From positions 1 through 54,728 of the forward strand of contig JAITVS010000368.1 of assembly GCA_031285685.1 (NCBI GenBank): a stretch of 54,728 bases of DNA, given 5' to 3'. Both the position numbers and the translations under genes were made by a program. This DNA is from Tannerella sp. GTDB lineage: Bacteria > Bacteroidota > Bacteroidia > Bacteroidales > Tannerellaceae. This document shows, in pieces, positions 1 to 54,728 of the stretch; the first letter of the stretch is position 1, and each line of letters opens with the position of its first letter. Under the pieces are notes generated by a model. It saw nothing but the letters and a program-made list of their open reading frames with translations, was not told the DNA's origin and did not search any database.

Positions 1-114
1 AAATATTCAAAGAGCGATGAAGGTCAGGTCTACACCTGGGCTTCTGGTACATACGATGGGAAAAATCGCCATCGCATTCATTTATCTAATTTTTTAAATA
101 CTGATTCGCATTAA
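1..114 (+). CDS. C-terminal fragment of an unidentified protein
   Basis: An open frame enters the window at base 1 and runs for 37 codons to a TAA at 112-114. The visible tail is polar and rich in Gly, Ser, Tyr and His, ending in Thr-Asp-Ser-His, with no hydrophobic segment. Its body lies outside the window, so no function can be given. It is plausible as the end of a real gene because the next plus-strand gene starts only at 1148 and nothing else accounts for the frame. It overlaps by 29 bases a possible small minus-strand gene (86-211), so at most one of the two may be real. Confidence 0.4.
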   Translation, partial: KYSKSDEGQVYTWASGTYDGKNRHRIHLSNFLNTDSH

Positions 115-211
115 TAATAAAAATCGCAACAACAGATGCTGCTATGATATTTTTAATTAATCGTGAAAAATAGTTGACATCGTTTTTTCTGGGATTATTA
201 TTTTTATTCAT
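86..211 (-). CDS. possible 41-residue single-span membrane protein
   Basis: A short minus-strand frame starts at ATG 211 and ends at TAG 86. It encodes an Asn/Lys/Arg-rich head of about 20 residues followed by one hydrophobic stretch (roughly residues 21-35, Ile-Ile-Ala-Ala-Ser-Val-Val-Ala-Ile-Phe-Ile-Ile) and a short polar tail. This positive-inside layout is typical of small single-pass proteins. It lies 114 bases downstream of the glycosyltransferase gene on the same strand. No clear promoter or ribosome binding site precedes it, and AT-rich spacers readily produce such frames by chance. No family is recognised. Confidence 0.25.
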   Translation of the reverse strand: MNKNNNPRKNDVNYFSRLIKNIIAASVVAIFIINANQYLKN

Positions 212-325
212 AAATTCTATATTTAAAAATTAAGATAGTGTGAAACGCCCTACCCATTGAATAATGACTGTTGATTCATCTGTTTATGGCGTAAATACTA
301 ATATTCATGCTTTGTTTTATGTGTA

Positions 326-1039
326 TTATTTTATGAATCTGTATTTTACAAGTGTCCAAAGTGCCTCTACTCCATCTTTCATCCGGATTTTTTTCCCTTC
401 ACTGATAGTGCGGGGATAGAACTGAACAGGTACTTCTTTGATTTTTATTCCTCGTTTGGCTATTTTTGCAGTTACTTCAGGACAAAACTCAAATTTTTTG
501 CATTGCAGGGGGATTGATTTCAGAAATTCCGTACGAAACATTTTGTAACATGCGGCCTCGTCTGTAAGATTCTGACGGTATAGAATATTTGCCGTCAATG
601 TAACGATTTTTCCACCAAGATAGAACCATAGATTTAAATGATTGCTTTTGTCAGCCAGAAACCGAGATCCGTAAATAACCGAGTAATCGTTATCAATCAT
701 TTCTTGTAGAAGTTTGTTATAATCTGATGGCTCACATTCCAAGTCTCCGTCCTGAATGATAACAAAATCTCCGGAAATATACTTTATTCCAGTCCGAACT
801 GCGGAGCCTTTTCCTTTGTTGGTCTTATGACTCAGGAATTTTATATTTTCACCAGTATATGATTTCAGAAAAGTGTTGATAAGTGTTTGTGTATTGTCAC
901 TAGACCCGTCATCAATAATTATCACTTCTTTCCTGATGTCATTTATGAGATTTACATTTAGTACTTTGTCTAACAAAATAAGAATGGTATCCTCTTCATT
1001 GTAGGAAGGTATAATGATGGATAAAGTTGATAGGCTCAT
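326..1039 (-). CDS. family 2 glycosyltransferase (dolichyl-phosphate mannosyltransferase-like)
   Basis: This 237-residue protein probably transfers a sugar from a nucleotide donor to a lipid or glycan acceptor at the cytoplasmic membrane face. The GT-A fold signatures are in order: an Ile-Ile-Ile-Pro-Ser-Tyr-Asn-Glu-Glu start near residue 8, a Val-Ile-Ile-Ile-Asp-Asp-Gly-Ser-Ser-Asp donor site near 40, and a Gln-Asp-Gly-Asp-Leu-Glu metal-binding DxD-type motif near 95. There are no obvious C-terminal membrane spans, so it resembles the short DPM1-like group. The start at 1039 is preferred over 1090 because a full promoter (-7 box 1061-1068, -33 box 1088-1091) lies between the two. Acceptor and pathway are unknown. 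Confidence 0.85.
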   Translation of the reverse strand: MSLSTLSIIIPSYNEEDTILILLDKVLNVNLINDIRKEVIIIDDGSSDNTQTLINTFLKSYTGENIKFLSHKTNKGKGSAVRTGIKYISGDFVIIQDGDLECEPSDYNKLLQEMIDNDYSVIYGSRFLADKSNHLNLWFYLGGKIVTLTANILYRQNLTDEAACYKMFRTEFLKSIPLQCKKFEFCPEVTAKIAKRGIKIKEVPVQFYPRTISEGKKIRMKDGVEALWTLVKYRFIK

Positions 1040-1060
1040 TCCGGCATTTAATTTGATGTG

Positions 1061-1091
1061 CAAAGATAACATAAAGAGTTTGATACGCAAA
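1061..1091 (-). promoter_or_regulatory. promoter of the glycosyltransferase gene
   Basis: On the minus strand the -7 box TATCTTTG (1061-1068) matches TAnnTTTG, and a -33 TTTG (1088-1091) sits exactly 19 bases away. Transcription would start near 1055, giving a leader of about 15 bases before ATG 1039. Confidence 0.7.
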
Positions 1092-1119
1092 ATTTCGTAT
1101 TCGTTTCATAATTATTGAT

Positions 1120-1127
1120 TACTTTTG
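1120..1127 (+). promoter_or_regulatory. promoter -7 box of the nhaC operon
   Basis: TACTTTTG matches the Bacteroidetes -7 consensus. Transcription would begin near 1134, about 15 bases before ATG 1148. The -33 box is weak. It is back-to-back with the minus-strand promoter at 1061-1091. Confidence 0.6.
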
Positions 1128-1147
1128 TACGTCAATATCTTAAAGAA

Positions 1148-2593
1148 ATGGAAGATACCCCAAAAAAGACGCCTTCACCTTTGCTTTCGCTGGTACCTAT
1201 TCTGGTATTGGTCGGTTTGTTGTTTCTGGTTGTAAAAATATTCGGCAGCGATACTTTAAATGGAGCAAGTCAGGTGGTATTGTTGATATCAACTGCTGTA
1301 TGCGCATTTCTTTCAATGGTTTTTTGTGGTATGAGATGGAAGGGTATTGAGCATGCGATTATCAATAATATTACAAATGTAGCATCGGCTTTACTTATAT
1401 TGCTTCTGATAGGCGCCTTATCAGGTACATGGATGGTCAGTGGCATTATTCCTACGCTTATCTATTACGGAATGAAGATTATCAGTCCTGATTTTTATCT
1501 GGCTTCAACTTGTATTATATGTGCCGTTGTTTCGGTGATGACCGGTAGTTCATGGACTACTGTTGCAACGATCGGTATTGCTTTATCGGGTATAGGCCTG
1601 GCCCAGGGATTCTCTCCGGGATGGATTGGAGGAGCCATCATTTCGGGAGCCTATTTCGGAGATAAAGTGTCTCCGTTGTCGGATACGACTGTTCTTGCTT
1701 CTGCCATTACTGATACTCCGTTATTTGTACATATTCGTTATCTGATGATCACAACCGTTCCTTCAATGGCCATTGCCCTGATTATTTATCTGATTGCCGG
1801 TTTTTCGCATGATATGACTTCGACTGAAGGGGTTACTGTATTTTCCGAAACACTGAAAAATACGTTTACCATATCTCCGTGGTTACTGGTTGTTCCTGTG
1901 ATTATGCTGGTGATGATAGTGAAAAGGGTTCCGTCTCTTATCACCTTGTTTATATCATTTATTCTGGCAGGTGTTTTATCTCTGTTTTTTCAACCGCAAT
2001 TGTTGAATGAGATTGCCGGTACCGGAGTCTCCGGTGCACAGGCTCAGGTAAAAGGTCTGCTGATGTCGATCTATGGAAGTACGCAACTCGAAACCGGCCA
2101 TGCGGCATTAAATGATCTTGTTTCTACACGTGGCATGGCAGGTATGATGAATACGATATGGTTGATTATCTGTGCGATGTGCTTTGGCGGAGCCATGACT
2201 GCAACCGGAATGTTGGGCAGTATTATTTCCGTATTCCTCCGTTTTATGAAAAATACGGTAGGACTCGTTTCTTCTACGGTTTTTTCCGGATTGTTTTTTA
2301 ATGTGTGTACAGGAGACCAGTATTTATCCATCATACTCACCGGTGATATGTATAAAAATATTTACCGTGAGAAGGGCTACGAAAACCGGTTATTAAGCCG
2401 GGCGACGGAAGATGGGGCGACGGTGACTTCTCCCCTTATTCCGTGGAATACATGCGGTATGACGCAAGCTACGGTACTTGGTATTTCCACATTGACCTAT
2501 CTGCCGTATAGTTTTTTCAATCTGATCAGTCCTTTGGTGAGTATTATGATTGCAGCTACGGGATATAAGATCAGAAAAATAATTAAAACGTAA
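1148..2593 (+). CDS. nhaC: NhaC-family Na+/H+ antiporter
   Basis: A 481-residue inner membrane protein of the NhaC family, exchanging sodium for protons, possibly coupled to an organic acid in some members. It has about 11-12 hydrophobic spans and the family's Gly/Ser-rich conserved blocks, such as Thr-Gly-Ser-Ser-Trp-Thr-Thr near residue 135, Gly-Asp-Lys-Val-Ser-Pro-Leu-Ser-Asp-Thr near 175 and Gly-Ala-Thr-Val-Thr-Ser-Pro-Leu-Ile-Pro-Trp-Asn-Thr-Cys-Gly near 425. The start is ATG 1148, because an upstream TTG start at 1115 would lie at the -7 box. Four bases separate it from the symporter gene, so the two are probably cotranscribed and may cooperate through the sodium gradient. The exact transported ion is inferred from the family. 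Confidence 0.85.
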   Translation: MEDTPKKTPSPLLSLVPILVLVGLLFLVVKIFGSDTLNGASQVVLLISTAVCAFLSMVFCGMRWKGIEHAIINNITNVASALLILLLIGALSGTWMVSGIIPTLIYYGMKIISPDFYLASTCIICAVVSVMTGSSWTTVATIGIALSGIGLAQGFSPGWIGGAIISGAYFGDKVSPLSDTTVLASAITDTPLFVHIRYLMITTVPSMAIALIIYLIAGFSHDMTSTEGVTVFSETLKNTFTISPWLLVVPVIMLVMIVKRVPSLITLFISFILAGVLSLFFQPQLLNEIAGTGVSGAQAQVKGLLMSIYGSTQLETGHAALNDLVSTRGMAGMMNTIWLIICAMCFGGAMTATGMLGSIISVFLRFMKNTVGLVSSTVFSGLFFNVCTGDQYLSIILTGDMYKNIYREKGYENRLLSRATEDGATVTSPLIPWNTCGMTQATVLGISTLTYLPYSFFNLISPLVSIMIAATGYKIRKIIKT

Positions 2594-2597
2594 AGAT

Positions 2598-3761
2598 ATG
2601 GCAGGGAAGTTTCGGGTATCATTATTGGGATGGGTTGCTATCGCTATTGCGGGTGGAATATTACTCGGACAAATAGTACCGGCGGGTATCGCCCGTATCT
2701 TTGTGACCTTTAATTCCCTTTTCGGGAATTTCTTATCATTTTCCATTCCTTTGATTATTCTGGGATTGGTGGCTCCGGCAATCGGTGAGTTGGGTAAAGG
2801 TGCAGGCCGTCTGCTTGTTATTACGGCTTTGATTGCTTATGGCTCTACTATTTTCTCCGGGTTTTTTACCTACTTTTCCGGTTCGGCTGTTTTTCCGCAT
2901 ATCCTGACTAAAAATGTAGAATTGACGGCATTGGAAAATCCGGAAGATTTTATGCTGGCGCCTTATTTTACGGTTGCGATGCCACCGTTGATGGATGTTA
3001 TGACATCGTTGTTGCTGGCGTTTGTGATCGGTCTTGGTCTTTCATCCATCAAAGGAACAACTCTACAGGCATGTTTTGCGGATTTCCGTGACATCATCAT
3101 GAAACTGATCAAATCGGTCATTGTTCCTTTACTGCCGCTTCATATCTTCGGTATCTTTTTAAATATTACAGTTAGCGGACAAGTCGCCGTCATTATTTTG
3201 ATGTTTCTGAAAGTGATCGTTTTTATTTTTATATTGCATGTTATTTTACTGTTACTACAGTTTATTATTGCCGGAGCGATTGCTAAAAAAAATCCGTTTG
3301 TGATGCTGAGGAACATGTTGCCGGCTTATCTTACGGCTTTGGGTACACAATCGTCCGCCGCAACGATTCCCGTAACGTTAAGGCAGGTTCTGAAAAACGG
3401 AGTGCGTGAAAACATTGCTGTTTTTACGGTTCCGCTTTGTGCCACAATCCATCTGGCCGGCAGTACGATGAAAATTGTAGCCTGTGCCATGGCTATTATG
3501 TTTATGGCCGGTGAACCTGTGACACTGTCTCAATACGGAGGTTTTATCCTTATGCTGGGTATTACGATGGTTGCAGCCCCGGGTGTTCCCGGAGGCGCTA
3601 TTATGGCAGCATTGGGCTTACTCGGGAGCATGCTTGGTTTTAGTGAAACATTACAGGCGCTGATGATTGCCCTTTATATAGCAATGGACAGTTTCGGAAC
3701 AGCATGTAACGTGACGGGCGACGGAGCGATTGCTGTGGTGGTGGACCGGATTGCGAAATAA
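2598..3761 (+). CDS. dicarboxylate/amino acid:cation symporter (DAACS family)
   Basis: A 387-residue membrane protein that resembles the sodium- or proton-coupled glutamate/serine/dicarboxylate carriers (GltP, GltT, SstT). Eight or so hydrophobic segments are visible. The re-entrant loop HP1 contains Gly-Thr-Gln-Ser-Ser-Ala-Ala-Thr-Ile-Pro near residue 250, matching the family's serine-rich motif. The HP2/TM8 region carries Ala-Ala-Pro-Gly-Val-Pro-Gly-Gly near 335 and a final Asp-Ser-Phe-Gly-Thr-Ala-Cys-Asn-Val-Thr-Gly-Asp-Gly block whose Asp and Asn normally bind substrate and cation. Substrate cannot be read from sequence. It follows nhaC by 4 bases and converges with folE, the two genes ending 7 bases apart. 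Confidence 0.8.
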   Translation: MAGKFRVSLLGWVAIAIAGGILLGQIVPAGIARIFVTFNSLFGNFLSFSIPLIILGLVAPAIGELGKGAGRLLVITALIAYGSTIFSGFFTYFSGSAVFPHILTKNVELTALENPEDFMLAPYFTVAMPPLMDVMTSLLLAFVIGLGLSSIKGTTLQACFADFRDIIMKLIKSVIVPLLPLHIFGIFLNITVSGQVAVIILMFLKVIVFIFILHVILLLLQFIIAGAIAKKNPFVMLRNMLPAYLTALGTQSSAATIPVTLRQVLKNGVRENIAVFTVPLCATIHLAGSTMKIVACAMAIMFMAGEPVTLSQYGGFILMLGITMVAAPGVPGGAIMAALGLLGSMLGFSETLQALMIALYIAMDSFGTACNVTGDGAIAVVVDRIAK

Positions 3762-3768
3762 TTTTTTT

Positions 3769-4350
3769 TTACTTTTTGATCAGATTCATAAATTCCTCAC
3801 GGGTTCTTGCCTGCTGGAATGAACCGGTGAAATCCGATGTGGTGGTAAGGGAATTTTGTTTTTCAACTCCACGCATTTGCATACACATGTGTTGCGCCTC
3901 AACGACGACCATGACTCCCAGTGGGTTGAGAGTCTGCTGGATGCATTCTTTTATCTGGAGAGTCATTCGTTCCTGGATCTGCAGACGTCGTGCGAAGATA
4001 TCCACTATTCGTGGTATTTTGCTTAATCCGGTGATATATTTACGTGGTATGTAAGCGATGTGCACTTTACCGAAAAACGGTAACATGTGATGTTCGCAAA
4101 GTGAAAAAAAGTCAATGTCTTTGACGATAACCATCTGTTTGTAATCTTCTTCGAGAAACATGGCCGATTTAAGCACTTCTACCGGATCTTTTTCATATCC
4201 CTGCAACATGAATTGCATGGCTTTTGCCACTCGTTCCGGAGATTTTTTTAACCCTTCACGTTCCGGATTTTCTCCCAATAGCCGGATGATTTCTTTGTAA
4301 TGTCCGGATAGCGCTTGTGTAATTTCTGAAGATTCGTGTTGAGATTTCAT
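3769..4350 (-). CDS. folE: GTP cyclohydrolase I
   Basis: Converts GTP to 7,8-dihydroneopterin triphosphate, the entry step of folate (and possibly queuosine-related pterin) synthesis in the cytoplasm. At 193 residues it is a type I (FolE) enzyme of usual length. Zinc ligands are visible as Cys85 and His88 in [10 protein letters not shown] and Cys156 in Gln-His-Met-Cys-Met-Gln-Met-Arg-Gly. The GTP-binding Gly-Leu-Ser-Lys-Ile-Pro-Arg stretch (about 108-114) and a C-terminal Arg/Phe-rich strand are present. It sits 9 bases downstream of the SPOR-domain gene on the same strand and is probably cotranscribed with it. Confidence 0.95.
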
Positions 4351-4359
4351 TCTTAATTT

Positions 4360-4860
4360 TTAGTCCAATGGCAGACGAATATCATCTTCTATAATGTAGA
4401 TTTCATTTTTTTTCTGTGGAAATTTGTTGCGTAATTCGCGAAGCATAAACGATGCCTCTTCAAAAGAGCGGTAATTGCCTACATGAAGTTTCCAGAAAGG
4501 AGCATTATAGGTAACATAGGCGTCAATACCGGAATAAAGTTCTTTTATTTTCGATTGCAATGAAAATGCTTCATCTTTTGAAGTGCGTTGATTATTACCG
4601 GAATAAACCTGAATGCGGTACCCTTTTGTGACGAGGTAAGTTTTTCCGTTTACCACATCTATGTTTTCGCTGTCTATACGAGTTCCGACAAGTCGCTTTA
4701 ATGCATCCGACTGATGCACTACGACGATTCCTTCGCCGGAATTCGGCTGTTTTTCAAATGAGTCGAATATGGAAAACTGCGGAGACTGGGCAAATATTGT
4801 GCTATGTCCGCCTGTAGTTATTATGAAGGTAAGAACTGCGAAAATAAGACTGCGTTTCAT
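4360..4860 (-). CDS. exported SPOR-domain protein
   Basis: A 166-residue secreted or periplasmic protein with an N-terminal signal peptide (Lys-Arg then about 18 hydrophobic residues, probable cleavage after Phe-Ala-Gln near 25). Its C-terminal half is a SPOR domain: Tyr-Arg-Ile-Gln-Val-Tyr-Ser-Gly near 90, then two beta-alpha-beta units ending in Trp-Lys-Leu-His-Val-Gly-Asn-Tyr-Arg. SPOR domains bind septal peptidoglycan lacking stem peptides, so a cell-wall role is likely. The start at 4860 is chosen because the longer frame begins inside the terminator stem at 4892-4933 and lacks a signal peptide. No promoter is clear between that terminator and the gene, so read-through from tpiA is possible. 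Confidence 0.8.
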   Translation of the reverse strand: MKRSLIFAVLTFIITTGGHSTIFAQSPQFSIFDSFEKQPNSGEGIVVVHQSDALKRLVGTRIDSENIDVVNGKTYLVTKGYRIQVYSGNNQRTSKDEAFSLQSKIKELYSGIDAYVTYNAPFWKLHVGNYRSFEEASFMLRELRNKFPQKKNEIYIIEDDIRLPLD

Positions 4861-4891
4861 AAATGTATAATTGGAATCCATTATTATCGGT

Positions 4892-4933
4892 AAAAACGTC
4901 ATGCCGGAAAAGTCTTTCCGGCATGACGTTTTT
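4892..4933. terminator. bidirectional intrinsic terminator after tpiA
   Basis: A perfect 19-base inverted repeat (4892-4910 with 4915-4933, 4-base loop) has a GC-rich centre flanked by A-runs and T-runs, so it can work on either strand. On the minus strand it lies directly after the tpiA stop. Confidence 0.85.
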
Positions 4934-4937
4934 TCTA

Positions 4938-5699
4938 TTAATCGTTAAACGCCTCAATGATAGGCATGAATTTATCTACTTCCAATGAAGCGCCGCCAAT
5001 AAGTCCGCCGTCTACGTCAGGGTTGGAAAATAGTTCTTTTGCATTGTCGGCATTACAGCTTCCTCCGTAAAGGATGGAGGTATTATTTGCTACGCCCTCA
5101 CCATATTTGCCTGCAATTGTTTTACGTATATGTGCATGTATTTCCTGAGCCTGAGCTGCTGTTGCGGTTTTACCCGTTCCGATAGCCCATACCGGTTCGT
5201 AAGCCAGAACAAGTTTACCGAAGTCTTCTTCCGAAAGATCAAATAATGATTTTTTTATTTGCTCGTCAACAACCTCGAAATGTTTGCCGGCTTCACGTTC
5301 TTCCAGCACTTCTCCGATGCAGAAAATAGGAGTCAGCTGGTTGGCCAGAGCGAGTTTTACTTTTTCGTTTAGTATTTCCGGCGTTTCATGATAATAAGCG
5401 CGACGTTCGGAGTGCCCCAGGATAACATATTTTGCTCCTGTAGATGCTATCATGGCAGCTGATACTTCGCCCGTATATGCACCTTTTTCTTTATCCGCAC
5501 AATTTTCCGCAGCTACCCCTATTTTTGTGGTATCGATAGTTGCTACTATGCTGGCGAGGTGAGTGAATGGGGTGCCTATAACGACATCACAGTTTGTGTT
5601 TTTGCCTTTCAGGGCGTCGTTTAATCCTTTGGCAAGAGCCAATCCTTCAGGAAGAGTCGTATTCATCTTCCAATTTCCTGCTACAATGTTTTTTCTCAT
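4938..5699 (-). CDS. tpiA: triosephosphate isomerase
   Basis: Interconverts dihydroxyacetone phosphate and glyceraldehyde 3-phosphate in glycolysis. The 253-residue length is standard. All catalytic residues are visible: Lys11 in Asn-Trp-Lys-Met-Asn, His96 in Ile-Leu-Gly-His-Ser-Glu-Arg-Arg, and Glu167 in [11 protein letters not shown]. The phosphate-binding Tyr-Gly-Gly-Ser-Cys loop follows near 210. The start at 5699 gives the canonical [11 protein letters not shown] beginning; a 42-codon upstream extension overlaps the preceding gene and is not homologous. It is the last gene of the DUF1599 - DoxX-like - tpiA operon and is followed by the strong terminator at 4892-4933. Confidence 0.97.
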
Positions 5700-5716
5700 T
5701 TTCTTACTATTTATTT

Positions 5717-6994
5717 TTAGACTGATAATACTTCTTTTGATTTGCTTTTTCTTCTGTTCCGGAAATAGTCGTAGATCCAAACGAGCAACAAAGGTAATGT
5801 AAAACAGCATACGATGAATGCCCACGGGCTTTTTTCTTCATTCCTTTTTTCATCCGACGGATTCACAAGTTCTTCTATGATGCTTCCGGCCGTATCTTCG
5901 GAAGGAATATCGTTATGATTCCATTTATTAAGAATCGTCCCCGATTTCAGCAAGACAAGCCCCGGATTTGCACGTATGATGGTTTTAAGCGTCACATCAT
6001 CGGCTGTAAGGAACGGATATTCCGCACCGGTATTATTGACCCATATGGTTATACCTTCTTTTGTGGAACTTGTTACACAATAGAATAGTATACCGTGCTC
6101 AACAGCGTAGTCGTAGATATTATTTATTTCATCGATATTTTTATCGCTTGCTTTTTCAAGTTTCGGAGAAATAAGAAGGAATACACCTCCTTCGGTTGCC
6201 AATATATCTTCAGCGATGTTATCTTCATTTGCATCGTATAATTCGAATGACGTGATCGGCGGAACATATCCGGGTTTGATTAATTTTGCTTCCACGAATG
6301 TCCATGAAGGATCTCCGGCAGGTGCGGTTTCGGGGGTAAAGGCTTCTTTTTTTCCGTCTTTTTCATAGATGAACTGATATTCGTCCTGAGGCGCATCTTC
6401 CGGAAAAGACATCAATTGAGGAATATTGGCTCCGATTTTATAGGGTCGGAAGTCCATGACCGGTAAATGATAATAATTATAATATGAAAATCCTGCTGAA
6501 AACAGATATCCGAAAAGCAGGACAAACCAGTATACTTTGTGCGTGTATACCGGAGTCATTTTTTTGTGATAGATAAATGTCACGATTGAAGCCGGCAAGA
6601 GAACGAGGGCATTTTTTAAAAATGTCTGCCAGTTTGATATGATGATTGCTTCTCCGAAACATCCGCAGTCATGCACAGGATTAAAAATGGCAAGATATAG
6701 AGTCAGCAGCGTCATAAAGGTCATGAAAGCAAGCATACAGATGGTTGTAAACTTACGGTAAACGGCCATCAGTATGCATAATCCGAGAAGATATTCCACG
6801 GCAGACAGGTTAATTGACGTGAATAAGGCGATGGGATTAAGAGCTGAAAGTCCGAATGCCCCGAAATAATCTTCCATTTTTATAGCACCGCCTACCGGGT
6901 CAATGGCTTTGACCGTACCCGAAAACAGGAATGTTATTCCGAGTATGATACGGCATATTTCGGTAATAATTTTTCGATAGTCTATAGATCTCAT
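5717..6994 (-). CDS. DoxX/MauE-like membrane protein with thioredoxin-like C-terminal half
   Basis: A 425-residue membrane protein recognised as the Bacteroidales family often labelled BT_3928. The first 165 residues form a four-helix DoxX/MauE-like module, with [12 protein letters not shown] near 25 and a redox-suggestive Cys-Gly-Cys-Phe-Gly motif near 110. A further transmembrane segment precedes a soluble region of about 210 residues that looks thioredoxin-like in outline (Gly-Val-Phe-Leu-Leu-Ile-Ser-Pro near 270, [10 protein letters not shown] near 345) but without a CxxC. A last hydrophobic segment is followed by a basic tail. A membrane redox role is inferred, not shown. It is 17 bases upstream of tpiA. 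Confidence 0.7.
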
Positions 6995-7056
6995 GAAGTA
7001 TTGTGTGCTGTTTATTTAATAACTGATTTTATATCAAAATATTATATCTGTTTGTT

Positions 7057-7596
7057 CTATTCGCAGGTCAGTTTTATCAGTCCGAATAAAGCATAATTGA
7101 TAATATCCTGATAATTTGCATCAATACCTTCGGAAACAGATACTTTGCCGTCGTTGTTTTCAATTTCTTTGATACGGTTTAATTTTGTCAGTATCAGGTC
7201 GGTATACGAACTTATGCGCATCAGGCGCCATGCTTCGTCGTAATCATGATTTTTCGCATACATGAGTTCCTTCGTTTCCGTTATGTGCTTGTCGTACAGT
7301 TCAAGCGCTTTTTCGTATGTAATGTCGACATTGTCCGAAAAACCTAATTCCAATTGTATGAGCCCTATGGTCCCATAATTAACGATACCGATAAACTCCG
7401 GTTTTATTCCTTCATTTATTTTACTTTCCTTTTTGATTTCAAGACTTCGTATACGTTTGGCTTTGATCAGTATCTGGTCGGTGATCGATTCGGGGCGCAT
7501 GATACGCCATGAAGAACCGTAATCTTTCAGTTTTTTTTCATATATCTCGCGACATAGCTTAATAACTGTTTCGAACTGCTCTTTTGTCTCTGCCAT
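7057..7596 (-). CDS. DUF1599 protein with two tandem repeats
   Basis: A 179-residue cytoplasmic protein made of two copies of the same roughly 65-residue unit (about 8-83 and 99-176). Each has a (Lys/His)-Asp-Tyr-x-x-x-Trp-Arg-Ile/Leu-Met-Arg block, an Asp-x-Ile-Leu-x-Lys-x-x-Arg-Ile helix and an (Asp/Gly)-Ile-x-Asn-Tyr-x-x-x-Gly-Leu-Ile end, which defines DUF1599. The function is unknown. The first repeat has Tyr-Gly-Ser-Ser-Trp where the second has Tyr-Asp-Glu-Ala-Trp. The start at 7596 is required because a complete promoter (7619-7649) lies within the longer frame. It heads the operon leading to tpiA. Confidence 0.85.
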   Translation of the reverse strand: MAETKEQFETVIKLCREIYEKKLKDYGSSWRIMRPESITDQILIKAKRIRSLEIKKESKINEGIKPEFIGIVNYGTIGLIQLELGFSDNVDITYEKALELYDKHITETKELMYAKNHDYDEAWRLMRISSYTDLILTKLNRIKEIENNDGKVSVSEGIDANYQDIINYALFGLIKLTCE

Positions 7597-7618
7597 GATT
7601 CTTTTTTTTATATTGATG

Positions 7619-7649
7619 CAAAGATAGCGAAAGTTGAGAGCAATACAAA
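7619..7649 (-). promoter_or_regulatory. promoter of the DUF1599-tpiA operon
   Basis: On the minus strand, -33 TTTG (7646-7649) and -7 TATCTTTG (7619-7626) are separated by exactly 19 bases. The spacer begins TATTGCTCTCAACTT, which is identical to the spacer of the fabI promoter. Confidence 0.8.
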
Positions 7650-7747
7650 AATTTATTTTTTCATTGCCGAACGAAGCTATCTTCATGTTTTGAGTAAAGA
7701 TAGTACAAGCCGGGAAAAATGCAAAAACAAATTTATCCTATAAAGTA

Positions 7748-7785
7748 AAAAGCGTAATCTCTCAATTATTAAAGATTACGCTTTT
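7748..7785 (-). terminator. intrinsic terminator after the LysM/M23 peptidase gene
   Basis: A 13-base perfect stem (7748-7760 with 7773-7785) and 12-base loop are followed on the minus strand by a T-run. It lies 30 bases past the stop at 7816. Confidence 0.75.
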
Positions 7786-7815
7786 GCCATGAAAAAGTTA
7801 TTTATTTTGTGTTGA

Positions 7816-9078
7816 TTATGAACAACGTATTTTCTGACCGACTCTTATGATGATGTTTTCTTTCATTCCATTCAGTTCGCATATTTTTTCAATGGAGGTG
7901 CCATATTTTTTTGCTAAAGAATATAGGGTATCTCCGGATTGTATACGATGATATATCGGTCCGTCGGATACGACTGCCTCTTCAATGGGGACTTCTATTA
8001 TTTTTCCTGTATTGGTTGTTGCGGAAGTTGGTTTATTTTGATCGTTTTTCAGGCTGGTTTGTTTTTCTTGTGTGGTTGTTTTTATTGCATTGGGAGATGC
8101 TTCTACGGTTACCTGTTTTGCACGGAAGCGAATGGATTGCCCTATTGAAAGGGTGGAAGTTTTGGATATTCCGTTCAGCCTGCATAATTCTGTTACTGAT
8201 GTTCCGTATTTGTTGGCTATCGCACCTAAAGTTTCTCCTTTTCTTACCCTGTGTACCGCTATTGCATTTTCCGAGGTGGAGTAGATATTGCTTTTTACCC
8301 CATTTATTTTTACATTATGAAAAACGTATTCGTCTTTATGCGGGGTTCCGCTTGTAAAATCAATTATTTCTTCAGGGTTAATATCTTTTCCGAGAAATCG
8401 GGTTTCGAAATGAAGGTGTGAACCCGTTGAGCGTCCTGTATTTCCTCCGAGGCCGATGGCCTCGCCTGCACGTACTACCTGATTTTCCTTCACAAGGAAT
8501 TTGGAGAGGTGTCCGTAAATAGTTTCAAGTCCGTTCGGATGACGTAAAACCAGATAATAACCATACCCCCTGCGTTCAAAACTCTTGATTCTTATTTTTC
8601 CGTCAAAAGCCGCCCGTATAGTATCACCGACATATACTTTCAGATCAATTCCGCGGTGCATTCTCCGGCGGCGGGGACCATATCTGGATGTAACTTTTAT
8701 TTCATTGTCGATGGGCATCGTAAATGTATTACAATCAATGGCATATGATTCGGGAAAATGAACCGATGATTTGACAAAAGGGTTGACATTTAATGTATCC
8801 CAGTTGGAATTATATAATTCATCGGCAGGGAACATCAGGCTTTCTCTGGATAACTGTTCATTGTATTCATCCAGTTTTGCTACAGCCAACTCGTCTACTC
8901 CGACTTTTGTCGGCGAAACATGATTCGCCATCAGCTCGGATGCATACTGGTCAAGACGTGCAGCGTCTACAGACGTTTTTTGTACCTGTAACTTGTTATT
9001 CTTCTTCGGACCTTCTGCTTTTGCATGCAACCCTATTGTAAGGCTACAACAGATCAGTAGTATATTATGTATTTTCAT
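7816..9078 (-). CDS. secreted M23 peptidase with two C-terminal LysM domains
   Basis: A 420-residue exported peptidoglycan hydrolase or amidase activator of the NlpD/MepM type. A signal peptide covers about residues 1-22. The M23 (lysostaphin-like) domain spans about 120-240, with all metal and catalytic residues visible: His141 and Asp145 (His-Arg-Gly-Ile-Asp), His190 (Tyr-Gly-His-Leu) and the His221-Leu-His223 pair. It is therefore probably an active zinc endopeptidase, unlike degenerate NlpD proteins. LysM units at about 275-319 and 376-420 each start with a (His)-Arg-x-(Lys/Ser)-Gly-(Glu/Asp)-Thr-Leu block and bind glycan. A Thr/Lys-rich linker joins them. It is monocistronic, with a terminator at 7748-7785. 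Confidence 0.9.
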   Translation of the reverse strand: MKIHNILLICCSLTIGLHAKAEGPKKNNKLQVQKTSVDAARLDQYASELMANHVSPTKVGVDELAVAKLDEYNEQLSRESLMFPADELYNSNWDTLNVNPFVKSSVHFPESYAIDCNTFTMPIDNEIKVTSRYGPRRRRMHRGIDLKVYVGDTIRAAFDGKIRIKSFERRGYGYYLVLRHPNGLETIYGHLSKFLVKENQVVRAGEAIGLGGNTGRSTGSHLHFETRFLGKDINPEEIIDFTSGTPHKDEYVFHNVKINGVKSNIYSTSENAIAVHRVRKGETLGAIANKYGTSVTELCRLNGISKTSTLSIGQSIRFRAKQVTVEASPNAIKTTTQEKQTSLKNDQNKPTSATTNTGKIIEVPIEEAVVSDGPIYHRIQSGDTLYSLAKKYGTSIEKICELNGMKENIIIRVGQKIRCS

Positions 9079-9390
9079 GTAAACTACAATTAATCTATTA
9101 ATTAGTTCTTTTTACGTCATTCATTATAAAGAAAAATAGGAACGGAAACCCTTCTTCGTGGTTTCCTATCCAAAAAATCAGCCCAAAGGTCATTAATTTC
9201 AGTGAAATATCCAAAAAAATATGTCAAAATGTCATTGATAATGTGCTTAATATATAAAATAGTATATTTATTCTATTGTAAATTAATAAATTATCCACAA
9301 TATGTTTTATAACATAAAATTGATGATGTGTGGTTTTTTGTATCATAGAATGTGTACTTTTGTACCGTTAACAATTTATGGAAGTGGTAA
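9079..9390. other. 312-base AT-rich divergent spacer with small hairpin
   Basis: The spacer between the divergent peptidase and GSCFA genes holds the -7 box of the GSCFA gene (9355-9362) and a 7-bp hairpin (9144-9150 with 9160-9166, loop about 9) that would lie in the peptidase leader or upstream of it. No open frame, tRNA or other feature was seen. A clear minus-strand promoter for the peptidase was not found. Confidence 0.6.
9355..9362 (+). promoter_or_regulatory. promoter -7 box of the GSCFA - murF-alr operon
   Basis: TACTTTTG matches TAnnTTTG and lies 28 bases before ATG 9391. No good -33 box is present at the usual 19-base spacing, so the site may be weak or activator-dependent. Confidence 0.55.
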
Positions 9391-10383
9391 ATGATAAATT
9401 ATTGTACGTATATAGATATACCGGAGTCCCTTTTTGATATTACATATAATGATCGTCTGATGTTTCTGGGTTCATGTTTTGCAGATAATATGGGCGTGAA
9501 AATGATGGAACACAGATTTAATGTAAGCGTAAACCCGTTTGGCGTTTTATATAATCCGTTGTCGGTGGCTTTGGGATGCAGACGCTTGCTGGATCCGGTT
9601 CCGTTTGCCGAAGATGATCTGTTTTATTATGATGGGATGTATCATAGTTTTATGCATCATGGAAAATTTTCTGATGTATCTGTTACAGACAGTCTTTTCA
9701 GGATTAACGGAACATTATCTGCCACCGCGGAGGTTTTTCGTGATATTTCATGCCTGGTAATTACATTTGGTACTGCATATGTTTATCGTCTTAAAAGTAA
9801 TGGACAGGTGGTTGCGAATTGTCATAAACTGCCTGCAATACAGTTCGAACGGGAGTTGCTGACTGTTGACCGGATTGTGGACGAATGGTCGGTTTTGCTT
9901 GAAAACATCTGGTCCGAAAATCCGTTATTGAAGGTGATATTTACGGTTAGTCCGATACGCCACTGGAAAGACGGGGCTCATTTTAACCAGATTAGTAAAG
10001 CAACGCTTCTTCTGGCGGAACAGGCTTTGACAGAAAAGTTTCCTGACCGGATATCTTATTTTCCGGCATACGAACTGATGATGGATGAATTGCGTGATTA
10101 TCGTTTTTATGCCGATGATATGTTTCATCCTTCCGATATTGCTGTTAATTATATATGGACGCGTTTCTGTGATGTTTATATGAATACGGAAATGAAAGGT
10201 ATATTAAAAGAGGTGGAGAGTCTTAACCGGGCATTAAGTCACAGACCGTTAAACCCTTCTGTAAACGCCTATAAGCAATTTTTAATGCAAACATTGTTAA
10301 AAATACAACGGCTGCAGCATAAAAACCCTTATATTTGTTTGTCAAAAGAAGAAAAAGAAATAGCAAGTAAACTGCAAGAATAA
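9391..10383 (+). CDS. GSCFA-domain protein (SGNH-like)
   Basis: A 330-residue protein of the GSCFA family, named for the N-terminal Gly-Ser-Cys-Phe-Ala motif, seen here as Phe-Leu-Gly-Ser-Cys-Phe-Ala-Asp-Asn near residue 26. The family is distantly related to GDSL/SGNH hydrolases. A Thr-Val-Ser-Pro-Ile-Arg-His block near 188 and an Asp-Asp-Met-Phe-His-Pro-Ser block near 242 fit the later conserved blocks and a catalytic Asp/His pair. No signal peptide is present, so it is cytoplasmic. The substrate is unknown. It ends 1 base before murF-alr, which implies a shared transcript and perhaps a link to cell-wall metabolism. Confidence 0.8.
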   Translation: MINYCTYIDIPESLFDITYNDRLMFLGSCFADNMGVKMMEHRFNVSVNPFGVLYNPLSVALGCRRLLDPVPFAEDDLFYYDGMYHSFMHHGKFSDVSVTDSLFRINGTLSATAEVFRDISCLVITFGTAYVYRLKSNGQVVANCHKLPAIQFERELLTVDRIVDEWSVLLENIWSENPLLKVIFTVSPIRHWKDGAHFNQISKATLLLAEQALTEKFPDRISYFPAYELMMDELRDYRFYADDMFHPSDIAVNYIWTRFCDVYMNTEMKGILKEVESLNRALSHRPLNPSVNAYKQFLMQTLLKIQRLQHKNPYICLSKEEKEIASKLQE

Positions 10384-10384
10384 A

Positions 10385-12859
10385 ATGAGTTATTCCATAA
10401 AAGAAATTTCCGGTATTATTAAGGCGGGATGTAATATTGTAGATAACAGGATGGTTGCTCACCTTCTGACGGATAGCCGTGCGATTTCGTTTCCCGAAAC
10501 TACTTTGTTTTTTGCTCTTAAAACCAAGACAAATAACGGGCATAAGTATGTAGGCGATTTATATAAATTGGGGGTACGGAATTTTGTCATTTCGGAGGAG
10601 TTTCCGGCATACGGGCAGATGCATGAAGCTAATTTTCTGCTTGTCAAAGATACACTTAGGGCATTGCAACTGCTTACGGCTTATCATCGCAAACGTTTTT
10701 CGATTCCTGTAGTAGGGATAACGGGGAGTAATGGTAAGACCATTGTAAAAGAACTGCTGTATCAGCTTATGCATATGGATTTTAACATAGTACGTTCCCC
10801 GCGGAGTTATAATTCGCAGATTGGCGTTCCTCTTTCCGTTTGGGGGATGAATGAGCAACATACGCTTGGTATTTTTGAAGCGGGTATTTCACTTCCGCAT
10901 GAAATGGATGGATTGCGTCCGGTTATTTTACCTACGATAGGAGTTATTACGAATATCGGAGAGGCGCATCAGGAAAATTTCAGATCTGCAAAAGAAAAAT
11001 GCAAGGAAAAGTTGTCTCTTTTCATTGATAGCGATGTTATTATATATAATGCGGATGACAAATTGATAGAAAACGCACTGGAGGCATCGTGTCTTTCCTA
11101 TAAGGCCATCGGGTGGAGCCGCAAAGATGCGGATGCCACATTATATGTGAATTCGATTGAAAAGGGAGAAGATACGACCCGATTGCGCTGCACAATGATG
11201 GGTATTACCCATGAATATGTTGTGCCTTTTGTTGACGATGGTTTCATCGAAGATATTATGCATTGTATAGCAGTCATGTTTTATCTGAAACCATCGGATG
11301 TAATTAGCAAGGATGCTATTTTCGCATCTCTGGAACCGGTAGCTATGCGTCTTGAAGTGAAGCAGGGAGTTAATGGTTGTCAGCTGATCAATGATTCCTA
11401 TAATTCCGATATAAATTCTTTGTCTGTCGCCCTGGACTTTCAGCACGGCAGAATGGCTAAGAAAGATCTGAAGAGTACAGTCATTCTTTCTGATATCCTG
11501 CAATCGGGTATGTCGCCGGCATCCTTATATGCCAGGGTTGCGGAACTTCTCCGTCGTAAAAATGTTGACCGTATTATTGGCATTGGGCGGGATATAAGCG
11601 AGTGTGAAATATTGTTTGATGGAATGGAGAAGGAGTTTTATCCTTCTACCGAAGTTTTTATCAAACAATTTAAACAGAAGATGTTTCGGAATGAAATGAT
11701 TCTGATTAAAGGTTCGCGTTCGTTTCACTTTGAAAATATAACGGAACTATTAGAAGAAAAAGTCCACGAAACGATCCTTGAAGTTAACCTTGACGCTATT
11801 ATTCATAATTATAATTATTACCGCTCGCGTCTTCATCCTCAAACCAAAATGGTCTGTATGGTAAAGGCTTTTGGTTATGGAATAGGTTCTTTTGAATTGG
11901 CTAAAACCCTCCAGGAGCATCGTTGTGATTATTTAGCTGTTGCTGTTGCCGATGAAGGTGAGGATTTGAGGAGGGAGGGTATTTCCATCCCGATTATGGT
12001 GATGAATCCGGAATTGAGCAGCTTTAATCTGCTATTTGAACATATGTTGGAGCCTGAAGTTTACAGTTTCCGGTTACTTGACGCATTGATAAAAGAGACG
12101 GAACGTCGTGGTATTACTTCGTTTCCTGTTCATATTAAGATTGATACGGGTATGCACCGCCTTGGTTTTAACCCGGAAGACATACCGGAAATAGGGCGTA
12201 GAGTGAAGGTACAAAGCGGGCTTATTGTTCGTTCCGTCTTTTCGCATTTGGCCGGTAGTGATTCACCGGAACTGGATGATTTTACCACGCGCCAGTTGAA
12301 TCTGTATGCGGATGCCGCTGCCGAACTCGAAAACAGGCTTGGTTATCCGGTATTGAAACACATACTGAATTCCGCCGGGATAGAACGGTTTATTGATTAT
12401 CAAAAAGATATGGTGCGTTTAGGGATTTCACTTTACGGAGTCAGCGCTTCCGGTGTTTCCAAAGGATTGCAATGTGTTTGCTCGCTTAAAACGGTTATAC
12501 TTCAGATACGTGATATACCCGCCGGCGATTCTGTCGGCTATGGACGTAAGACTTTTGTTCAACGTGATTCCCGGATCGCCATTATACCGATCGGTTATGC
12601 CGATGGTTTTAGCCGGCATCTGAGTAACGGAGTAGGGGAAGTACTTGTCGGGGGAAAGCGTTGTCCTGTTGTCGGAAATGTCTGCATGGATGCCTGCATG
12701 ATCGATGTAACGGATGTGGAGGCCAATGAAGGAGACCGGGTTATCATATTTAATGAAGAGTTGACTGTGAATGAAATTGCAGATAAAATCGGTACGATTC
12801 CTTACGAAATACTGACTTCCATTTCTCCTCGTGTCAAGCGGGTCTACTATAGGGAATAA
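10385..12859 (+). CDS. murF-alr: bifunctional MurF ligase / alanine racemase
   Basis: An 824-residue fusion joining UDP-MurNAc-tripeptide:D-Ala-D-Ala ligase (about residues 1-455) to alanine racemase (about 460-824). The MurF part has the ATP loop Gly-Ile-Thr-Gly-Ser-Asn-Gly-Lys-Thr near 115 and the Asn-Asp-Ser-Tyr-Asn block near 340. The racemase part has the PLP-binding Lys494 in Val-Lys-Ala-Phe-Gly-Tyr-Gly, the His/Asp-Thr-Gly-Met-His-Arg-Leu-Gly block near 590 and the catalytic Tyr719 in Val-Gly-Tyr-Gly-Arg. It makes D-alanine and adds the D-Ala-D-Ala dipeptide to the peptidoglycan precursor. Some MurF residues differ from the single-domain enzyme (Lys-Thr followed by Ile-Val rather than Thr-Thr). 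The fusion is known in Bacteroidetes. Confidence 0.95.
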   Translation: MSYSIKEISGIIKAGCNIVDNRMVAHLLTDSRAISFPETTLFFALKTKTNNGHKYVGDLYKLGVRNFVISEEFPAYGQMHEANFLLVKDTLRALQLLTAYHRKRFSIPVVGITGSNGKTIVKELLYQLMHMDFNIVRSPRSYNSQIGVPLSVWGMNEQHTLGIFEAGISLPHEMDGLRPVILPTIGVITNIGEAHQENFRSAKEKCKEKLSLFIDSDVIIYNADDKLIENALEASCLSYKAIGWSRKDADATLYVNSIEKGEDTTRLRCTMMGITHEYVVPFVDDGFIEDIMHCIAVMFYLKPSDVISKDAIFASLEPVAMRLEVKQGVNGCQLINDSYNSDINSLSVALDFQHGRMAKKDLKSTVILSDILQSGMSPASLYARVAELLRRKNVDRIIGIGRDISECEILFDGMEKEFYPSTEVFIKQFKQKMFRNEMILIKGSRSFHFENITELLEEKVHETILEVNLDAIIHNYNYYRSRLHPQTKMVCMVKAFGYGIGSFELAKTLQEHRCDYLAVAVADEGEDLRREGISIPIMVMNPELSSFNLLFEHMLEPEVYSFRLLDALIKETERRGITSFPVHIKIDTGMHRLGFNPEDIPEIGRRVKVQSGLIVRSVFSHLAGSDSPELDDFTTRQLNLYADAAAELENRLGYPVLKHILNSAGIERFIDYQKDMVRLGISLYGVSASGVSKGLQCVCSLKTVILQIRDIPAGDSVGYGRKTFVQRDSRIAIIPIGYADGFSRHLSNGVGEVLVGGKRCPVVGNVCMDACMIDVTDVEANEGDRVIIFNEELTVNEIADKIGTIPYEILTSISPRVKRVYYRE

Positions 12860-12925
12860 AAATAATCAAAAGATAATAGGCAAAATCAGACACAATATTA
12901 ATAAGAAATTATTTTGGCAGTACAC

Positions 12926-12966
12926 AAAAAGAGCCGTCTCGATTACTTTTGAGACAGCTCCTTTTT
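12926..12966. terminator. terminator between convergent murF-alr and T9SS cargo gene 1
   Basis: A stem of 10 pairs with one mismatch (12931-12940 with 12951-12960), flanked by an A-run (12926-12930) and a T-run (12961-12966), can serve both strands. The mismatched pair becomes a G-U wobble on the minus strand, so it suits the minus-strand gene better. Confidence 0.7.
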
Positions 12967-12987
12967 TGTTTTGCAGTAGTTGTTTTG

Positions 12988-14289
12988 TTATAGGACAACT
13001 TTGTATGTTTTACCGTTTAATTGTACAATATAAATACCTTTAGACATTGCTACTGAATAGCTTCCATTAACGAAAGCTTGTTTGTGAAGCTGGCCTGTTA
13101 CACTGTAAACAGAGATTGTTGCAGGATTTGCAGTCTGAACATATAATGTTCCGTTAGCAGCCCATACAGCATCATCTGAAGGTGCGGTATTGCCGGTTGT
13201 TCCGCCTTCACCTGTCCCGCTTTCGGTAGATGCGGATTTAACAGTGACCTTTATATTTGATTGTACTCTTCTGATTGTTACATCGAATGATCCGTCTCCG
13301 TTGTCGGTTATCTTGACGCCTTCGTCATCGCGGCCACGGTTTGTTGTTACCTCAATGTCTTTGCTGCTGTATACTTTAAATGTAAAATCTTTGTGGGAAG
13401 GTGTATAAGCAATGATCGTGTCGCTTTCACTACGCGGAACCGTAAGTATTCCGTTTTCAGCAATGATTGTAACACCACGCATTATTGTTACATCAGAGTT
13501 TACAGGTGGCTGGTATTCGTTTTCTCCCGGAGATCCGACTTCATCGTGAATAGATACCTCATATTTGATTGAATAAATGATTTCTTTATCTAACAATGGC
13601 AACATCTGATCATTGTAGATATAGGTAGCAATACCGGATTTGCGATCCATATCCGGTCTGAACCATGAAGAGTCTGCTACTAAAAAATCATAAAGTTCTA
13701 TATTTTCAGAAGAGAGATTGTTCCTGCCCTGGCTGGCATTGTAAGTAAATTTACCAACAGTGATCGTTCTTTTAATGACGGGCATCAACTCATTTCCATT
13801 CACATATCCCAACTGAACCTGAATTCTGTTGTATGCAGATGTTCCGCTTTTAACGTTGTAATAGAATAAACCTGCTGTTGTTCCTGTGGGAATTCCGGGA
13901 ACATAATAATTGAGGTATCCCGCAGATCCGGGGGCTTCGTTAATTAGATAATCATATGCGCTTGCTGATAAGGGATTTCCATAAGACCAGAAATTCGAAA
14001 TAGTCCAAGCGGCATCGTTATCATGCAGTGAATTTGCAGGAAACTGCCAACCTGACCTTAAATCAGGATAGTTTACGTTGTACTGGTAATAGCCTGTCGG
14101 ATCCGCTGCTACTTTATGCAGGGTAACTCCCTCTCCGGCATAAAATTCGCATTTATTGACGTAGATGGATACGGGTATGGCGCCGTTGTTCGGCTTACTA
14201 TTGTCATACATTATAGCCGCATGACTGACACTCGCCCCGAGGAATAACATTGAGAGTGCTAAACCTAAAGTAAATTTCATTTTTTTCAT
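12988..14289 (-). CDS. T9SS cargo protein 1, type A sorting domain
   Basis: A 433-residue exported protein of unknown function. A Sec signal peptide (about 1-24, ending Val-Ser-His-Ala-Ala) precedes a body rich in beta-strand-like stretches. The last 60 residues are a type A T9SS sorting domain: Gly-Thr-Leu-Tyr-Val-Gln, Ile-Ser-Val-Tyr-Ser-Val-Thr-Gly-Gln, Gly-Ile-Tyr-Ile-Val-Gln-Leu and a terminal Lys-Val-Val-Leu. A Gly/Thr-rich linker (about 355-372) separates the two. The protein should cross the outer membrane through SprA and be surface-anchored or released. The start at 14289 gives the signal peptide; the longer frame starts at the promoter. A close paralog of the same length lies at 16295-17596. 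Confidence 0.8.
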   Translation of the reverse strand: MKKMKFTLGLALSMLFLGASVSHAAIMYDNSKPNNGAIPVSIYVNKCEFYAGEGVTLHKVAADPTGYYQYNVNYPDLRSGWQFPANSLHDNDAAWTISNFWSYGNPLSASAYDYLINEAPGSAGYLNYYVPGIPTGTTAGLFYYNVKSGTSAYNRIQVQLGYVNGNELMPVIKRTITVGKFTYNASQGRNNLSSENIELYDFLVADSSWFRPDMDRKSGIATYIYNDQMLPLLDKEIIYSIKYEVSIHDEVGSPGENEYQPPVNSDVTIMRGVTIIAENGILTVPRSESDTIIAYTPSHKDFTFKVYSSKDIEVTTNRGRDDEGVKITDNGDGSFDVTIRRVQSNIKVTVKSASTESGTGEGGTTGNTAPSDDAVWAANGTLYVQTANPATISVYSVTGQLHKQAFVNGSYSVAMSKGIYIVQLNGKTYKVVL

Positions 14290-14410
14290 ATTCAAAATGT
14301 TTGAACTAATAATATTTATTTTTAAACATTGACCTATTGGCAGATAATCATCTGCTAATTTCGTAAAAGAGTAGAAGATCAGGCTATTTCCATAATAATA
14401 CAAACAGTTA

Positions 14411-14441
14411 CAAAAGTATGTATAATAAAATACAACAGAAA
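14411..14441 (-). promoter_or_regulatory. promoter of T9SS cargo gene 1
   Basis: Minus-strand -7 TACTTTTG (14411-14418) with a TTTC in -33 position (14438-14441), spacing 19. The same arrangement, with much of the spacer, recurs before cargo gene 2. The transcript leader is about 115 bases. Confidence 0.65.
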
Positions 14442-14628
14442 AATTTTAATGTTAAACAAAACACGCACACATGTTAAAAGCAGTTTTCAAGTTGTGTAAT
14501 CAAGATTAAGTCTGCCTGTTTCCATATCAGGTTCCTACCATCCCCGGATGATGCTCAAAGAGTTTGGTTTACTTACCTGAAGAATAGAAAGTAGGCTGCA
14601 TTTCGGCAATAAAATAAACCCTGTTTAT

Positions 14629-14659
14629 TTTGTATTGCTCTCAACTTGCACTACCTTTG
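14629..14659 (+). promoter_or_regulatory. fabI promoter
   Basis: -33 TTTG (14629-14632) and -7 TACCTTTG (14652-14659), spacing 19. The spacer resembles those of the DUF1599 and dxs promoters. Confidence 0.8.
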
Positions 14660-14687
14660 TCTCCTTGAATTTTAAAAGAAAAAAGGA

Positions 14688-15545
14688 ATGGGTTACAATT
14701 TATTAAAAGGTAAAAGAGGGATTGTTTTCGGGGCATTAAATGATTTGTCGATTGCATGGAAAGTTGCAGAGCGTGCCGTTGAAGAAGGTGCAGTTATTAC
14801 TTTGTCAAATACGCCGGTTGCAGTTCGTATGGGTGAAGTGCAGGCATTATCGGATAAGCTTAATGCCGAAGTTATTCCGGCTGATGCAACCAGTCTGGAG
14901 GATCTGGAAGTTGTATTTTCCGAATCTGTTAAGATCCTGGGCGGAAAAATTGATTTTGTTCTTCATTCAATAGGCATGAGTCCGAACGTACGCAAAAAAC
15001 ATACCTATGATGATCTTGATTACGGATTATTGTCAAAAACGCTTGATATATCAGCTGTTTCGTTTCATAAAATGTTGCAGACGGCGAAAAGGCTGGATGC
15101 GATCGCAGAATATGGTTCTGTAGTGGCTCTTACTTATGTAGCGGCGCAGCGGACGTTTTTCGGATATAATGATATGGCAGACGCTAAAAGTTTACTGGAA
15201 TCGATTGCCCGCAGTTTCGGATATATTTACGGACGCGAAAAATGTGTACGGATCAATACTATTTCGCAATCGCCTACGGTAACTACTGCCGGTAGTGGCA
15301 TCAAGGGAATGGATAACCTGATGGATTTTTCAGATAAGATGAGTCCGTTAGGTAATGCGTCAGCAGATGAGTGCGCAGATTATTGCATTACGATGTTTTC
15401 CGATCTGACACGTAAAGTTACAATGCAGAATTTGTATCATGACGGCGGATTTTCGAGTATGGGTATGAGTCTCCGTGCGATGAATCAATATAGCAAGGGC
15501 ATGGAAGAATACACGGATGAAAATGGAAAGATTATATATGGTTGA
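14688..15545 (+). CDS. fabI: enoyl-[acyl-carrier-protein] reductase (FabI)
   Basis: Catalyses the last, NAD(P)H-dependent step of each fatty acid elongation round, in the cytoplasm. It is a 285-residue short-chain dehydrogenase fold with the FabI-type Gly-Ala-Leu-Asn-Asp-Leu-Ser-Ile-Ala-Trp cofactor start (15-24), His-Ser-Ile-Gly near 93, and the catalytic Tyr160 and Lys167 with the FabI spacing of six residues between them (other short-chain dehydrogenases have three). The sequence around Ala-Ala-Gln-Arg-Thr-Phe-Phe-Gly-Tyr is typical of the Bacteroidetes branch. It has its own promoter and is followed 24 bases later by the YciO-like gene. Both neighbours outside the pair are T9SS cargo paralogs. 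Confidence 0.95.
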   Translation: MGYNLLKGKRGIVFGALNDLSIAWKVAERAVEEGAVITLSNTPVAVRMGEVQALSDKLNAEVIPADATSLEDLEVVFSESVKILGGKIDFVLHSIGMSPNVRKKHTYDDLDYGLLSKTLDISAVSFHKMLQTAKRLDAIAEYGSVVALTYVAAQRTFFGYNDMADAKSLLESIARSFGYIYGREKCVRINTISQSPTVTTAGSGIKGMDNLMDFSDKMSPLGNASADECADYCITMFSDLTRKVTMQNLYHDGGFSSMGMSLRAMNQYSKGMEEYTDENGKIIYG

Positions 15546-15569
15546 TTTTAAATATCTCCTACTGTTATT

Positions 15570-16178
15570 ATGTTAATCAAGATTTACCCTGAAAATCCCA
15601 ATCCGAAAGAAATCAGTAAAATCGTCAAAATCTTGCAGGATGGAGGGTTAGTGATCTATCCTACAGATACGATGTATGCGGTTGGTTGTGATGCCCTTGA
15701 TGTGCGTGCAGTTGAGCATATCTGCAGGATGAAAGGGGTCAATCCGGAGAAGAGTAATCTTTCGATTATTTGCTATGATTTGTCGGATATCAGCGAATAT
15801 GCCAAAGTGAGTAATTCCGTATTTAAACTGATACGCGATTATCTTCCGGGACCTTATACATTTATCCTGCCGACAAACAGCAACCTTCCTAAAATATATA
15901 AAAAGCGTAAGGAGGTCGGTATACGTATGCCGGATAATCCTGTTATCCGTGAGATCTGTCGTGAGTTGGGCCATCCGGTAATGACAATGTCTGTTCATTA
16001 TGATGCGGATGAGCCGGAATATGCAACAGATCCTGAATTGATCCACGAAAAGTACAAAGACGAAGTGGATCTTGTCGTTGACGCAGGATATGGAGGTGCA
16101 GAAGGTTCCACGGTGATTGACTGTACTACGGAACCCTTTAACATAATCCGCCGGGGAAAAGGACCAATAGAACTGTAA
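15570..16178 (+). CDS. YciO-like YrdC-domain protein
   Basis: A 202-residue single-domain member of the YrdC/Sua5/YciO family. The N-terminal Gly-Gly-Leu-Val-Ile-Tyr-Pro-Thr-Asp-Thr near 26-35 is the family signature. Pieces such as Cys-Arg-Met-Lys-Gly, Pro-Gly-Pro-Tyr-Thr-Phe-Ile-Leu and Thr-Val-Ile-Asp resemble E. coli YciO more than TsaC. The Lys-x-Arg and Ser-Thr-Ser-Ala-Asn motifs of genuine threonylcarbamoyl-AMP synthases are altered (Met-Lys-Gly-Val; Thr-Met-Ser-Val-His), so threonylcarbamoyladenosine synthesis is doubtful. A better TsaC candidate is at 31575-32147. It is cotranscribed with fabI and closed by the terminator at 16238-16272. Confidence 0.85.
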   Translation: MLIKIYPENPNPKEISKIVKILQDGGLVIYPTDTMYAVGCDALDVRAVEHICRMKGVNPEKSNLSIICYDLSDISEYAKVSNSVFKLIRDYLPGPYTFILPTNSNLPKIYKKRKEVGIRMPDNPVIREICRELGHPVMTMSVHYDADEPEYATDPELIHEKYKDEVDLVVDAGYGGAEGSTVIDCTTEPFNIIRRGKGPIEL

Positions 16179-16237
16179 ATCCGGAAGAGTATCATTATAG
16201 GTATACATTCTGTTAATAATGGGGAAGGCAGTAAAAT

Positions 16238-16272
16238 AAAAAAGTCCCGGAGAAATGCTCCGGGACTTTTTT
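16238..16272. terminator. bidirectional terminator between yciO-like and cargo gene 2
   Basis: A perfect 15-base stem (16238-16252 with 16258-16272) has a 5-base loop, a GC-rich core and A/T flanks. It serves both converging genes. Confidence 0.9.
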
Positions 16273-16294
16273 TATTTGTAATTTTCTATGGTTG

Positions 16295-17596
16295 TTATAG
16301 AACAACTTTGTAAGCTTTGCCGTTCAATTGTACGATATAAATACCTTTTGACATTGCTTGTGAATAGCTACCGTTAACAGCAACTTGTTTGTGAAGCTGG
16401 CCTGTTACACTATAAACAGAGATTGTTGCAGGATTTGCAGTCTGAACATACAATGTTCCGTTAGTAGCCCATACAGCATCATCTGAAGGTGCGGTATTGC
16501 CGGTTGTTCCGCCTTCACCTGTTCCGCTTTCTGTAGATACACTTTTAATATTAACAATCATATTAGACTGTACTCTTCTGATTGTTACACCAAATGATCC
16601 GTCTTTGTTGTCAACTACCTTAACACCTTCGTTATCACGGCCACGGTCTGTTGTTACTGAAATATTCGTATTGGAATATGCCGTAAATGTAAAGTCTTCG
16701 TGAGAAGGTGTATAAATAATACCGCTGTCATTACGCGGAGTCGTAAATATTCCGTCTTCAGTTTTTAACGTAACACCACGTAATACAGTAACATCTGTGT
16801 ACACAGGTGGTTGATATCCGTTTTCTCCCGGAGATCCGACTTCGTCATGGATAGATACTTCATATTTTATTGAATAAATGATGTGTTTATCCAGCATCGG
16901 AAGTATCTGATCATGATAGATATAGGTAGCAATACCTGACTTACGATCCATATATGGTCTGAACCATGAAGAGTCTGCTACCAACCAATCGGTGATTGTT
17001 ATGTTTTCAGACTTCAGATCGTTTCTGTTATTCTTGGCATCATATACAAATTTACCAAGTGTAATAGTCCTTTTAACAACAGGCATCAATTCATTTCCGT
17101 TCATATATCCCAACTGAACTTGAAGTCTGTTGTATGCAGTTGTTTGACTTTTAACGTCGTAATAGAATAAGCCGGCTGATGATCCAACTCCTCCTGAGGC
17201 ATCAGGAACAAAATAATTGCGATATCCGGCATCTGACCTATCCTCGTTAAGTACATAGTCGTATAAGCCTGTTCCCTGAGGATTTCCGTAAACCCAATAA
17301 CCAGGGAAATTGTGAGTAGCGTCGTTATCCTGTATACTACTTGCAGGAAACGAATAACCTGAAGTTAATTCAGGATAGTTTACATCATAATGGTAATAGC
17401 CTAATGGATCTGCCGCCACCCTGTGTAGTGTAACACCCTCTCCGTCATAAAACTCGTTTGCTTGAACCGAAACGGTTACGGGTATGGATCCGTTGTTCGG
17501 TTTACTATTGTCATACGTTATTGCCGCATGACTGACATTCGCCCCGACGAATAACATCGAAAGCGCTAAACCTAAAGTAAATTTCACTTTTTTCAT
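16295..17596 (-). CDS. T9SS cargo protein 2, type A sorting domain
   Basis: A 433-residue paralog of the product of 12988-14289. The signal peptide and the last 80 residues are nearly identical. The central block Ala-Asp-Ser-Ser-Trp-Phe-Arg-Pro to Pro-Gly-Glu-Asn is also strongly conserved, while the region after the signal peptide (about 30-150) has diverged. That pattern suggests a variable N-terminal module on a fixed scaffold. The type A sorting domain occupies about 374-433 and ends Lys-Val-Val-Leu. Surface export through T9SS is inferred. The gene keeps the same promoter layout (17717-17747) and a leader of about 115 bases. Molecular function is unknown. Confidence 0.8.
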   Translation of the reverse strand: MKKVKFTLGLALSMLFVGANVSHAAITYDNSKPNNGSIPVTVSVQANEFYDGEGVTLHRVAADPLGYYHYDVNYPELTSGYSFPASSIQDNDATHNFPGYWVYGNPQGTGLYDYVLNEDRSDAGYRNYFVPDASGGVGSSAGLFYYDVKSQTTAYNRLQVQLGYMNGNELMPVVKRTITLGKFVYDAKNNRNDLKSENITITDWLVADSSWFRPYMDRKSGIATYIYHDQILPMLDKHIIYSIKYEVSIHDEVGSPGENGYQPPVYTDVTVLRGVTLKTEDGIFTTPRNDSGIIYTPSHEDFTFTAYSNTNISVTTDRGRDNEGVKVVDNKDGSFGVTIRRVQSNMIVNIKSVSTESGTGEGGTTGNTAPSDDAVWATNGTLYVQTANPATISVYSVTGQLHKQVAVNGSYSQAMSKGIYIVQLNGKAYKVVL

Positions 17597-17716
17597 ATTC
17601 AAAATGTTTAAATTAATAATAGTTATTTTTTTCACATTAACTTTTTAGCTGATAATCACCTGATTGCTCTAAGAAATAATAGAAAATCAGGCTATTACGC
17701 ATAATGTAAGCAGTCA

Positions 17717-17747
17717 CAAAAGTAGATATAATAAAATACAGCAGAAA
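17717..17747 (-). promoter_or_regulatory. promoter of T9SS cargo gene 2
   Basis: Minus-strand -7 TACTTTTG (17717-17724) with TTTC (17744-17747) at spacing 19, matching cargo gene 1 in arrangement and in most of the spacer. Confidence 0.65.
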
Positions 17748-18029
17748 AATTTTAACGTTAAATAAACATAAAAAATGCCTGACTTCTTTGACGAATAGAG
17801 GAAAGGCAAGAGTCTCCTACTATATTTTTTACGAAAAATTATATTTACGAATGCAAATATATACCGGACAGGGCGAAATCAAAACAAAAACCGCAGTTTT
17901 AACACTTTAAAATTGCATTTTTTGTTTTTGAAATCTTTTTTTTATAACTTTATCATATCTTGTTGTATTTTTCGTTATTAAACAGATGCGGGGTACATCC
18001 CGGAGGGAAATAAAAATCAACAGGTTTAT

Positions 18030-18060
18030 TTTGTATTTTGTCCCGCTTGTACTACCTTTG
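18030..18060 (+). promoter_or_regulatory. promoter of dxs-trkA-trkH
   Basis: -33 TTTG (18030-18033), 19-base spacer, -7 TACCTTTG (18053-18060). It shares a GTTTATTTTGTATT block and the ACTACCTTTG end with the fabI promoter. Confidence 0.8.
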
Positions 18061-18100
18061 CAGAAAATAAAGATATTTATCAGAGGTAAGAGATCATAAG

Positions 18101-19999
18101 GTGAATGGGAAAATAGAATTGTTGGAGAAGATTAATATTCCGGCAGATTTAAGGAAGCTTCCTCTGGAGGATCTGGAGGTAGTGTGTGCAGAATTAAGGC
18201 AGTTTATTATCGATATACTGTCCCGTAATCCGGGACACCTTGGTGCAAGTCTTGGAACGGTAGAGCTGACGGTGGCGCTTCATTATGTATTTAATACTCC
18301 ATTCGACCGTATTGTATGGGATGTCGGACATCAGGCCTACGGACATAAGATCCTGACCGGACGGCGTGAGCGTTTTCATACACTTCGGCATTTGGGCGGG
18401 ATAAGCGGGTTCCCGAATCCGGAAGAAAGCGAATATGACGCTTTTATTGCCGGACATGCTTCCAACTCCATATCTGCGGCGTTGGGTATTTCAACCGCAT
18501 CCGAATTGCAGCATGAGGCTGATCGCCATGTAGTTGCCGTCATCGGTGACGGCGCTATGACGGGGGGACTTGCCTTTGAAGGACTCAACAATGCGTCGAA
18601 TAATCCGAATAACCTGCTCATCATCCTGAATGATAATGATATGGCAATTGATCAGAATGTCGGCGGAATGAGCCACTACCTGGTTGATATCACAACAAGC
18701 CAGACGTATAATAAGATGCGGTATGATTTGTACCGCATGATGCGTAAAATGAACCTGATTACGGAAGACAGGCGTGAGAATATACTTCGTTTCAATAACA
18801 GTCTGAAAGCATTGATCTCAAAACAACATAATCTTTTCGAAGGATTCAGTATCCGGTATTTTGGTCCGGTAGACGGACATGATGTGCTGGACCTCGTGCA
18901 AAAGCTGAATGATATCAAAGATATGAAAGGCCCCAAATTGCTGCATATAAAAACACAGAAGGGGAAAGGATTTAAGCCGGCTGAAGATTCGGCAACCGAG
19001 TGGCATGCCCCCGGAAAGTTCGATAAGGATACCGGAAAGCGTATGCTTTCGGTCGATCTGAATCAGCCTCAGTTATATCAGGATGTATTCGGACATACGC
19101 TGGTAGAACTTGCGGAACAGGATCAGAGGGTGGTTGGCGTGACGCCTGCAATGCCTACGGGATGTTCTATGAGTTTTCTGATGAAACGTTTTCCGGAGCG
19201 CGCGTTTGATGTCGGAATTGCCGAAGGGCATGCCGTCACATTCTCCGCGGGACTGGCAAAAGAAGGGATGATACCTTTCTGTAATATCTATTCATCTTTT
19301 ATGCAAAGGGCTTATGATGAGGTTATTCATGATGCTGCGCTGCAAAAGTTACACATTGTATTTTGTTTAGACAGGGCCGGACTTGTAGGCGAAGACGGGG
19401 CGACCCATCAGGGAGTATTTGATCTGGCCTATATGCGTCCTATTCCCAATCTGACAATTGCTTCTCCGATAAATGAAGTCGATTTGCGAAATTTGATGTA
19501 TACCGGCTATCAGGATGATGCAGGAACATTTGTGATCCGCTATCCGCGGGGCAAAGGAGAATTATATGACTGGCAACAACCGTTGCAGATACTCCCTGTA
19601 GGTAAAGGGCGTAAGCTACGTGAGGGAAAAGATGTTGCCGTATTGTCAATCGGGCCGATCGGGAATGAGGTGAAAAAAGCGATTGAAATGATTGTAGAGG
19701 ATAGTCCTTCGGTCGCACATTATGATATGATTTATCTCAAGCCGGTAGATGAGGATATATTACATGAGGTCGGCGAACGTTTTAAATACATTATTACTGT
19801 CGAAAACGGGGTGCGCAGCGGCGGATTAGGTAGTATTGTCGCCGAGTTTATGACGGAAAACGGATATGCCCCGAAGATAAATCGAATCGGTGTTCCGGAT
19901 CAGTTTATCGAACACGGAACGATCCCGGAGTTGTTTAAGATCTGCGGAATGGATGCGGAAAGCATCTTTAAAACGATTAACAACGTTTCTTTACATTGA
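18101..19999 (+). CDS. dxs: 1-deoxy-D-xylulose-5-phosphate synthase
   Basis: Condenses pyruvate and glyceraldehyde 3-phosphate to DXP, the first step of the MEP isoprenoid pathway and a source for thiamine and pyridoxal. The 632-residue length is standard. The thiamine diphosphate motif Gly-Asp-Gly-Ala-Met-Thr-Gly-Gly to Asn-Asn (about 148-175), the His-Gln-Ala-Tyr-Gly-His loop near 77 and the transketolase C-terminal block [10 protein letters not shown] near 568 are present. The start codon is a GTG at 18101; no in-frame ATG lies nearby, and the promoter at 18030-18060 fits a leader of about 35 bases. It is followed by trkA after 3 bases. Confidence 0.95.
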
Positions 20000-20002
20000 A
20001 AA

Positions 20003-21340
20003 ATGAAAATATTAATTGCAGGCGCAGGAGAGGTCGGCGCTCATCTGGCAAAGATGTTATCGAGAGAGAAGCATGATATCATCCTGATGGATCCGGATGA
20101 AAGTAAACTTGCGTTTACACATTCCGGAATGGAGATACTGCCTTTCACCGGTAATCCTACTTCGCTCAGCGATCTTGAAGAGACCGGTATTAACAAGATG
20201 GATTTGTTTATCAGTGTTACACCGGAAGAAACCACCAATATTACGGCATGCATGCTTGCCTCAAAAATGGGAGCGGGAAAAACATTTGCACGTATCAATA
20301 ATTATGAATACCTGCTACCGAAAAACAAAGATTTTTTTCAAAGCATAGGTATTGATTCGATGATTTATCCGGAAATGCTGGCGGCGAAAGAGGTCGTGTC
20401 GGCTATAAAACGTCCGTGGACGCGTCAGTACTGGGAATTGCAGGGAGGATTGATATTGATAGGAGTCAAGGTTCGTGAGAATGCTCCGATAGTCAATAAA
20501 TATCTTACGGAACTAGCGGGAGAGAGCGACAAGTTATATCATGTCGTGGCTATTAAAAGGGAAACGGAGACCATCATACCACGTGGTTCCGATCGTATCC
20601 TTGCGGGAGATATCGTGTTTTTCACTTCAGATAAAAATCATATCGATGAGATACGGAAACAGACCGGAAAGAATGAGCCGGAAGTCAAGAAGATTCTGAT
20701 TATGGGAGGAAGCCGTATTGCTGTCCGTACATCCCAGTATCTGCCCGGAAATATTCATATAAAAATAATCGAGACCTCGAAAGAAAAAAGCATCCGACTA
20801 TCGGAAGTGGTTCCGAGTAACGTGTTGATAATAAACGGAGATGCGCGTGATACGGATCTGCTTATGCAGGAAAGTATACAGGATTCACAAGCTTTTATTG
20901 CACTTACGGAAAATTCGAGTACAAATATTCTTGCATGCCTTGCTGCAAAACGTTTTGGCGTGACGAAGACAATCGCACAGATTGAAAATATAGATTATAT
21001 CTCGATGGCCGAGAGACTGGATATCGGTTCTGTGATTAATAAAAAGCTTATTGCAGCAAGTCACATCTATCAGTTTTTACTTGACGCCGATGTCTCGAAC
21101 GTCAAATGTCTGGCATTTGCCAGTGCAGATGTAGCGGAACTTACAGCGCGTCCCGGTTCTAAGATAACAAAACGTAAAGTAAAAGACTTGGGTCTGCCGA
21201 AAGATATGACGCTCGGAGGACTTATCCGTAATGGAGAGCCGATGATGATTGAGGGGGAAACACAGATACAGGCACAAGACCAGGTGGTTGTTTTCTGTCT
21301 TGATTCTGCCATGAGGAAACTGGAAGATTATTTCAATTAA
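20003..21340 (+). CDS. trkA: Trk potassium uptake regulator TrkA
   Basis: A 445-residue cytoplasmic peripheral protein that binds NAD(H) and gates the TrkH potassium channel. It has two RCK_N/RCK_C pairs. The first Rossmann motif is intact (Gly-Ala-Gly-Glu-Val-Gly at 7-12, acidic end near 31). The second, at about 233, reads Gly-Gly-Ser-Arg-Ile-Ala and is less canonical, suggesting asymmetric nucleotide binding. The second RCK_C domain ends with Val-Val-Val-Phe-Cys-Leu. It lies between dxs and trkH, and the order dxs-trkA-trkH is common in Bacteroidales. Confidence 0.93.
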   Translation: MKILIAGAGEVGAHLAKMLSREKHDIILMDPDESKLAFTHSGMEILPFTGNPTSLSDLEETGINKMDLFISVTPEETTNITACMLASKMGAGKTFARINNYEYLLPKNKDFFQSIGIDSMIYPEMLAAKEVVSAIKRPWTRQYWELQGGLILIGVKVRENAPIVNKYLTELAGESDKLYHVVAIKRETETIIPRGSDRILAGDIVFFTSDKNHIDEIRKQTGKNEPEVKKILIMGGSRIAVRTSQYLPGNIHIKIIETSKEKSIRLSEVVPSNVLIINGDARDTDLLMQESIQDSQAFIALTENSSTNILACLAAKRFGVTKTIAQIENIDYISMAERLDIGSVINKKLIAASHIYQFLLDADVSNVKCLAFASADVAELTARPGSKITKRKVKDLGLPKDMTLGGLIRNGEPMMIEGETQIQAQDQVVVFCLDSAMRKLEDYFN

Positions 21341-21370
21341 CAGGAAAACAGGTTATAGCAAAACCAGATC

Positions 21371-22831
21371 ATGCACACAAACGTTTTGTTTATAATAAAA
21401 ACATTGGGTTCTATTCTGATACTTGAGACGGTATTCATGTTGATGGCGGCAGGGATGGCGCTTATTTATGACGGGACGGATGTTATTCCTTTGTTTGTGT
21501 CGTCCGGTATCATGCTGTTTGCAGGTCTATTATTCTTTTTAGCGGGGCGTAAAGCGGATGAGTACCATGCCGGAAGACGGGAAGGAATGCTTACGGTTTC
21601 TTTTACATGGTTGACATTATCATTTTTCGGTATGGTGCCTTTTTATATCGGAGGATATATAGATAATATTTCCGATGCATATCTGGAGGCCATGTCGGGA
21701 TTTACAACTACCGGTATGATTTTGTTGGATGATGTAGAGTCTTTACCGCACGGTATCTTGTTCTGGCGGAGCCTGATGCAATGGCAGGGAGGTATCGGAA
21801 TGGTCGTTTTTACTGTTGCCTTGTTGCCTATGTTCGGTGGTGGTGCCTCACAGTTGTTCGATGCGGAAGTGACGGGATTTGTACACGAACGTTTTCGTCC
21901 GCGTGTAACACAGGTCGCCAAGCGGCTTTCCGGAATTTATATCATGCTGACATTGTTCTTTACATTTCTGCTCTGGATGGGGCCAATGGATTTTTTTGAT
22001 GCGATAAACCATGCTATGGCAGGCATATCGACAGGGGGATGTTCTACTAAAAATGCAAGTCTTGCCTATTGGGACTCCGCCTATATAGAGTATGTCATGA
22101 TGTTTTGTATGTGTATCGGTGGTATGAAACTACCTCTTCTTTTCTTTGCTCTGAAAGGAGATTTCAAGAAGTTCCGTCATGATGAAGAGACGCGCTGGTA
22201 TTTGCTTTATATGCTTATCGTTATTATTATAACAATAACCTGGCTTTTTTATGATAATCATGAGATTGATGGAAGTGTTGAAAATACAATACGTAAAGGA
22301 GCTTTTCAGGTCGTGTCGTTAGCGACAACTACCGGATATACGACAGCCGACTTTATATCGTGGGGACAATTTTACTGGCTGGTAGCTCTTTTCCTGATGC
22401 TTATCTGCGGATGTGGCGGTTCGACAAGCGGAGGTATAAAGGTGGGACGGGCATTGATCATTCTGAAGAGCGTGTATAATGAATTCCGGAAACAAACACA
22501 TCCTGCTGCCATATTGCCTGTACGTGTAAATGGTCGTGCTGTCTCTCAGGATATTATTTACCGTGTGCATGTATTTGTGCTGGTGTATTTCTTATTGATC
22601 GGTTTCAGTTGGTTTTTTCTGTTGGTAAACGGATTGAGTTTTGACGAAGCATTGGGAACCTCCATTTCAGCGATAGGTAATGCCGGGTTGTCTCTTGGAT
22701 CGCTCGGGGACGGAAATCTGCATAGCTTGTCTCCCGTATCGAAATGGTATATTTCCTTTTTAATGATGGTAGGGCGCCTTGAAATATTCACCGTGTTGAC
22801 AATATTGCTTCCCGGTTTCTGGAAGCGTTGA
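21371..22831 (+). CDS. trkH: Trk potassium transporter membrane subunit TrkH
   Basis: A 486-residue inner membrane potassium channel subunit of the SKT superfamily. Four membrane-pore-membrane repeats are visible, each with a selectivity-filter Thr-x-Gly: Thr-Thr-Thr-Gly-Met near 113, Ser-Thr-Gly-Gly-Cys near 222, Thr-Thr-Thr-Gly-Tyr near 319 and Ile-Gly-Asn-Ala-Gly near 437. The intramembrane-loop region Cys-Gly-Cys-Gly-Gly-Ser-Thr-Ser-Gly-Gly-Ile-Lys near 345-356 is the family hallmark. It follows trkA by 30 bases and depends on it for regulated uptake. Confidence 0.93.
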   Translation: MHTNVLFIIKTLGSILILETVFMLMAAGMALIYDGTDVIPLFVSSGIMLFAGLLFFLAGRKADEYHAGRREGMLTVSFTWLTLSFFGMVPFYIGGYIDNISDAYLEAMSGFTTTGMILLDDVESLPHGILFWRSLMQWQGGIGMVVFTVALLPMFGGGASQLFDAEVTGFVHERFRPRVTQVAKRLSGIYIMLTLFFTFLLWMGPMDFFDAINHAMAGISTGGCSTKNASLAYWDSAYIEYVMMFCMCIGGMKLPLLFFALKGDFKKFRHDEETRWYLLYMLIVIIITITWLFYDNHEIDGSVENTIRKGAFQVVSLATTTGYTTADFISWGQFYWLVALFLMLICGCGGSTSGGIKVGRALIILKSVYNEFRKQTHPAAILPVRVNGRAVSQDIIYRVHVFVLVYFLLIGFSWFFLLVNGLSFDEALGTSISAIGNAGLSLGSLGDGNLHSLSPVSKWYISFLMMVGRLEIFTVLTILLPGFWKR

Positions 22832-22945
22832 TTATAACGGTTATACGGTATGGATATATACTCCGGTTAATTTTTCACAAAAAAAATATACGCTTTTGTC
22901 TTTTTTTCCGTTATATCTTGGCATCAGTTTCTAAAAACGAAAAAA

Positions 22946-23536
22946 ATGATTGAGTATATAAAAGGTGAAATTGAAGAGTTATCGCCGGCGCAATTAATAA
23001 TGGAGTGTAACGGAATAGGTTACGGATTGAACATATCCCTTACGACATACAGCGCTTTTAACGGACATAAAAAAGGAAAAATATATGTATATGAAGTGAT
23101 CCGTGAGGATGCACATCTTTTATACGGCTTTGCGACCCGCGAGGAGCGGGAGTTGTTCCTTTTACTTACATCCGTATCGGGTGTAGGGCCTAATACCGCC
23201 CGTATGATACTTTCATCTTTGCCTCCTGCAGAACTTATTAATGTAATAGCCTCGGGTGATGACGTGAGTCTTACATCCGTCAAAGGAATCGGGAGTAAAA
23301 CGGCTCAGCGTATCGTTGTTGATCTGAGAAATAAAGTGAAATCGGTAGAGAGTATAGAAGGTAACAGCAAATTAACGCCGGGAGTCCGTTCGGAAACGGC
23401 CGAGGGCGCTGTTGCCGCACTGATAATGCTTGGTTTCCAGAAAGCAGCTTCACAAAAAGCAGTAGACTCCCTACTTAAAAAATCACCATCCGCAAGTGTA
23501 GAGCAAGTTATTAAGGATGCATTGAAGGTGCTTTGA
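22946..23536 (+). CDS. ruvA: Holliday junction branch migration protein RuvA
   Basis: Binds four-way junctions and loads the RuvB helicase during recombination repair. At 196 residues it has the expected three domains: an N-terminal OB fold (1-65, with Met-Ile-Glu-Tyr-Ile-Lys-Gly), tandem helix-hairpin-helix motifs (Val-Ser-Gly-Val-Gly-Pro-Asn-Thr-Ala near 77 and Val-Lys-Gly-Ile-Gly-Ser-Lys-Thr-Ala near 111), and a C-terminal RuvB-binding three-helix domain (150-196). It is 32 bases ahead of sprA, an arrangement seen in other Bacteroidetes. A possible -7 box just upstream (near 22913) deviates from consensus. Confidence 0.95.
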
Positions 23537-23568
23537 TTAAGAATTACAGGTAGCAGAGAAAAGTTTGA

Positions 23569-26500
23569 ATGAAACGGAGAATAATATATATTACAATTAT
23601 TATTGCATGTGTGTCCGGAATATTCGTGATGAATGCCGGATATCCGGCGTTGCTTACCGATATGCCGGTCTTAGGTATATTTTCTCCGGAAGATGTTATG
23701 CCTGATGATACAATCGTAAAACCCCGTATTCCCGTAAAGAAAACAGTTCCGGAAGAATATGAAGACCTGAATAACAACTCTGCGTCCGACCTCAGGGACC
23801 CGGATAATCTTCAGACCGAAGTGGAATACGATCTGAATTCGGGAACCTATCTGATACGTTCAAGGGTAGGTGATTTGGATTTGGGTACACCTTTGCGCAT
23901 GACTCCCGAAGAGTATCAGAATTACAGCCTGAAACAGTCATTAAACCAATACTTTCAGGATAGAAACAGGAGTGCGCTGGATAGTGTGGGTGCTGCCGGA
24001 AGAGGAGGGAATCAGTTTAATCTGATGGATATGCAGTTTGATCTTGGAGGTGCGGATAAATTATTCGGTCCCGGAGGAGTACGTCTCCGGTCACAGGGAA
24101 CGATCGGTCTGGATATGGGTCTGAAAACGAGTAAAACGAAAAATCCTTCACTGCCGGAAAAGTCACGTAGCCGTACGTTTTTCAACTTCGACACGAACGT
24201 GCAGATGAATATGCATGCTTCTGTAGGAACAAAGATTAATTTCGATCTGAATTATAATACTGAGGCGGCTTTCGATTTTGACGCAACCAAACTGAAACTG
24301 GCGTATGCCGGGGAGGAAGACGAGATCTTAAAATCATTGGAAGGGGGTAATGTTAGTTTATCGACGAACAATTCACTGATCCGTGGCGGGTCTGCATTGT
24401 TTGGTGTTAAAACAGACCTGCAGTTTGGTAAGTTGCGTGTGAAAGCGCTTCTTGCACAACAGGAATCCGATTCGAGATCTGTTTCTGCAAAAGGAGGATC
24501 CCAGATGACAGAATTTGAAATAGCAGTTGACAATTACGACGAAAACCGTCACTATTTCCTGGCCTATTATTTCCGTGATAATTATGACAAGGCAATGTCT
24601 AAGTTGCCTTATATTTCATCTCCGATTTCAATCAATCGTGTTGAAGTGTGGATAACCAATAAGATCAGTTCTACAGGGCAAACCCGCAATCTTGTGGCTT
24701 TTTCGGACCTGGGAGAATATGAGCATATAAGCAATCCGGCATTCACTCCTTCCGGAAGAGTTAATGTTCCTTATAATGAGGCAAATACACTGTATAGGAC
24801 GATCGTCGATAATTATCCTGGTGCGCGTGAAATAAGTTCTGTTACACAAACACTGGAAGGTTTTTTAGAGGGGGGGCTAGACTATGAAAAAGTGGAAAGC
24901 GCCCGAATGTTGTCTCCTTCGGAATATAAGTTTAATGCACAGCTCGGATATATTTCCCTCAATTCAAAACTGCAAGCGGATGAGGTACTCGCTGTCGCTT
25001 TTGAGTATACATATAACGGGGATGTGTATCAGGTTGGTGAGTTTTCGAGTGATAAGACAGAAAATACAAATCAGTGCTTGTTTCTTAAAGTTTTGAAAGG
25101 AACATCATTATCTCCTTCTATGCCATTCTGGGATTTGATGATGAAAAATATATATTCTCTGAATGCCTATTCAATACAAAAAACAAAATTCAGGCTTGAT
25201 ATTGTTTATCAGAGCGATACTGCCGGAACTTATGTATATACAATTCCCGAAGGAAATATAAAGGACCAGACTTTGTTGAAAGTGATGAGCCTCGACCGGT
25301 TGAACTCTAATAATGAAGTGGTGCCGGGAGGAAGCGGGGACGGCTTTTTTGATTATGTGGAAGGTTATACGATCATTTCGAATAACGGGCGGATTGTCTT
25401 TCCGGTCGTGGAGCCTTTTGGTTCGCACTTACGTGAAAAAATAGGAAATGATGAAATCGCAGACAAATATGTTTATCAGGAGTTGTATGATTCTACTCTG
25501 ACAGTTGCCAAGCAGATTGCAGAGAAGAATAAGTTCCTTTTACGCGGACAATATACAGGTTCGGCGTCCAATGTCATACAACTTGGTGCGACGAATGTGG
25601 CGAGAGGTTCTGTTGTAGTGAGAGCTAACGGTATCATATTGACCGAGAATGTAGATTATATTGTTAACTATAGTTCGGGTACTGTGACTATTCTGAATGA
25701 AAATCTCATATCCAGTAATGCGTCAATCAATGTTTCGCTCGAAAATCAATCTACTTTCAGTACACAACGGAAAACGATGTTTGGAGCTGATCTGAATTAT
25801 GAATTCTCCAAGAATTTCAATATGGGCGCCACCATTATGCATTTGTCCGAAATGCCGTTGACGACGAAAACGACGTTGGGTGATGAGTCGGTTAAGAATA
25901 CGCTGTGGGGGGTTAATCTTGATTATAAAGGGCAAAGCCAGTGGCTGACGAATATGTTTGATAAATTGCCGTTGCTGTCACTTACGCAGCCAAGTAGCTT
26001 TTCCGTTAATGCCGAATTTGCACATCTGATAGCCGGACATTATCAGAATAAATATACCGGAGAATATTCGTACCTGGATGATTTTGAATCGACACAGAGT
26101 GAGTTTGATTTGCTGAACCCGTATTTCTGGAATCTGGCAAGCACTCCTTATGATAATAATAAGACAACAGAACTGTTTCCGGAAGCCGGTCTTGTCAATA
26201 ATGTTGATTATGGTAAAAACCGTGCTTTGCTGGCCTGGTATTATGTGGATGGAATATTTACCCGTAAAAACTCCTCATTAAGGCCCTCTTATATGACGAA
26301 TGATGACATATCCAATCATTATGTCAGGGCTGTCCAGTCAAAAGAATTGTTTCCCGACAGGGATCTCGGAACTACCGATAACAATTATCTGAATGTCCTG
26401 AATCTGGCCTATTATCCGAATGAGCGCGGACCTTATAACCTGGATGCTGATAATATTAATAGCGACGGTTCTTTGATGTATCCCGAAAAACGCTGGGGAG

Positions 26501-29500
26501 GTATGATGCGAAGTCTTGATCAGACGGACTTTGAGACGGCAAATATTCAGTATATTGAATTCTGGGTAATGGATCCGTTTATTTATGATAGTGTGAATGC
26601 CAAAGGCGGTGATCTGTATTTCAATCTTGGTGAAATATCAGAAGATATCCTGAAAGACGAAAAGAAATTTTTTGAAAACGGGTTACCTGTAGATGGTGAT
26701 ATGTCACAGGTTGACACGACTGTGTGGGGGAAAGTTCCGAAACAGCAAAGTACTGTTTATGCATTTGATAATACTACGGGAACACGAAGACTCCAGGATG
26801 TCGGATTTAACGGGCTTTCCTCAGAAGAGGAAAGAAGCAGGAACGGTTCATTTCCTGCTTATGATGAATTTTTGGATAAACTGGAACGTAACTTGTCTCC
26901 TGAGGTAATCCAGCAAATGCAGAATGATCCGCTTTCACCGTTCAATGACCCTGCTACCGATAATTACCGTTATTTCCGGGGTTCCGATTATGACAGAGAA
27001 CAGGCGGATATCCTTACCCGGTATAAACGTTATAACGGGGTGGAGGGTAATTCGGCAGAGGCTGGTGATTCTCAGGAGTCTTATAGTACATCTGCGACCA
27101 TGCTCCCGGATGTTGAAGATTTTAACAAAGATAACACGCTGAACGAAAATGAAAAATACTATCAGTATAAAGTATCCATTCGTCCGGAAGATATGGAAGT
27201 TGGAATGAATTATATTGTAGATAAACGAACTTCAAATGTAAGATTGCTTAATGGAAAGACCGAGCAGGTGACATGGTATCAGTTCAAAATTCCGATAAAA
27301 GATTATAGCCATAAAGTAGGAACAATATCCGATTTCAGTTCTATCCGTTTTATGCGTACTTTTATGACCGGTTTTGAAAAGACTACCATCTTGCGTTTCG
27401 GTAAATTCTCTCTGGTGCGTGGCGAATGGCGTCCGTACGAGCAGGCATTGTATAAGTCTGATGCGGCTCCTTCCGTCAATGGTTCTTTATCTGTTTCGAC
27501 TATAAATATAGAGGAAAATAGTGATCGTCAGCCGATAAATTATATGCTTCCACCGGGAGTTTCACGTATAACGGACCCCAGTCAGCCACAACTGCGTCAG
27601 CAGAACGAACAATCGTTGTCTTTGAAAGTTGAAAATCTTGCATCTCTGGATGCCCGTGCAGTATATAAAAGAACAAGCTATGATTTGCGCCGCTATAAGA
27701 GAATGCAACTCTTTGTGCATGCTGAAAAATTAGTTGATGATGTTACAAGCCTTGAAAGCGGAGATCTTTCGATTTTCGTACGTCTGGGTTCGGATTATAA
27801 AAATAACTATTATGAGTATGAGATTCCATTGAATCTTACACCTTTTGGCAGTACGAAGAGCGATGAGGTATGGCTTTCGGAGAATATGTTTAACTTTACG
27901 CTGGAGACGTTTACGGATCTGAAACTTGAGCGTAATCGTGCTAAAAGTAGTGGTGAAGGAGTGACATATGGTACGCTTTATTCAAAATATGATCCGAATA
28001 ATACCCGTAATACGATAAGTATTATCGGTAATCCCGCTCTTTCTGAAGTACAGGTCATTATGATTGGCATACGAAATAATTCGGGAGATACAAAAAGTGC
28101 GGAAGTCTGGATCAATGAATTGCGTGTCACGGATTTCGACGAGTCGGGAGGATGGGCTGCAAATACGAATATGAATCTTGCCATTTCCGATTTTGCGACT
28201 ATCAATGCAACCGGCAGCATTGAGACGGCAGGGTTCGGAGGGTTGGAGCAATCCGTATCCGAGCGGAGCCTTGAAGATTATAAGCAGTTCAGTATTGCGA
28301 CAACGGTTCAGTTAGGAAAGCTATTTCCAAAGAAAGTGAGAGTATCTCTTCCGTTATATTATGCATATTCGAAAGAAGTGACGTCGCCTCAGTATAATCC
28401 GCTGGATCAGGATATTATTCTTCAAGAAGCGATAGATAACGAACCGACAAAAGCAGGGAAAGACTCTATACGCAGTTTCTCCAATGATGTTCTGACAACA
28501 AATGCGTTTGCCCTTAATAATGTGCGTGTTGATGTAAGAAGTAAAAAACCGATGCCTTATGATCCGGCTAACTTTTCAATGGGCTACGCTTCAAATGTAG
28601 AAAAAAGAACGAATCCTGAAACAGAGTATGAAACAACAAAGAATTATCAGGGTAATCTGGGGTATTCATATTCACCTTATGTAAAACCGTTGAAGCCATT
28701 CGGGAAAGTCAAGGATCATGGCGGGTACACAAAATATATAAAGCAACTCGCATTTTATTATTTGCCTTCGTCAATTAGTTTACAGAATACGATTACGCGT
28801 AATTATTATGAAATACAGTTGCGTGATCTTAATAATGTGAATAATGCAAGCCAGATTCCTGTCTCTTTCAGCCAGAACTTTTACTGGGACAGAGCTTTTA
28901 ATATCCGGTGGAACCCATTGAGTAATTTTTCCCTGAATCTTAATACCGGTACAAATGCACGAATAGAAGAAGGATATTTGCAAGTAAATAAAAATCTGAA
29001 TCGGGATGATTATGAAAAATGGAAAGATACCGTAATGAAAAGTATTGCGGATCTTGGAACGCCTTTGCTGTATGACCAGAATTTTACGGCTACATATACC
29101 CCGCCGTTTCAACAAATACCGATACTTGACTGGATAACAGGTTCTGTTTCTTATAAAGCGACATACAACTGGGAAAGAGGCTCGTATGTCGATGAAGAAA
29201 CAATTATCGGAAACTCTGTAAAAAATCAACGTGTGATTGATCTACAGGGAAGTCTTAACCTGACGTCACTCTATAATAAGAATGATTTTCTGAAAAAAGT
29301 AAACCAGAAGAGTAATGTTAAGAAAAGCGCGACTACGCCTAAATCTACCAGGAGCAAGAATCGTTGGAAACCGTTGGAAATGGAGATTACCCTGAGCCTT
29401 GACAGTGGTGTTATCGTGACACATAATATGTTAACGAAACATGTCCTTATTAATGCGCGGCTTGCCAACGACAGTACTAAAAGATATAAGGTATCCTATA

Positions 29501-31032
29501 AAGCGCTTGATTTTGCGCGTGTACGTATCACAAACAGAGATACGGTCAGCCTTAAGTTATCCATACGTCCTGCTCCGCCAAGAGAGCAGAATTTTTCCTA
29601 TAAGCTTGCGGAATACAGTGCGCGTACGTTGATGATGCTACGCCGTATTAACATACAATATACATTGACTGACGGAATGTATCTGCCCGGATTTATGCCG
29701 GAGATCGGAAACTGGTTCGGTCAGAGTTCCACACCAACCGGACGGGCTCCGGGATGGGGATTTGCCTTTGGTGATGTGCGGCGGTCATTTATCGATGACG
29801 CCGAAGATAAAGGGTGGCTTGTCAATAATGAAGATAATATTACTCCGGCCATGATCAATGCATCGAAGGTGTTGACAGGCTCGGCTTTGATAGAGCCGTT
29901 GCCCGGCTTAAAAATAAATCTTAATGCGAATTATATGAATACGCATGATACGGAAATACAATATATGTATGCCGGAATGCCTGAGACCAGAGGTGGAACT
30001 TTCTCAATGACAACGATAGGGCTTGGCGGTTTCTTTGCCGGTTCGGGAGATGCGCGTAAAGGTTATAGATCCGATGTGTTTCAGGAAATGCTTGATAACA
30101 GAAATATAATAGCATCGCGTATACAAAACAGGTACACCGGGACAACCTATCCGGATGCGGGATTTATCTCGGAAACCAGTTATAAAAATACGGAGTATAG
30201 TCCGAATAACGGAACGGTGGGGCTTAATTCCAGTGATGTGCTTATTCCTTCATTTATAGCAGCTTATACGAATAAAAATCCTAAAAAAGTGGGACTGACA
30301 GCGTTTCCGTCATTGAGCAGTATATTGCCGAACTGGAATATAACCTATGACGGTTTGATGCAATTGCCTTTTATAAGTCAACGTTTTAAGAGTATGTCAT
30401 TATCACATCGGTATAATTGTGTATATACCATTGGGAGTTATAATTCTTACCTGAATTGGGTGAATGCAGGTATAGGCGGAGATCTCGGTTATGTCCGCAA
30501 TACCGAAACCGGTGCGCCGATACCTTCGATGGGTTACGAAATAGCATCGGTTACGCTGACCGAATCATTTAATCCTTTGTTGGGAATCGATGCCACATTC
30601 CTTAATAATGTGACTGCCGGGGCTAAGTATGCAAGAAACCGCACGATCAATCTTAATGCCACATCCTATCAGTTGGTAGAAGCATTTACGAATGATATTA
30701 CAATGAGCCTCGGTTATAAATATGCGGAATTTAATAAGATTCTCAAGATGAGGAAAAAAGGTGACTTTAGTAATGATCTCACAGTACGTATGGATTATAC
30801 TCGTCGTAAGGCCTTGGCGCTTGTCCGAAAACTGGAAGACGGGTATACACAGGCTACACAGGGTACAATTTCACAAACGATACAGTTTTCTGCAGATTAT
30901 GCATTTAGTAAAAAAGTTACATTGCGTGCATTTTATGATCTTCAGATTAATGAACCTTTAGTCTCAAGCTCTTCTTTCCCTACTTCAAACTCCAATTACG
31001 GAGTCAGCATTCAGATCTCACTCAATGAATAA
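23569..31032 (+). CDS. sprA: SprA, outer membrane translocon of the type IX secretion system
   Basis: A 2487-residue outer membrane beta-barrel through which folded T9SS cargo passes. Its size is within the SprA/Sov range. A signal peptide or anchor covers about 1-22 (Lys-Arg-Arg then Ile-rich). Asp/Asn- and aromatic-rich beta segments alternate through the whole length, with SprA-typical stretches such as Phe-Asp-Leu-Asn-Tyr-Asn-Thr-Glu near 225 and the recurring Glu-Val-Trp-(Ile/Val)-x-Asn blocks (near 360 and 1523). A repeated pattern of Asn-Pro-Leu-X-Asn-Phe or Leu-Pro-X-Leu motifs marks strand ends. It is the export route expected for the two cargo proteins at 12988-17596. No frameshift is seen in 7.4 kb. 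Confidence 0.93.
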   Translation: MKRRIIYITIIIACVSGIFVMNAGYPALLTDMPVLGIFSPEDVMPDDTIVKPRIPVKKTVPEEYEDLNNNSASDLRDPDNLQTEVEYDLNSGTYLIRSRVGDLDLGTPLRMTPEEYQNYSLKQSLNQYFQDRNRSALDSVGAAGRGGNQFNLMDMQFDLGGADKLFGPGGVRLRSQGTIGLDMGLKTSKTKNPSLPEKSRSRTFFNFDTNVQMNMHASVGTKINFDLNYNTEAAFDFDATKLKLAYAGEEDEILKSLEGGNVSLSTNNSLIRGGSALFGVKTDLQFGKLRVKALLAQQESDSRSVSAKGGSQMTEFEIAVDNYDENRHYFLAYYFRDNYDKAMSKLPYISSPISINRVEVWITNKISSTGQTRNLVAFSDLGEYEHISNPAFTPSGRVNVPYNEANTLYRTIVDNYPGAREISSVTQTLEGFLEGGLDYEKVESARMLSPSEYKFNAQLGYISLNSKLQADEVLAVAFEYTYNGDVYQVGEFSSDKTENTNQCLFLKVLKGTSLSPSMPFWDLMMKNIYSLNAYSIQKTKFRLDIVYQSDTAGTYVYTIPEGNIKDQTLLKVMSLDRLNSNNEVVPGGSGDGFFDYVEGYTIISNNGRIVFPVVEPFGSHLREKIGNDEIADKYVYQELYDSTLTVAKQIAEKNKFLLRGQYTGSASNVIQLGATNVARGSVVVRANGIILTENVDYIVNYSSGTVTILNENLISSNASINVSLENQSTFSTQRKTMFGADLNYEFSKNFNMGATIMHLSEMPLTTKTTLGDESVKNTLWGVNLDYKGQSQWLTNMFDKLPLLSLTQPSSFSVNAEFAHLIAGHYQNKYTGEYSYLDDFESTQSEFDLLNPYFWNLASTPYDNNKTTELFPEAGLVNNVDYGKNRALLAWYYVDGIFTRKNSSLRPSYMTNDDISNHYVRAVQSKELFPDRDLGTTDNNYLNVLNLAYYPNERGPYNLDADNINSDGSLMYPEKRWGGMMRSLDQTDFETANIQYIEFWVMDPFIYDSVNAKGGDLYFNLGEISEDILKDEKKFFENGLPVDGDMSQVDTTVWGKVPKQQSTVYAFDNTTGTRRLQDVGFNGLSSEEERSRNGSFPAYDEFLDKLERNLSPEVIQQMQNDPLSPFNDPATDNYRYFRGSDYDREQADILTRYKRYNGVEGNSAEAGDSQESYSTSATMLPDVEDFNKDNTLNENEKYYQYKVSIRPEDMEVGMNYIVDKRTSNVRLLNGKTEQVTWYQFKIPIKDYSHKVGTISDFSSIRFMRTFMTGFEKTTILRFGKFSLVRGEWRPYEQALYKSDAAPSVNGSLSVSTINIEENSDRQPINYMLPPGVSRITDPSQPQLRQQNEQSLSLKVENLASLDARAVYKRTSYDLRRYKRMQLFVHAEKLVDDVTSLESGDLSIFVRLGSDYKNNYYEYEIPLNLTPFGSTKSDEVWLSENMFNFTLETFTDLKLERNRAKSSGEGVTYGTLYSKYDPNNTRNTISIIGNPALSEVQVIMIGIRNNSGDTKSAEVWINELRVTDFDESGGWAANTNMNLAISDFATINATGSIETAGFGGLEQSVSERSLEDYKQFSIATTVQLGKLFPKKVRVSLPLYYAYSKEVTSPQYNPLDQDIILQEAIDNEPTKAGKDSIRSFSNDVLTTNAFALNNVRVDVRSKKPMPYDPANFSMGYASNVEKRTNPETEYETTKNYQGNLGYSYSPYVKPLKPFGKVKDHGGYTKYIKQLAFYYLPSSISLQNTITRNYYEIQLRDLNNVNNASQIPVSFSQNFYWDRAFNIRWNPLSNFSLNLNTGTNARIEEGYLQVNKNLNRDDYEKWKDTVMKSIADLGTPLLYDQNFTATYTPPFQQIPILDWITGSVSYKATYNWERGSYVDEETIIGNSVKNQRVIDLQGSLNLTSLYNKNDFLKKVNQKSNVKKSATTPKSTRSKNRWKPLEMEITLSLDSGVIVTHNMLTKHVLINARLANDSTKRYKVSYKALDFARVRITNRDTVSLKLSIRPAPPREQNFSYKLAEYSARTLMMLRRINIQYTLTDGMYLPGFMPEIGNWFGQSSTPTGRAPGWGFAFGDVRRSFIDDAEDKGWLVNNEDNITPAMINASKVLTGSALIEPLPGLKINLNANYMNTHDTEIQYMYAGMPETRGGTFSMTTIGLGGFFAGSGDARKGYRSDVFQEMLDNRNIIASRIQNRYTGTTYPDAGFISETSYKNTEYSPNNGTVGLNSSDVLIPSFIAAYTNKNPKKVGLTAFPSLSSILPNWNITYDGLMQLPFISQRFKSMSLSHRYNCVYTIGSYNSYLNWVNAGIGGDLGYVRNTETGAPIPSMGYEIASVTLTESFNPLLGIDATFLNNVTAGAKYARNRTINLNATSYQLVEAFTNDITMSLGYKYAEFNKILKMRKKGDFSNDLTVRMDYTRRKALALVRKLEDGYTQATQGTISQTIQFSADYAFSKKVTLRAFYDLQINEPLVSSSSFPTSNSNYGVSIQISLNE

Positions 31033-31070
31033 AACAAAAATGTATTTGATGAATTTTCGGATTATAGAGT

Positions 31071-31172
31071 TTTGAAAAGCAAAGTGGAAAGCGAATTTGT
31101 AATGAATTGTAAATGAATATAATAATGAAAATGCTTTAGAATATTATTGTATACTTTCCACTGCTTTTCAAA
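31071..31172. repeat. interrupted inverted repeat downstream of sprA
   Basis: An 11-base arm (31071-31081) pairs with 31162-31172, and an 8-base arm (31084-31091) pairs with 31154-31161, leaving a two-base bulge and a loop of about 62 bases with weaker inner pairing. No T-run follows, so it is not a standard terminator. It may be a processing signal, small RNA or remnant of a mobile miniature element. Confidence 0.55.
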
Positions 31173-31445
31173 TCGACCTTCACAGGCCAAATATACATGC
31201 CCTTAATTAGAACTTTTATGATGCAAAAATAATTTATTTTTTATATACAGCATCTATATGTGATTATACAAATCCGGCAAAAAATACCATACACAGTTAT
31301 ACAAATTGAATCATTAATTATATGATCAATTCTATACGATAGGTGTAATATCCTCTGATAATTAAATGTTTAATATTTGCTGTTATAGTTTAGTATTGTA
31401 GATAAAAATAGGAAAAAGCATTTGTGTAACAAAAATTTGTATCCT

Positions 31446-31568
31446 CTTGTCATTGCATTTGATTTGCGCTATTTTTATCCAAAAAATGAAGATCGGCTGC
31501 ATCTCAGCATTGGCAAAAGAAAAATAATTTTCCCTTGCCATTGCATTCGATTTGCATTATCTTTGCCG
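31446..31568 (+). repeat. duplicated promoter block
   Basis: Two copies of about 35 bases (31446-31480, 31534-31568) share CATTGCATT, GATTTGC and flanking bases. The downstream copy carries TATCTTTG; the upstream copy has the degenerate TATTTTTA at the same place. Confidence 0.65.
31535..31565 (+). promoter_or_regulatory. promoter of the tsaC operon
   Basis: -7 TATCTTTG (31558-31565) with a TTG at 31535-31537, spacing 20. The leader to ATG 31575 is only a few bases. Confidence 0.7.
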
Positions 31569-31574
31569 GTTACT

Positions 31575-32147
31575 ATGGAAAATTTTAATGAAGATATTCA
31601 ATGCGCCTGTGATGTATTGAAAAAAGGCGGCATTATTTTATATCCTACCGATACGATATGGGGTATTGGTTGTGATGCAACGAATGAAGAAGCCGTCCGG
31701 CGTATCTTTAATCTGAAACAACGGGCGGATCAGAAAGCCATGCTGGTTCTGATTGATTCGTCTGCAAAACTGAATACATATGTGTCGGAGGTCCCTGATA
31801 TGGCATGGGATCTGACGGAGTTGGCGGAAAAACCTCTTACGATTATTTATCCGGAAGGTAAAAATCTTGCCCAGAATCTGCTTGGAGAAGATCATAGTAT
31901 CGGTATCCGTATTACAAACGAACCATTCTCACAAAAACTATGTGAGCGATTTCGCAAACCTCTTGTTTCTACTTCCGCAAATATAAGCGGACAACTTTCG
32001 CCTTCTTCATTTGACGAAATCTCCGAAGAAGTGAAGAGTGGGGTTGATTATATTGTGAAATATCGAAGGAATGAGAAAATAAAGAGCAAACCATCGGGAA
32101 TCATACGTCTGGGTATAGACAATTCAATACAAATCATCAGAAAGTAA
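31575..32147 (+). CDS. tsaC: L-threonylcarbamoyladenylate synthase (TsaC/Sua5)
   Basis: A 190-residue enzyme making threonylcarbamoyl-AMP from threonine, bicarbonate and ATP for the t6A37 tRNA modification. Family motifs are intact: Gly-Gly-Ile-Ile-Leu-Tyr-Pro-Thr-Asp-Thr-Ile-Trp-Gly near 18-30, Lys-Gln-Arg near 50, and Ser-Thr-Ser-Ala-Asn-Ile-Ser-Gly near 138-145. It lacks the extra C-terminal Sua5 domain. The start at 31575 follows the promoter at 31535-31565; the 51-codon upstream extension crosses that promoter. Its TAA overlaps the ATG of the sugar transferase by one base. Confidence 0.93.
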   Translation: MENFNEDIQCACDVLKKGGIILYPTDTIWGIGCDATNEEAVRRIFNLKQRADQKAMLVLIDSSAKLNTYVSEVPDMAWDLTELAEKPLTIIYPEGKNLAQNLLGEDHSIGIRITNEPFSQKLCERFRKPLVSTSANISGQLSPSSFDEISEEVKSGVDYIVKYRRNEKIKSKPSGIIRLGIDNSIQIIRK

Positions 32148-33541
32148 TGATGGATAAACGCAGGCAGAGAATTAAGTATATTTTGATGGACTTTATGACG
32201 GCTTCCGTTACATGGCTGTTGTTTAATCTGTTGCGTTTTTCAGAAGTTGCGCAATATAATTTTAGTTCTTTGCTAAGCTATTTATTATACTACCAGGTGC
32301 TGGAAGGACAAATTCAGATACCGTTTTTCTGGTTGATTCTTTATTTTTTTTCCGGATATTATAATAAACCTTTTGGAAAATCGCGTATCGGTGAACTTTT
32401 TTCTACGTTTATTGTAGTGATAGCGGGATCGGTTGTGATTTTTTTTATCGTTATATTGAACGATTTGCCCCGATCATTTCATGTATATTACACGTTATTT
32501 TTTAGTCTTTGCGGATTACAATTTTTTCTGACGTATGCAGGCAGGGCTTTTATCACAAATCATGCCTTGAGAAAATTATGGTTCCGTGAATGGTTTGAAA
32601 ATATACTCATCATAGGAACTGGGGAGAGTGCGATGAAAATCCGTGAAAATTTATGTGAATCGGGTTATCATATTCTCGGATTCGTTCGGGAAAAAGGGAT
32701 ACTGGCATCATCTTTTGTTGATTCACGGGAAATACTTGGGACAACGGATGATATCAAGGAAATACTTATTAATAATAAAGTGGATGAAATCGTTATTGCT
32801 GTTGAGGGAAAGGATGTGGTACCGTTACTTTATAGTCTATACCAGTATCAGCTTCCGGTAAAGGTGTTGGCAGATAAAAATAATTTTCTTTCCAAGGCTA
32901 AAGTAAATACAATCCATGGCATTCCTTTTATTGATATAACGGAAAATAATTTCTCCGAAGCGGAAAAAAATATCAAATGGTTTTTTGATAAATTAATCTC
33001 TTTTTGTGTACTGATCTTGTTGTCTCCTTTGTACTTATGCATATCCATAAAAGTAAAAATGGATTCTCCGGGTTCTGTTTTTTTCAAACAGGAACGTATC
33101 GGTTACAGAGGGAAGCCTTTTATTATTTATAAATTCCGGACGATGTTCGACGAATCATCCGGGCAGGGTCCTTTGTTGACGGCAAGAGATGATAAGCGTG
33201 TTACGCCGTTTGGAAAATTTCTTCGCAAATACCGTCTGGACGAAATTCCTCAGTTCTGGAATGTGTTGAAAGGAGATATGTCCCTTGTGGGGCCACGCCC
33301 GGAACAGCGTTATTACATCGAACGGATTGTAGAAAAAGCGCCGTATTACTATTTGCTTCATAATGTGCGTCCGGGCATAACATCATGGGGGATGGTTAAG
33401 TATGGGTACGCGGAAACTGTTGATAAGATGATAGAAAGGCTTGACTATGATATTCTTTATTATGAGAATATGTCACTGGTACTGGATATCAAAATCTTAA
33501 TTTACACTGTAAAAATAGTATTTACCGGGAAAGGAGTTTAG
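32147..33541 (+). CDS. undecaprenyl-phosphate sugar phosphotransferase (polyprenyl glycosylphosphotransferase)
   Basis: A 464-residue membrane protein that would transfer a sugar-1-phosphate to undecaprenyl phosphate, starting an exopolysaccharide, capsule or O-antigen unit. It has four to five N-terminal membrane spans (1-150), a CoA-binding-like Rossmann region (Ile-Ile-Gly-Thr-Gly-Glu-Ser near 153), another hydrophobic segment near 280 and the bacterial sugar transferase domain (about 275-464). Signatures are Phe-Phe-Lys-Gln-Glu-Arg-Ile-Gly, Lys-Phe-Arg-Thr-Met, Arg-Leu-Asp-Glu-Ile-Pro-Gln and Leu-Val-Gly-Pro-Arg-Pro-Glu. It resembles WcaJ/WbaP-type enzymes. There is no polysaccharide gene cluster around it. 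It is sandwiched in a tsaC - ClC operon. Confidence 0.9.
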   Translation: MMDKRRQRIKYILMDFMTASVTWLLFNLLRFSEVAQYNFSSLLSYLLYYQVLEGQIQIPFFWLILYFFSGYYNKPFGKSRIGELFSTFIVVIAGSVVIFFIVILNDLPRSFHVYYTLFFSLCGLQFFLTYAGRAFITNHALRKLWFREWFENILIIGTGESAMKIRENLCESGYHILGFVREKGILASSFVDSREILGTTDDIKEILINNKVDEIVIAVEGKDVVPLLYSLYQYQLPVKVLADKNNFLSKAKVNTIHGIPFIDITENNFSEAEKNIKWFFDKLISFCVLILLSPLYLCISIKVKMDSPGSVFFKQERIGYRGKPFIIYKFRTMFDESSGQGPLLTARDDKRVTPFGKFLRKYRLDEIPQFWNVLKGDMSLVGPRPEQRYYIERIVEKAPYYYLLHNVRPGITSWGMVKYGYAETVDKMIERLDYDILYYENMSLVLDIKILIYTVKIVFTGKGV

Positions 33542-33542
33542 G

Positions 33543-35339
33543 GTGAAAATGACGGAAGAAAAAGAAGGAAAATTTTATAAGTTTCTGTTGTGGCGACAGA
33601 AATATATAAAAGAACGTACATTTGTTTTGATAATCAGCTTTTTTGTAGGGATAGGTTCAGCTATAGCAGCGATTGTTCTGAAAAATACAATTCATTTTAT
33701 CCAGCATCTGCTGACTTCGAATCTGCAGGAAGGGGCGAATTACTGGTTGCTTATCTATCCTGTTATAGGCATTTTGCTGGCCGGATTGTTTGTTAAATAT
33801 GTTGTACGCGATGATATAAGCCATGGTGTTACAAAAATCCTTTTTGCGATATCTCAGCGTAAGAGCCGGATAAAGCCGCATAACATGTGGTCTTCTTTGG
33901 TGGCCAGTTCCGTCACGATCGGATTTGGGGGTTCTGTGGGAGCTGAGGCGCCTATTGTTTTGACCGGGGCGGCAATAGGATCTAATCTCGGCAGGGTGTT
34001 TCGTCTTGAACAGAAAACGTTGATGTTGCTTGTCGGTTGCGGCGCTGCGGGGGCTATCGCCGGAATTTTTAAGGCTCCTATCGCGGGACTTGTTTTTGTG
34101 ATTGAAGTATTGATGCTTGATCTTACAATGACTTCTGTCCTGCCGCTTCTGATATCATCGGTTACGGCTGCTACGATGTCGTACATTTTTACCGGTTCGG
34201 AAGCGATGTTTAAATTTTCCCAGACGGAGGTTTTTCATATTGACCGTATTCCGTATGTCCTTCTTCTTGGAATATTCTGCGGACTGGTTTCTTTATATTT
34301 TACGAGAGCCATGATCAAAGTGGAAGGTGTGTATCGTAAACTGAAACATTACTGGCAAAAGTTTCTTGTCGGAGCGTTCATTCTGAGTGTGCTGATATTT
34401 ATTTTTCCCCCGCTTTACGGTGAAGGATATGATACGATAGGCTCTCTTCTGGCCGGAGAGTTTTTGCACCTTATGGACCAGAGTCCGCTTAATACGACGA
34501 ATGGTAATTATTGGTCTATCATTATTTTTCTGGGACTTATTCTCCTTACAAAAGTTTTTGCATCAAGCGCGACAAACAGCGGAGGCGGTTGCGGCGGTAT
34601 TTTTGCTCCCAGTCTTTATTTAGGCTGTATTGCGGGATTTATTTTTGCGCATATATTGAATTATTTTGATCTTTCGGCTCCTTTGTCTGAAAAGAATTTT
34701 GCCCTGATGGGTATGGCGGGAGTCATGGCGGGTGTGATGCATGCGCCTCTGACGGGAGTGTTCCTGATCGCGGAACTTACGGGAGGATATGACTTGTTTC
34801 TGCCTTTAATGATTGTTTCTATCAGTTCGTATGCTACGATCATTTCATTTGAGCCTCATAGCATTTACTCCATGCGTCTTGCCCAAAAAGGAGAATTGAT
34901 GACACATCACAAGGATCAGGCAGTACTTACGTTATTGAAAATGGAGAACATTATTGAGACGGATTTTGTGAAAGTAAGTCCTAAAATGTCACTTGGCGAT
35001 GTTGTGAAAAAAGCGATAGCGCAGAGTTCGCGTAATGTATTTCCGGTAGTGGAAGATGACGGCAAACTGATCGGGATTATTCTGGTTGATAATATACGGA
35101 ATATTATGTTTCGTCCGGAATTATACGAACGTTTTCATGTGTCCCGTTTTATGGTTTCTCCCCCTGCTAAAATAGTCAACAACATGCCGATGGAAAAAAT
35201 AATGAAGATTTTTGATGATACGAAAGCCTGGAATCTCCCTGTAATAGATGAGGAAGGACATTATCTGGGATTTGTTTCAAAATCGAAGATATTCAATGCA
35301 TACCGTGAGGTACTTGTTGATACTTTTTCAGGAGATTAA
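33543..35339 (+). CDS. ClC-family chloride channel/antiporter with CBS pair
   Basis: A 598-residue inner membrane ClC protein. The membrane domain (about 25-440) has Phe-Gly-Gly-Ser-Val-Gly-Ala-Glu-Ala-Pro (around residue 131), where Glu135 aligns with the gating glutamate of Gly-Arg-Glu-Gly-Pro; Phe-Val-Ile-Glu near 182, matching the internal proton glutamate; and Gly-Gly-Cys-Gly-Gly-Ile-Phe-Ala-Pro near 350. The first anion motif is unusual (Ile-Ser-His-Gly-Val near 92 in place of Gly-Ser-Gly-Ile-Pro). A CBS pair (about 455-590) follows, likely binding an adenine nucleotide. Both glutamates suggest H+/anion exchange. A GTG start at 33543 sits 6 bases from an AGGAG site (33532-33536); ATG 33549 is the alternative. 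Confidence 0.9.
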   Translation: MKMTEEKEGKFYKFLLWRQKYIKERTFVLIISFFVGIGSAIAAIVLKNTIHFIQHLLTSNLQEGANYWLLIYPVIGILLAGLFVKYVVRDDISHGVTKILFAISQRKSRIKPHNMWSSLVASSVTIGFGGSVGAEAPIVLTGAAIGSNLGRVFRLEQKTLMLLVGCGAAGAIAGIFKAPIAGLVFVIEVLMLDLTMTSVLPLLISSVTAATMSYIFTGSEAMFKFSQTEVFHIDRIPYVLLLGIFCGLVSLYFTRAMIKVEGVYRKLKHYWQKFLVGAFILSVLIFIFPPLYGEGYDTIGSLLAGEFLHLMDQSPLNTTNGNYWSIIIFLGLILLTKVFASSATNSGGGCGGIFAPSLYLGCIAGFIFAHILNYFDLSAPLSEKNFALMGMAGVMAGVMHAPLTGVFLIAELTGGYDLFLPLMIVSISSYATIISFEPHSIYSMRLAQKGELMTHHKDQAVLTLLKMENIIETDFVKVSPKMSLGDVVKKAIAQSSRNVFPVVEDDGKLIGIILVDNIRNIMFRPELYERFHVSRFMVSPPAKIVNNMPMEKIMKIFDDTKAWNLPVIDEEGHYLGFVSKSKIFNAYREVLVDTFSGD

Positions 35340-35393
35340 ATTTTCTAAACGAATCGATTTTCCGTAGACGGGTTGAAACGTTTATTCAGTCTG

Positions 35394-35849
35394 TTATTTG
35401 GCTTTTAATGTGATATCGGTTTCTTTTCTGGCAGCGCCCCGGTACCAGTCTTTTGCTTTTTTGTAGTAATCCTTTTGGGTAATCTCAATCTTTGTGGTGT
35501 CGCTTTGGTATGAACCGTTTTCTTTGTCAGTGGTTATTAAATATAATTCACTGTTCAGTAAATTATTCTTTATTTCTATCTTGTATTCTCCGGAGGTATC
35601 CGTCTGTATGGAATCTACTCCATGAAAAAGCGGTTCGTTGTCATAGTTATATTTTTCAGCGATCTTTACCTGGATATTGGAAATCGGTTCGCCTTTTTCG
35701 TTTGTTACTTTTCCCAAAAACTCATAGTCTGCATGCGGAGAGCCATATTCTGTAGGCTCATTACCACAGCTGGCAAATCCTAATAATGACATTAAGCCGG
35801 CTAATGCCCAATTTGTTCCTTTGACGAATTTGCGGTTTAATTTTTTCAT
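35394..35849 (-). CDS. radical SAM-associated lipoprotein B
   Basis: A 151-residue lipoprotein. The leader Met-Lys-Lys-Leu-Asn-Arg-Lys-Phe-Val-Lys-Gly-Thr-Asn-Trp-Ala (1-15), a hydrophobic stretch and a lipobox ending Phe-Ala-Ser-Cys (Cys28) indicate lipidation. Right after it comes one Tyr-Gly-Ser-Pro (35-38) and then a Gly-Lys-Val-Thr-Asn-Glu-Lys-Gly start of a small carboxypeptidase-regulatory-like beta domain (about 43-125), ending with Trp-Tyr-Arg-Gly-Ala-Ala-Arg-Lys-Glu. Leader and tail match lipoprotein A closely (36942-37466). It fits the Bacteroidales 'lipoprotein, rSAM/lipoprotein system' family. It lies 17 bases after the radical SAM gene. Its function is unknown; it is probably the enzyme's substrate or partner. 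Confidence 0.75.
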   Translation of the reverse strand: MKKLNRKFVKGTNWALAGLMSLLGFASCGNEPTEYGSPHADYEFLGKVTNEKGEPISNIQVKIAEKYNYDNEPLFHGVDSIQTDTSGEYKIEIKNNLLNSELYLITTDKENGSYQSDTTKIEITQKDYYKKAKDWYRGAARKETDITLKAK

Positions 35850-35866
35850 GATGGTTATTTGTTTAT

Positions 35867-36949
35867 TTATTGTTGCTTTGTACCTTCTTTTATTCTCTTA
35901 TAATGGCAAACGAGCAAATCGCCATTATCATCATGCAGGTGCATGCCGTTCCCTTCGCAGTAACGGAACATTTTGCAACCGGCGCATTCACCCCGATACA
36001 TCCATTCGCGGTCGCGATATGGTTTAAAGCCATCATTCCAAACATCGATGAAATGGTCTTTATAAATATTTCCCTGATAATAATTGGCACGGATGCTCGG
36101 GCATCCGGATATCGAACCGTCAGCTAATACGGACGCGACTGATATTCCTGCATTGCATTCATAAAAATGATCGCGTACTTCCGCTTCGTAACTGCCGAGA
36201 AATCCTTCGCAGCCATAAGAAACATGAAATCCTTCACGGCGACAATCGCGGATGAAATCCATCAGTTGTACGAATTGCGCATTGCTCAACTGAAGTTCCG
36301 GTATATTTGCCGCGCGTCCGACCGGGAAGACCGTAAAAATGCGCCATTGCCTGACTCCCAGATCAAGAAGATATTTTTTGAAAAGAGGTAAACTTTTGAA
36401 ATTTTTCTGATTGGCGCATGTGACGACATCCCACTTTACACCGGTTGTTTTAGTAAGCTCTTTGACGGATCGTTCGGCATGTATGAAACTTTCGGGATGG
36501 CGTCTCAGCCAGTTATGTTCTTCTTCAAAACCATCCAGGCTGATCGTTGCAGCCCGTAATCCCGAAGAGATGAGCCCGTTTAACCGTTCCGCAAAAAGCA
36601 ATCCGTTCGACACGATCCCCCATGGATATTCGCGTTTGTACAATTCAAGTCCGCAAGCCTCTATATCCGTACGTACAAGCGCTTCGCCTCCTGTAAAGGT
36701 GATAAGCAGTTTGTGCGTATCGACAAAAGGTGTTGTTTCATCAATGACTTTCAGAAAATCTTCCATCGGCATATCCGGATGTGCAGCTGATACGCGGCAA
36801 TCGCTTCCGCAATGACGACATGCGACATTACACCTTAAAGTGCACTCCCAGAATAATACACGTAGCTCGTGAAGCTTCACTTTATTCCGGTGTATCTTCC
36901 GGAACGTTTCTAAAGCAAGGCGCTTTTTTAGTCCGATGGAATTATTCAC
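35867..36949 (-). CDS. radical SAM/SPASM enzyme of the rSAM/lipoprotein system
   Basis: A 360-residue radical SAM protein. Cys40-x3-Cys44-x2-Cys47 is the canonical cluster for the SAM-bound 4Fe-4S; Cys36 and Cys51 flank it. Thr-Phe-Thr-Gly-Gly-Glu-Ala near 84-90 is the SAM-binding motif. The C-terminal SPASM region has Cys265, Cys283, Cys322, Cys325, Cys331 and Cys348, enough for one or two auxiliary clusters, as in peptide-modifying maturases. No signal peptide is seen, so it acts in the cytoplasm. It overlaps lipoprotein A by 8 bases and precedes lipoprotein B by 17. It matches the family described as 'radical SAM enzyme, rSAM/lipoprotein system' (TIGR04133-like, from memory); substrate and reaction are unproven. 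Confidence 0.85.
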   Translation of the reverse strand: MNNSIGLKKRLALETFRKIHRNKVKLHELRVLFWECTLRCNVACRHCGSDCRVSAAHPDMPMEDFLKVIDETTPFVDTHKLLITFTGGEALVRTDIEACGLELYKREYPWGIVSNGLLFAERLNGLISSGLRAATISLDGFEEEHNWLRRHPESFIHAERSVKELTKTTGVKWDVVTCANQKNFKSLPLFKKYLLDLGVRQWRIFTVFPVGRAANIPELQLSNAQFVQLMDFIRDCRREGFHVSYGCEGFLGSYEAEVRDHFYECNAGISVASVLADGSISGCPSIRANYYQGNIYKDHFIDVWNDGFKPYRDREWMYRGECAGCKMFRYCEGNGMHLHDDNGDLLVCHYKRIKEGTKQQ

Positions 36950-37466
36950 TCTCTTTATCTTTCAGTCCGATCTTTATTTCTTTTTCGGCTTTCCCTTCAT
37001 ACCATCCGCTGCCGTTTTGCAGATCCGAACTGAAAAATGAAATTTTTGCCGAATCGGTTTCAAAGCGGGGATTTTCGGATATGTCTTCGAACTTCATTTT
37101 GATATTTATGGAGTCGTTAGATGGAAAACCATTATATGAATAGTTGAAATTTCCGCCTTCTTTCGTGTAAAGAGTGTCTTTGATATCTACGCTAATAACC
37201 GGATAGCTGGGAATAAACCCGGAGGTGGCACGCTGATGATGATCTACACCCGGAATAACAACCTGTATTCCCTGCAAACCGTTCCCTTTGGTATCCGTCA
37301 CTTTTCCCGATACGATAAACTCTGCATATGGTGTACCGTATTCCAGATAGGGTACGCCGTATTCTACAGTATTGTTTTCTTCACAGGAAGAAAATCCCAG
37401 AAAAGACATTAGCCCTGCTAACGCCCAGTTTGTTCCTCTGACGAATTTACGATTCAATTTTTTCAT
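36942..37466 (-). CDS. radical SAM-associated lipoprotein A
   Basis: A 174-residue lipoprotein and first gene of the cassette. Its leader is nearly identical to lipoprotein B (Met-Lys-Lys-Leu-Asn-Arg-Lys-Phe-Val-Arg-Gly, lipobox Phe-Ser-Ser-Cys28). The stretch after the cysteine holds two Tyr-Gly-x-Pro-Tyr units in tandem (Tyr36-Gly-Val-Pro-Tyr and Tyr43-Gly-Thr-Pro-Tyr), then a Gly-Lys-Val-Thr-Asp-Thr-Lys-Gly beta domain, and ends with Gly-Trp-Tyr-Glu-Gly-Lys-Ala-Glu-Lys-Glu. Its stop overlaps the radical SAM start by 8 bases, implying translational coupling. The promoter -7 box is at 37518-37525. It has no recognised enzymatic motif. Confidence 0.75.
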   Translation of the reverse strand: MKKLNRKFVRGTNWALAGLMSFLGFSSCEENNTVEYGVPYLEYGTPYAEFIVSGKVTDTKGNGLQGIQVVIPGVDHHQRATSGFIPSYPVISVDIKDTLYTKEGGNFNYSYNGFPSNDSINIKMKFEDISENPRFETDSAKISFFSSDLQNGSGWYEGKAEKEIKIGLKDKESE

Positions 37467-37517
37467 TTTTATTCAAGATTTGTTTTATTGTATAAAGATT
37501 CCCATAAATTACAAATA

Positions 37518-37525
37518 CAAAGTTA
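37518..37525 (-). promoter_or_regulatory. -7 box of the radical SAM/lipoprotein operon
   Basis: Minus-strand TAACTTTG fits TAnnTTTG, about 45 bases ahead of lipoprotein A. No matching -33 element is seen at 19 bases. Confidence 0.5.
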
Positions 37526-37589
37526 ATGTAAATACATATTAGATAAGATGCATTTTTATATAAAAAAGCTGCATTCGATAAAAAATATT

Positions 37590-37597
37590 TACATTTG
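37590..37597 (+). promoter_or_regulatory. fmt promoter -7 box
   Basis: TACATTTG gives a leader of about 15 bases before ATG 37621 and shows that the longer frame from 37600 is wrong. No -33 box is evident. Confidence 0.55.
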
Positions 37598-37620
37598 CCT
37601 TGATTTATCACGAAAAAAAT

Positions 37621-38601
37621 ATGACAAAGGAAGATTTGAAGATTGTTTTTATGGGGACGCCGGATTTTGCTGTTGAAAGTCTGCGTGCACTTGTTGACGG
37701 AGGATATCATGTAGTTGGTGTGGTAACTATGCCGGATAAGCCGACAGGACGCCACGGTAGTGTACTTCAGCCATCGGCTGTGAAACAATATGCCGTATTG
37801 CAGAACTTGCCCGTTCTTCAGCCGGAAAAACTGAGAGGCGAAAGTTTTATTGAAGAGCTACGCTCTTTGCAGGCAGACCTGCAGATCGTGGTTGCTTTCC
37901 GTATGCTACCGGAGATCGTCTGGGACATGCCCCGTTTCGGTACATTTAATCTTCATGCTTCTTTGCTTCCGCAGTACCGAGGTGCGGCTCCTATTAACTG
38001 GGCTGTGATTAACGGAGAAAAGGAGACGGGTATTACGACTTTTTTCCTTACACATGAAATAGATACCGGCAGGATTATCCGTCAGCAAAAATTGCCGATC
38101 GCAGAGACGGATGATGTCGGCACCGTTCACGACGCATTGATGATGATGGGTGCAAGGCTTGTTACGGAAACAGTAGACTTGTTAATCGAAAATGATGGAA
38201 ACATAGAGACAATGCCACAGGAAAAACTGTATGAGAGTTTCGGAGATTTACATCCTGCACCGAAAATCTTTAAAGAGACATGCCGTATCAATTGGGGACA
38301 ATCTGTAACGAATGTATATAATTTCATCCGCGGACTGTCTCCTTATCCGGCTGCGTGGACGGAAATCGTGAGTCCGGCAGGAGAACGAACCGTCCTCAAA
38401 ATCTTTCAATCTGAAAAGTTGAATGAAAGTCATAACTCTGCATCGGGAACAATTCGTACCGATGGAAAAAATCAGATGGATGTTGCTGCAAAGGACGGAT
38501 TTATACGAATACTGTCACTTCAGTTATCCGGAAAAAAACGGATGTCAATCAAAGATTTTCTTAACGGAATGAAGATCAACGAAGAATGGAAAATATATTA
38601 G
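37621..38601 (+). CDS. fmt: methionyl-tRNA formyltransferase
   Basis: Formylates initiator Met-tRNA using 10-formyl-tetrahydrofolate. The 326-residue protein starts with the family's Ile-Val-Phe-Met-Gly-Thr-Pro-Asp-Phe-Ala motif and carries the catalytic block Leu-His-Ala-Ser-Leu-Leu-Pro-Gln-Tyr-Arg-Gly-Ala-Ala-Pro-Ile-Asn near 110-125, with the Asn/His/Asp active-site set (Asp in His-Glu-Ile-Asp-Thr-Gly near 145). The C-terminal beta-barrel occupies about 206-326. The start at 37621 follows the promoter at 37590-37597. The DUF456 gene overlaps its last 16 bases. Confidence 0.95.
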   Translation: MTKEDLKIVFMGTPDFAVESLRALVDGGYHVVGVVTMPDKPTGRHGSVLQPSAVKQYAVLQNLPVLQPEKLRGESFIEELRSLQADLQIVVAFRMLPEIVWDMPRFGTFNLHASLLPQYRGAAPINWAVINGEKETGITTFFLTHEIDTGRIIRQQKLPIAETDDVGTVHDALMMMGARLVTETVDLLIENDGNIETMPQEKLYESFGDLHPAPKIFKETCRINWGQSVTNVYNFIRGLSPYPAAWTEIVSPAGERTVLKIFQSEKLNESHNSASGTIRTDGKNQMDVAAKDGFIRILSLQLSGKKRMSIKDFLNGMKINEEWKIY

Positions 38602-39083
38602 ATATTTTACTCATTATATTAGGGGCTCTCTGTTTATTGATCGGAATTATAGGCAGTATACTTCCGGGTTTGCCCGGCCCTCCTTTGTCATATGTCGGGT
38701 TATTGTTGTTGCATTTTACCGATCGTGTACAGTTTACAACCGCTCAACTTATCTTATGGCTTGTATTGGTTCTGTTGACTATGGTTGCAGATTATCTTCT
38801 TCCTGTTTTGGGAGTAAAAAAATGGAACGGAAGTAAATGGGGGAATATCGGATGTATAGTAGGTACTGTTCTTGGAATGTTTTTGTTTCCGCCATGGGGC
38901 ATCATCATCGGGCCATTTTTAGGTGCTGTATTAGGAGAGTTGTTGTTTGCCGAAAAAAAAGCGCCCGAAGCGTTGAAAGCAGGCTTCGGGGCATTTATGG
39001 GATTTGTACTGGGTACGGTATTTAAATTATCTGTATGCGGCTGGTTTGTTTTTTGTTTTGTAAAAGCCCTTATAATCAGTTGA
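38586..39083 (+). CDS. DUF456 membrane protein
   Basis: A 165-residue inner membrane protein of the DUF456 family. It has about four to five hydrophobic segments, with Gly/Pro-rich stretches such as Leu-Pro-Gly-Leu-Pro-Gly-Pro-Pro near 28 and Phe-Pro-Pro-Trp-Gly-Ile-Ile-Ile-Gly-Pro near 100 that are conserved in the family and typical of re-entrant or kinked helices. Function is unknown. Its start overlaps fmt by 16 bases, so it is probably translated together with it, and its end overlaps the PBP1A stop on the opposite strand by 8 bases. Confidence 0.8.
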   Translation: MENILDILLIILGALCLLIGIIGSILPGLPGPPLSYVGLLLLHFTDRVQFTTAQLILWLVLVLLTMVADYLLPVLGVKKWNGSKWGNIGCIVGTVLGMFLFPPWGIIIGPFLGAVLGELLFAEKKAPEALKAGFGAFMGFVLGTVFKLSVCGWFVFCFVKALIIS

Positions 39084-41493
39084 AGAAATCATCAAATCCG
39101 GTAGATTTTGCCTTTATGGCCTCATCATCATCTTCTCTTTTATTTCTTGAAACGCATGGGTTTCTGTATTCTTCGGGAACATCAAATGTTTCTTTTTCCG
39201 AGTAATGGAGCTCATCGTCGGTGAATACCTTTTTCATAAAAAGGGCGTATATCGGTAAGGCTACGCTTGCGCCTTGTCCTTCCATCGTATCAAAATGGAT
39301 GGAGCGGTCTTCTCCTCCAACCCAACATCCGGCGACTAAACTTGGGGTGAATCCCATAAACCAACCATCCGAATGATTTTGTGTTGTTCCTGTTTTACCC
39401 CCCATGGGCGCTTTCAGTCCGTAACTCCAGCGTAAACGGCCTGCCGTACCGCCATCTACAACACTTTGTAACATACTGAGCATTTTATAGGTGGCGTCCT
39501 CCGGTAATACTTCGTTCATTTGTGGAGTAAAAGCCGCAACGGTATTTCCATACTCATCTTCAATATGGGTAATGTACATCGGCTCTATGCGAATGCCTTT
39601 GTTTGTAAATACCGTATATGCACTTACCATTTCCGAAACAGATATATCGGGAGTGCCGAGGCACATTGCTATCACCGGATCAATATGTCCTTTGAATCCG
39701 TAAGACCGTAATAATCTTTCCAGTGCATAAGGCGAAAGACGTTTCATCAGATAGGCTGTGATCCAATTGGATGAATTTTGTAGTCCCCATTGAAGCGTAA
39801 CGTTTTCACCGATATTTTTAGTTGTGGAATTTCGTGGAGCCCATATTTTTCCTTCTTCATCCAGCAGTTGTTGTTGTACATGGAGTGTCTTGTCGCACGG
39901 AGTGAATCCTTCGATCATAGCCAGTGAATAAACGAATGGTTTCATGGTCGAGCCTACCTGGCGTCGTCCGGTAGTAACCATGTCATATTGAAAATTCGCG
40001 AAATCGATACCTCCTACATATGATTTTACATGACCTGTATGTGCATCCATAGCCATGAATGCCGTTCGCAGGAATGTTTTATAGTAACGTATCGAATCAA
40101 GAGGCGACATGATCGTGTCTATAGCTCCTTCCCAGCTGAAGACCGACATTTCCGTATTTGTTTTGAAGGCGCGCGTAATCTCATCTTCGCTTGCTCCGGC
40201 GTCCTTCATTGTTTTGTAACGATGCGACTGATTGACGGCACGATTCAGTATTTCGTTTATATTTTTTTCTTTTTCTGCGTCCGACATGGAATACGGGAAA
40301 GTGAATGGTGTATATTTCTTTCCTTTTTTCTCTTTGGAGAATGCCGGTTGTAATGTTTTTCCGATATGTTCCCGCACAGCATCTTCCGCATATTGTTGCA
40401 TGCGTGAATTCAGCGTCGTGTGAATTTTCAACCCATCCGTGTAAATATTATAAGGATTGCCGTTTGGTTTTATATTTTTATTACACCATCCGTATATCGG
40501 ATTCGTTTCCCACGCGGTGGAGTCTTCGGCAAACTTTTGTTGTTGCCATGACGGATAATTGCTGCGAACAGGCTTTGGTGCTGTGAGCATAAGGCGTAAG
40601 TATTCGCGAAAATAGGGCGCTAATCCTTCTTTGTGGTCAATACGGGTAAAATTAAGTTCCAACGGCAATTGGCATAATGAATCGCAGGCAGCCTTATCAA
40701 GGTATCCGTATTTATTCATTTGCTTAAGGACCGTGTTACGACGTCCCTTGGCACGTTCGCTGAATTTCACGGGGTTGTAATAGGAAGGATTTTTGCACAT
40801 ACCGATTAACGTGGCAGACTCTTCTATCTTGAGATTTTTAGGCGTTGTGTTAAAGTATGCGTGTGAAGCTGATTGTATACCGACTGCATTGTAGAGGAAA
40901 TCGAATTTGTTAAGATACATATTGATTATTTCCTCTTTTGTGTAGTATTTTTCAAGGCGAATGGCGATTACCCATTCTATCGGTTTTTGGAGTACACGCT
41001 CTGTCATGCTTCCGGCTCTGGGTGAAAATAATTGCTTTGCCAACTGTTGTGTAATCGTACTACCGCCCCCGCCGCTTTTTTGCATCAGTATACCGCGTTT
41101 TATAACGGCACGCATAAGGCCTTTTACATCGATACCGCTATGTTTTACAAACCGGTTGTCTTCCGTTGCGATCAAGGCCTGTACAAGTTCCGGAGATAAG
41201 TCGCTGTATTTTACAAAAATACGGTTATCCTTACTGATCGAATAGCTGCCAAGCATGACGCCATCCTCCGAAATAACCTGTGATGCATAACGGTTGATAG
41301 GATTCTCTAATTGCTCGATAGGAGGCATGTATCCGATGTGTCCTTTTGAAATAGCAACGAAAGTAAAGGAAACCAGCAGGATTGCAAACAGGAAACAACT
41401 CCATAAAGCGATATTTATCCGTTTACGGGCTTTGGGAGTTATTTTTTTGAAGAAACCTTTTTTGTTTTTTTTATTATTCTTATTTTGTTTCAT
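39076..41493 (-). CDS. mrcA: class A penicillin-binding protein (PBP1A-like)
   Basis: An 805-residue bifunctional peptidoglycan synthase, anchored in the inner membrane by one N-terminal span (about 27-49) after a Lys/Asn-rich cytoplasmic tail. The GT51 transglycosylase has Ala-Thr-Glu-Asp-Asn-Arg-Phe near 90 (catalytic Glu) and Gly-Gly-Ser-Thr-Ile-Thr-Gln-Gln near 142. The transpeptidase has Ser-Thr-Met-Lys near 510, Ser-Ser-Asn near 558 and Lys-Thr-Gly-Thr-Thr near 694. The C-terminal tail is acidic/basic and short. It starts inside the end of tatC (14-base overlap), so it is the third gene of a tatA-tatC-PBP transcript. Confidence 0.95.
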   Translation of the reverse strand: MKQNKNNKKNKKGFFKKITPKARKRINIALWSCFLFAILLVSFTFVAISKGHIGYMPPIEQLENPINRYASQVISEDGVMLGSYSISKDNRIFVKYSDLSPELVQALIATEDNRFVKHSGIDVKGLMRAVIKRGILMQKSGGGGSTITQQLAKQLFSPRAGSMTERVLQKPIEWVIAIRLEKYYTKEEIINMYLNKFDFLYNAVGIQSASHAYFNTTPKNLKIEESATLIGMCKNPSYYNPVKFSERAKGRRNTVLKQMNKYGYLDKAACDSLCQLPLELNFTRIDHKEGLAPYFREYLRLMLTAPKPVRSNYPSWQQQKFAEDSTAWETNPIYGWCNKNIKPNGNPYNIYTDGLKIHTTLNSRMQQYAEDAVREHIGKTLQPAFSKEKKGKKYTPFTFPYSMSDAEKEKNINEILNRAVNQSHRYKTMKDAGASEDEITRAFKTNTEMSVFSWEGAIDTIMSPLDSIRYYKTFLRTAFMAMDAHTGHVKSYVGGIDFANFQYDMVTTGRRQVGSTMKPFVYSLAMIEGFTPCDKTLHVQQQLLDEEGKIWAPRNSTTKNIGENVTLQWGLQNSSNWITAYLMKRLSPYALERLLRSYGFKGHIDPVIAMCLGTPDISVSEMVSAYTVFTNKGIRIEPMYITHIEDEYGNTVAAFTPQMNEVLPEDATYKMLSMLQSVVDGGTAGRLRWSYGLKAPMGGKTGTTQNHSDGWFMGFTPSLVAGCWVGGEDRSIHFDTMEGQGASVALPIYALFMKKVFTDDELHYSEKETFDVPEEYRNPCVSRNKREDDDEAIKAKSTGFDDFFN

Positions 41494-42316
41494 ATTTTAC
41501 AATGTCTGTACTTTCTTCCTCTTCTTTGGGTGCCTTTTTTACAAAAAATGCACTTAGTTCATATAGGCCGTATAATGGGAAAAATACACATCCCAATGTG
41601 AAAGGGTCACTACTTGGCGTAATAAATGCCGCAGCTGCTAATAAACCTACAATGGCATGGCGGCGATATTTATTGAAAAACGAACGGTTTAATAAACCTA
41701 ATTTGGATAACAGCCATGACAGCAGAGGCATTTCGAAAACAATACCCATGATAAAAATAAGCATGAAGAAGTTGTCCATGTATGATTCCAGTGAAACCTG
41801 TTCGATTATGGCCTCACTTAGCTGGTATGTGGCGAGAAATCGTAAAGTCATGGGAAAAACAAGAAAATAACCGACGGCACATCCCATAAAAAACATGACC
41901 GTACCAAAAAAGAATACCCAGCGTACATCTTTTTTTTCATGATCATACAGGGCCGGACTAATGAACCTCCATACTTCATACATGAGATAAGGAAATGTCA
42001 GAAGTAATGCCAGCCAGAATGAAGTGCTCATGTGCGTAAAAAACTGTGAAGCCAGTTTTATGTTGAATATATGCACTTCATATTTATCATCACAAAAATC
42101 AGGAAAAAACGGGACTGCCGTTGTTATCTTACAAAGCGCACGGTATAGAATAAAATCAGACCGGCAGGGAGCCAATATCACTGTATCGAATAAATAACGC
42201 ATACATGAAAATCCACCTATGGCAAAAACCATAAGCGCAATGATACAACGAAGCAGAGTCCATCGTAAAGCTTCCAGATGGTCCCAAAAGGACATTTCCT
42301 CCTGTTGTTCCGACAT
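41480..42316 (-). CDS. tatC: twin-arginine translocase subunit TatC
   Basis: A 278-residue inner membrane protein that recognises twin-arginine signal peptides of folded cargo. Six hydrophobic segments are visible. The N-terminal Asp-His-Leu-Glu-Ala-Leu-Arg motif (about 11-17) corresponds to the signal-peptide-binding His-Leu-x-Glu-Leu-Arg. The conserved Phe-x-x-Phe/Pro-Phe region in periplasmic loop 1 and the Glu of Phe-Glu-Met-Pro near 200 are present. There is 8 bases between tatA and tatC and a 14-base overlap with PBP1A. Tat is absent from many gut Bacteroides, so its presence says this lineage exports some folded redox or similar proteins. Confidence 0.93.
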   Translation of the reverse strand: MSEQQEEMSFWDHLEALRWTLLRCIIALMVFAIGGFSCMRYLFDTVILAPCRSDFILYRALCKITTAVPFFPDFCDDKYEVHIFNIKLASQFFTHMSTSFWLALLLTFPYLMYEVWRFISPALYDHEKKDVRWVFFFGTVMFFMGCAVGYFLVFPMTLRFLATYQLSEAIIEQVSLESYMDNFFMLIFIMGIVFEMPLLSWLLSKLGLLNRSFFNKYRRHAIVGLLAAAAFITPSSDPFTLGCVFFPLYGLYELSAFFVKKAPKEEEESTDIVKYETK

Positions 42317-42324
42317 GTTATGTC

Positions 42325-42534
42325 TTACTTATCCGGATTATTATTGGTGGTTGTATCTTCTGCTTTTATATCATCTTCGATGCCTTTTACACCTTCTTTG
42401 AAGTTCTTGATTCCTTTGCCAAGGCCTTTCATTAATTCGGGTATTTTCTTTCCTCCGAAAAGTAATAAAATGACAATGGCAAGGATAATAATTTCCGGTG
42501 TGCCCAAATTACCTATTAATAATAAATGATTCAT
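42325..42534 (-). CDS. tatA: twin-arginine translocase subunit TatA
   Basis: A 69-residue TatA/E protein with one N-terminal transmembrane helix (about 13-27), the Phe-Gly-Gly-Lys-Lys-Ile-Pro-Glu-Leu hinge (26-34), an amphipathic helix with Gly-Leu-Gly-Lys-Gly-Ile-Lys-Asn-Phe-Lys-Glu (37-47) and an Asp/Thr/Asn tail. It oligomerises to form the Tat pore. A canonical Shine-Dalgarno AAGGAGGA (42541-42548 on the minus strand, 6 bases before ATG) stands out, since such sites are rare in Bacteroidetes. Only one TatA-type gene is in the window, with no tatB. Confidence 0.93.
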   Translation of the reverse strand: MNHLLLIGNLGTPEIIILAIVILLLFGGKKIPELMKGLGKGIKNFKEGVKGIEDDIKAEDTTTNNNPDK

Positions 42535-42540
42535 AGTTAA

Positions 42541-42548
42541 TCCTCCTT
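42541..42548 (-). promoter_or_regulatory. tatA: strong Shine-Dalgarno site of tatA
   Basis: Minus-strand AAGGAGGA, 6 bases from ATG 42534, the longest match to the anti-SD I noticed among the starts examined. Confidence 0.75.
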
Positions 42549-42574
42549 ATGTTTTTCTTATAACAATAATAGCG

Positions 42575-42582
42575 CAAAGATA
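42575..42582 (-). promoter_or_regulatory. -7 box of tatA-tatC-PBP1A
   Basis: Minus-strand TATCTTTG (CAAAGATA on plus), 40 bases ahead of tatA. A -33 match at the usual spacing is lacking. Confidence 0.55.
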
Positions 42583-42741
42583 CAATCAGAAATTGATATA
42601 ATTGCTCTTTTTAATATTTTTATTGTTTTTGAAGCATGAACCGGAGAGGTCATAGACAGCTTCAGGGTTGGAATTATTTTTGTCCGATATCTTATTTTGC
42701 ATGTCTGTACCGATAAATAAAGTATTTTTAACACATTAAAT

Positions 42742-42772
42742 TTTGATATATATTGTAATCATTATAATTTTG
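42742..42772 (+). promoter_or_regulatory. ahpC promoter
   Basis: -33 TTTG (42742-42745), 19-base spacer and -7 TAATTTTG (42765-42772). The leader is about 48 bases. Confidence 0.75.
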
Positions 42773-42826
42773 CATCAAGTTCAAAAATATAATTATTTTA
42801 ATATTCAAATATTTAAATTTAAAATT

Positions 42827-43393
42827 ATGACACCAATTATTAATTCTTACATTCCGGAGTTTAAGGTAAACGCCTACCACCAGGGCGAGTTTAAAACAGT
42901 AACAGACAAAGAAGTGAAAGGGAAATGGGGCGTTTTCTTTTTTTATCCTGCGGATTTCACTTTCGTATGTCCTACAGAACTGGAGGATATGGCGGATAAT
43001 TATGCTAAATTCAAGGAATTGGGCGTTGAGATTTATTCGGTAAGCACAGATACTCATTTTGTGCATAAAGCATGGCATGATGCATCGGAAAGCATTAAAA
43101 AAATCCAATATCCGATGCTTGCTGATCCCACGGGTGTGTTAACAAGAGCTTTAGGAGTTCACATTGAGGAAGATGGGCTTGCATACAGAGGTACCTTTGT
43201 TTTTAATCCTGAAGGACAGGTAAAGATATGTGAAATACACGATAACGGAATCGGGCGTAATGCATCCGAGTTACTCCGAAAAGTAGAAGCAGCTCTGTTT
43301 GTTGCCGAACATCCGAATGAAGTTTGCCCGGCTAAGTGGAAAAAGGGAGACAAAACTTTAAAACCCGGTATTGATCTGGTTGGAAAAATTTAA
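42827..43393 (+). CDS. ahpC: alkyl hydroperoxide reductase subunit C (peroxiredoxin)
   Basis: A 188-residue typical 2-Cys peroxiredoxin that reduces H2O2 and organic peroxides in the cytoplasm. The peroxidatic Cys48 sits in Phe-Thr-Phe-Val-Cys-Pro-Thr-Glu-Leu, and the resolving Cys is in Val-Cys-Pro-Ala-Lys-Trp about 20 residues from the end, as in AhpC rather than Prx1/Tpx. It is recycled by AhpF, encoded next. The start at 42827 follows the promoter and gives the usual AhpC N-terminus; the longer frame starts at the -33 box. A terminator separates it from ahpF. Confidence 0.96.
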   Translation: MTPIINSYIPEFKVNAYHQGEFKTVTDKEVKGKWGVFFFYPADFTFVCPTELEDMADNYAKFKELGVEIYSVSTDTHFVHKAWHDASESIKKIQYPMLADPTGVLTRALGVHIEEDGLAYRGTFVFNPEGQVKICEIHDNGIGRNASELLRKVEAALFVAEHPNEVCPAKWKKGDKTLKPGIDLVGKI

Positions 43394-43418
43394 AAAAAGC
43401 TGTTAGGTTTGGGTTATT

Positions 43419-43456
43419 AAAAGGGTTGTCTCTATATTATGGAACAACCCTTTTTT
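43419..43456 (+). terminator. hairpin terminator between ahpC and ahpF
   Basis: An 11-base stem (43419-43429 with 43444-43454) with 14-base loop runs into a T-tract (43451-43456). It would attenuate transcription into ahpF. Confidence 0.75.
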
Positions 43457-43550
43457 AATCGTAAATCCAAATCTGTCCGGAATATGAATAGAGGGGGAAA
43501 GATCTTAATATTCGAAGGTTTAATATTTAAATAAGTAAAATAATACGATT

Positions 43551-45107
43551 ATGTTAGATTCAGCATTAAAAGAACAGGTGAAATCTATTTTTACAGATTT
43601 ATCTTCATCTTATATACTTGATATATATGTATCAGATGAACATGAAAGCCGCAATGAGTTGATTGAATTATTGGAGGATACAGCTTCCTGTTCAGAGAAG
43701 ATTCAAATTCGTTTGAATAAAGGACCGGGACTGGAATTCTGTCTATTGAAAGACAAGAAAGACATGGGGATAAAATTCAGAATGGTTCCTAACGGCCACG
43801 AATTCTCGACCCTCCTTCTGGCAATTTTAAATTGTGATGGAAAAGGGAAAAATTTTCCTGACGAATTTATTCAAACCCGGGTGAAATCCCTGAAAGGTGA
43901 AATCAGATTGTCCACCTATGTTTCTCTTACATGCACCAATTGTCCGGATGTAGCTCAGGCATTTAATTTGATGGCGATCCTGAATCCGGATATAAAACAT
44001 GAAACAGTTGATGGCGCTATCAATCAGGATGAAGTTGAGGCTCTTGGTATACAGGGGGTTCCGGCTGTATTTGCCGATGGCGAATTTATCCACTCAGGAA
44101 AAGCCGGTTTTGGCGAATTATTGGACAAACTGGAAGCAAAGTACGGTAGGGACGAAAATGTATTCCCGGCCTCTGAAGATAAAAAATATGATGTTCTGGT
44201 TGTCGGTGGAGGGCCGGCCGGCGCCTCGGCAGCTATCTATTCTGTGCGTAAGGGATTAAAAGTAGCTGTTCTTGCGGAACGTGTCGGCGGACAGGTAAAA
44301 GAAACCGTCGGAATTGAAAATGTTACTTCCATCATTGCTACGACAGGAGAAAAACTTGCGGCGGATTTAAAAGCGCATATGCTCGCTTATCCTGTTGATA
44401 TATTTGAAAACCGTACGGTAGAAAAAGTGGAGTTGGACGGGAATAGAAAAATTGTTCATGTCAGGGGAGGTGAAAAATATAGTGCTTCTGCATTGATTAT
44501 TGCTACGGGGGCAAAATGGCGGAGACTGAATATTGAGGGAGAGGCACAATACATCGGAAGAGGAGTTGCGTTCTGCCCGCATTGTGACGGGCCTTTTTAT
44601 GAAGGAAAGCATGTTGCGGTTATCGGAGGAGGAAATTCCGGTATAGAAGCTGCGATCGATCTTGCGGGAATTTGCTCTAAAGTAACTGTCTTTGAATTTC
44701 TGGAAGACCTGAAAGCCGACAGTGTATTGCAGGAAAAATTAAGAAGCTTGCCGAATACTGAAATTTTCACGAATTCACAGACCACGGAATTAGTTGGCGA
44801 CGGGGAGAAGATCACAGGTATAAAAGTGAAAAACCGTCAGTCAGGAGAAGAAAAAACAATTGCATTGGATGGCGTTTTTGTTCAGATCGGTTTGACGGCT
44901 AACAGTCCGGTATTTAAAGATATGATTAAGACGAATGCTATCGGTGAAATTGAGATAGACGAATACTGCAGGACAAACATATCAGGAATATATGCCGCAG
45001 GTGATGTTACAACAGTTCCTTATAAACAGATTATCATATCAATGGGAGAAGGGGCAAAGGCTGCACTTACGGCATTTGATGACCGGATACGCGGTTTGTT
45101 GGATTAA
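43551..45107 (+). CDS. ahpF: alkyl hydroperoxide reductase subunit F
   Basis: A 518-residue NADH-dependent flavoprotein disulfide reductase that reduces AhpC. The N-terminal double thioredoxin-like domain (about 1-200) contains Cys128-Thr-Asn-Cys131. The C-terminal thioredoxin-reductase-like part has the FAD motif Val-Gly-Gly-Gly-Pro-Ala-Gly (about 222-228), Cys342-Pro-His-Cys345 as the active disulfide, the NAD motif Ile-Gly-Gly-Gly-Asn-Ser-Gly (358-364) and Ala-Gly-Asp-Val-Thr near the end. Length and spacing match standard AhpF. It follows ahpC across a hairpin terminator; no separate strong promoter was seen. Confidence 0.96.
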   Translation: MLDSALKEQVKSIFTDLSSSYILDIYVSDEHESRNELIELLEDTASCSEKIQIRLNKGPGLEFCLLKDKKDMGIKFRMVPNGHEFSTLLLAILNCDGKGKNFPDEFIQTRVKSLKGEIRLSTYVSLTCTNCPDVAQAFNLMAILNPDIKHETVDGAINQDEVEALGIQGVPAVFADGEFIHSGKAGFGELLDKLEAKYGRDENVFPASEDKKYDVLVVGGGPAGASAAIYSVRKGLKVAVLAERVGGQVKETVGIENVTSIIATTGEKLAADLKAHMLAYPVDIFENRTVEKVELDGNRKIVHVRGGEKYSASALIIATGAKWRRLNIEGEAQYIGRGVAFCPHCDGPFYEGKHVAVIGGGNSGIEAAIDLAGICSKVTVFEFLEDLKADSVLQEKLRSLPNTEIFTNSQTTELVGDGEKITGIKVKNRQSGEEKTIALDGVFVQIGLTANSPVFKDMIKTNAIGEIEIDEYCRTNISGIYAAGDVTTVPYKQIIISMGEGAKAALTAFDDRIRGLLD

Positions 45108-45258
45108 TCTTGCTGCCAAAAAAATAAATTCATGCCCGACTTACATCTTTTGAATTGTTAAGGTTAAATACCGGCGGTGCCTGTAACATGATAGCCGGAG
45201 ATAATTTTTGAATGTATTTGTCAAGCGAAGCAAATATAAAAACAAAAATATTTTTTGT

Positions 45259-45289
45259 TTTGTATTTCGCTTGACTTACATTACATTTG
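45259..45289 (+). promoter_or_regulatory. promoter of the fabD-pyrH gene block
   Basis: -33 TTTG (45259-45262), 19-base spacer, -7 TACATTTG (45282-45289). It sits 33 bases upstream of ATG 45323 and rules out the longer frame beginning at 45287. Confidence 0.8.
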
Positions 45290-45322
45290 CAGATTCAAAA
45301 ATTAATATTAAAAGTTGTAAGT

Positions 45323-46222
45323 ATGAAAGTTTTTGTATATCCGGGTCAGGGCGCCCAGTTTGTAGGTATGGGGAAGTCAATGTATGACGAGAATCCGCGT
45401 GCAAGAGAGTTGTTCGAGGAAGCGAATGAAATTCTGGGTTTCCGTATAACAGACATCATGTTTTCAGGCACAGACGACGAACTGAAACAAACAAAAGTGA
45501 CGCAACCTGCTATCTTTCTGCATTCCGTAATTCTTTCAAAGATATGGGGTAAACTGTTCACTCCGGGAATGATGGCCGGACATTCATTAGGTGAATTTTC
45601 TGCTCTTACAGCTTCAAATGCACTTTCGTTTGAAGACGGGCTTACTCTTGTATCAAAACGTGCGCACGCTATGCAGAAAGCGTGTGAATTACAACCTTCT
45701 ACGATGGCTGCAATTATCGGTCTCCCGGATGAAATGGTAGAGAAAGTCTGTGCGGATATAACAGATGAAGTTGTTGTTTGTGCGAATTATAATTGTCCGG
45801 GACAAATTGCGATATCAGGAACAGAGGCCGGAATAGATAAAGCATGTGAAATGTTAACAGCGGCAGGAGCAAAACGCGCTTTGAAATTGAAGGTAGGGGG
45901 TGCGTTCCATTCTCCACTGATGGAACCTGCGCGCGCAGAACTTGCTGAGGCAATTAATGCAGCCATATTCAGTAAGCCGATTTGTCCGATATATCAGAAC
46001 TATACAGCGCTTCCTTCAACGGATGCAACGGAAATCAGAGAAAACCTGATTGCCCAGCTTACCGCACCTGTAAAATGGACTCAGACTGTCCGGAATATGG
46101 TTGCCGATGGAGCTGATCATTTTGTGGAATTAGGGCCGGGTAAAATTCTGCAAGGTCTTATTCTGAAGATCGATAATTCGGTTACGGCAGAAAGCTATCA
46201 GGATAAGATCACTACGGATTAA
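45323..46222 (+). CDS. fabD: malonyl-CoA:ACP transacylase
   Basis: Loads malonyl groups from CoA to acyl carrier protein for fatty acid synthesis. The 299-residue protein starts with Val-Phe-Val-Tyr-Pro-Gly-Gln-Gly-Ala-Gln. The nucleophile Ser lies in Gly-His-Ser-Leu-Gly-Glu-Phe near 89-95; the partner His in Gly-Ala-Phe-His-Ser-Pro-Leu-Met near 200; and Arg in the conserved Lys-Arg-Ala block near 115. It is the first gene of a run with small gaps through pyrH. The start at 45323 is fixed by the promoter at 45259-45289. Confidence 0.95.
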   Translation: MKVFVYPGQGAQFVGMGKSMYDENPRARELFEEANEILGFRITDIMFSGTDDELKQTKVTQPAIFLHSVILSKIWGKLFTPGMMAGHSLGEFSALTASNALSFEDGLTLVSKRAHAMQKACELQPSTMAAIIGLPDEMVEKVCADITDEVVVCANYNCPGQIAISGTEAGIDKACEMLTAAGAKRALKLKVGGAFHSPLMEPARAELAEAINAAIFSKPICPIYQNYTALPSTDATEIRENLIAQLTAPVKWTQTVRNMVADGADHFVELGPGKILQGLILKIDNSVTAESYQDKITTD

Positions 46223-46241
46223 TATTTAATCTCGGTTTTCT

Positions 46242-46805
46242 ATGGCAACAAATAGTCTGATATATGATAAGAACACGTTGGAATTTGTCACCGTCACGCT
46301 CGAATTTTGCGCATTGATGGAGACAACTTCCGAACATACCTTATTTTCTTTTACTGATAAAGCCGTAAAAATACTTCCGTTATTGTATCTTAAGGCTACG
46401 TTGTTGCCGGTTCGGGAAGAGCGGGACGAAGAGTCTGATATGGAGCATTTCATTACCGAAAATACGTATGAGGTAATACGTCATCGTCTTGCGGATTTGC
46501 TTGGTGAATATGATTCCTACCTTGAAACATTCCATCCTGATATGAAATATAGCGACACTCCGATTGCTGCTACAATTTCAGAGAATCTGGCCGATGTGTA
46601 TCAGGATTTAGGCGATTTTGTAGCTCTTTTCCGTCAGGAAAATGAGGAAGTAATGGGGCTGGCTTTGTCTGTTTGCGAAGAAAATTTCCGGCTCTATTGG
46701 GGACAAAAATTACTTAACGCTTTGAAAGCTCTCCATGTGGCGCGTTTTAACGAAGATCTATCTTCGGATGATGATGAATATTTAACGGAAGAAGATACGG
46801 AATGA
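46242..46805 (+). CDS. DUF5063 protein
   Basis: A 187-residue acidic cytoplasmic protein recognised as DUF5063, a family found widely next to ribonuclease-D-like and rRNA methyltransferase genes in Bacteroidetes. It is predicted mainly helical, with a Glu/Asp-rich middle (Glu-Glu-Arg-Asp-Glu-Glu near 60) and a highly acidic C-terminus (Ser-Ser-Asp-Asp-Asp-Glu near 175). No catalytic motif is recognised. Its stop overlaps the next start by 4 bases, so translational coupling is likely. Confidence 0.7.
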   Translation: MATNSLIYDKNTLEFVTVTLEFCALMETTSEHTLFSFTDKAVKILPLLYLKATLLPVREERDEESDMEHFITENTYEVIRHRLADLLGEYDSYLETFHPDMKYSDTPIAATISENLADVYQDLGDFVALFRQENEEVMGLALSVCEENFRLYWGQKLLNALKALHVARFNEDLSSDDDEYLTEEDTE

Positions 46806-47383
46806 ATTTTACTCATGCCATAACAAAAGATGCAATATCGCAGCTGCCGCGGGAAGTGTTTCCGGGAGATATTGTAGTTGTGGGTACGGAAAAGGGATTG
46901 GAGGATGCACTTCTGTATTTGTCTTCGTTTGCTGAGGTGGGATTTGATACTGAAACACGTCCTAGTTTTTCGAAAAAGACTCATTATAAAATGTCATTGA
47001 TGCAGCTTTCGAGCGATAGTAAGTGCTTCCTCATCAGGCTGAATAAATTCAAAAAAATGCCGGTTTCACTGGAGTTGTTCCTTAAAAATGAAAAGGTCAA
47101 AAAAATAGGCCTTTCCTTGCGGGATGATTTTCATGGATTGAACGGACTGACTAAAATATCTCCGAGTCATTTTATTGATTTGCAGCAATATATCGTTCAG
47201 TTTGGTATTGAGGATATGAGTCTTCAGAAAATTTACGCGATACTTTTCGGTAAAAAAATATCCAAGCGTGAGCGTCTAAGTAACTGGGAAGCTGAAGTTT
47301 TGACAGAATCACAACAGCGGTATGCCGCTCTTGATGCATGGTCCTGTCTTCGTATATATCAATTTTTGGAACGCTCAAAATGA
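46802..47383 (+). CDS. 3'-5' exonuclease, DEDDy type (RNase D-like)
   Basis: A 193-residue single-domain 3'-5' exonuclease. The DEDD-y motifs are seen: Exo I Phe-Asp-Thr-Glu-Thr-Arg-Pro-Ser near 47, Exo II Gly-Leu-Ser-Leu-Arg-Asp-Asp near 103, and Exo III with Tyr-Ala-Ala-Leu-Asp-Ala-Trp-Ser-Cys near 175. No HRDC domain follows, so it is shorter than RNase D. Its substrate (RNA or DNA) cannot be decided. It overlaps DUF5063 by 4 bases and ends in the ATGA that starts the methyltransferase, indicating an operon that may act in RNA maturation. Confidence 0.85.
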   Translation: MNFTHAITKDAISQLPREVFPGDIVVVGTEKGLEDALLYLSSFAEVGFDTETRPSFSKKTHYKMSLMQLSSDSKCFLIRLNKFKKMPVSLELFLKNEKVKKIGLSLRDDFHGLNGLTKISPSHFIDLQQYIVQFGIEDMSLQKIYAILFGKKISKRERLSNWEAEVLTESQQRYAALDAWSCLRIYQFLERSK

Positions 47384-48603
47384 ATCTTTGTAAAATCTAT
47401 CTGAAACCAAAAAAAGAAGAATCTCTTCTGCGTTTTCATCCCTGGGTATTTTCGGGCGCTGTCGGTTCCGTAGATGGAAAGCCTGCGGAAGGCGATCTTG
47501 TTGAGGTCTATAGTGCAAATAATCATTTTCTGGGGATAGGTCACTATCAGATCGGTAGCATTGTTGTTCGCATTTTGTCGTTTACTCCCGCAGAAATTGA
47601 CATTGCTTTCTGGACCGAACGTATACGTCAGGCCTACAAACTACGCCGATCTATCGGTCTTATTAGGACCGGGACGAACGATCCGCTTCAGCTGTCCAAC
47701 AGCCCGGTAAATGATACATATAGATTAATACATGGAGAAGGTGATTGTCTGCCGGGGCTTATTATTGATATATATGCATCTACTGCTGTTATTCAGGCTC
47801 ATTCCGTAGGTATGCATTATGCGCGTAAGGATATTGCAATAGCATTATGCGAGGTATTGGGTAGTAATTTGCACCGTATCTATTATAAATCCGAAGGAAC
47901 CCTTCCGTTTAAGGCTGATCTTGGTGAAGAAAACGAATATCTTTATGGCGGTGATAATAAAGAATCGTCTATTGCTGTGGAGAATGGCATTCAATTTCAT
48001 ATCGATTGGCAAAAAGGGCAAAAAACCGGTTTTTTTATTGATCAACGGGATAACAGAACCCTGCTTCAGCATTATGCGAAAGACTGCGCAGTTCTGAATA
48101 TGTTTTGTTATACGGGAGGATTTTCCGTTTATGCGTTGCGCGGAGGAGCGTCTCTTGTTCATTCGGTAGACAGTTCTGCCAAGGCGATCGCATTGACGAA
48201 CGAAAACGTAGCGCTGAATTTTCCGGAAGATGTGCGTCATCAGGCTTTTGCCGAAGATGCGTTTAAATTTATGGAGAGTATTGATGATAAATATGATTTG
48301 ATTGTATTGGATCCTCCTGCTTTTGCAAAACATCGGAATGTACTACGAAATGCATTGCAGGGTTATCGTAAGCTGAATGCGATCGCATTTAAAAAGATAA
48401 AACCGGGCGGTATTATTTTTACATTTTCCTGTTCGCAGATTGTCAGTAAAAATGACTTCCGGTTGACTGTGTTCAGTGCAGCGGCACAATCGGGACGTAC
48501 TGTCCGCATACTTCACCAGTTGACACAACCGGCAGATCATCCGATCAATATTTATCATCCCGAAGGAGAATACCTGAAAGGTCTTGTACTTCAGGTGGAA
48601 TAA
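47380..48603 (+). CDS. rlmI: class I rRNA (cytosine-C5)-methyltransferase, RlmI-like
   Basis: A 407-residue SAM-dependent methyltransferase similar to RlmI, which makes m5C1962 in 23S rRNA. The N-terminal PUA domain (about 1-75) starts with Leu-Lys-Pro-Lys-Lys-Glu-Glu and His-Pro-Trp-Val-Phe. The SAM motif Val-Leu-Asn-Met-Phe-Cys-Tyr-Thr-Gly-Gly-Phe is near 235. The Asp-Pro-Pro-Ala-Phe motif IV is near 310, and the Phe-Ser-Cys-Ser catalytic Cys is near 350. The start at 47380 overlaps the previous stop. The rRNA site is inferred by similarity only. Confidence 0.88.
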   Translation: MNLCKIYLKPKKEESLLRFHPWVFSGAVGSVDGKPAEGDLVEVYSANNHFLGIGHYQIGSIVVRILSFTPAEIDIAFWTERIRQAYKLRRSIGLIRTGTNDPLQLSNSPVNDTYRLIHGEGDCLPGLIIDIYASTAVIQAHSVGMHYARKDIAIALCEVLGSNLHRIYYKSEGTLPFKADLGEENEYLYGGDNKESSIAVENGIQFHIDWQKGQKTGFFIDQRDNRTLLQHYAKDCAVLNMFCYTGGFSVYALRGGASLVHSVDSSAKAIALTNENVALNFPEDVRHQAFAEDAFKFMESIDDKYDLIVLDPPAFAKHRNVLRNALQGYRKLNAIAFKKIKPGGIIFTFSCSQIVSKNDFRLTVFSAAAQSGRTVRILHQLTQPADHPINIYHPEGEYLKGLVLQVE

Positions 48604-48618
48604 AAAGAGTTTAAAGTT

Positions 48619-50007
48619 ATGATGGAGTGGTCTAAATTATTATCCGGAAAACGTCTTGGTGTGGAACATTATCATGAACGTAAACATGAACGAACGAACT
48701 TTCAACGTGATTATGACCGGCTGATATTCTCTTCACCATTTCGTCGTTTACAGAATAAGACACAGGTATTTCCGTTACCGGGTAGTATATTTGTGCATAA
48801 CCGACTGACACATAGTCTTGAAGTGTCGTGTGTGGGACGTTCGCTGGGTAAAAATATATCTTCCCGCCTGATTGAGAAGTACGGTGATCCGGAGGAGATT
48901 AACTTTTCCGAAATGGATTCGATTGTTTCGGCTGCATGCCTTGCGCATGATATGGGAAATCCGCCGTTCGGCCATTCCGGTGAGCGGGCTATTTCCGCGT
49001 ATTTTACGGATGGTAAGGGTAAACAATATGAACAGGAGGTTCGCGCTCAGGGCGGTCGTTGGGAAGATTTTCTTTATTTTGAAGGGAATGCAAATGCCAT
49101 GCGCTTGCTTACTCATAAATTTAAAGGACGCCGTGAAGGTGGCTTTGCATTGACATACAGTACGCTTGCCTCTGTTGTAAAATATCCTTTTGCTTCAACT
49201 TATGCAACTACGGCTAAGAAAAAATTCGGATTCTTTCAAACGGAAGAGGATACATATCTCCGTATCGTTAAAGAATTGGGTATTCCCCGGATAAATCTTG
49301 TGGCTGATATACCTCATAATCCCGTGTCTGATGGTGGGGTACAGCTGCATTCAAACGTGGAGGTTTATGCCCGCTACCCGTTGGTCTATCTGGTAGAAGC
49401 GGCCGATGATATTTGTTACCAGATCATGGATATCGAAGATGCTCATAAGCTGCGTCTTCTGACTAAAGATGAGGTATTTGACCTGTTTCTCGCTTTCTTT
49501 GACGGTAAGCGCCTTGAGAGTATCAAACATACGATGATGATGGTTAATGACACGAATGAGCAGATTGCTTATCTTCGTTCCTGTATCATCGGATTGCTGG
49601 TAGATGAATGTACGCAGGAATTTCTCGAGAATGAAGTTCGTTTTCTGGAAGGATCCTACCACCGGCCATTGATAGAAGGGATCGGTGATGTTGCGGGAAA
49701 AGCGTATAAAATGTGTTCAGAGGTTGCTTATGAAAAGATCTATATATCATGTGATGTGGTTGATATCGAACTTGCCGGTTATCATATTTTCGGATATCTG
49801 CTTGAAACGATTATCGATGCGATGATGAATACGGATCATTCTTATAGTAAATTGTTATTAAGCCGTGTGCCTGACCAATATGATGTTTACGCGTCTACCA
49901 CTTACGGAAAAATTCAGTGCGCTCTTGATTACATATCAGGGATGACAGATGTTTATGCGCTTGATCTTTATCGTAAGATTACAGGACAGAGCCTGCCAGC
50001 AGTATAG
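48619..50007 (+). CDS. dgt: deoxyguanosinetriphosphate triphosphohydrolase (dGTPase)
   Basis: A 462-residue HD-domain enzyme hydrolysing dGTP (or other dNTPs) to nucleoside and triphosphate. Signatures are Arg-Arg-Leu-Gln-Asn-Lys-Thr-Gln near 39-46, a His-Asn-Arg-Leu-Thr-His-Ser-Leu-Glu block near 59, and the HD pair in Leu-Ala-His-Asp-Met-Gly-Asn-Pro-Pro-Phe-Gly-His near 111. Length fits the Dgt branch, not the short 'type 1' dGTPases. There is an ATG-ATG start, so 48622 is an alternative. It lies 15 bases after the methyltransferase and 25 before pyrH. Confidence 0.93.
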   Translation: MMEWSKLLSGKRLGVEHYHERKHERTNFQRDYDRLIFSSPFRRLQNKTQVFPLPGSIFVHNRLTHSLEVSCVGRSLGKNISSRLIEKYGDPEEINFSEMDSIVSAACLAHDMGNPPFGHSGERAISAYFTDGKGKQYEQEVRAQGGRWEDFLYFEGNANAMRLLTHKFKGRREGGFALTYSTLASVVKYPFASTYATTAKKKFGFFQTEEDTYLRIVKELGIPRINLVADIPHNPVSDGGVQLHSNVEVYARYPLVYLVEAADDICYQIMDIEDAHKLRLLTKDEVFDLFLAFFDGKRLESIKHTMMMVNDTNEQIAYLRSCIIGLLVDECTQEFLENEVRFLEGSYHRPLIEGIGDVAGKAYKMCSEVAYEKIYISCDVVDIELAGYHIFGYLLETIIDAMMNTDHSYSKLLLSRVPDQYDVYASTTYGKIQCALDYISGMTDVYALDLYRKITGQSLPAV

Positions 50008-50032
50008 GATGTAATTAAAACAATATAGTTCT

Positions 50033-50746
50033 ATGGAAAACAAGTATAAGAGAATTTTACTGAAATTGAGTGGTGAATCCTTGATGGGTGGTAAACAATA
50101 CGGTATAGACGAAGTCCGTCTCGGAGAATATGCGGCACAAATAAAAGAGATTGTGGAAATGGGCGTTCAGATCGGGATCGTTATCGGCGGTGGAAATATT
50201 TTCCGCGGATTGAGCGGAGCTTCTAAAGGTTTTGACCGCGTGAAAGGTGATCAGATGGGGATGCTGGCTACTGTGATAAACAGCCTGGCACTGAATTCCG
50301 CCCTTAATGCTGGGGGAGTAAAAGCATCTGTACTGACTGCCGTCCGTATGGAACCTATCGGTGAATATTACAGTAAGAACCGTGCGATCGACCTGTTACA
50401 ACAGGGATATGTGGTCATTATTGCAGGCGGAACCGGAAATCCGTTTTTTACAACAGATACGGCATCCTCATTGCGCGGCATTGAAATCGAAGCGGACGTA
50501 ATGCTGAAAGGCACGCGTGTTGACGGAATCTATACGGCTGATCCGGAAAAAGATCCGACGGCTAAAAAATTCGACGAGATCACTTTTGATGAAATATACA
50601 ACCATAATCTGAAAGTGATGGATCTTACGGCAACAACGATGTGTAAGGAAAATAATCTGCCTCTTATCGTATTTGATATGGATACGGTCGGTAACCTCAA
50701 AAAAGTAATGAACGGAGAAAAAATAGGCACGATCGTACACAATTGA
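50033..50746 (+). CDS. pyrH: UMP kinase
   Basis: Phosphorylates UMP to UDP in pyrimidine nucleotide supply. The 237-residue amino-acid-kinase-fold protein has Lys-Leu-Ser-Gly-Glu-Ser near 11-16, Gly-Gly-Gly-Asn-Ile-Phe-Arg-Gly near 56-63, Asp-Gln-Met-Gly-Met-Leu-Ala-Thr near 76, and Thr-Gly-Asn-Pro-Phe-Phe-Thr-Thr-Asp near 135. These are all typical of bacterial PyrH. It is the last gene of the fabD block, and converges with the GH28 gene, leaving only 17 bases between the two stop codons without an obvious terminator. Confidence 0.96.
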   Translation: MENKYKRILLKLSGESLMGGKQYGIDEVRLGEYAAQIKEIVEMGVQIGIVIGGGNIFRGLSGASKGFDRVKGDQMGMLATVINSLALNSALNAGGVKASVLTAVRMEPIGEYYSKNRAIDLLQQGYVVIIAGGTGNPFFTTDTASSLRGIEIEADVMLKGTRVDGIYTADPEKDPTAKKFDEITFDEIYNHNLKVMDLTATTMCKENNLPLIVFDMDTVGNLKKVMNGEKIGTIVHN

Positions 50747-50763
50747 TTCTCCGTACAAAAAAG

Positions 50764-52476
50764 TTATTTGGACAATATTATTTTATTGTATTGGTCGGAT
50801 TGTTGTTCGACCTCTTTTTTCATATTGTTTCCGGCTTTTACTTTCGACGGATCGTATATGGAGGATATCTGAATATTTTCCGTTCCGGCTCCGTCTATTT
50901 CAAAAATAGTTTCCAGGTTCCCGTGAGTTTCAAATCCATTGACGGTCACATTTTTGACATTCCGGAGTAACAATGCCGGACCTTGTCTGGGGTATATCTG
51001 TATGTCTTTCATCGTGATGTTTTCCGATTCCATCAATTCCGCTCCAATACCGGAATGTACGACTACGTTTTCGATATTGACATTGTTAATAGGATGCTCG
51101 GGTAAACCATAAAAATACATGGCTCGGCGGGCATTACTGCAAATGATGTTCCGGATAAAAATATTTCTGAAAGTAGGGGTCGTCTCATCTACGGGAGGGA
51201 TGATTTCCTGTTCTGTTTCCATTCCGCCTTCTTCTAATGTCTCTACCGCTGATTTTCCTCCGTAATACAGGTTAAAGAGTAAGGGTTCTGTTGCAATGTC
51301 GAACATGCTGATGTCGGATATATAGATGTTTTCCACAATTCCACCGCGGCCTCTCCGGCTTTTGAAACGGAGTCCTACGTCCGTACCCAGGAACTGGCAG
51401 TTTGAAACGGAGATATTACGTACGCCTCCGGACATTTCACTGCCGACAACAAAGCCTCCGTGGCCTTTGAAAACGGTGCAATTATCAACAATTACATTTT
51501 CGCATGGACGCGCACGTTTACGTCCGTCTTCATCTTTTCCCGACTTGATGCATATACCATCATCTCCGACATCAAATGTACTGTTTACAATAATCGAATT
51601 CAGACATGATTCGAGATCCAGTCCGTCGCCGTTCTGCGCATAAGACGGGTTTCGTACCAGTACGCCGTCCATGATTAGATTTTCACACATTAACGGATGG
51701 ATATTCCATGCCGGGGAATTCTGAAAAATAACACCTTGCAGGTATACGTTTTTGCAGTTACGGAGACTTACCATGACAGGACGGAGGAAATCTCTTACGG
51801 TCATCCAATCCTCTTTTGTTTTGAAGTGGCGTGGTACATTCATATCGCTGATCGTATCTCCATGCAGGTATTGGGCGGAAGGCATCCAGTAATCATCCCG
51901 TTTGAACGCTCCTCCATGGGAAGTCATTTGCTTCCATTCGCTTTCCGCAACTTTTTGTTTTTTCAGGGGACGCCAGAAATGGCCGTTTCCGTCAATAGCA
52001 CCGCTTCCCGTGATGGCTATATTTTCAAGATCCGTTCCTGAAACCGGCGATTGACATCTGTATGTATCCAATCCTTCAAAAGAGGTTTCTATGATCGGGT
52101 ATAAATCCTTATCAGGAGAAAACAAAATGATCGCTCTATCCTCGAGGTGCAGGTTGATATTGCTTTTCAGTACGACAGGCCCTGTAAACCAGACTCCTGA
52201 AGGAATAATCAGGCGTCCGCCTCCTTTTTGGGATAAATGCTCAATTGCTTTTGAAAAAGCGCTTGTATTCAGATGAATTCCGTCGCCAATGCCGCCAAAA
52301 TCGGCAATTCTAACCTCGTAATCAGGAAAAACAGGAGGTGTCAATACCGGCATTTCAAACGGCAAATCTTTATATAGATAAGCATATTTGTTCCCAGTCC
52401 GGACATCTTTGCATGAAGTTAAGATAGTCAGCAAAGCAAATAGCACTCCTGCAAATGAATATTTTTTCTTGTTCAT
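50764..52476 (-). CDS. glycoside hydrolase family 28 lipoprotein (polygalacturonase-like)
   Basis: A 570-residue lipoprotein (Lys-Lys-Lys, hydrophobic stretch, lipobox Leu-Thr-Ser-Cys22) carrying a GH28 right-handed beta-helix. Catalytic signatures are Asn-Gly-Asp-Gly-Leu-Asp (near 285), Gly-Asp-Asp-Gly-Ile-Cys-Ile-Lys-Ser-Gly (near 308), Gly-His-Gly-Gly (near 340) and Arg-Phe-Lys-Ser (near 373), the Arg-x-Lys site. It should hydrolyse galacturonosyl links in pectin (homogalacturonan or rhamnogalacturonan; not decidable). Periplasmic or surface location is implied by the lipobox. It lies 21 bases downstream of the second hydrolase gene on the same strand, so both likely act on one glycan. Confidence 0.9.
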   Translation of the reverse strand: MNKKKYSFAGVLFALLTILTSCKDVRTGNKYAYLYKDLPFEMPVLTPPVFPDYEVRIADFGGIGDGIHLNTSAFSKAIEHLSQKGGGRLIIPSGVWFTGPVVLKSNINLHLEDRAIILFSPDKDLYPIIETSFEGLDTYRCQSPVSGTDLENIAITGSGAIDGNGHFWRPLKKQKVAESEWKQMTSHGGAFKRDDYWMPSAQYLHGDTISDMNVPRHFKTKEDWMTVRDFLRPVMVSLRNCKNVYLQGVIFQNSPAWNIHPLMCENLIMDGVLVRNPSYAQNGDGLDLESCLNSIIVNSTFDVGDDGICIKSGKDEDGRKRARPCENVIVDNCTVFKGHGGFVVGSEMSGGVRNISVSNCQFLGTDVGLRFKSRRGRGGIVENIYISDISMFDIATEPLLFNLYYGGKSAVETLEEGGMETEQEIIPPVDETTPTFRNIFIRNIICSNARRAMYFYGLPEHPINNVNIENVVVHSGIGAELMESENITMKDIQIYPRQGPALLLRNVKNVTVNGFETHGNLETIFEIDGAGTENIQISSIYDPSKVKAGNNMKKEVEQQSDQYNKIILSK

Positions 52477-52497
52477 AGTTAATTTTTTCTGTTTATA

Positions 52498-54642
52498 TCA
52501 AGGCATTGGCTTGAGGTCTTCCCATATTACATTCCATGTACCGTTTTTCGGAAATCCGGGGTTACTGATCTCATTGCCATCCCATCCTGCACACATCATG
52601 GCCACGGCTGTCAGCAGTCCGCCATTTCCCGGCAGATAAACCCTTAATCGTGAATCCTGATAGTTATGGCCATTTGCCAGATATGTATTTGTCCGTTTTT
52701 CCATCAGGAGCGCTCCGACTGCTTTTTCCGGTTCACCCAGGCGTGCGGCATTCATGGCAGTCATCGGGTAATCCCATCCCCAGGTTTTGCTCCAGTTCCA
52801 GTTATCCCAAATCCAGTACAATGTATTTTTCATATAATCCGGACGAACCAGTTTGCATTCGGGCAGAATGCCTAAAGCTCCCAGTACAGCAGGGTGGTCA
52901 GATGTAAAGCGAATATCTTTATAGGTGTCCACCGCATCTTCGGCAGCGAGGTATAATCCGTCCAAAGCAGCCAATGGCGAGAGTTTATCTATCAACTCAT
53001 CCCATTGCACCTTGCGTTGTTCGCCTGCCCGTTCTCTCCATAGCTGGGCGACTGACATGGCGTAATGCCAATAGGATAGCTCGAATGGCGGATTAATTGT
53101 TTCGGATGCCCTTAATGATTCCTGAGCCGGGATGATTCCTTTCAGGACATAACGCCCTTCGAGTTCGTCGTAAGTAGCAAAAGATGCCATAAATTCGGCT
53201 GTTTCGTTAACCAGAAAACCGTATTTTTTGATAATTTCATCCGAAGGATTGTTTCTGTAGATCAGTTCGGCCATGTAGATGAAATGCGGCTGTTGCCAGA
53301 TCAGGAAGGAACCCACTTTGGAAGGCGCTTCTGTTGCGGAAGGGTCTGCCATTTTCATCCAGCGGGCACCCTTGAATCCTTGTCGTTCGGCGATGGATCT
53401 GGCAACAGGGTAAGCTTGCGCATACCAGTCTATACTTCGTTCCAGCAGATCCGCCCTGTTCCACAATGCAAAATGAACGGCATGCCACCAATGCATTTCC
53501 AGATGAAATTTGCCAAACCAGCTATTGTAAGTCAGCCCGGTTTCCTGCGGCGGATACATTCCTGCCGACTGAATTGCCATCAGGTATTGAGAGAGAATAA
53601 CCCTGCGTTCCAATTCCGTTGCTCTTTCATCCGTACATCGGGAGAAGTCAACAATACCCCCTTGTTGCCAGAAATTCTGCCAATAAACGGAAGATGCGTT
53701 AAAAGTTTCTTCCGTTTCTTCTGTATTCTGTTTATTTTCTTCGGTAAATTCACAGGTGAATGAGAACTGATCATCCTGGGGAGAAATTACAAAATAATGA
53801 GGCTCTTTTTCCGTAACGGTTACCGGAGTATTATATTTGACCGTAACATAATAAACCGTACTGTCGAGGGTTCTTTTTAGTGTGAAGGAGTTATTGTCCT
53901 GAGTTATAATTTCGGTTTTGTGTTTGTCCGGTTTGGTCCAGTCGGTAGCGTCGTCCACATGATTTCCGGTAGGATAAGGAAATCTCAGATTGACCTTCAT
54001 CATACCTTTGCTTACTAAAGCCGAATTCAGGTTTACGGCCAGCCGGTCATGACCGGGATGAACGGCTGTTTTTACATTAACCGGTTCATTATTGATCTGA
54101 AAATGGCTGTCGATAACCCCATCCCATAGAAGTAATTGCTGATTTATGTTTTTAATATTGCCGGCTTTTACTTTTTCTCCGTTTTCTTCGGTCAGTTCCA
54201 ATCCGATATATCCTAAATGTAACCGGTGAGGATTAATCCTGAAATAATTTGCAGCATCCTGTTGTCTTCCCGGTTCATTAAACTGAACGGCATACGGTTC
54301 TTCCCAACCTCTGAAATTGTAATTTTTTAATGTTTCGTCATGGGTAAGATTTTCCGTATTCGGAAAACTGTGCCAGCCCCATTGTGATTGTGTTCCTAAC
54401 GGAATTCCCGCGAAATATAATTCAGGAAAGGTTTGCAAGCCGGTAGCATCTACAGTCACGGCAAAATTTCCGTTTCCTACTGATAGCGATGACAGTTCTT
54501 CGATCTCTGTGATTACAGGATTATTTCTTTCGATCACTGTGTGACGATCTATCTTTGCGGGCGGATTGTTGCCTCCGCATGAAAACAAAAAGCCGGTGAG
54601 CAGTGTAAAAATCCACTTGTGTGTTCCGAAATATTTATTCAT
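52498..54642 (-). CDS. six-hairpin glycoside hydrolase lipoprotein (GH65/GH95-like)
   Basis: A 714-residue lipoprotein (lipobox Leu-Phe-Ser-Cys22) with an N-terminal beta-sandwich (about 30-330) and an (alpha/alpha)6-barrel catalytic half (about 340-690). Cues are Gly-Asn-Gly-Asn-Phe-Ala near 55, Trp-Phe-Gly-Lys-Phe-His-Leu-Glu-Met-His-Trp-Trp-His near 377 and Gly-Trp-Asp-Tyr-Pro-Met-Thr-Ala-Met-Asn near 633, with a final Pro-Gly-Asn-Gly-Gly-Leu. Overall layout resembles GH65/GH95-type and other six-hairpin enzymes, but I cannot fix a CAZy family. It is 21 bases upstream of GH28 and likely cotranscribed. Substrate is inferred to be a pectin or plant-cell-wall fragment. Confidence 0.6.
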   Translation of the reverse strand: MNKYFGTHKWIFTLLTGFLFSCGGNNPPAKIDRHTVIERNNPVITEIEELSSLSVGNGNFAVTVDATGLQTFPELYFAGIPLGTQSQWGWHSFPNTENLTHDETLKNYNFRGWEEPYAVQFNEPGRQQDAANYFRINPHRLHLGYIGLELTEENGEKVKAGNIKNINQQLLLWDGVIDSHFQINNEPVNVKTAVHPGHDRLAVNLNSALVSKGMMKVNLRFPYPTGNHVDDATDWTKPDKHKTEIITQDNNSFTLKRTLDSTVYYVTVKYNTPVTVTEKEPHYFVISPQDDQFSFTCEFTEENKQNTEETEETFNASSVYWQNFWQQGGIVDFSRCTDERATELERRVILSQYLMAIQSAGMYPPQETGLTYNSWFGKFHLEMHWWHAVHFALWNRADLLERSIDWYAQAYPVARSIAERQGFKGARWMKMADPSATEAPSKVGSFLIWQQPHFIYMAELIYRNNPSDEIIKKYGFLVNETAEFMASFATYDELEGRYVLKGIIPAQESLRASETINPPFELSYWHYAMSVAQLWRERAGEQRKVQWDELIDKLSPLAALDGLYLAAEDAVDTYKDIRFTSDHPAVLGALGILPECKLVRPDYMKNTLYWIWDNWNWSKTWGWDYPMTAMNAARLGEPEKAVGALLMEKRTNTYLANGHNYQDSRLRVYLPGNGGLLTAVAMMCAGWDGNEISNPGFPKNGTWNVIWEDLKPMP

Positions 54643-54728
54643 TATCTTATATCATGACTGTCCACTTAAAAAAAGCTGATTGACATCTGGTTATAATTTT
54701 GTTCTTTGACATATTGATTGTCTATTTT

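Follow-up and report, generated by a model that had tools for sequence, protein, structure and literature searches.

What does a radical SAM enzyme encoded between the genes of two small predicted lipoproteins act on, and by what chemistry? The question is raised by a three-gene cassette in a 54,728-nucleotide stretch of Tannerella sp. DNA (contig JAITVS010000368.1; the whole stretch is referred to here as the window). The genes lie on the minus strand in the order lipoprotein A, enzyme, lipoprotein B, and the open reading frame calls match the coordinates given below to the base. An earlier reading of the letters alone (the sequence-only reading) had described a SPASM-type radical SAM gene at 35867-36949 flanked by two lipoprotein genes, and this arrangement was confirmed: the enzyme gene overlaps the lipoprotein A gene by 8 bases, and the lipoprotein B gene starts 17 bases past the enzyme gene. 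A convergent ClC-type gene adjoins the cassette on one side and a divergent fmt gene on the other. The features are as follows.

37518..37525, minus strand: promoter-like TAnnTTTG 5′ of the operon (pattern match only), which we take to be of the Bacteroidota -7 type
36942..37466, minus strand: lipoprotein A, TIGR04134, two EYGxP sites (174 aa, ATG start)
37383..37466, minus strand: signal peptide and lipobox Cys28 of lipoprotein A, 28 residues (sequence, leader comparison)
37356..37364, minus strand: lipoprotein A, predicted modification site 1, Glu35-Tyr36-Gly37 (sequence, YG conservation)
37335..37343, minus strand: lipoprotein A, predicted modification site 2, Glu42-Tyr43-Gly44 (sequence, alignment)
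35867..36949, minus strand: radical SAM/SPASM enzyme, TIGR04133, predicted splicease (360 aa, GTG start)
36809..36832, minus strand: CxxxCxxC of the SAM-binding 4Fe-4S cluster, C40, C44, and C47 (alignment)
35906..36157, minus strand: SPASM region C265-C348, with C265, C283, C322, C325, C331, and C348 (Pfam, alignments)
35394..35849, minus strand: lipoprotein B, TIGR04134, one EYGxP site (151 aa, ATG start)
35766..35849, minus strand: signal peptide and lipobox Cys28 of lipoprotein B (sequence, leader comparison)
35742..35750, minus strand: lipoprotein B, predicted modification site, Glu34-Tyr35-Gly36 (sequence, YG conservation)

The enzyme and its two lipoproteins

All three proteins passed curated NCBIfam cut-offs. 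The enzyme scored 563.8 bits against TIGR04133 (cut-off, 425), and lipoproteins B and A scored 137.5 and 114.2 bits, respectively, against TIGR04134 (cut-off, 39.8). The "rSAM/lipoprotein system" that the sequence-only reading had cited by name is this pair of models, whose names state no chemistry and of which TIGR04134 detects one partner design well. The enzyme also passed the Pfam gathering scores for Radical_SAM and SPASM, and its structure model (pLDDT, 92.1) contains no RRE (leader-binding) domain. The residues GS directly follow the CxxxCxxC motif and, by alignment, are common to TIGR04103 and TIGR03913 relatives. The SPASM CX2CX5CX3C motif is incomplete: Gly335 replaces the last (CX3C) cysteine, which is present in the aligned TIGR04103/TIGR03913 relatives, and six SPASM cysteines are left. 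Judging from sequence, C247, which is invariant in 49 aligned sequences, may stand in for the missing one. Relatives at an E value of ≤1e-60 numbered at least 6,602 after clustering, in a search of 5.8 billion proteins that scored just the 7,999 candidates with the most shared words, and their record titles name Bacteroidota of the gut, mouth, and rumen, among other sources.

The near-identical leaders and matching tails described earlier for the two lipoproteins were both borne out. The leaders are the same at 25 of 28 residues, whereas the mature parts agree at 44 of 110 aligned positions, and the same codon is used at 11 of 22 identical leader residues and at 22 of 43 in the mature parts (Met and Trp left out). 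The likeness of the leaders is thus maintained in the protein and does not stem from recent copying. The tails correspond to the W..G....K....LK end of TIGR04134, in which W155 is invariant (46 aligned sequences). The contrast between a one-motif and a two-motif lipoprotein is also real, with the motif region reading EYGSPHADY in lipoprotein B and EYGVPYLEYGTPYAEF in lipoprotein A, where Y43, G44, and P46 are invariant in the 46 aligned sequences. The structure model of lipoprotein A has a low-confidence tether at residues 25 to 38 and a beta sandwich from residue 47; site 1 lies inside the tether, where model confidence is very low, as is usual for disordered segments. A fold search with the lipoprotein domain gave weak matches only, to intradiol dioxygenases and teneurin (TM-score by query, ≤0.42), and a catechol dioxygenase profile match was far below its cut-off; an enzyme role for this domain is not claimed.

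Co-occurrence of the enzyme and the lipoproteins

The co-occurrence search that the sequence-only reading had proposed was run on 295 genomes of the order. TIGR04134 was found over its cut-off in 40 genomes, 39 of which also have the enzyme at an E value of ≤1e-60 and 38 of which have it over the TIGR04133 cut-off. The enzyme was present in 69 of the 295 genomes (61 over the TIGR04133 cut-off), and the hypergeometric P value for the co-occurrence is 1.5e-28. A wide spread of the lipoprotein family without the enzyme was also looked for and not seen; of the 40 genomes, G227 alone lacks the enzyme, and there a QYG protein passes the TIGR04134 cut-off. Among orphan TIGR04134 genes, 11 of 12 are in genomes that have the enzyme, and 11 of the 12 over the cut-off have kept the YG. 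Together with the shared operons, these counts lend good support to the proposal, made earlier from the sequence, that the lipoproteins are modified by the enzyme ahead of their export. No partner over the TIGR04134 cut-off was found in 30 of the 69 enzyme genomes.

A Tyr-Gly site is common to the partners

The partners were counted by motif in a census of all 84 enzyme places in genomes of the order, of which the 81 with at least 500 bases upstream were counted. Within the 1.5 kb upstream, an ORF on the strand of the enzyme gene contains YG.P at 69 of 81 enzyme loci, compared to 4 of 81 on the opposite strand; when a lipobox-like Cys was also required, the counts were 69 and 0 of 81, respectively. 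At six of the 12 loci without an upstream YG.P, the YG partner takes a different form or lies elsewhere (L122, L130, L171, L173, L175, and L187), for a YG partner at 75 of the 81 testable places, and a clear one was missing at six (L123, L133, L135, and the distant enzymes L119-L121). In a second set of 31 loci found by the enzyme alone, 28 of them testable, upstream YG.P was present at 20 of 28 compared to 1 of 28 on the opposite strand; six of the other eight have YG partners, and no clear one was found for L041 and L054. The same-strand "NNYG" peptides at L041 were rejected as partners, being an out-of-frame reading of the duplicated 5′ end of the enzyme gene. YG without the P is a weak marker alone (75 versus 28 of 81, same versus opposite strand). 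A first strand control (72 versus 5 of 84; 4 of 44 downstream), which used 86 enzymes of mixed origin with some loci fetched via the lipoprotein, is superseded by the two enzyme-chosen sets, and a count of 132 observed versus 37.1 expected YG in 97 partners is no test, since those 97 were chosen for having YG.

Several designs of partner carry the site, which is usually YGxP and near the mature N terminus. First, there is the TIGR04134 domain itself. Second, there is a Cys-Tyr-Gly design, mostly under the TIGR04134 cut-off, in which the lipobox Cys is the X residue. Third, there are small lipoproteins with a C-terminal site and helical lipoproteins. Finally, there are AxAQYG secreted proteins and, in L042, L043, and L044, peptides that are not exported. 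Of 109 lipoprotein relatives, 108 have YG.P (the exception is P0216), and seven have it in tandem, 6 to 7 residues apart. The X residue and the residue after YG vary widely. Nor is YGxP strictly invariant, as CYGPREDYY, CYGTMNDYY, AAYGTFP, and AYGSS occur too, which leaves YG as the core. The NWALAGLMSLLGF leader is confined to close relatives, the other partners having a different leader or none, and a family-wide role for the leader in recognition was rejected. The shared trait of the partners is thus not the leader or the lipoprotein fold but the Tyr-Gly site, which persists while leaders, lipoboxes, and folds change and, at a few loci, export does too. The sequence-only reading, whose modification idea is well supported, had not picked out this site as the common feature.

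Relation to spliceases and other known systems

Against TIGR04103, which we take to be equivalent to the PlpX subfamily IPR026482, the window enzyme scored 104.9 bits (cut-off, 725), which places it outside that subfamily, and it scored higher against TIGR04053 (112.6 bits). AhbD, NirJ2, or TIGR04053 outscored TIGR04103 in all seven further members and near-members scanned, and likewise in the Treponema enzyme. In the opposite direction, TIGR04133 ranks next for L155 and L156, whose best models are TIGR04103 and TIGR03913, respectively, with a small lead in L155 (184.6 versus 179.2 bits for AhbD). L155 is preceded by a peptide ORF ending PVMYGTGVRM. XYG neighbors were found at four of seven TIGR04103-like loci in Bacteroidota, a count made without a strand control, and not found at the other three. 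A 34-row tree, which left out the long branches acgM and L119, grouped TIGR04133 with TIGR04103/TIGR03913 (support, 99/97), the window enzyme being in a clade separate from that of TIGR04103; in a tree that kept both, the TIGR04133-TIGR04103 tie was not resolved.

According to the literature, PlpX-type spliceases act at an X-Tyr-Gly site, excising tyramine and leaving an alpha-ketoamide; they can do so several times per precursor, need no leader, accept tags with GYGLPI, and in the case of PlpX work together with PlpY, an RRE protein. PMC10533398 puts the number of spliceases predicted by the main survey of these enzymes at 939. The window cassette resembles this system in having a SPASM radical SAM enzyme beside X-Tyr-Gly precursors, with multiple sites possible; in the YGxP of the accepted tag and a leader that is not essential; and in the clustering of TIGR04103-like enzymes with TIGR04133 in one of the two trees. 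It differs in that no PlpY-like RRE partner ORF is present in the operon, the enzyme has one SPASM cysteine fewer, and the partners are full-length exported lipoproteins, whereas PlpX substrates are leader-core peptides. The enzyme is not classed as a PlpX-family member and is likened to PlpX in its working only.

Other systems are more distant. TIGR03913 "GDL motif" maturases, related SPASM enzymes, adjoin DUF1843 peptides, several with PYGVAI or LYGVGI near the N terminus, but these are short peptides without a signal sequence, and some have YA or YM for YG (two of three in L156, one of three in L164, and one of two in L169). The anSMEs are alike in logic, being SPASM enzymes of similar fold (TM-score, 0.69 to 0.71 to the window enzyme) that modify a short motif in a full-length protein bound for export; the window enzyme differs in belonging to TIGR04133 and in its proposed target, Tyr-Gly and not Cys/Ser. 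The cassette does not read as a RiPP pathway, as the partners are full length with signal peptides and the three genes include no short core peptide, protease, or transporter. The main text of a Bacteroidales RiPP mining paper (PMC10352776) mentions neither "lipoprotein" nor "splice," and a limited literature search found no mention of TIGR04133, TIGR04134, or "radical SAM-associated putative lipoprotein" and no chemistry for a TIGR04133 enzyme.

Which reaction, and at which site

The Tyr-Gly site common to the partners points to one known chemistry, tyramine excision. We therefore consider TIGR04133 to be most likely a lipoprotein splicease, predicted with moderate confidence to excise tyramine at Glu-Tyr-Gly sites. 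The strongest competitor, a different reaction at the same site (epimerization, a Tyr-based C-C or C-O cross-link, hydroxylation, or desaturation), is unlikely but deserves serious weight. The site evidence names no chemistry, the missing SPASM cysteine and RRE partner separate the enzyme from PlpX, and fold matches to it include SPASM enzymes of similar fold, which carry out thioether, C-C, and formylglycine chemistry. However, the signature published for spliceases is XYG in which X is free, the variation of X and of the residue after YG leaves no fixed cross-link partner, and some enzymes scoring best on TIGR04103/TIGR03913 also adjoin XYG peptides.

It is improbable that YGxP is a structural or sorting signal and that the signal peptide or the W..G tail is modified instead. 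In the TIGR04134 proteins, YG is no more invariant than G24, G54, G105, and W155, and the protein-level likeness of the leaders of close relatives would also fit. Yet YG recurs in partners that have no match to TIGR04134, no such tail or leader, or no lipobox; tandem sites occur, the first copy in lipoprotein A lying within the low-confidence tether; and the orphan L143 has lost the YG while retaining the PHADY that follows. More improbable still is that the enzyme makes a small molecule bound or displayed by the lipoproteins. The sequence nearest to it among solved structures is BlsE, a cytosylglucuronate decarboxylase, but the YG site is found in partners whose folds differ, and the cassette has no further biosynthetic gene besides the radical SAM enzyme, which left the earlier suggestion of a displayed product without support. 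Chance neighborhood or hitch-hiking of an unrelated enzyme and lipoprotein family can be dismissed because of the 39-of-40 co-occurrence and the strand control (69 versus 4 of 81), and the enzyme and a YG lipoprotein are also found together on a Treponema plasmid.

Proposed mechanism of a probable lipoprotein splicease

As a lipoprotein splicease, the enzyme would need SAM and a reduced Fe-S cluster, and for that reason it is expected to work on a precursor that is still cytoplasmic and unfolded, ahead of export by Sec. With no RRE domain in its model and no one leader common to the partners, it would recognize the short YGxP-type motif itself. A PlpX-type reaction would convert X-Tyr-Gly to X-CO-CO-Gly with loss of C8H9NO, 135.08 Da per site; for the three sites in the window, the expected loss is up to 270.15 Da for lipoprotein A (two sites) and 135.08 Da for lipoprotein B. 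The target sites would be in the short tether that follows the cysteine carrying the lipid anchor. The last step is the weakest: Lgt and LspA would then anchor the protein, displaying the alpha-ketoamide at the membrane, where with Glu as X its simplest role would be to trap or inhibit serine or cysteine proteases covalently. By extension, TIGR04133 enzymes may be leader-independent spliceases that rewrite exported-protein backbones across Bacteroidota, making anchor-side alpha-keto-beta-amino residues, in one design from the lipidated Cys, as membrane-anchored electrophilic protease traps; this wider claim is tentative, at slightly less than an even chance.

The TIGR04133/TIGR04134 pair was known by name, and the Tyr-Gly site common to its partners appears to be new. 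The site replaces "function unknown" with a named residue and a named predicted mass change. If the splicease reading is true, many such bacteria would carry backbone-edited lipoproteins with a reactive ketoamide in their envelope. This could bear on protease control, the cargo of vesicles, and contact with the immune system, and the one-site/two-site lipoprotein pair would then be a ready substrate set and labelling tool.

Cassette layout and twin leaders

The sequence-only reading had placed a SPASM-type radical SAM gene between two small lipoprotein genes, and its coordinates were borne out:

36942-37466, minus strand: lipoprotein A (TIGR04134, 114.2 bits; cut-off 39.8)
35867-36949, minus strand: radical SAM enzyme, GTG start, 8-base overlap with A (TIGR04133, 563.8 bits; cut-off 425)
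35394-35849, minus strand: lipoprotein B, 17-base gap after the enzyme (TIGR04134, 137.5 bits; cut-off 39.8)
37518-37525: TAnnTTTG box upstream of the operon

The cassette observation is sound. The neighboring genes are a convergent ClC-type gene and, transcribed divergently, fmt (which passes the TIGR00460 cut-off). The name given in that reading, "rSAM/lipoprotein system," was indeed already known (TIGR04133/TIGR04134); these model names state no function. Elsewhere in the window, 23569-31032 encode a 2487-aa protein that presumably resembles a SprA/Sov-type secretion protein.

The near-identical leaders of A and B were also confirmed, with 25 of 28 residues in common; the mature parts align over 110 residues, of which 44 are identical. 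At identical residues (Met and Trp left out), the same codon is used 11 times out of 22 in the leader and 22 out of 43 in the mature parts. This means that the leaders were held alike at the protein level without recent copying. The likeness is limited to close relatives, and leaders differ across the Bacteroidales.

Co-occurrence of enzyme and lipoprotein

Among 295 Bacteroidales genomes, 40 carried TIGR04134 over cut-off and 69 carried TIGR04133 at E <= 1e-60 (61 over its cut-off). The proposed check for co-occurrence came out positive: the enzyme was present in 39 of the 40 TIGR04134 genomes (38 over the enzyme cut-off; P = 1.5e-28), and the single genome without it (G227; 94% complete, 300 contigs) had a best TIGR04133 match of 50.4 bits. 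At least 53 of 84 enzyme places have a TIGR04134 match inside 5 kb, and 12 over-cut-off TIGR04134 places stand apart from any enzyme gene, 11 of them in enzyme-bearing genomes. Thirty of the 69 enzyme genomes had no TIGR04134 over cut-off, an apparent weakness until the gene neighbors were read.

A Tyr-Gly site shared by diverse partners

The neighbors of the fetched enzyme genes showed five partner designs: (i) TIGR04134 proteins; (ii) lipoproteins with the lipobox Cys immediately before Tyr-Gly (FQACYGTP); (iii) small lipoproteins of ~60 to 140 aa with the site close to the C terminus (VTKYGVPFNNN); (iv) helical-looking lipoproteins (REGAAVYGSPEVIQ); and (v) secreted proteins in which QYG comes after what looks, by eye, like a site of the signal peptidase I type. 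Designs (ii) and (v) have weak TIGR04134 similarity in profile search and are therefore not unrelated to (i); designs (iii) and (iv) gave no TIGR04134 match in that search. Three partners are apparently not exported: those at L043 (82 aa, two CVYGPPP), L044 (111 aa, AYGSS and AYGPC), and L042 (61 aa, TAYGPRR), the last with a stop overlapping the enzyme start. Tyr-Gly was the sole common feature found among all designs. A group of 97 partners chosen because they contain YG had 132 such sites; E preceded YG at 36 of them, M at 21, K at 17, C at 17, and another residue at 41, and P was the second residue after YG at 91.

The opposite strand served as a control. All 84 enzyme places were taken, and for 81 the sequence reaches 500 bases or more upstream (L109, L114, and L185 fall short). 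Within 1.5 kb upstream, a same-strand open reading frame (ORF) with YG.P occurred at 69 of the 81, compared to 4 when the other strand there was read; with a lipobox-like Cys added, the counts were 69 and 0. YG without the P was far less telling (75 versus 28). Of the 12 places without upstream YG.P, 6 have a YG partner in another form or place: 2.4 kb upstream at L122, AAYGTFP and MYGVRR at L130, AQYG proteins at L171, L173, and L175, and CYGVDEG at L187. No YG partner was found at L123, L133, and L135, and no clear one at the distant enzymes L119 to L121 (150 to 182 bits to the window enzyme). In a second set of 31 loci found by enzyme alone, 28 were testable (L051, L052, and L055 were left out), with YG.P upstream at 20 on the same strand versus 1 on the opposite strand. 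Six of the remaining eight have YG partners (L025, partly masked, L034, L042, L044, L048, and L050); L041 and L054 have no clear one. L041 shows two duplications in 3081-3757, one of the 5′ end of the enzyme gene and one of a small ORF on the opposite strand (copies of 58 and 60 codons; VYGAVC and IYGAI).

YG.P is present in 108 of 109 lipoprotein relatives, and in 7 it is in tandem, 6 to 7 residues apart, as in A. An alignment of 46 sequences shows no variation at Y43, G44, and P46 (numbering of A), nor at G24, G54, G105, and W155. Among the 12 orphan TIGR04134 genes over cut-off, all of which were read, 11 keep YG, and L142 carries it three times. The exception, L143 (2340-2711), in an enzyme-bearing genome, has lost YG and kept the downstream PHADY, an indication that the remaining part of the motif is able to serve the fold when YG is absent. 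L143 would make a natural non-substrate control.

Other arrangements were seen. L151 (G289:C37, 104703-105491) encodes a lipoprotein of 277 aa that matches the TIGR04134 domain twice but has only one YG.P, in the N-terminal tether. Larger secreted proteins without a lipobox (L146, L152, L171, L173, L175, L193, and L194) have AQYG at the predicted mature N terminus; some members lie directly downstream of the enzyme, and others are orphans. At L034 (3371-5086), a lipoprotein with two YGVP runs in frame, stop-free, into the enzyme (571 aa); either a true fusion or an error in the sequence may explain this. The system also occurs outside Bacteroidota: Treponema saccharophilum plasmid pTS1 (L154, 3806-6098) carries a TIGR04133 enzyme and a CYGMP lipoprotein adjoining an Mpi-type DNA invertase, making phase variation possible.

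Splicease chemistry as the predicted function

In published work, PlpX, a SPASM enzyme of IPR026482, acts together with the RRE protein PlpY to cut tyramine out of Xaa-Tyr-Gly, leaving an alpha-ketoamide (PMC11002830), and one precursor can undergo multiple splicing events (PMC10373908). The literature also gives a mass loss of 135.0757 Da, a dispensable leader, tags with GYGLPI accepted in some positions and others (including PIRPLYGLPI in FtsZ) not accepted, and 27 characterized and 939 predicted splicease systems (PMC10533398), and describes spliceotides as protease inhibitors (PMC11117315).

In a 34-row tree, TIGR04133 formed a clade (100/100) that joined TIGR04103/TIGR03913 against mftC, nirJ, and TIGR04053 (99/97); with acgM and L119 included, this grouping was not resolved. 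We take IPR026482 to correspond to TIGR04103. The title of a splicease survey, Scott et al. 2022, reportedly speaks of "peptides and proteins." The L155 enzyme, preceded by a peptide ORF ending PVMYGTGVRM, scored 234.9 bits with TIGR04103, 225.2 with TIGR03913, and then 184.6 with TIGR04133 (AhbD, 179.2); that of L156 scored 534.9 with TIGR03913, 460.8 with TIGR04103, and then 175.4 with TIGR04133 (AhbD, 154). Seven TIGR04103-like loci were found in 345 Bacteroidota genomes, none above the 725-bit cut-off; four had XYG neighbors, counted without strand control (L157, L158, L160, and L162), and three had none. In L162, from a Bacteroidales genome, the TIGR04103-like enzyme (1468-2919) has a likely multi-site partner downstream, a 214-aa protein in which KYGYPC units are repeated.

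The enzyme model (pLDDT 92.1, pTM 0.90) has one helix ahead of the first barrel strand and nothing RRE-like; its closest solved folds are BlsE, anSME, CteB, SuiB, SkfB, MoaA, and PqqE. In the lipoprotein A model, a signal helix (9-22) precedes a segment (25-38) with pLDDT below 50, which may partly stem from alignment gaps there, and a beta sandwich with weak fold matches begins at residue 47. Site 1 (35-37) therefore falls within a tether, whose end holds site 2 (42-44).

Several observations count against a splicease, chief among them the following. First, PlpX has PlpY, whereas the window operon has no PlpY-like protein. Second, the window enzyme lacks one cysteine of the full SPASM set; its Cys247 (CEGFLG), invariant in 49 aligned sequences and also found in L155 and L162, may replace the missing auxiliary-cluster ligand. 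Third, profile scores of the TIGR04133 members scanned favor other families over TIGR04103. Finally, some peptides in TIGR03913 loci carry YA or YM. Because it falls short of the PlpX profile cut-off, in addition to the PlpY and cysteine differences, we keep the window enzyme out of the PlpX family. The window system is most likely a lipoprotein splicease, as predicted here, with three candidate sites:

37356-37364, minus strand: candidate splice site in A
37335-37343, minus strand: candidate splice site in A
35742-35750, minus strand: candidate splice site in B

The enzyme is predicted to work like PlpX without belonging to its family.
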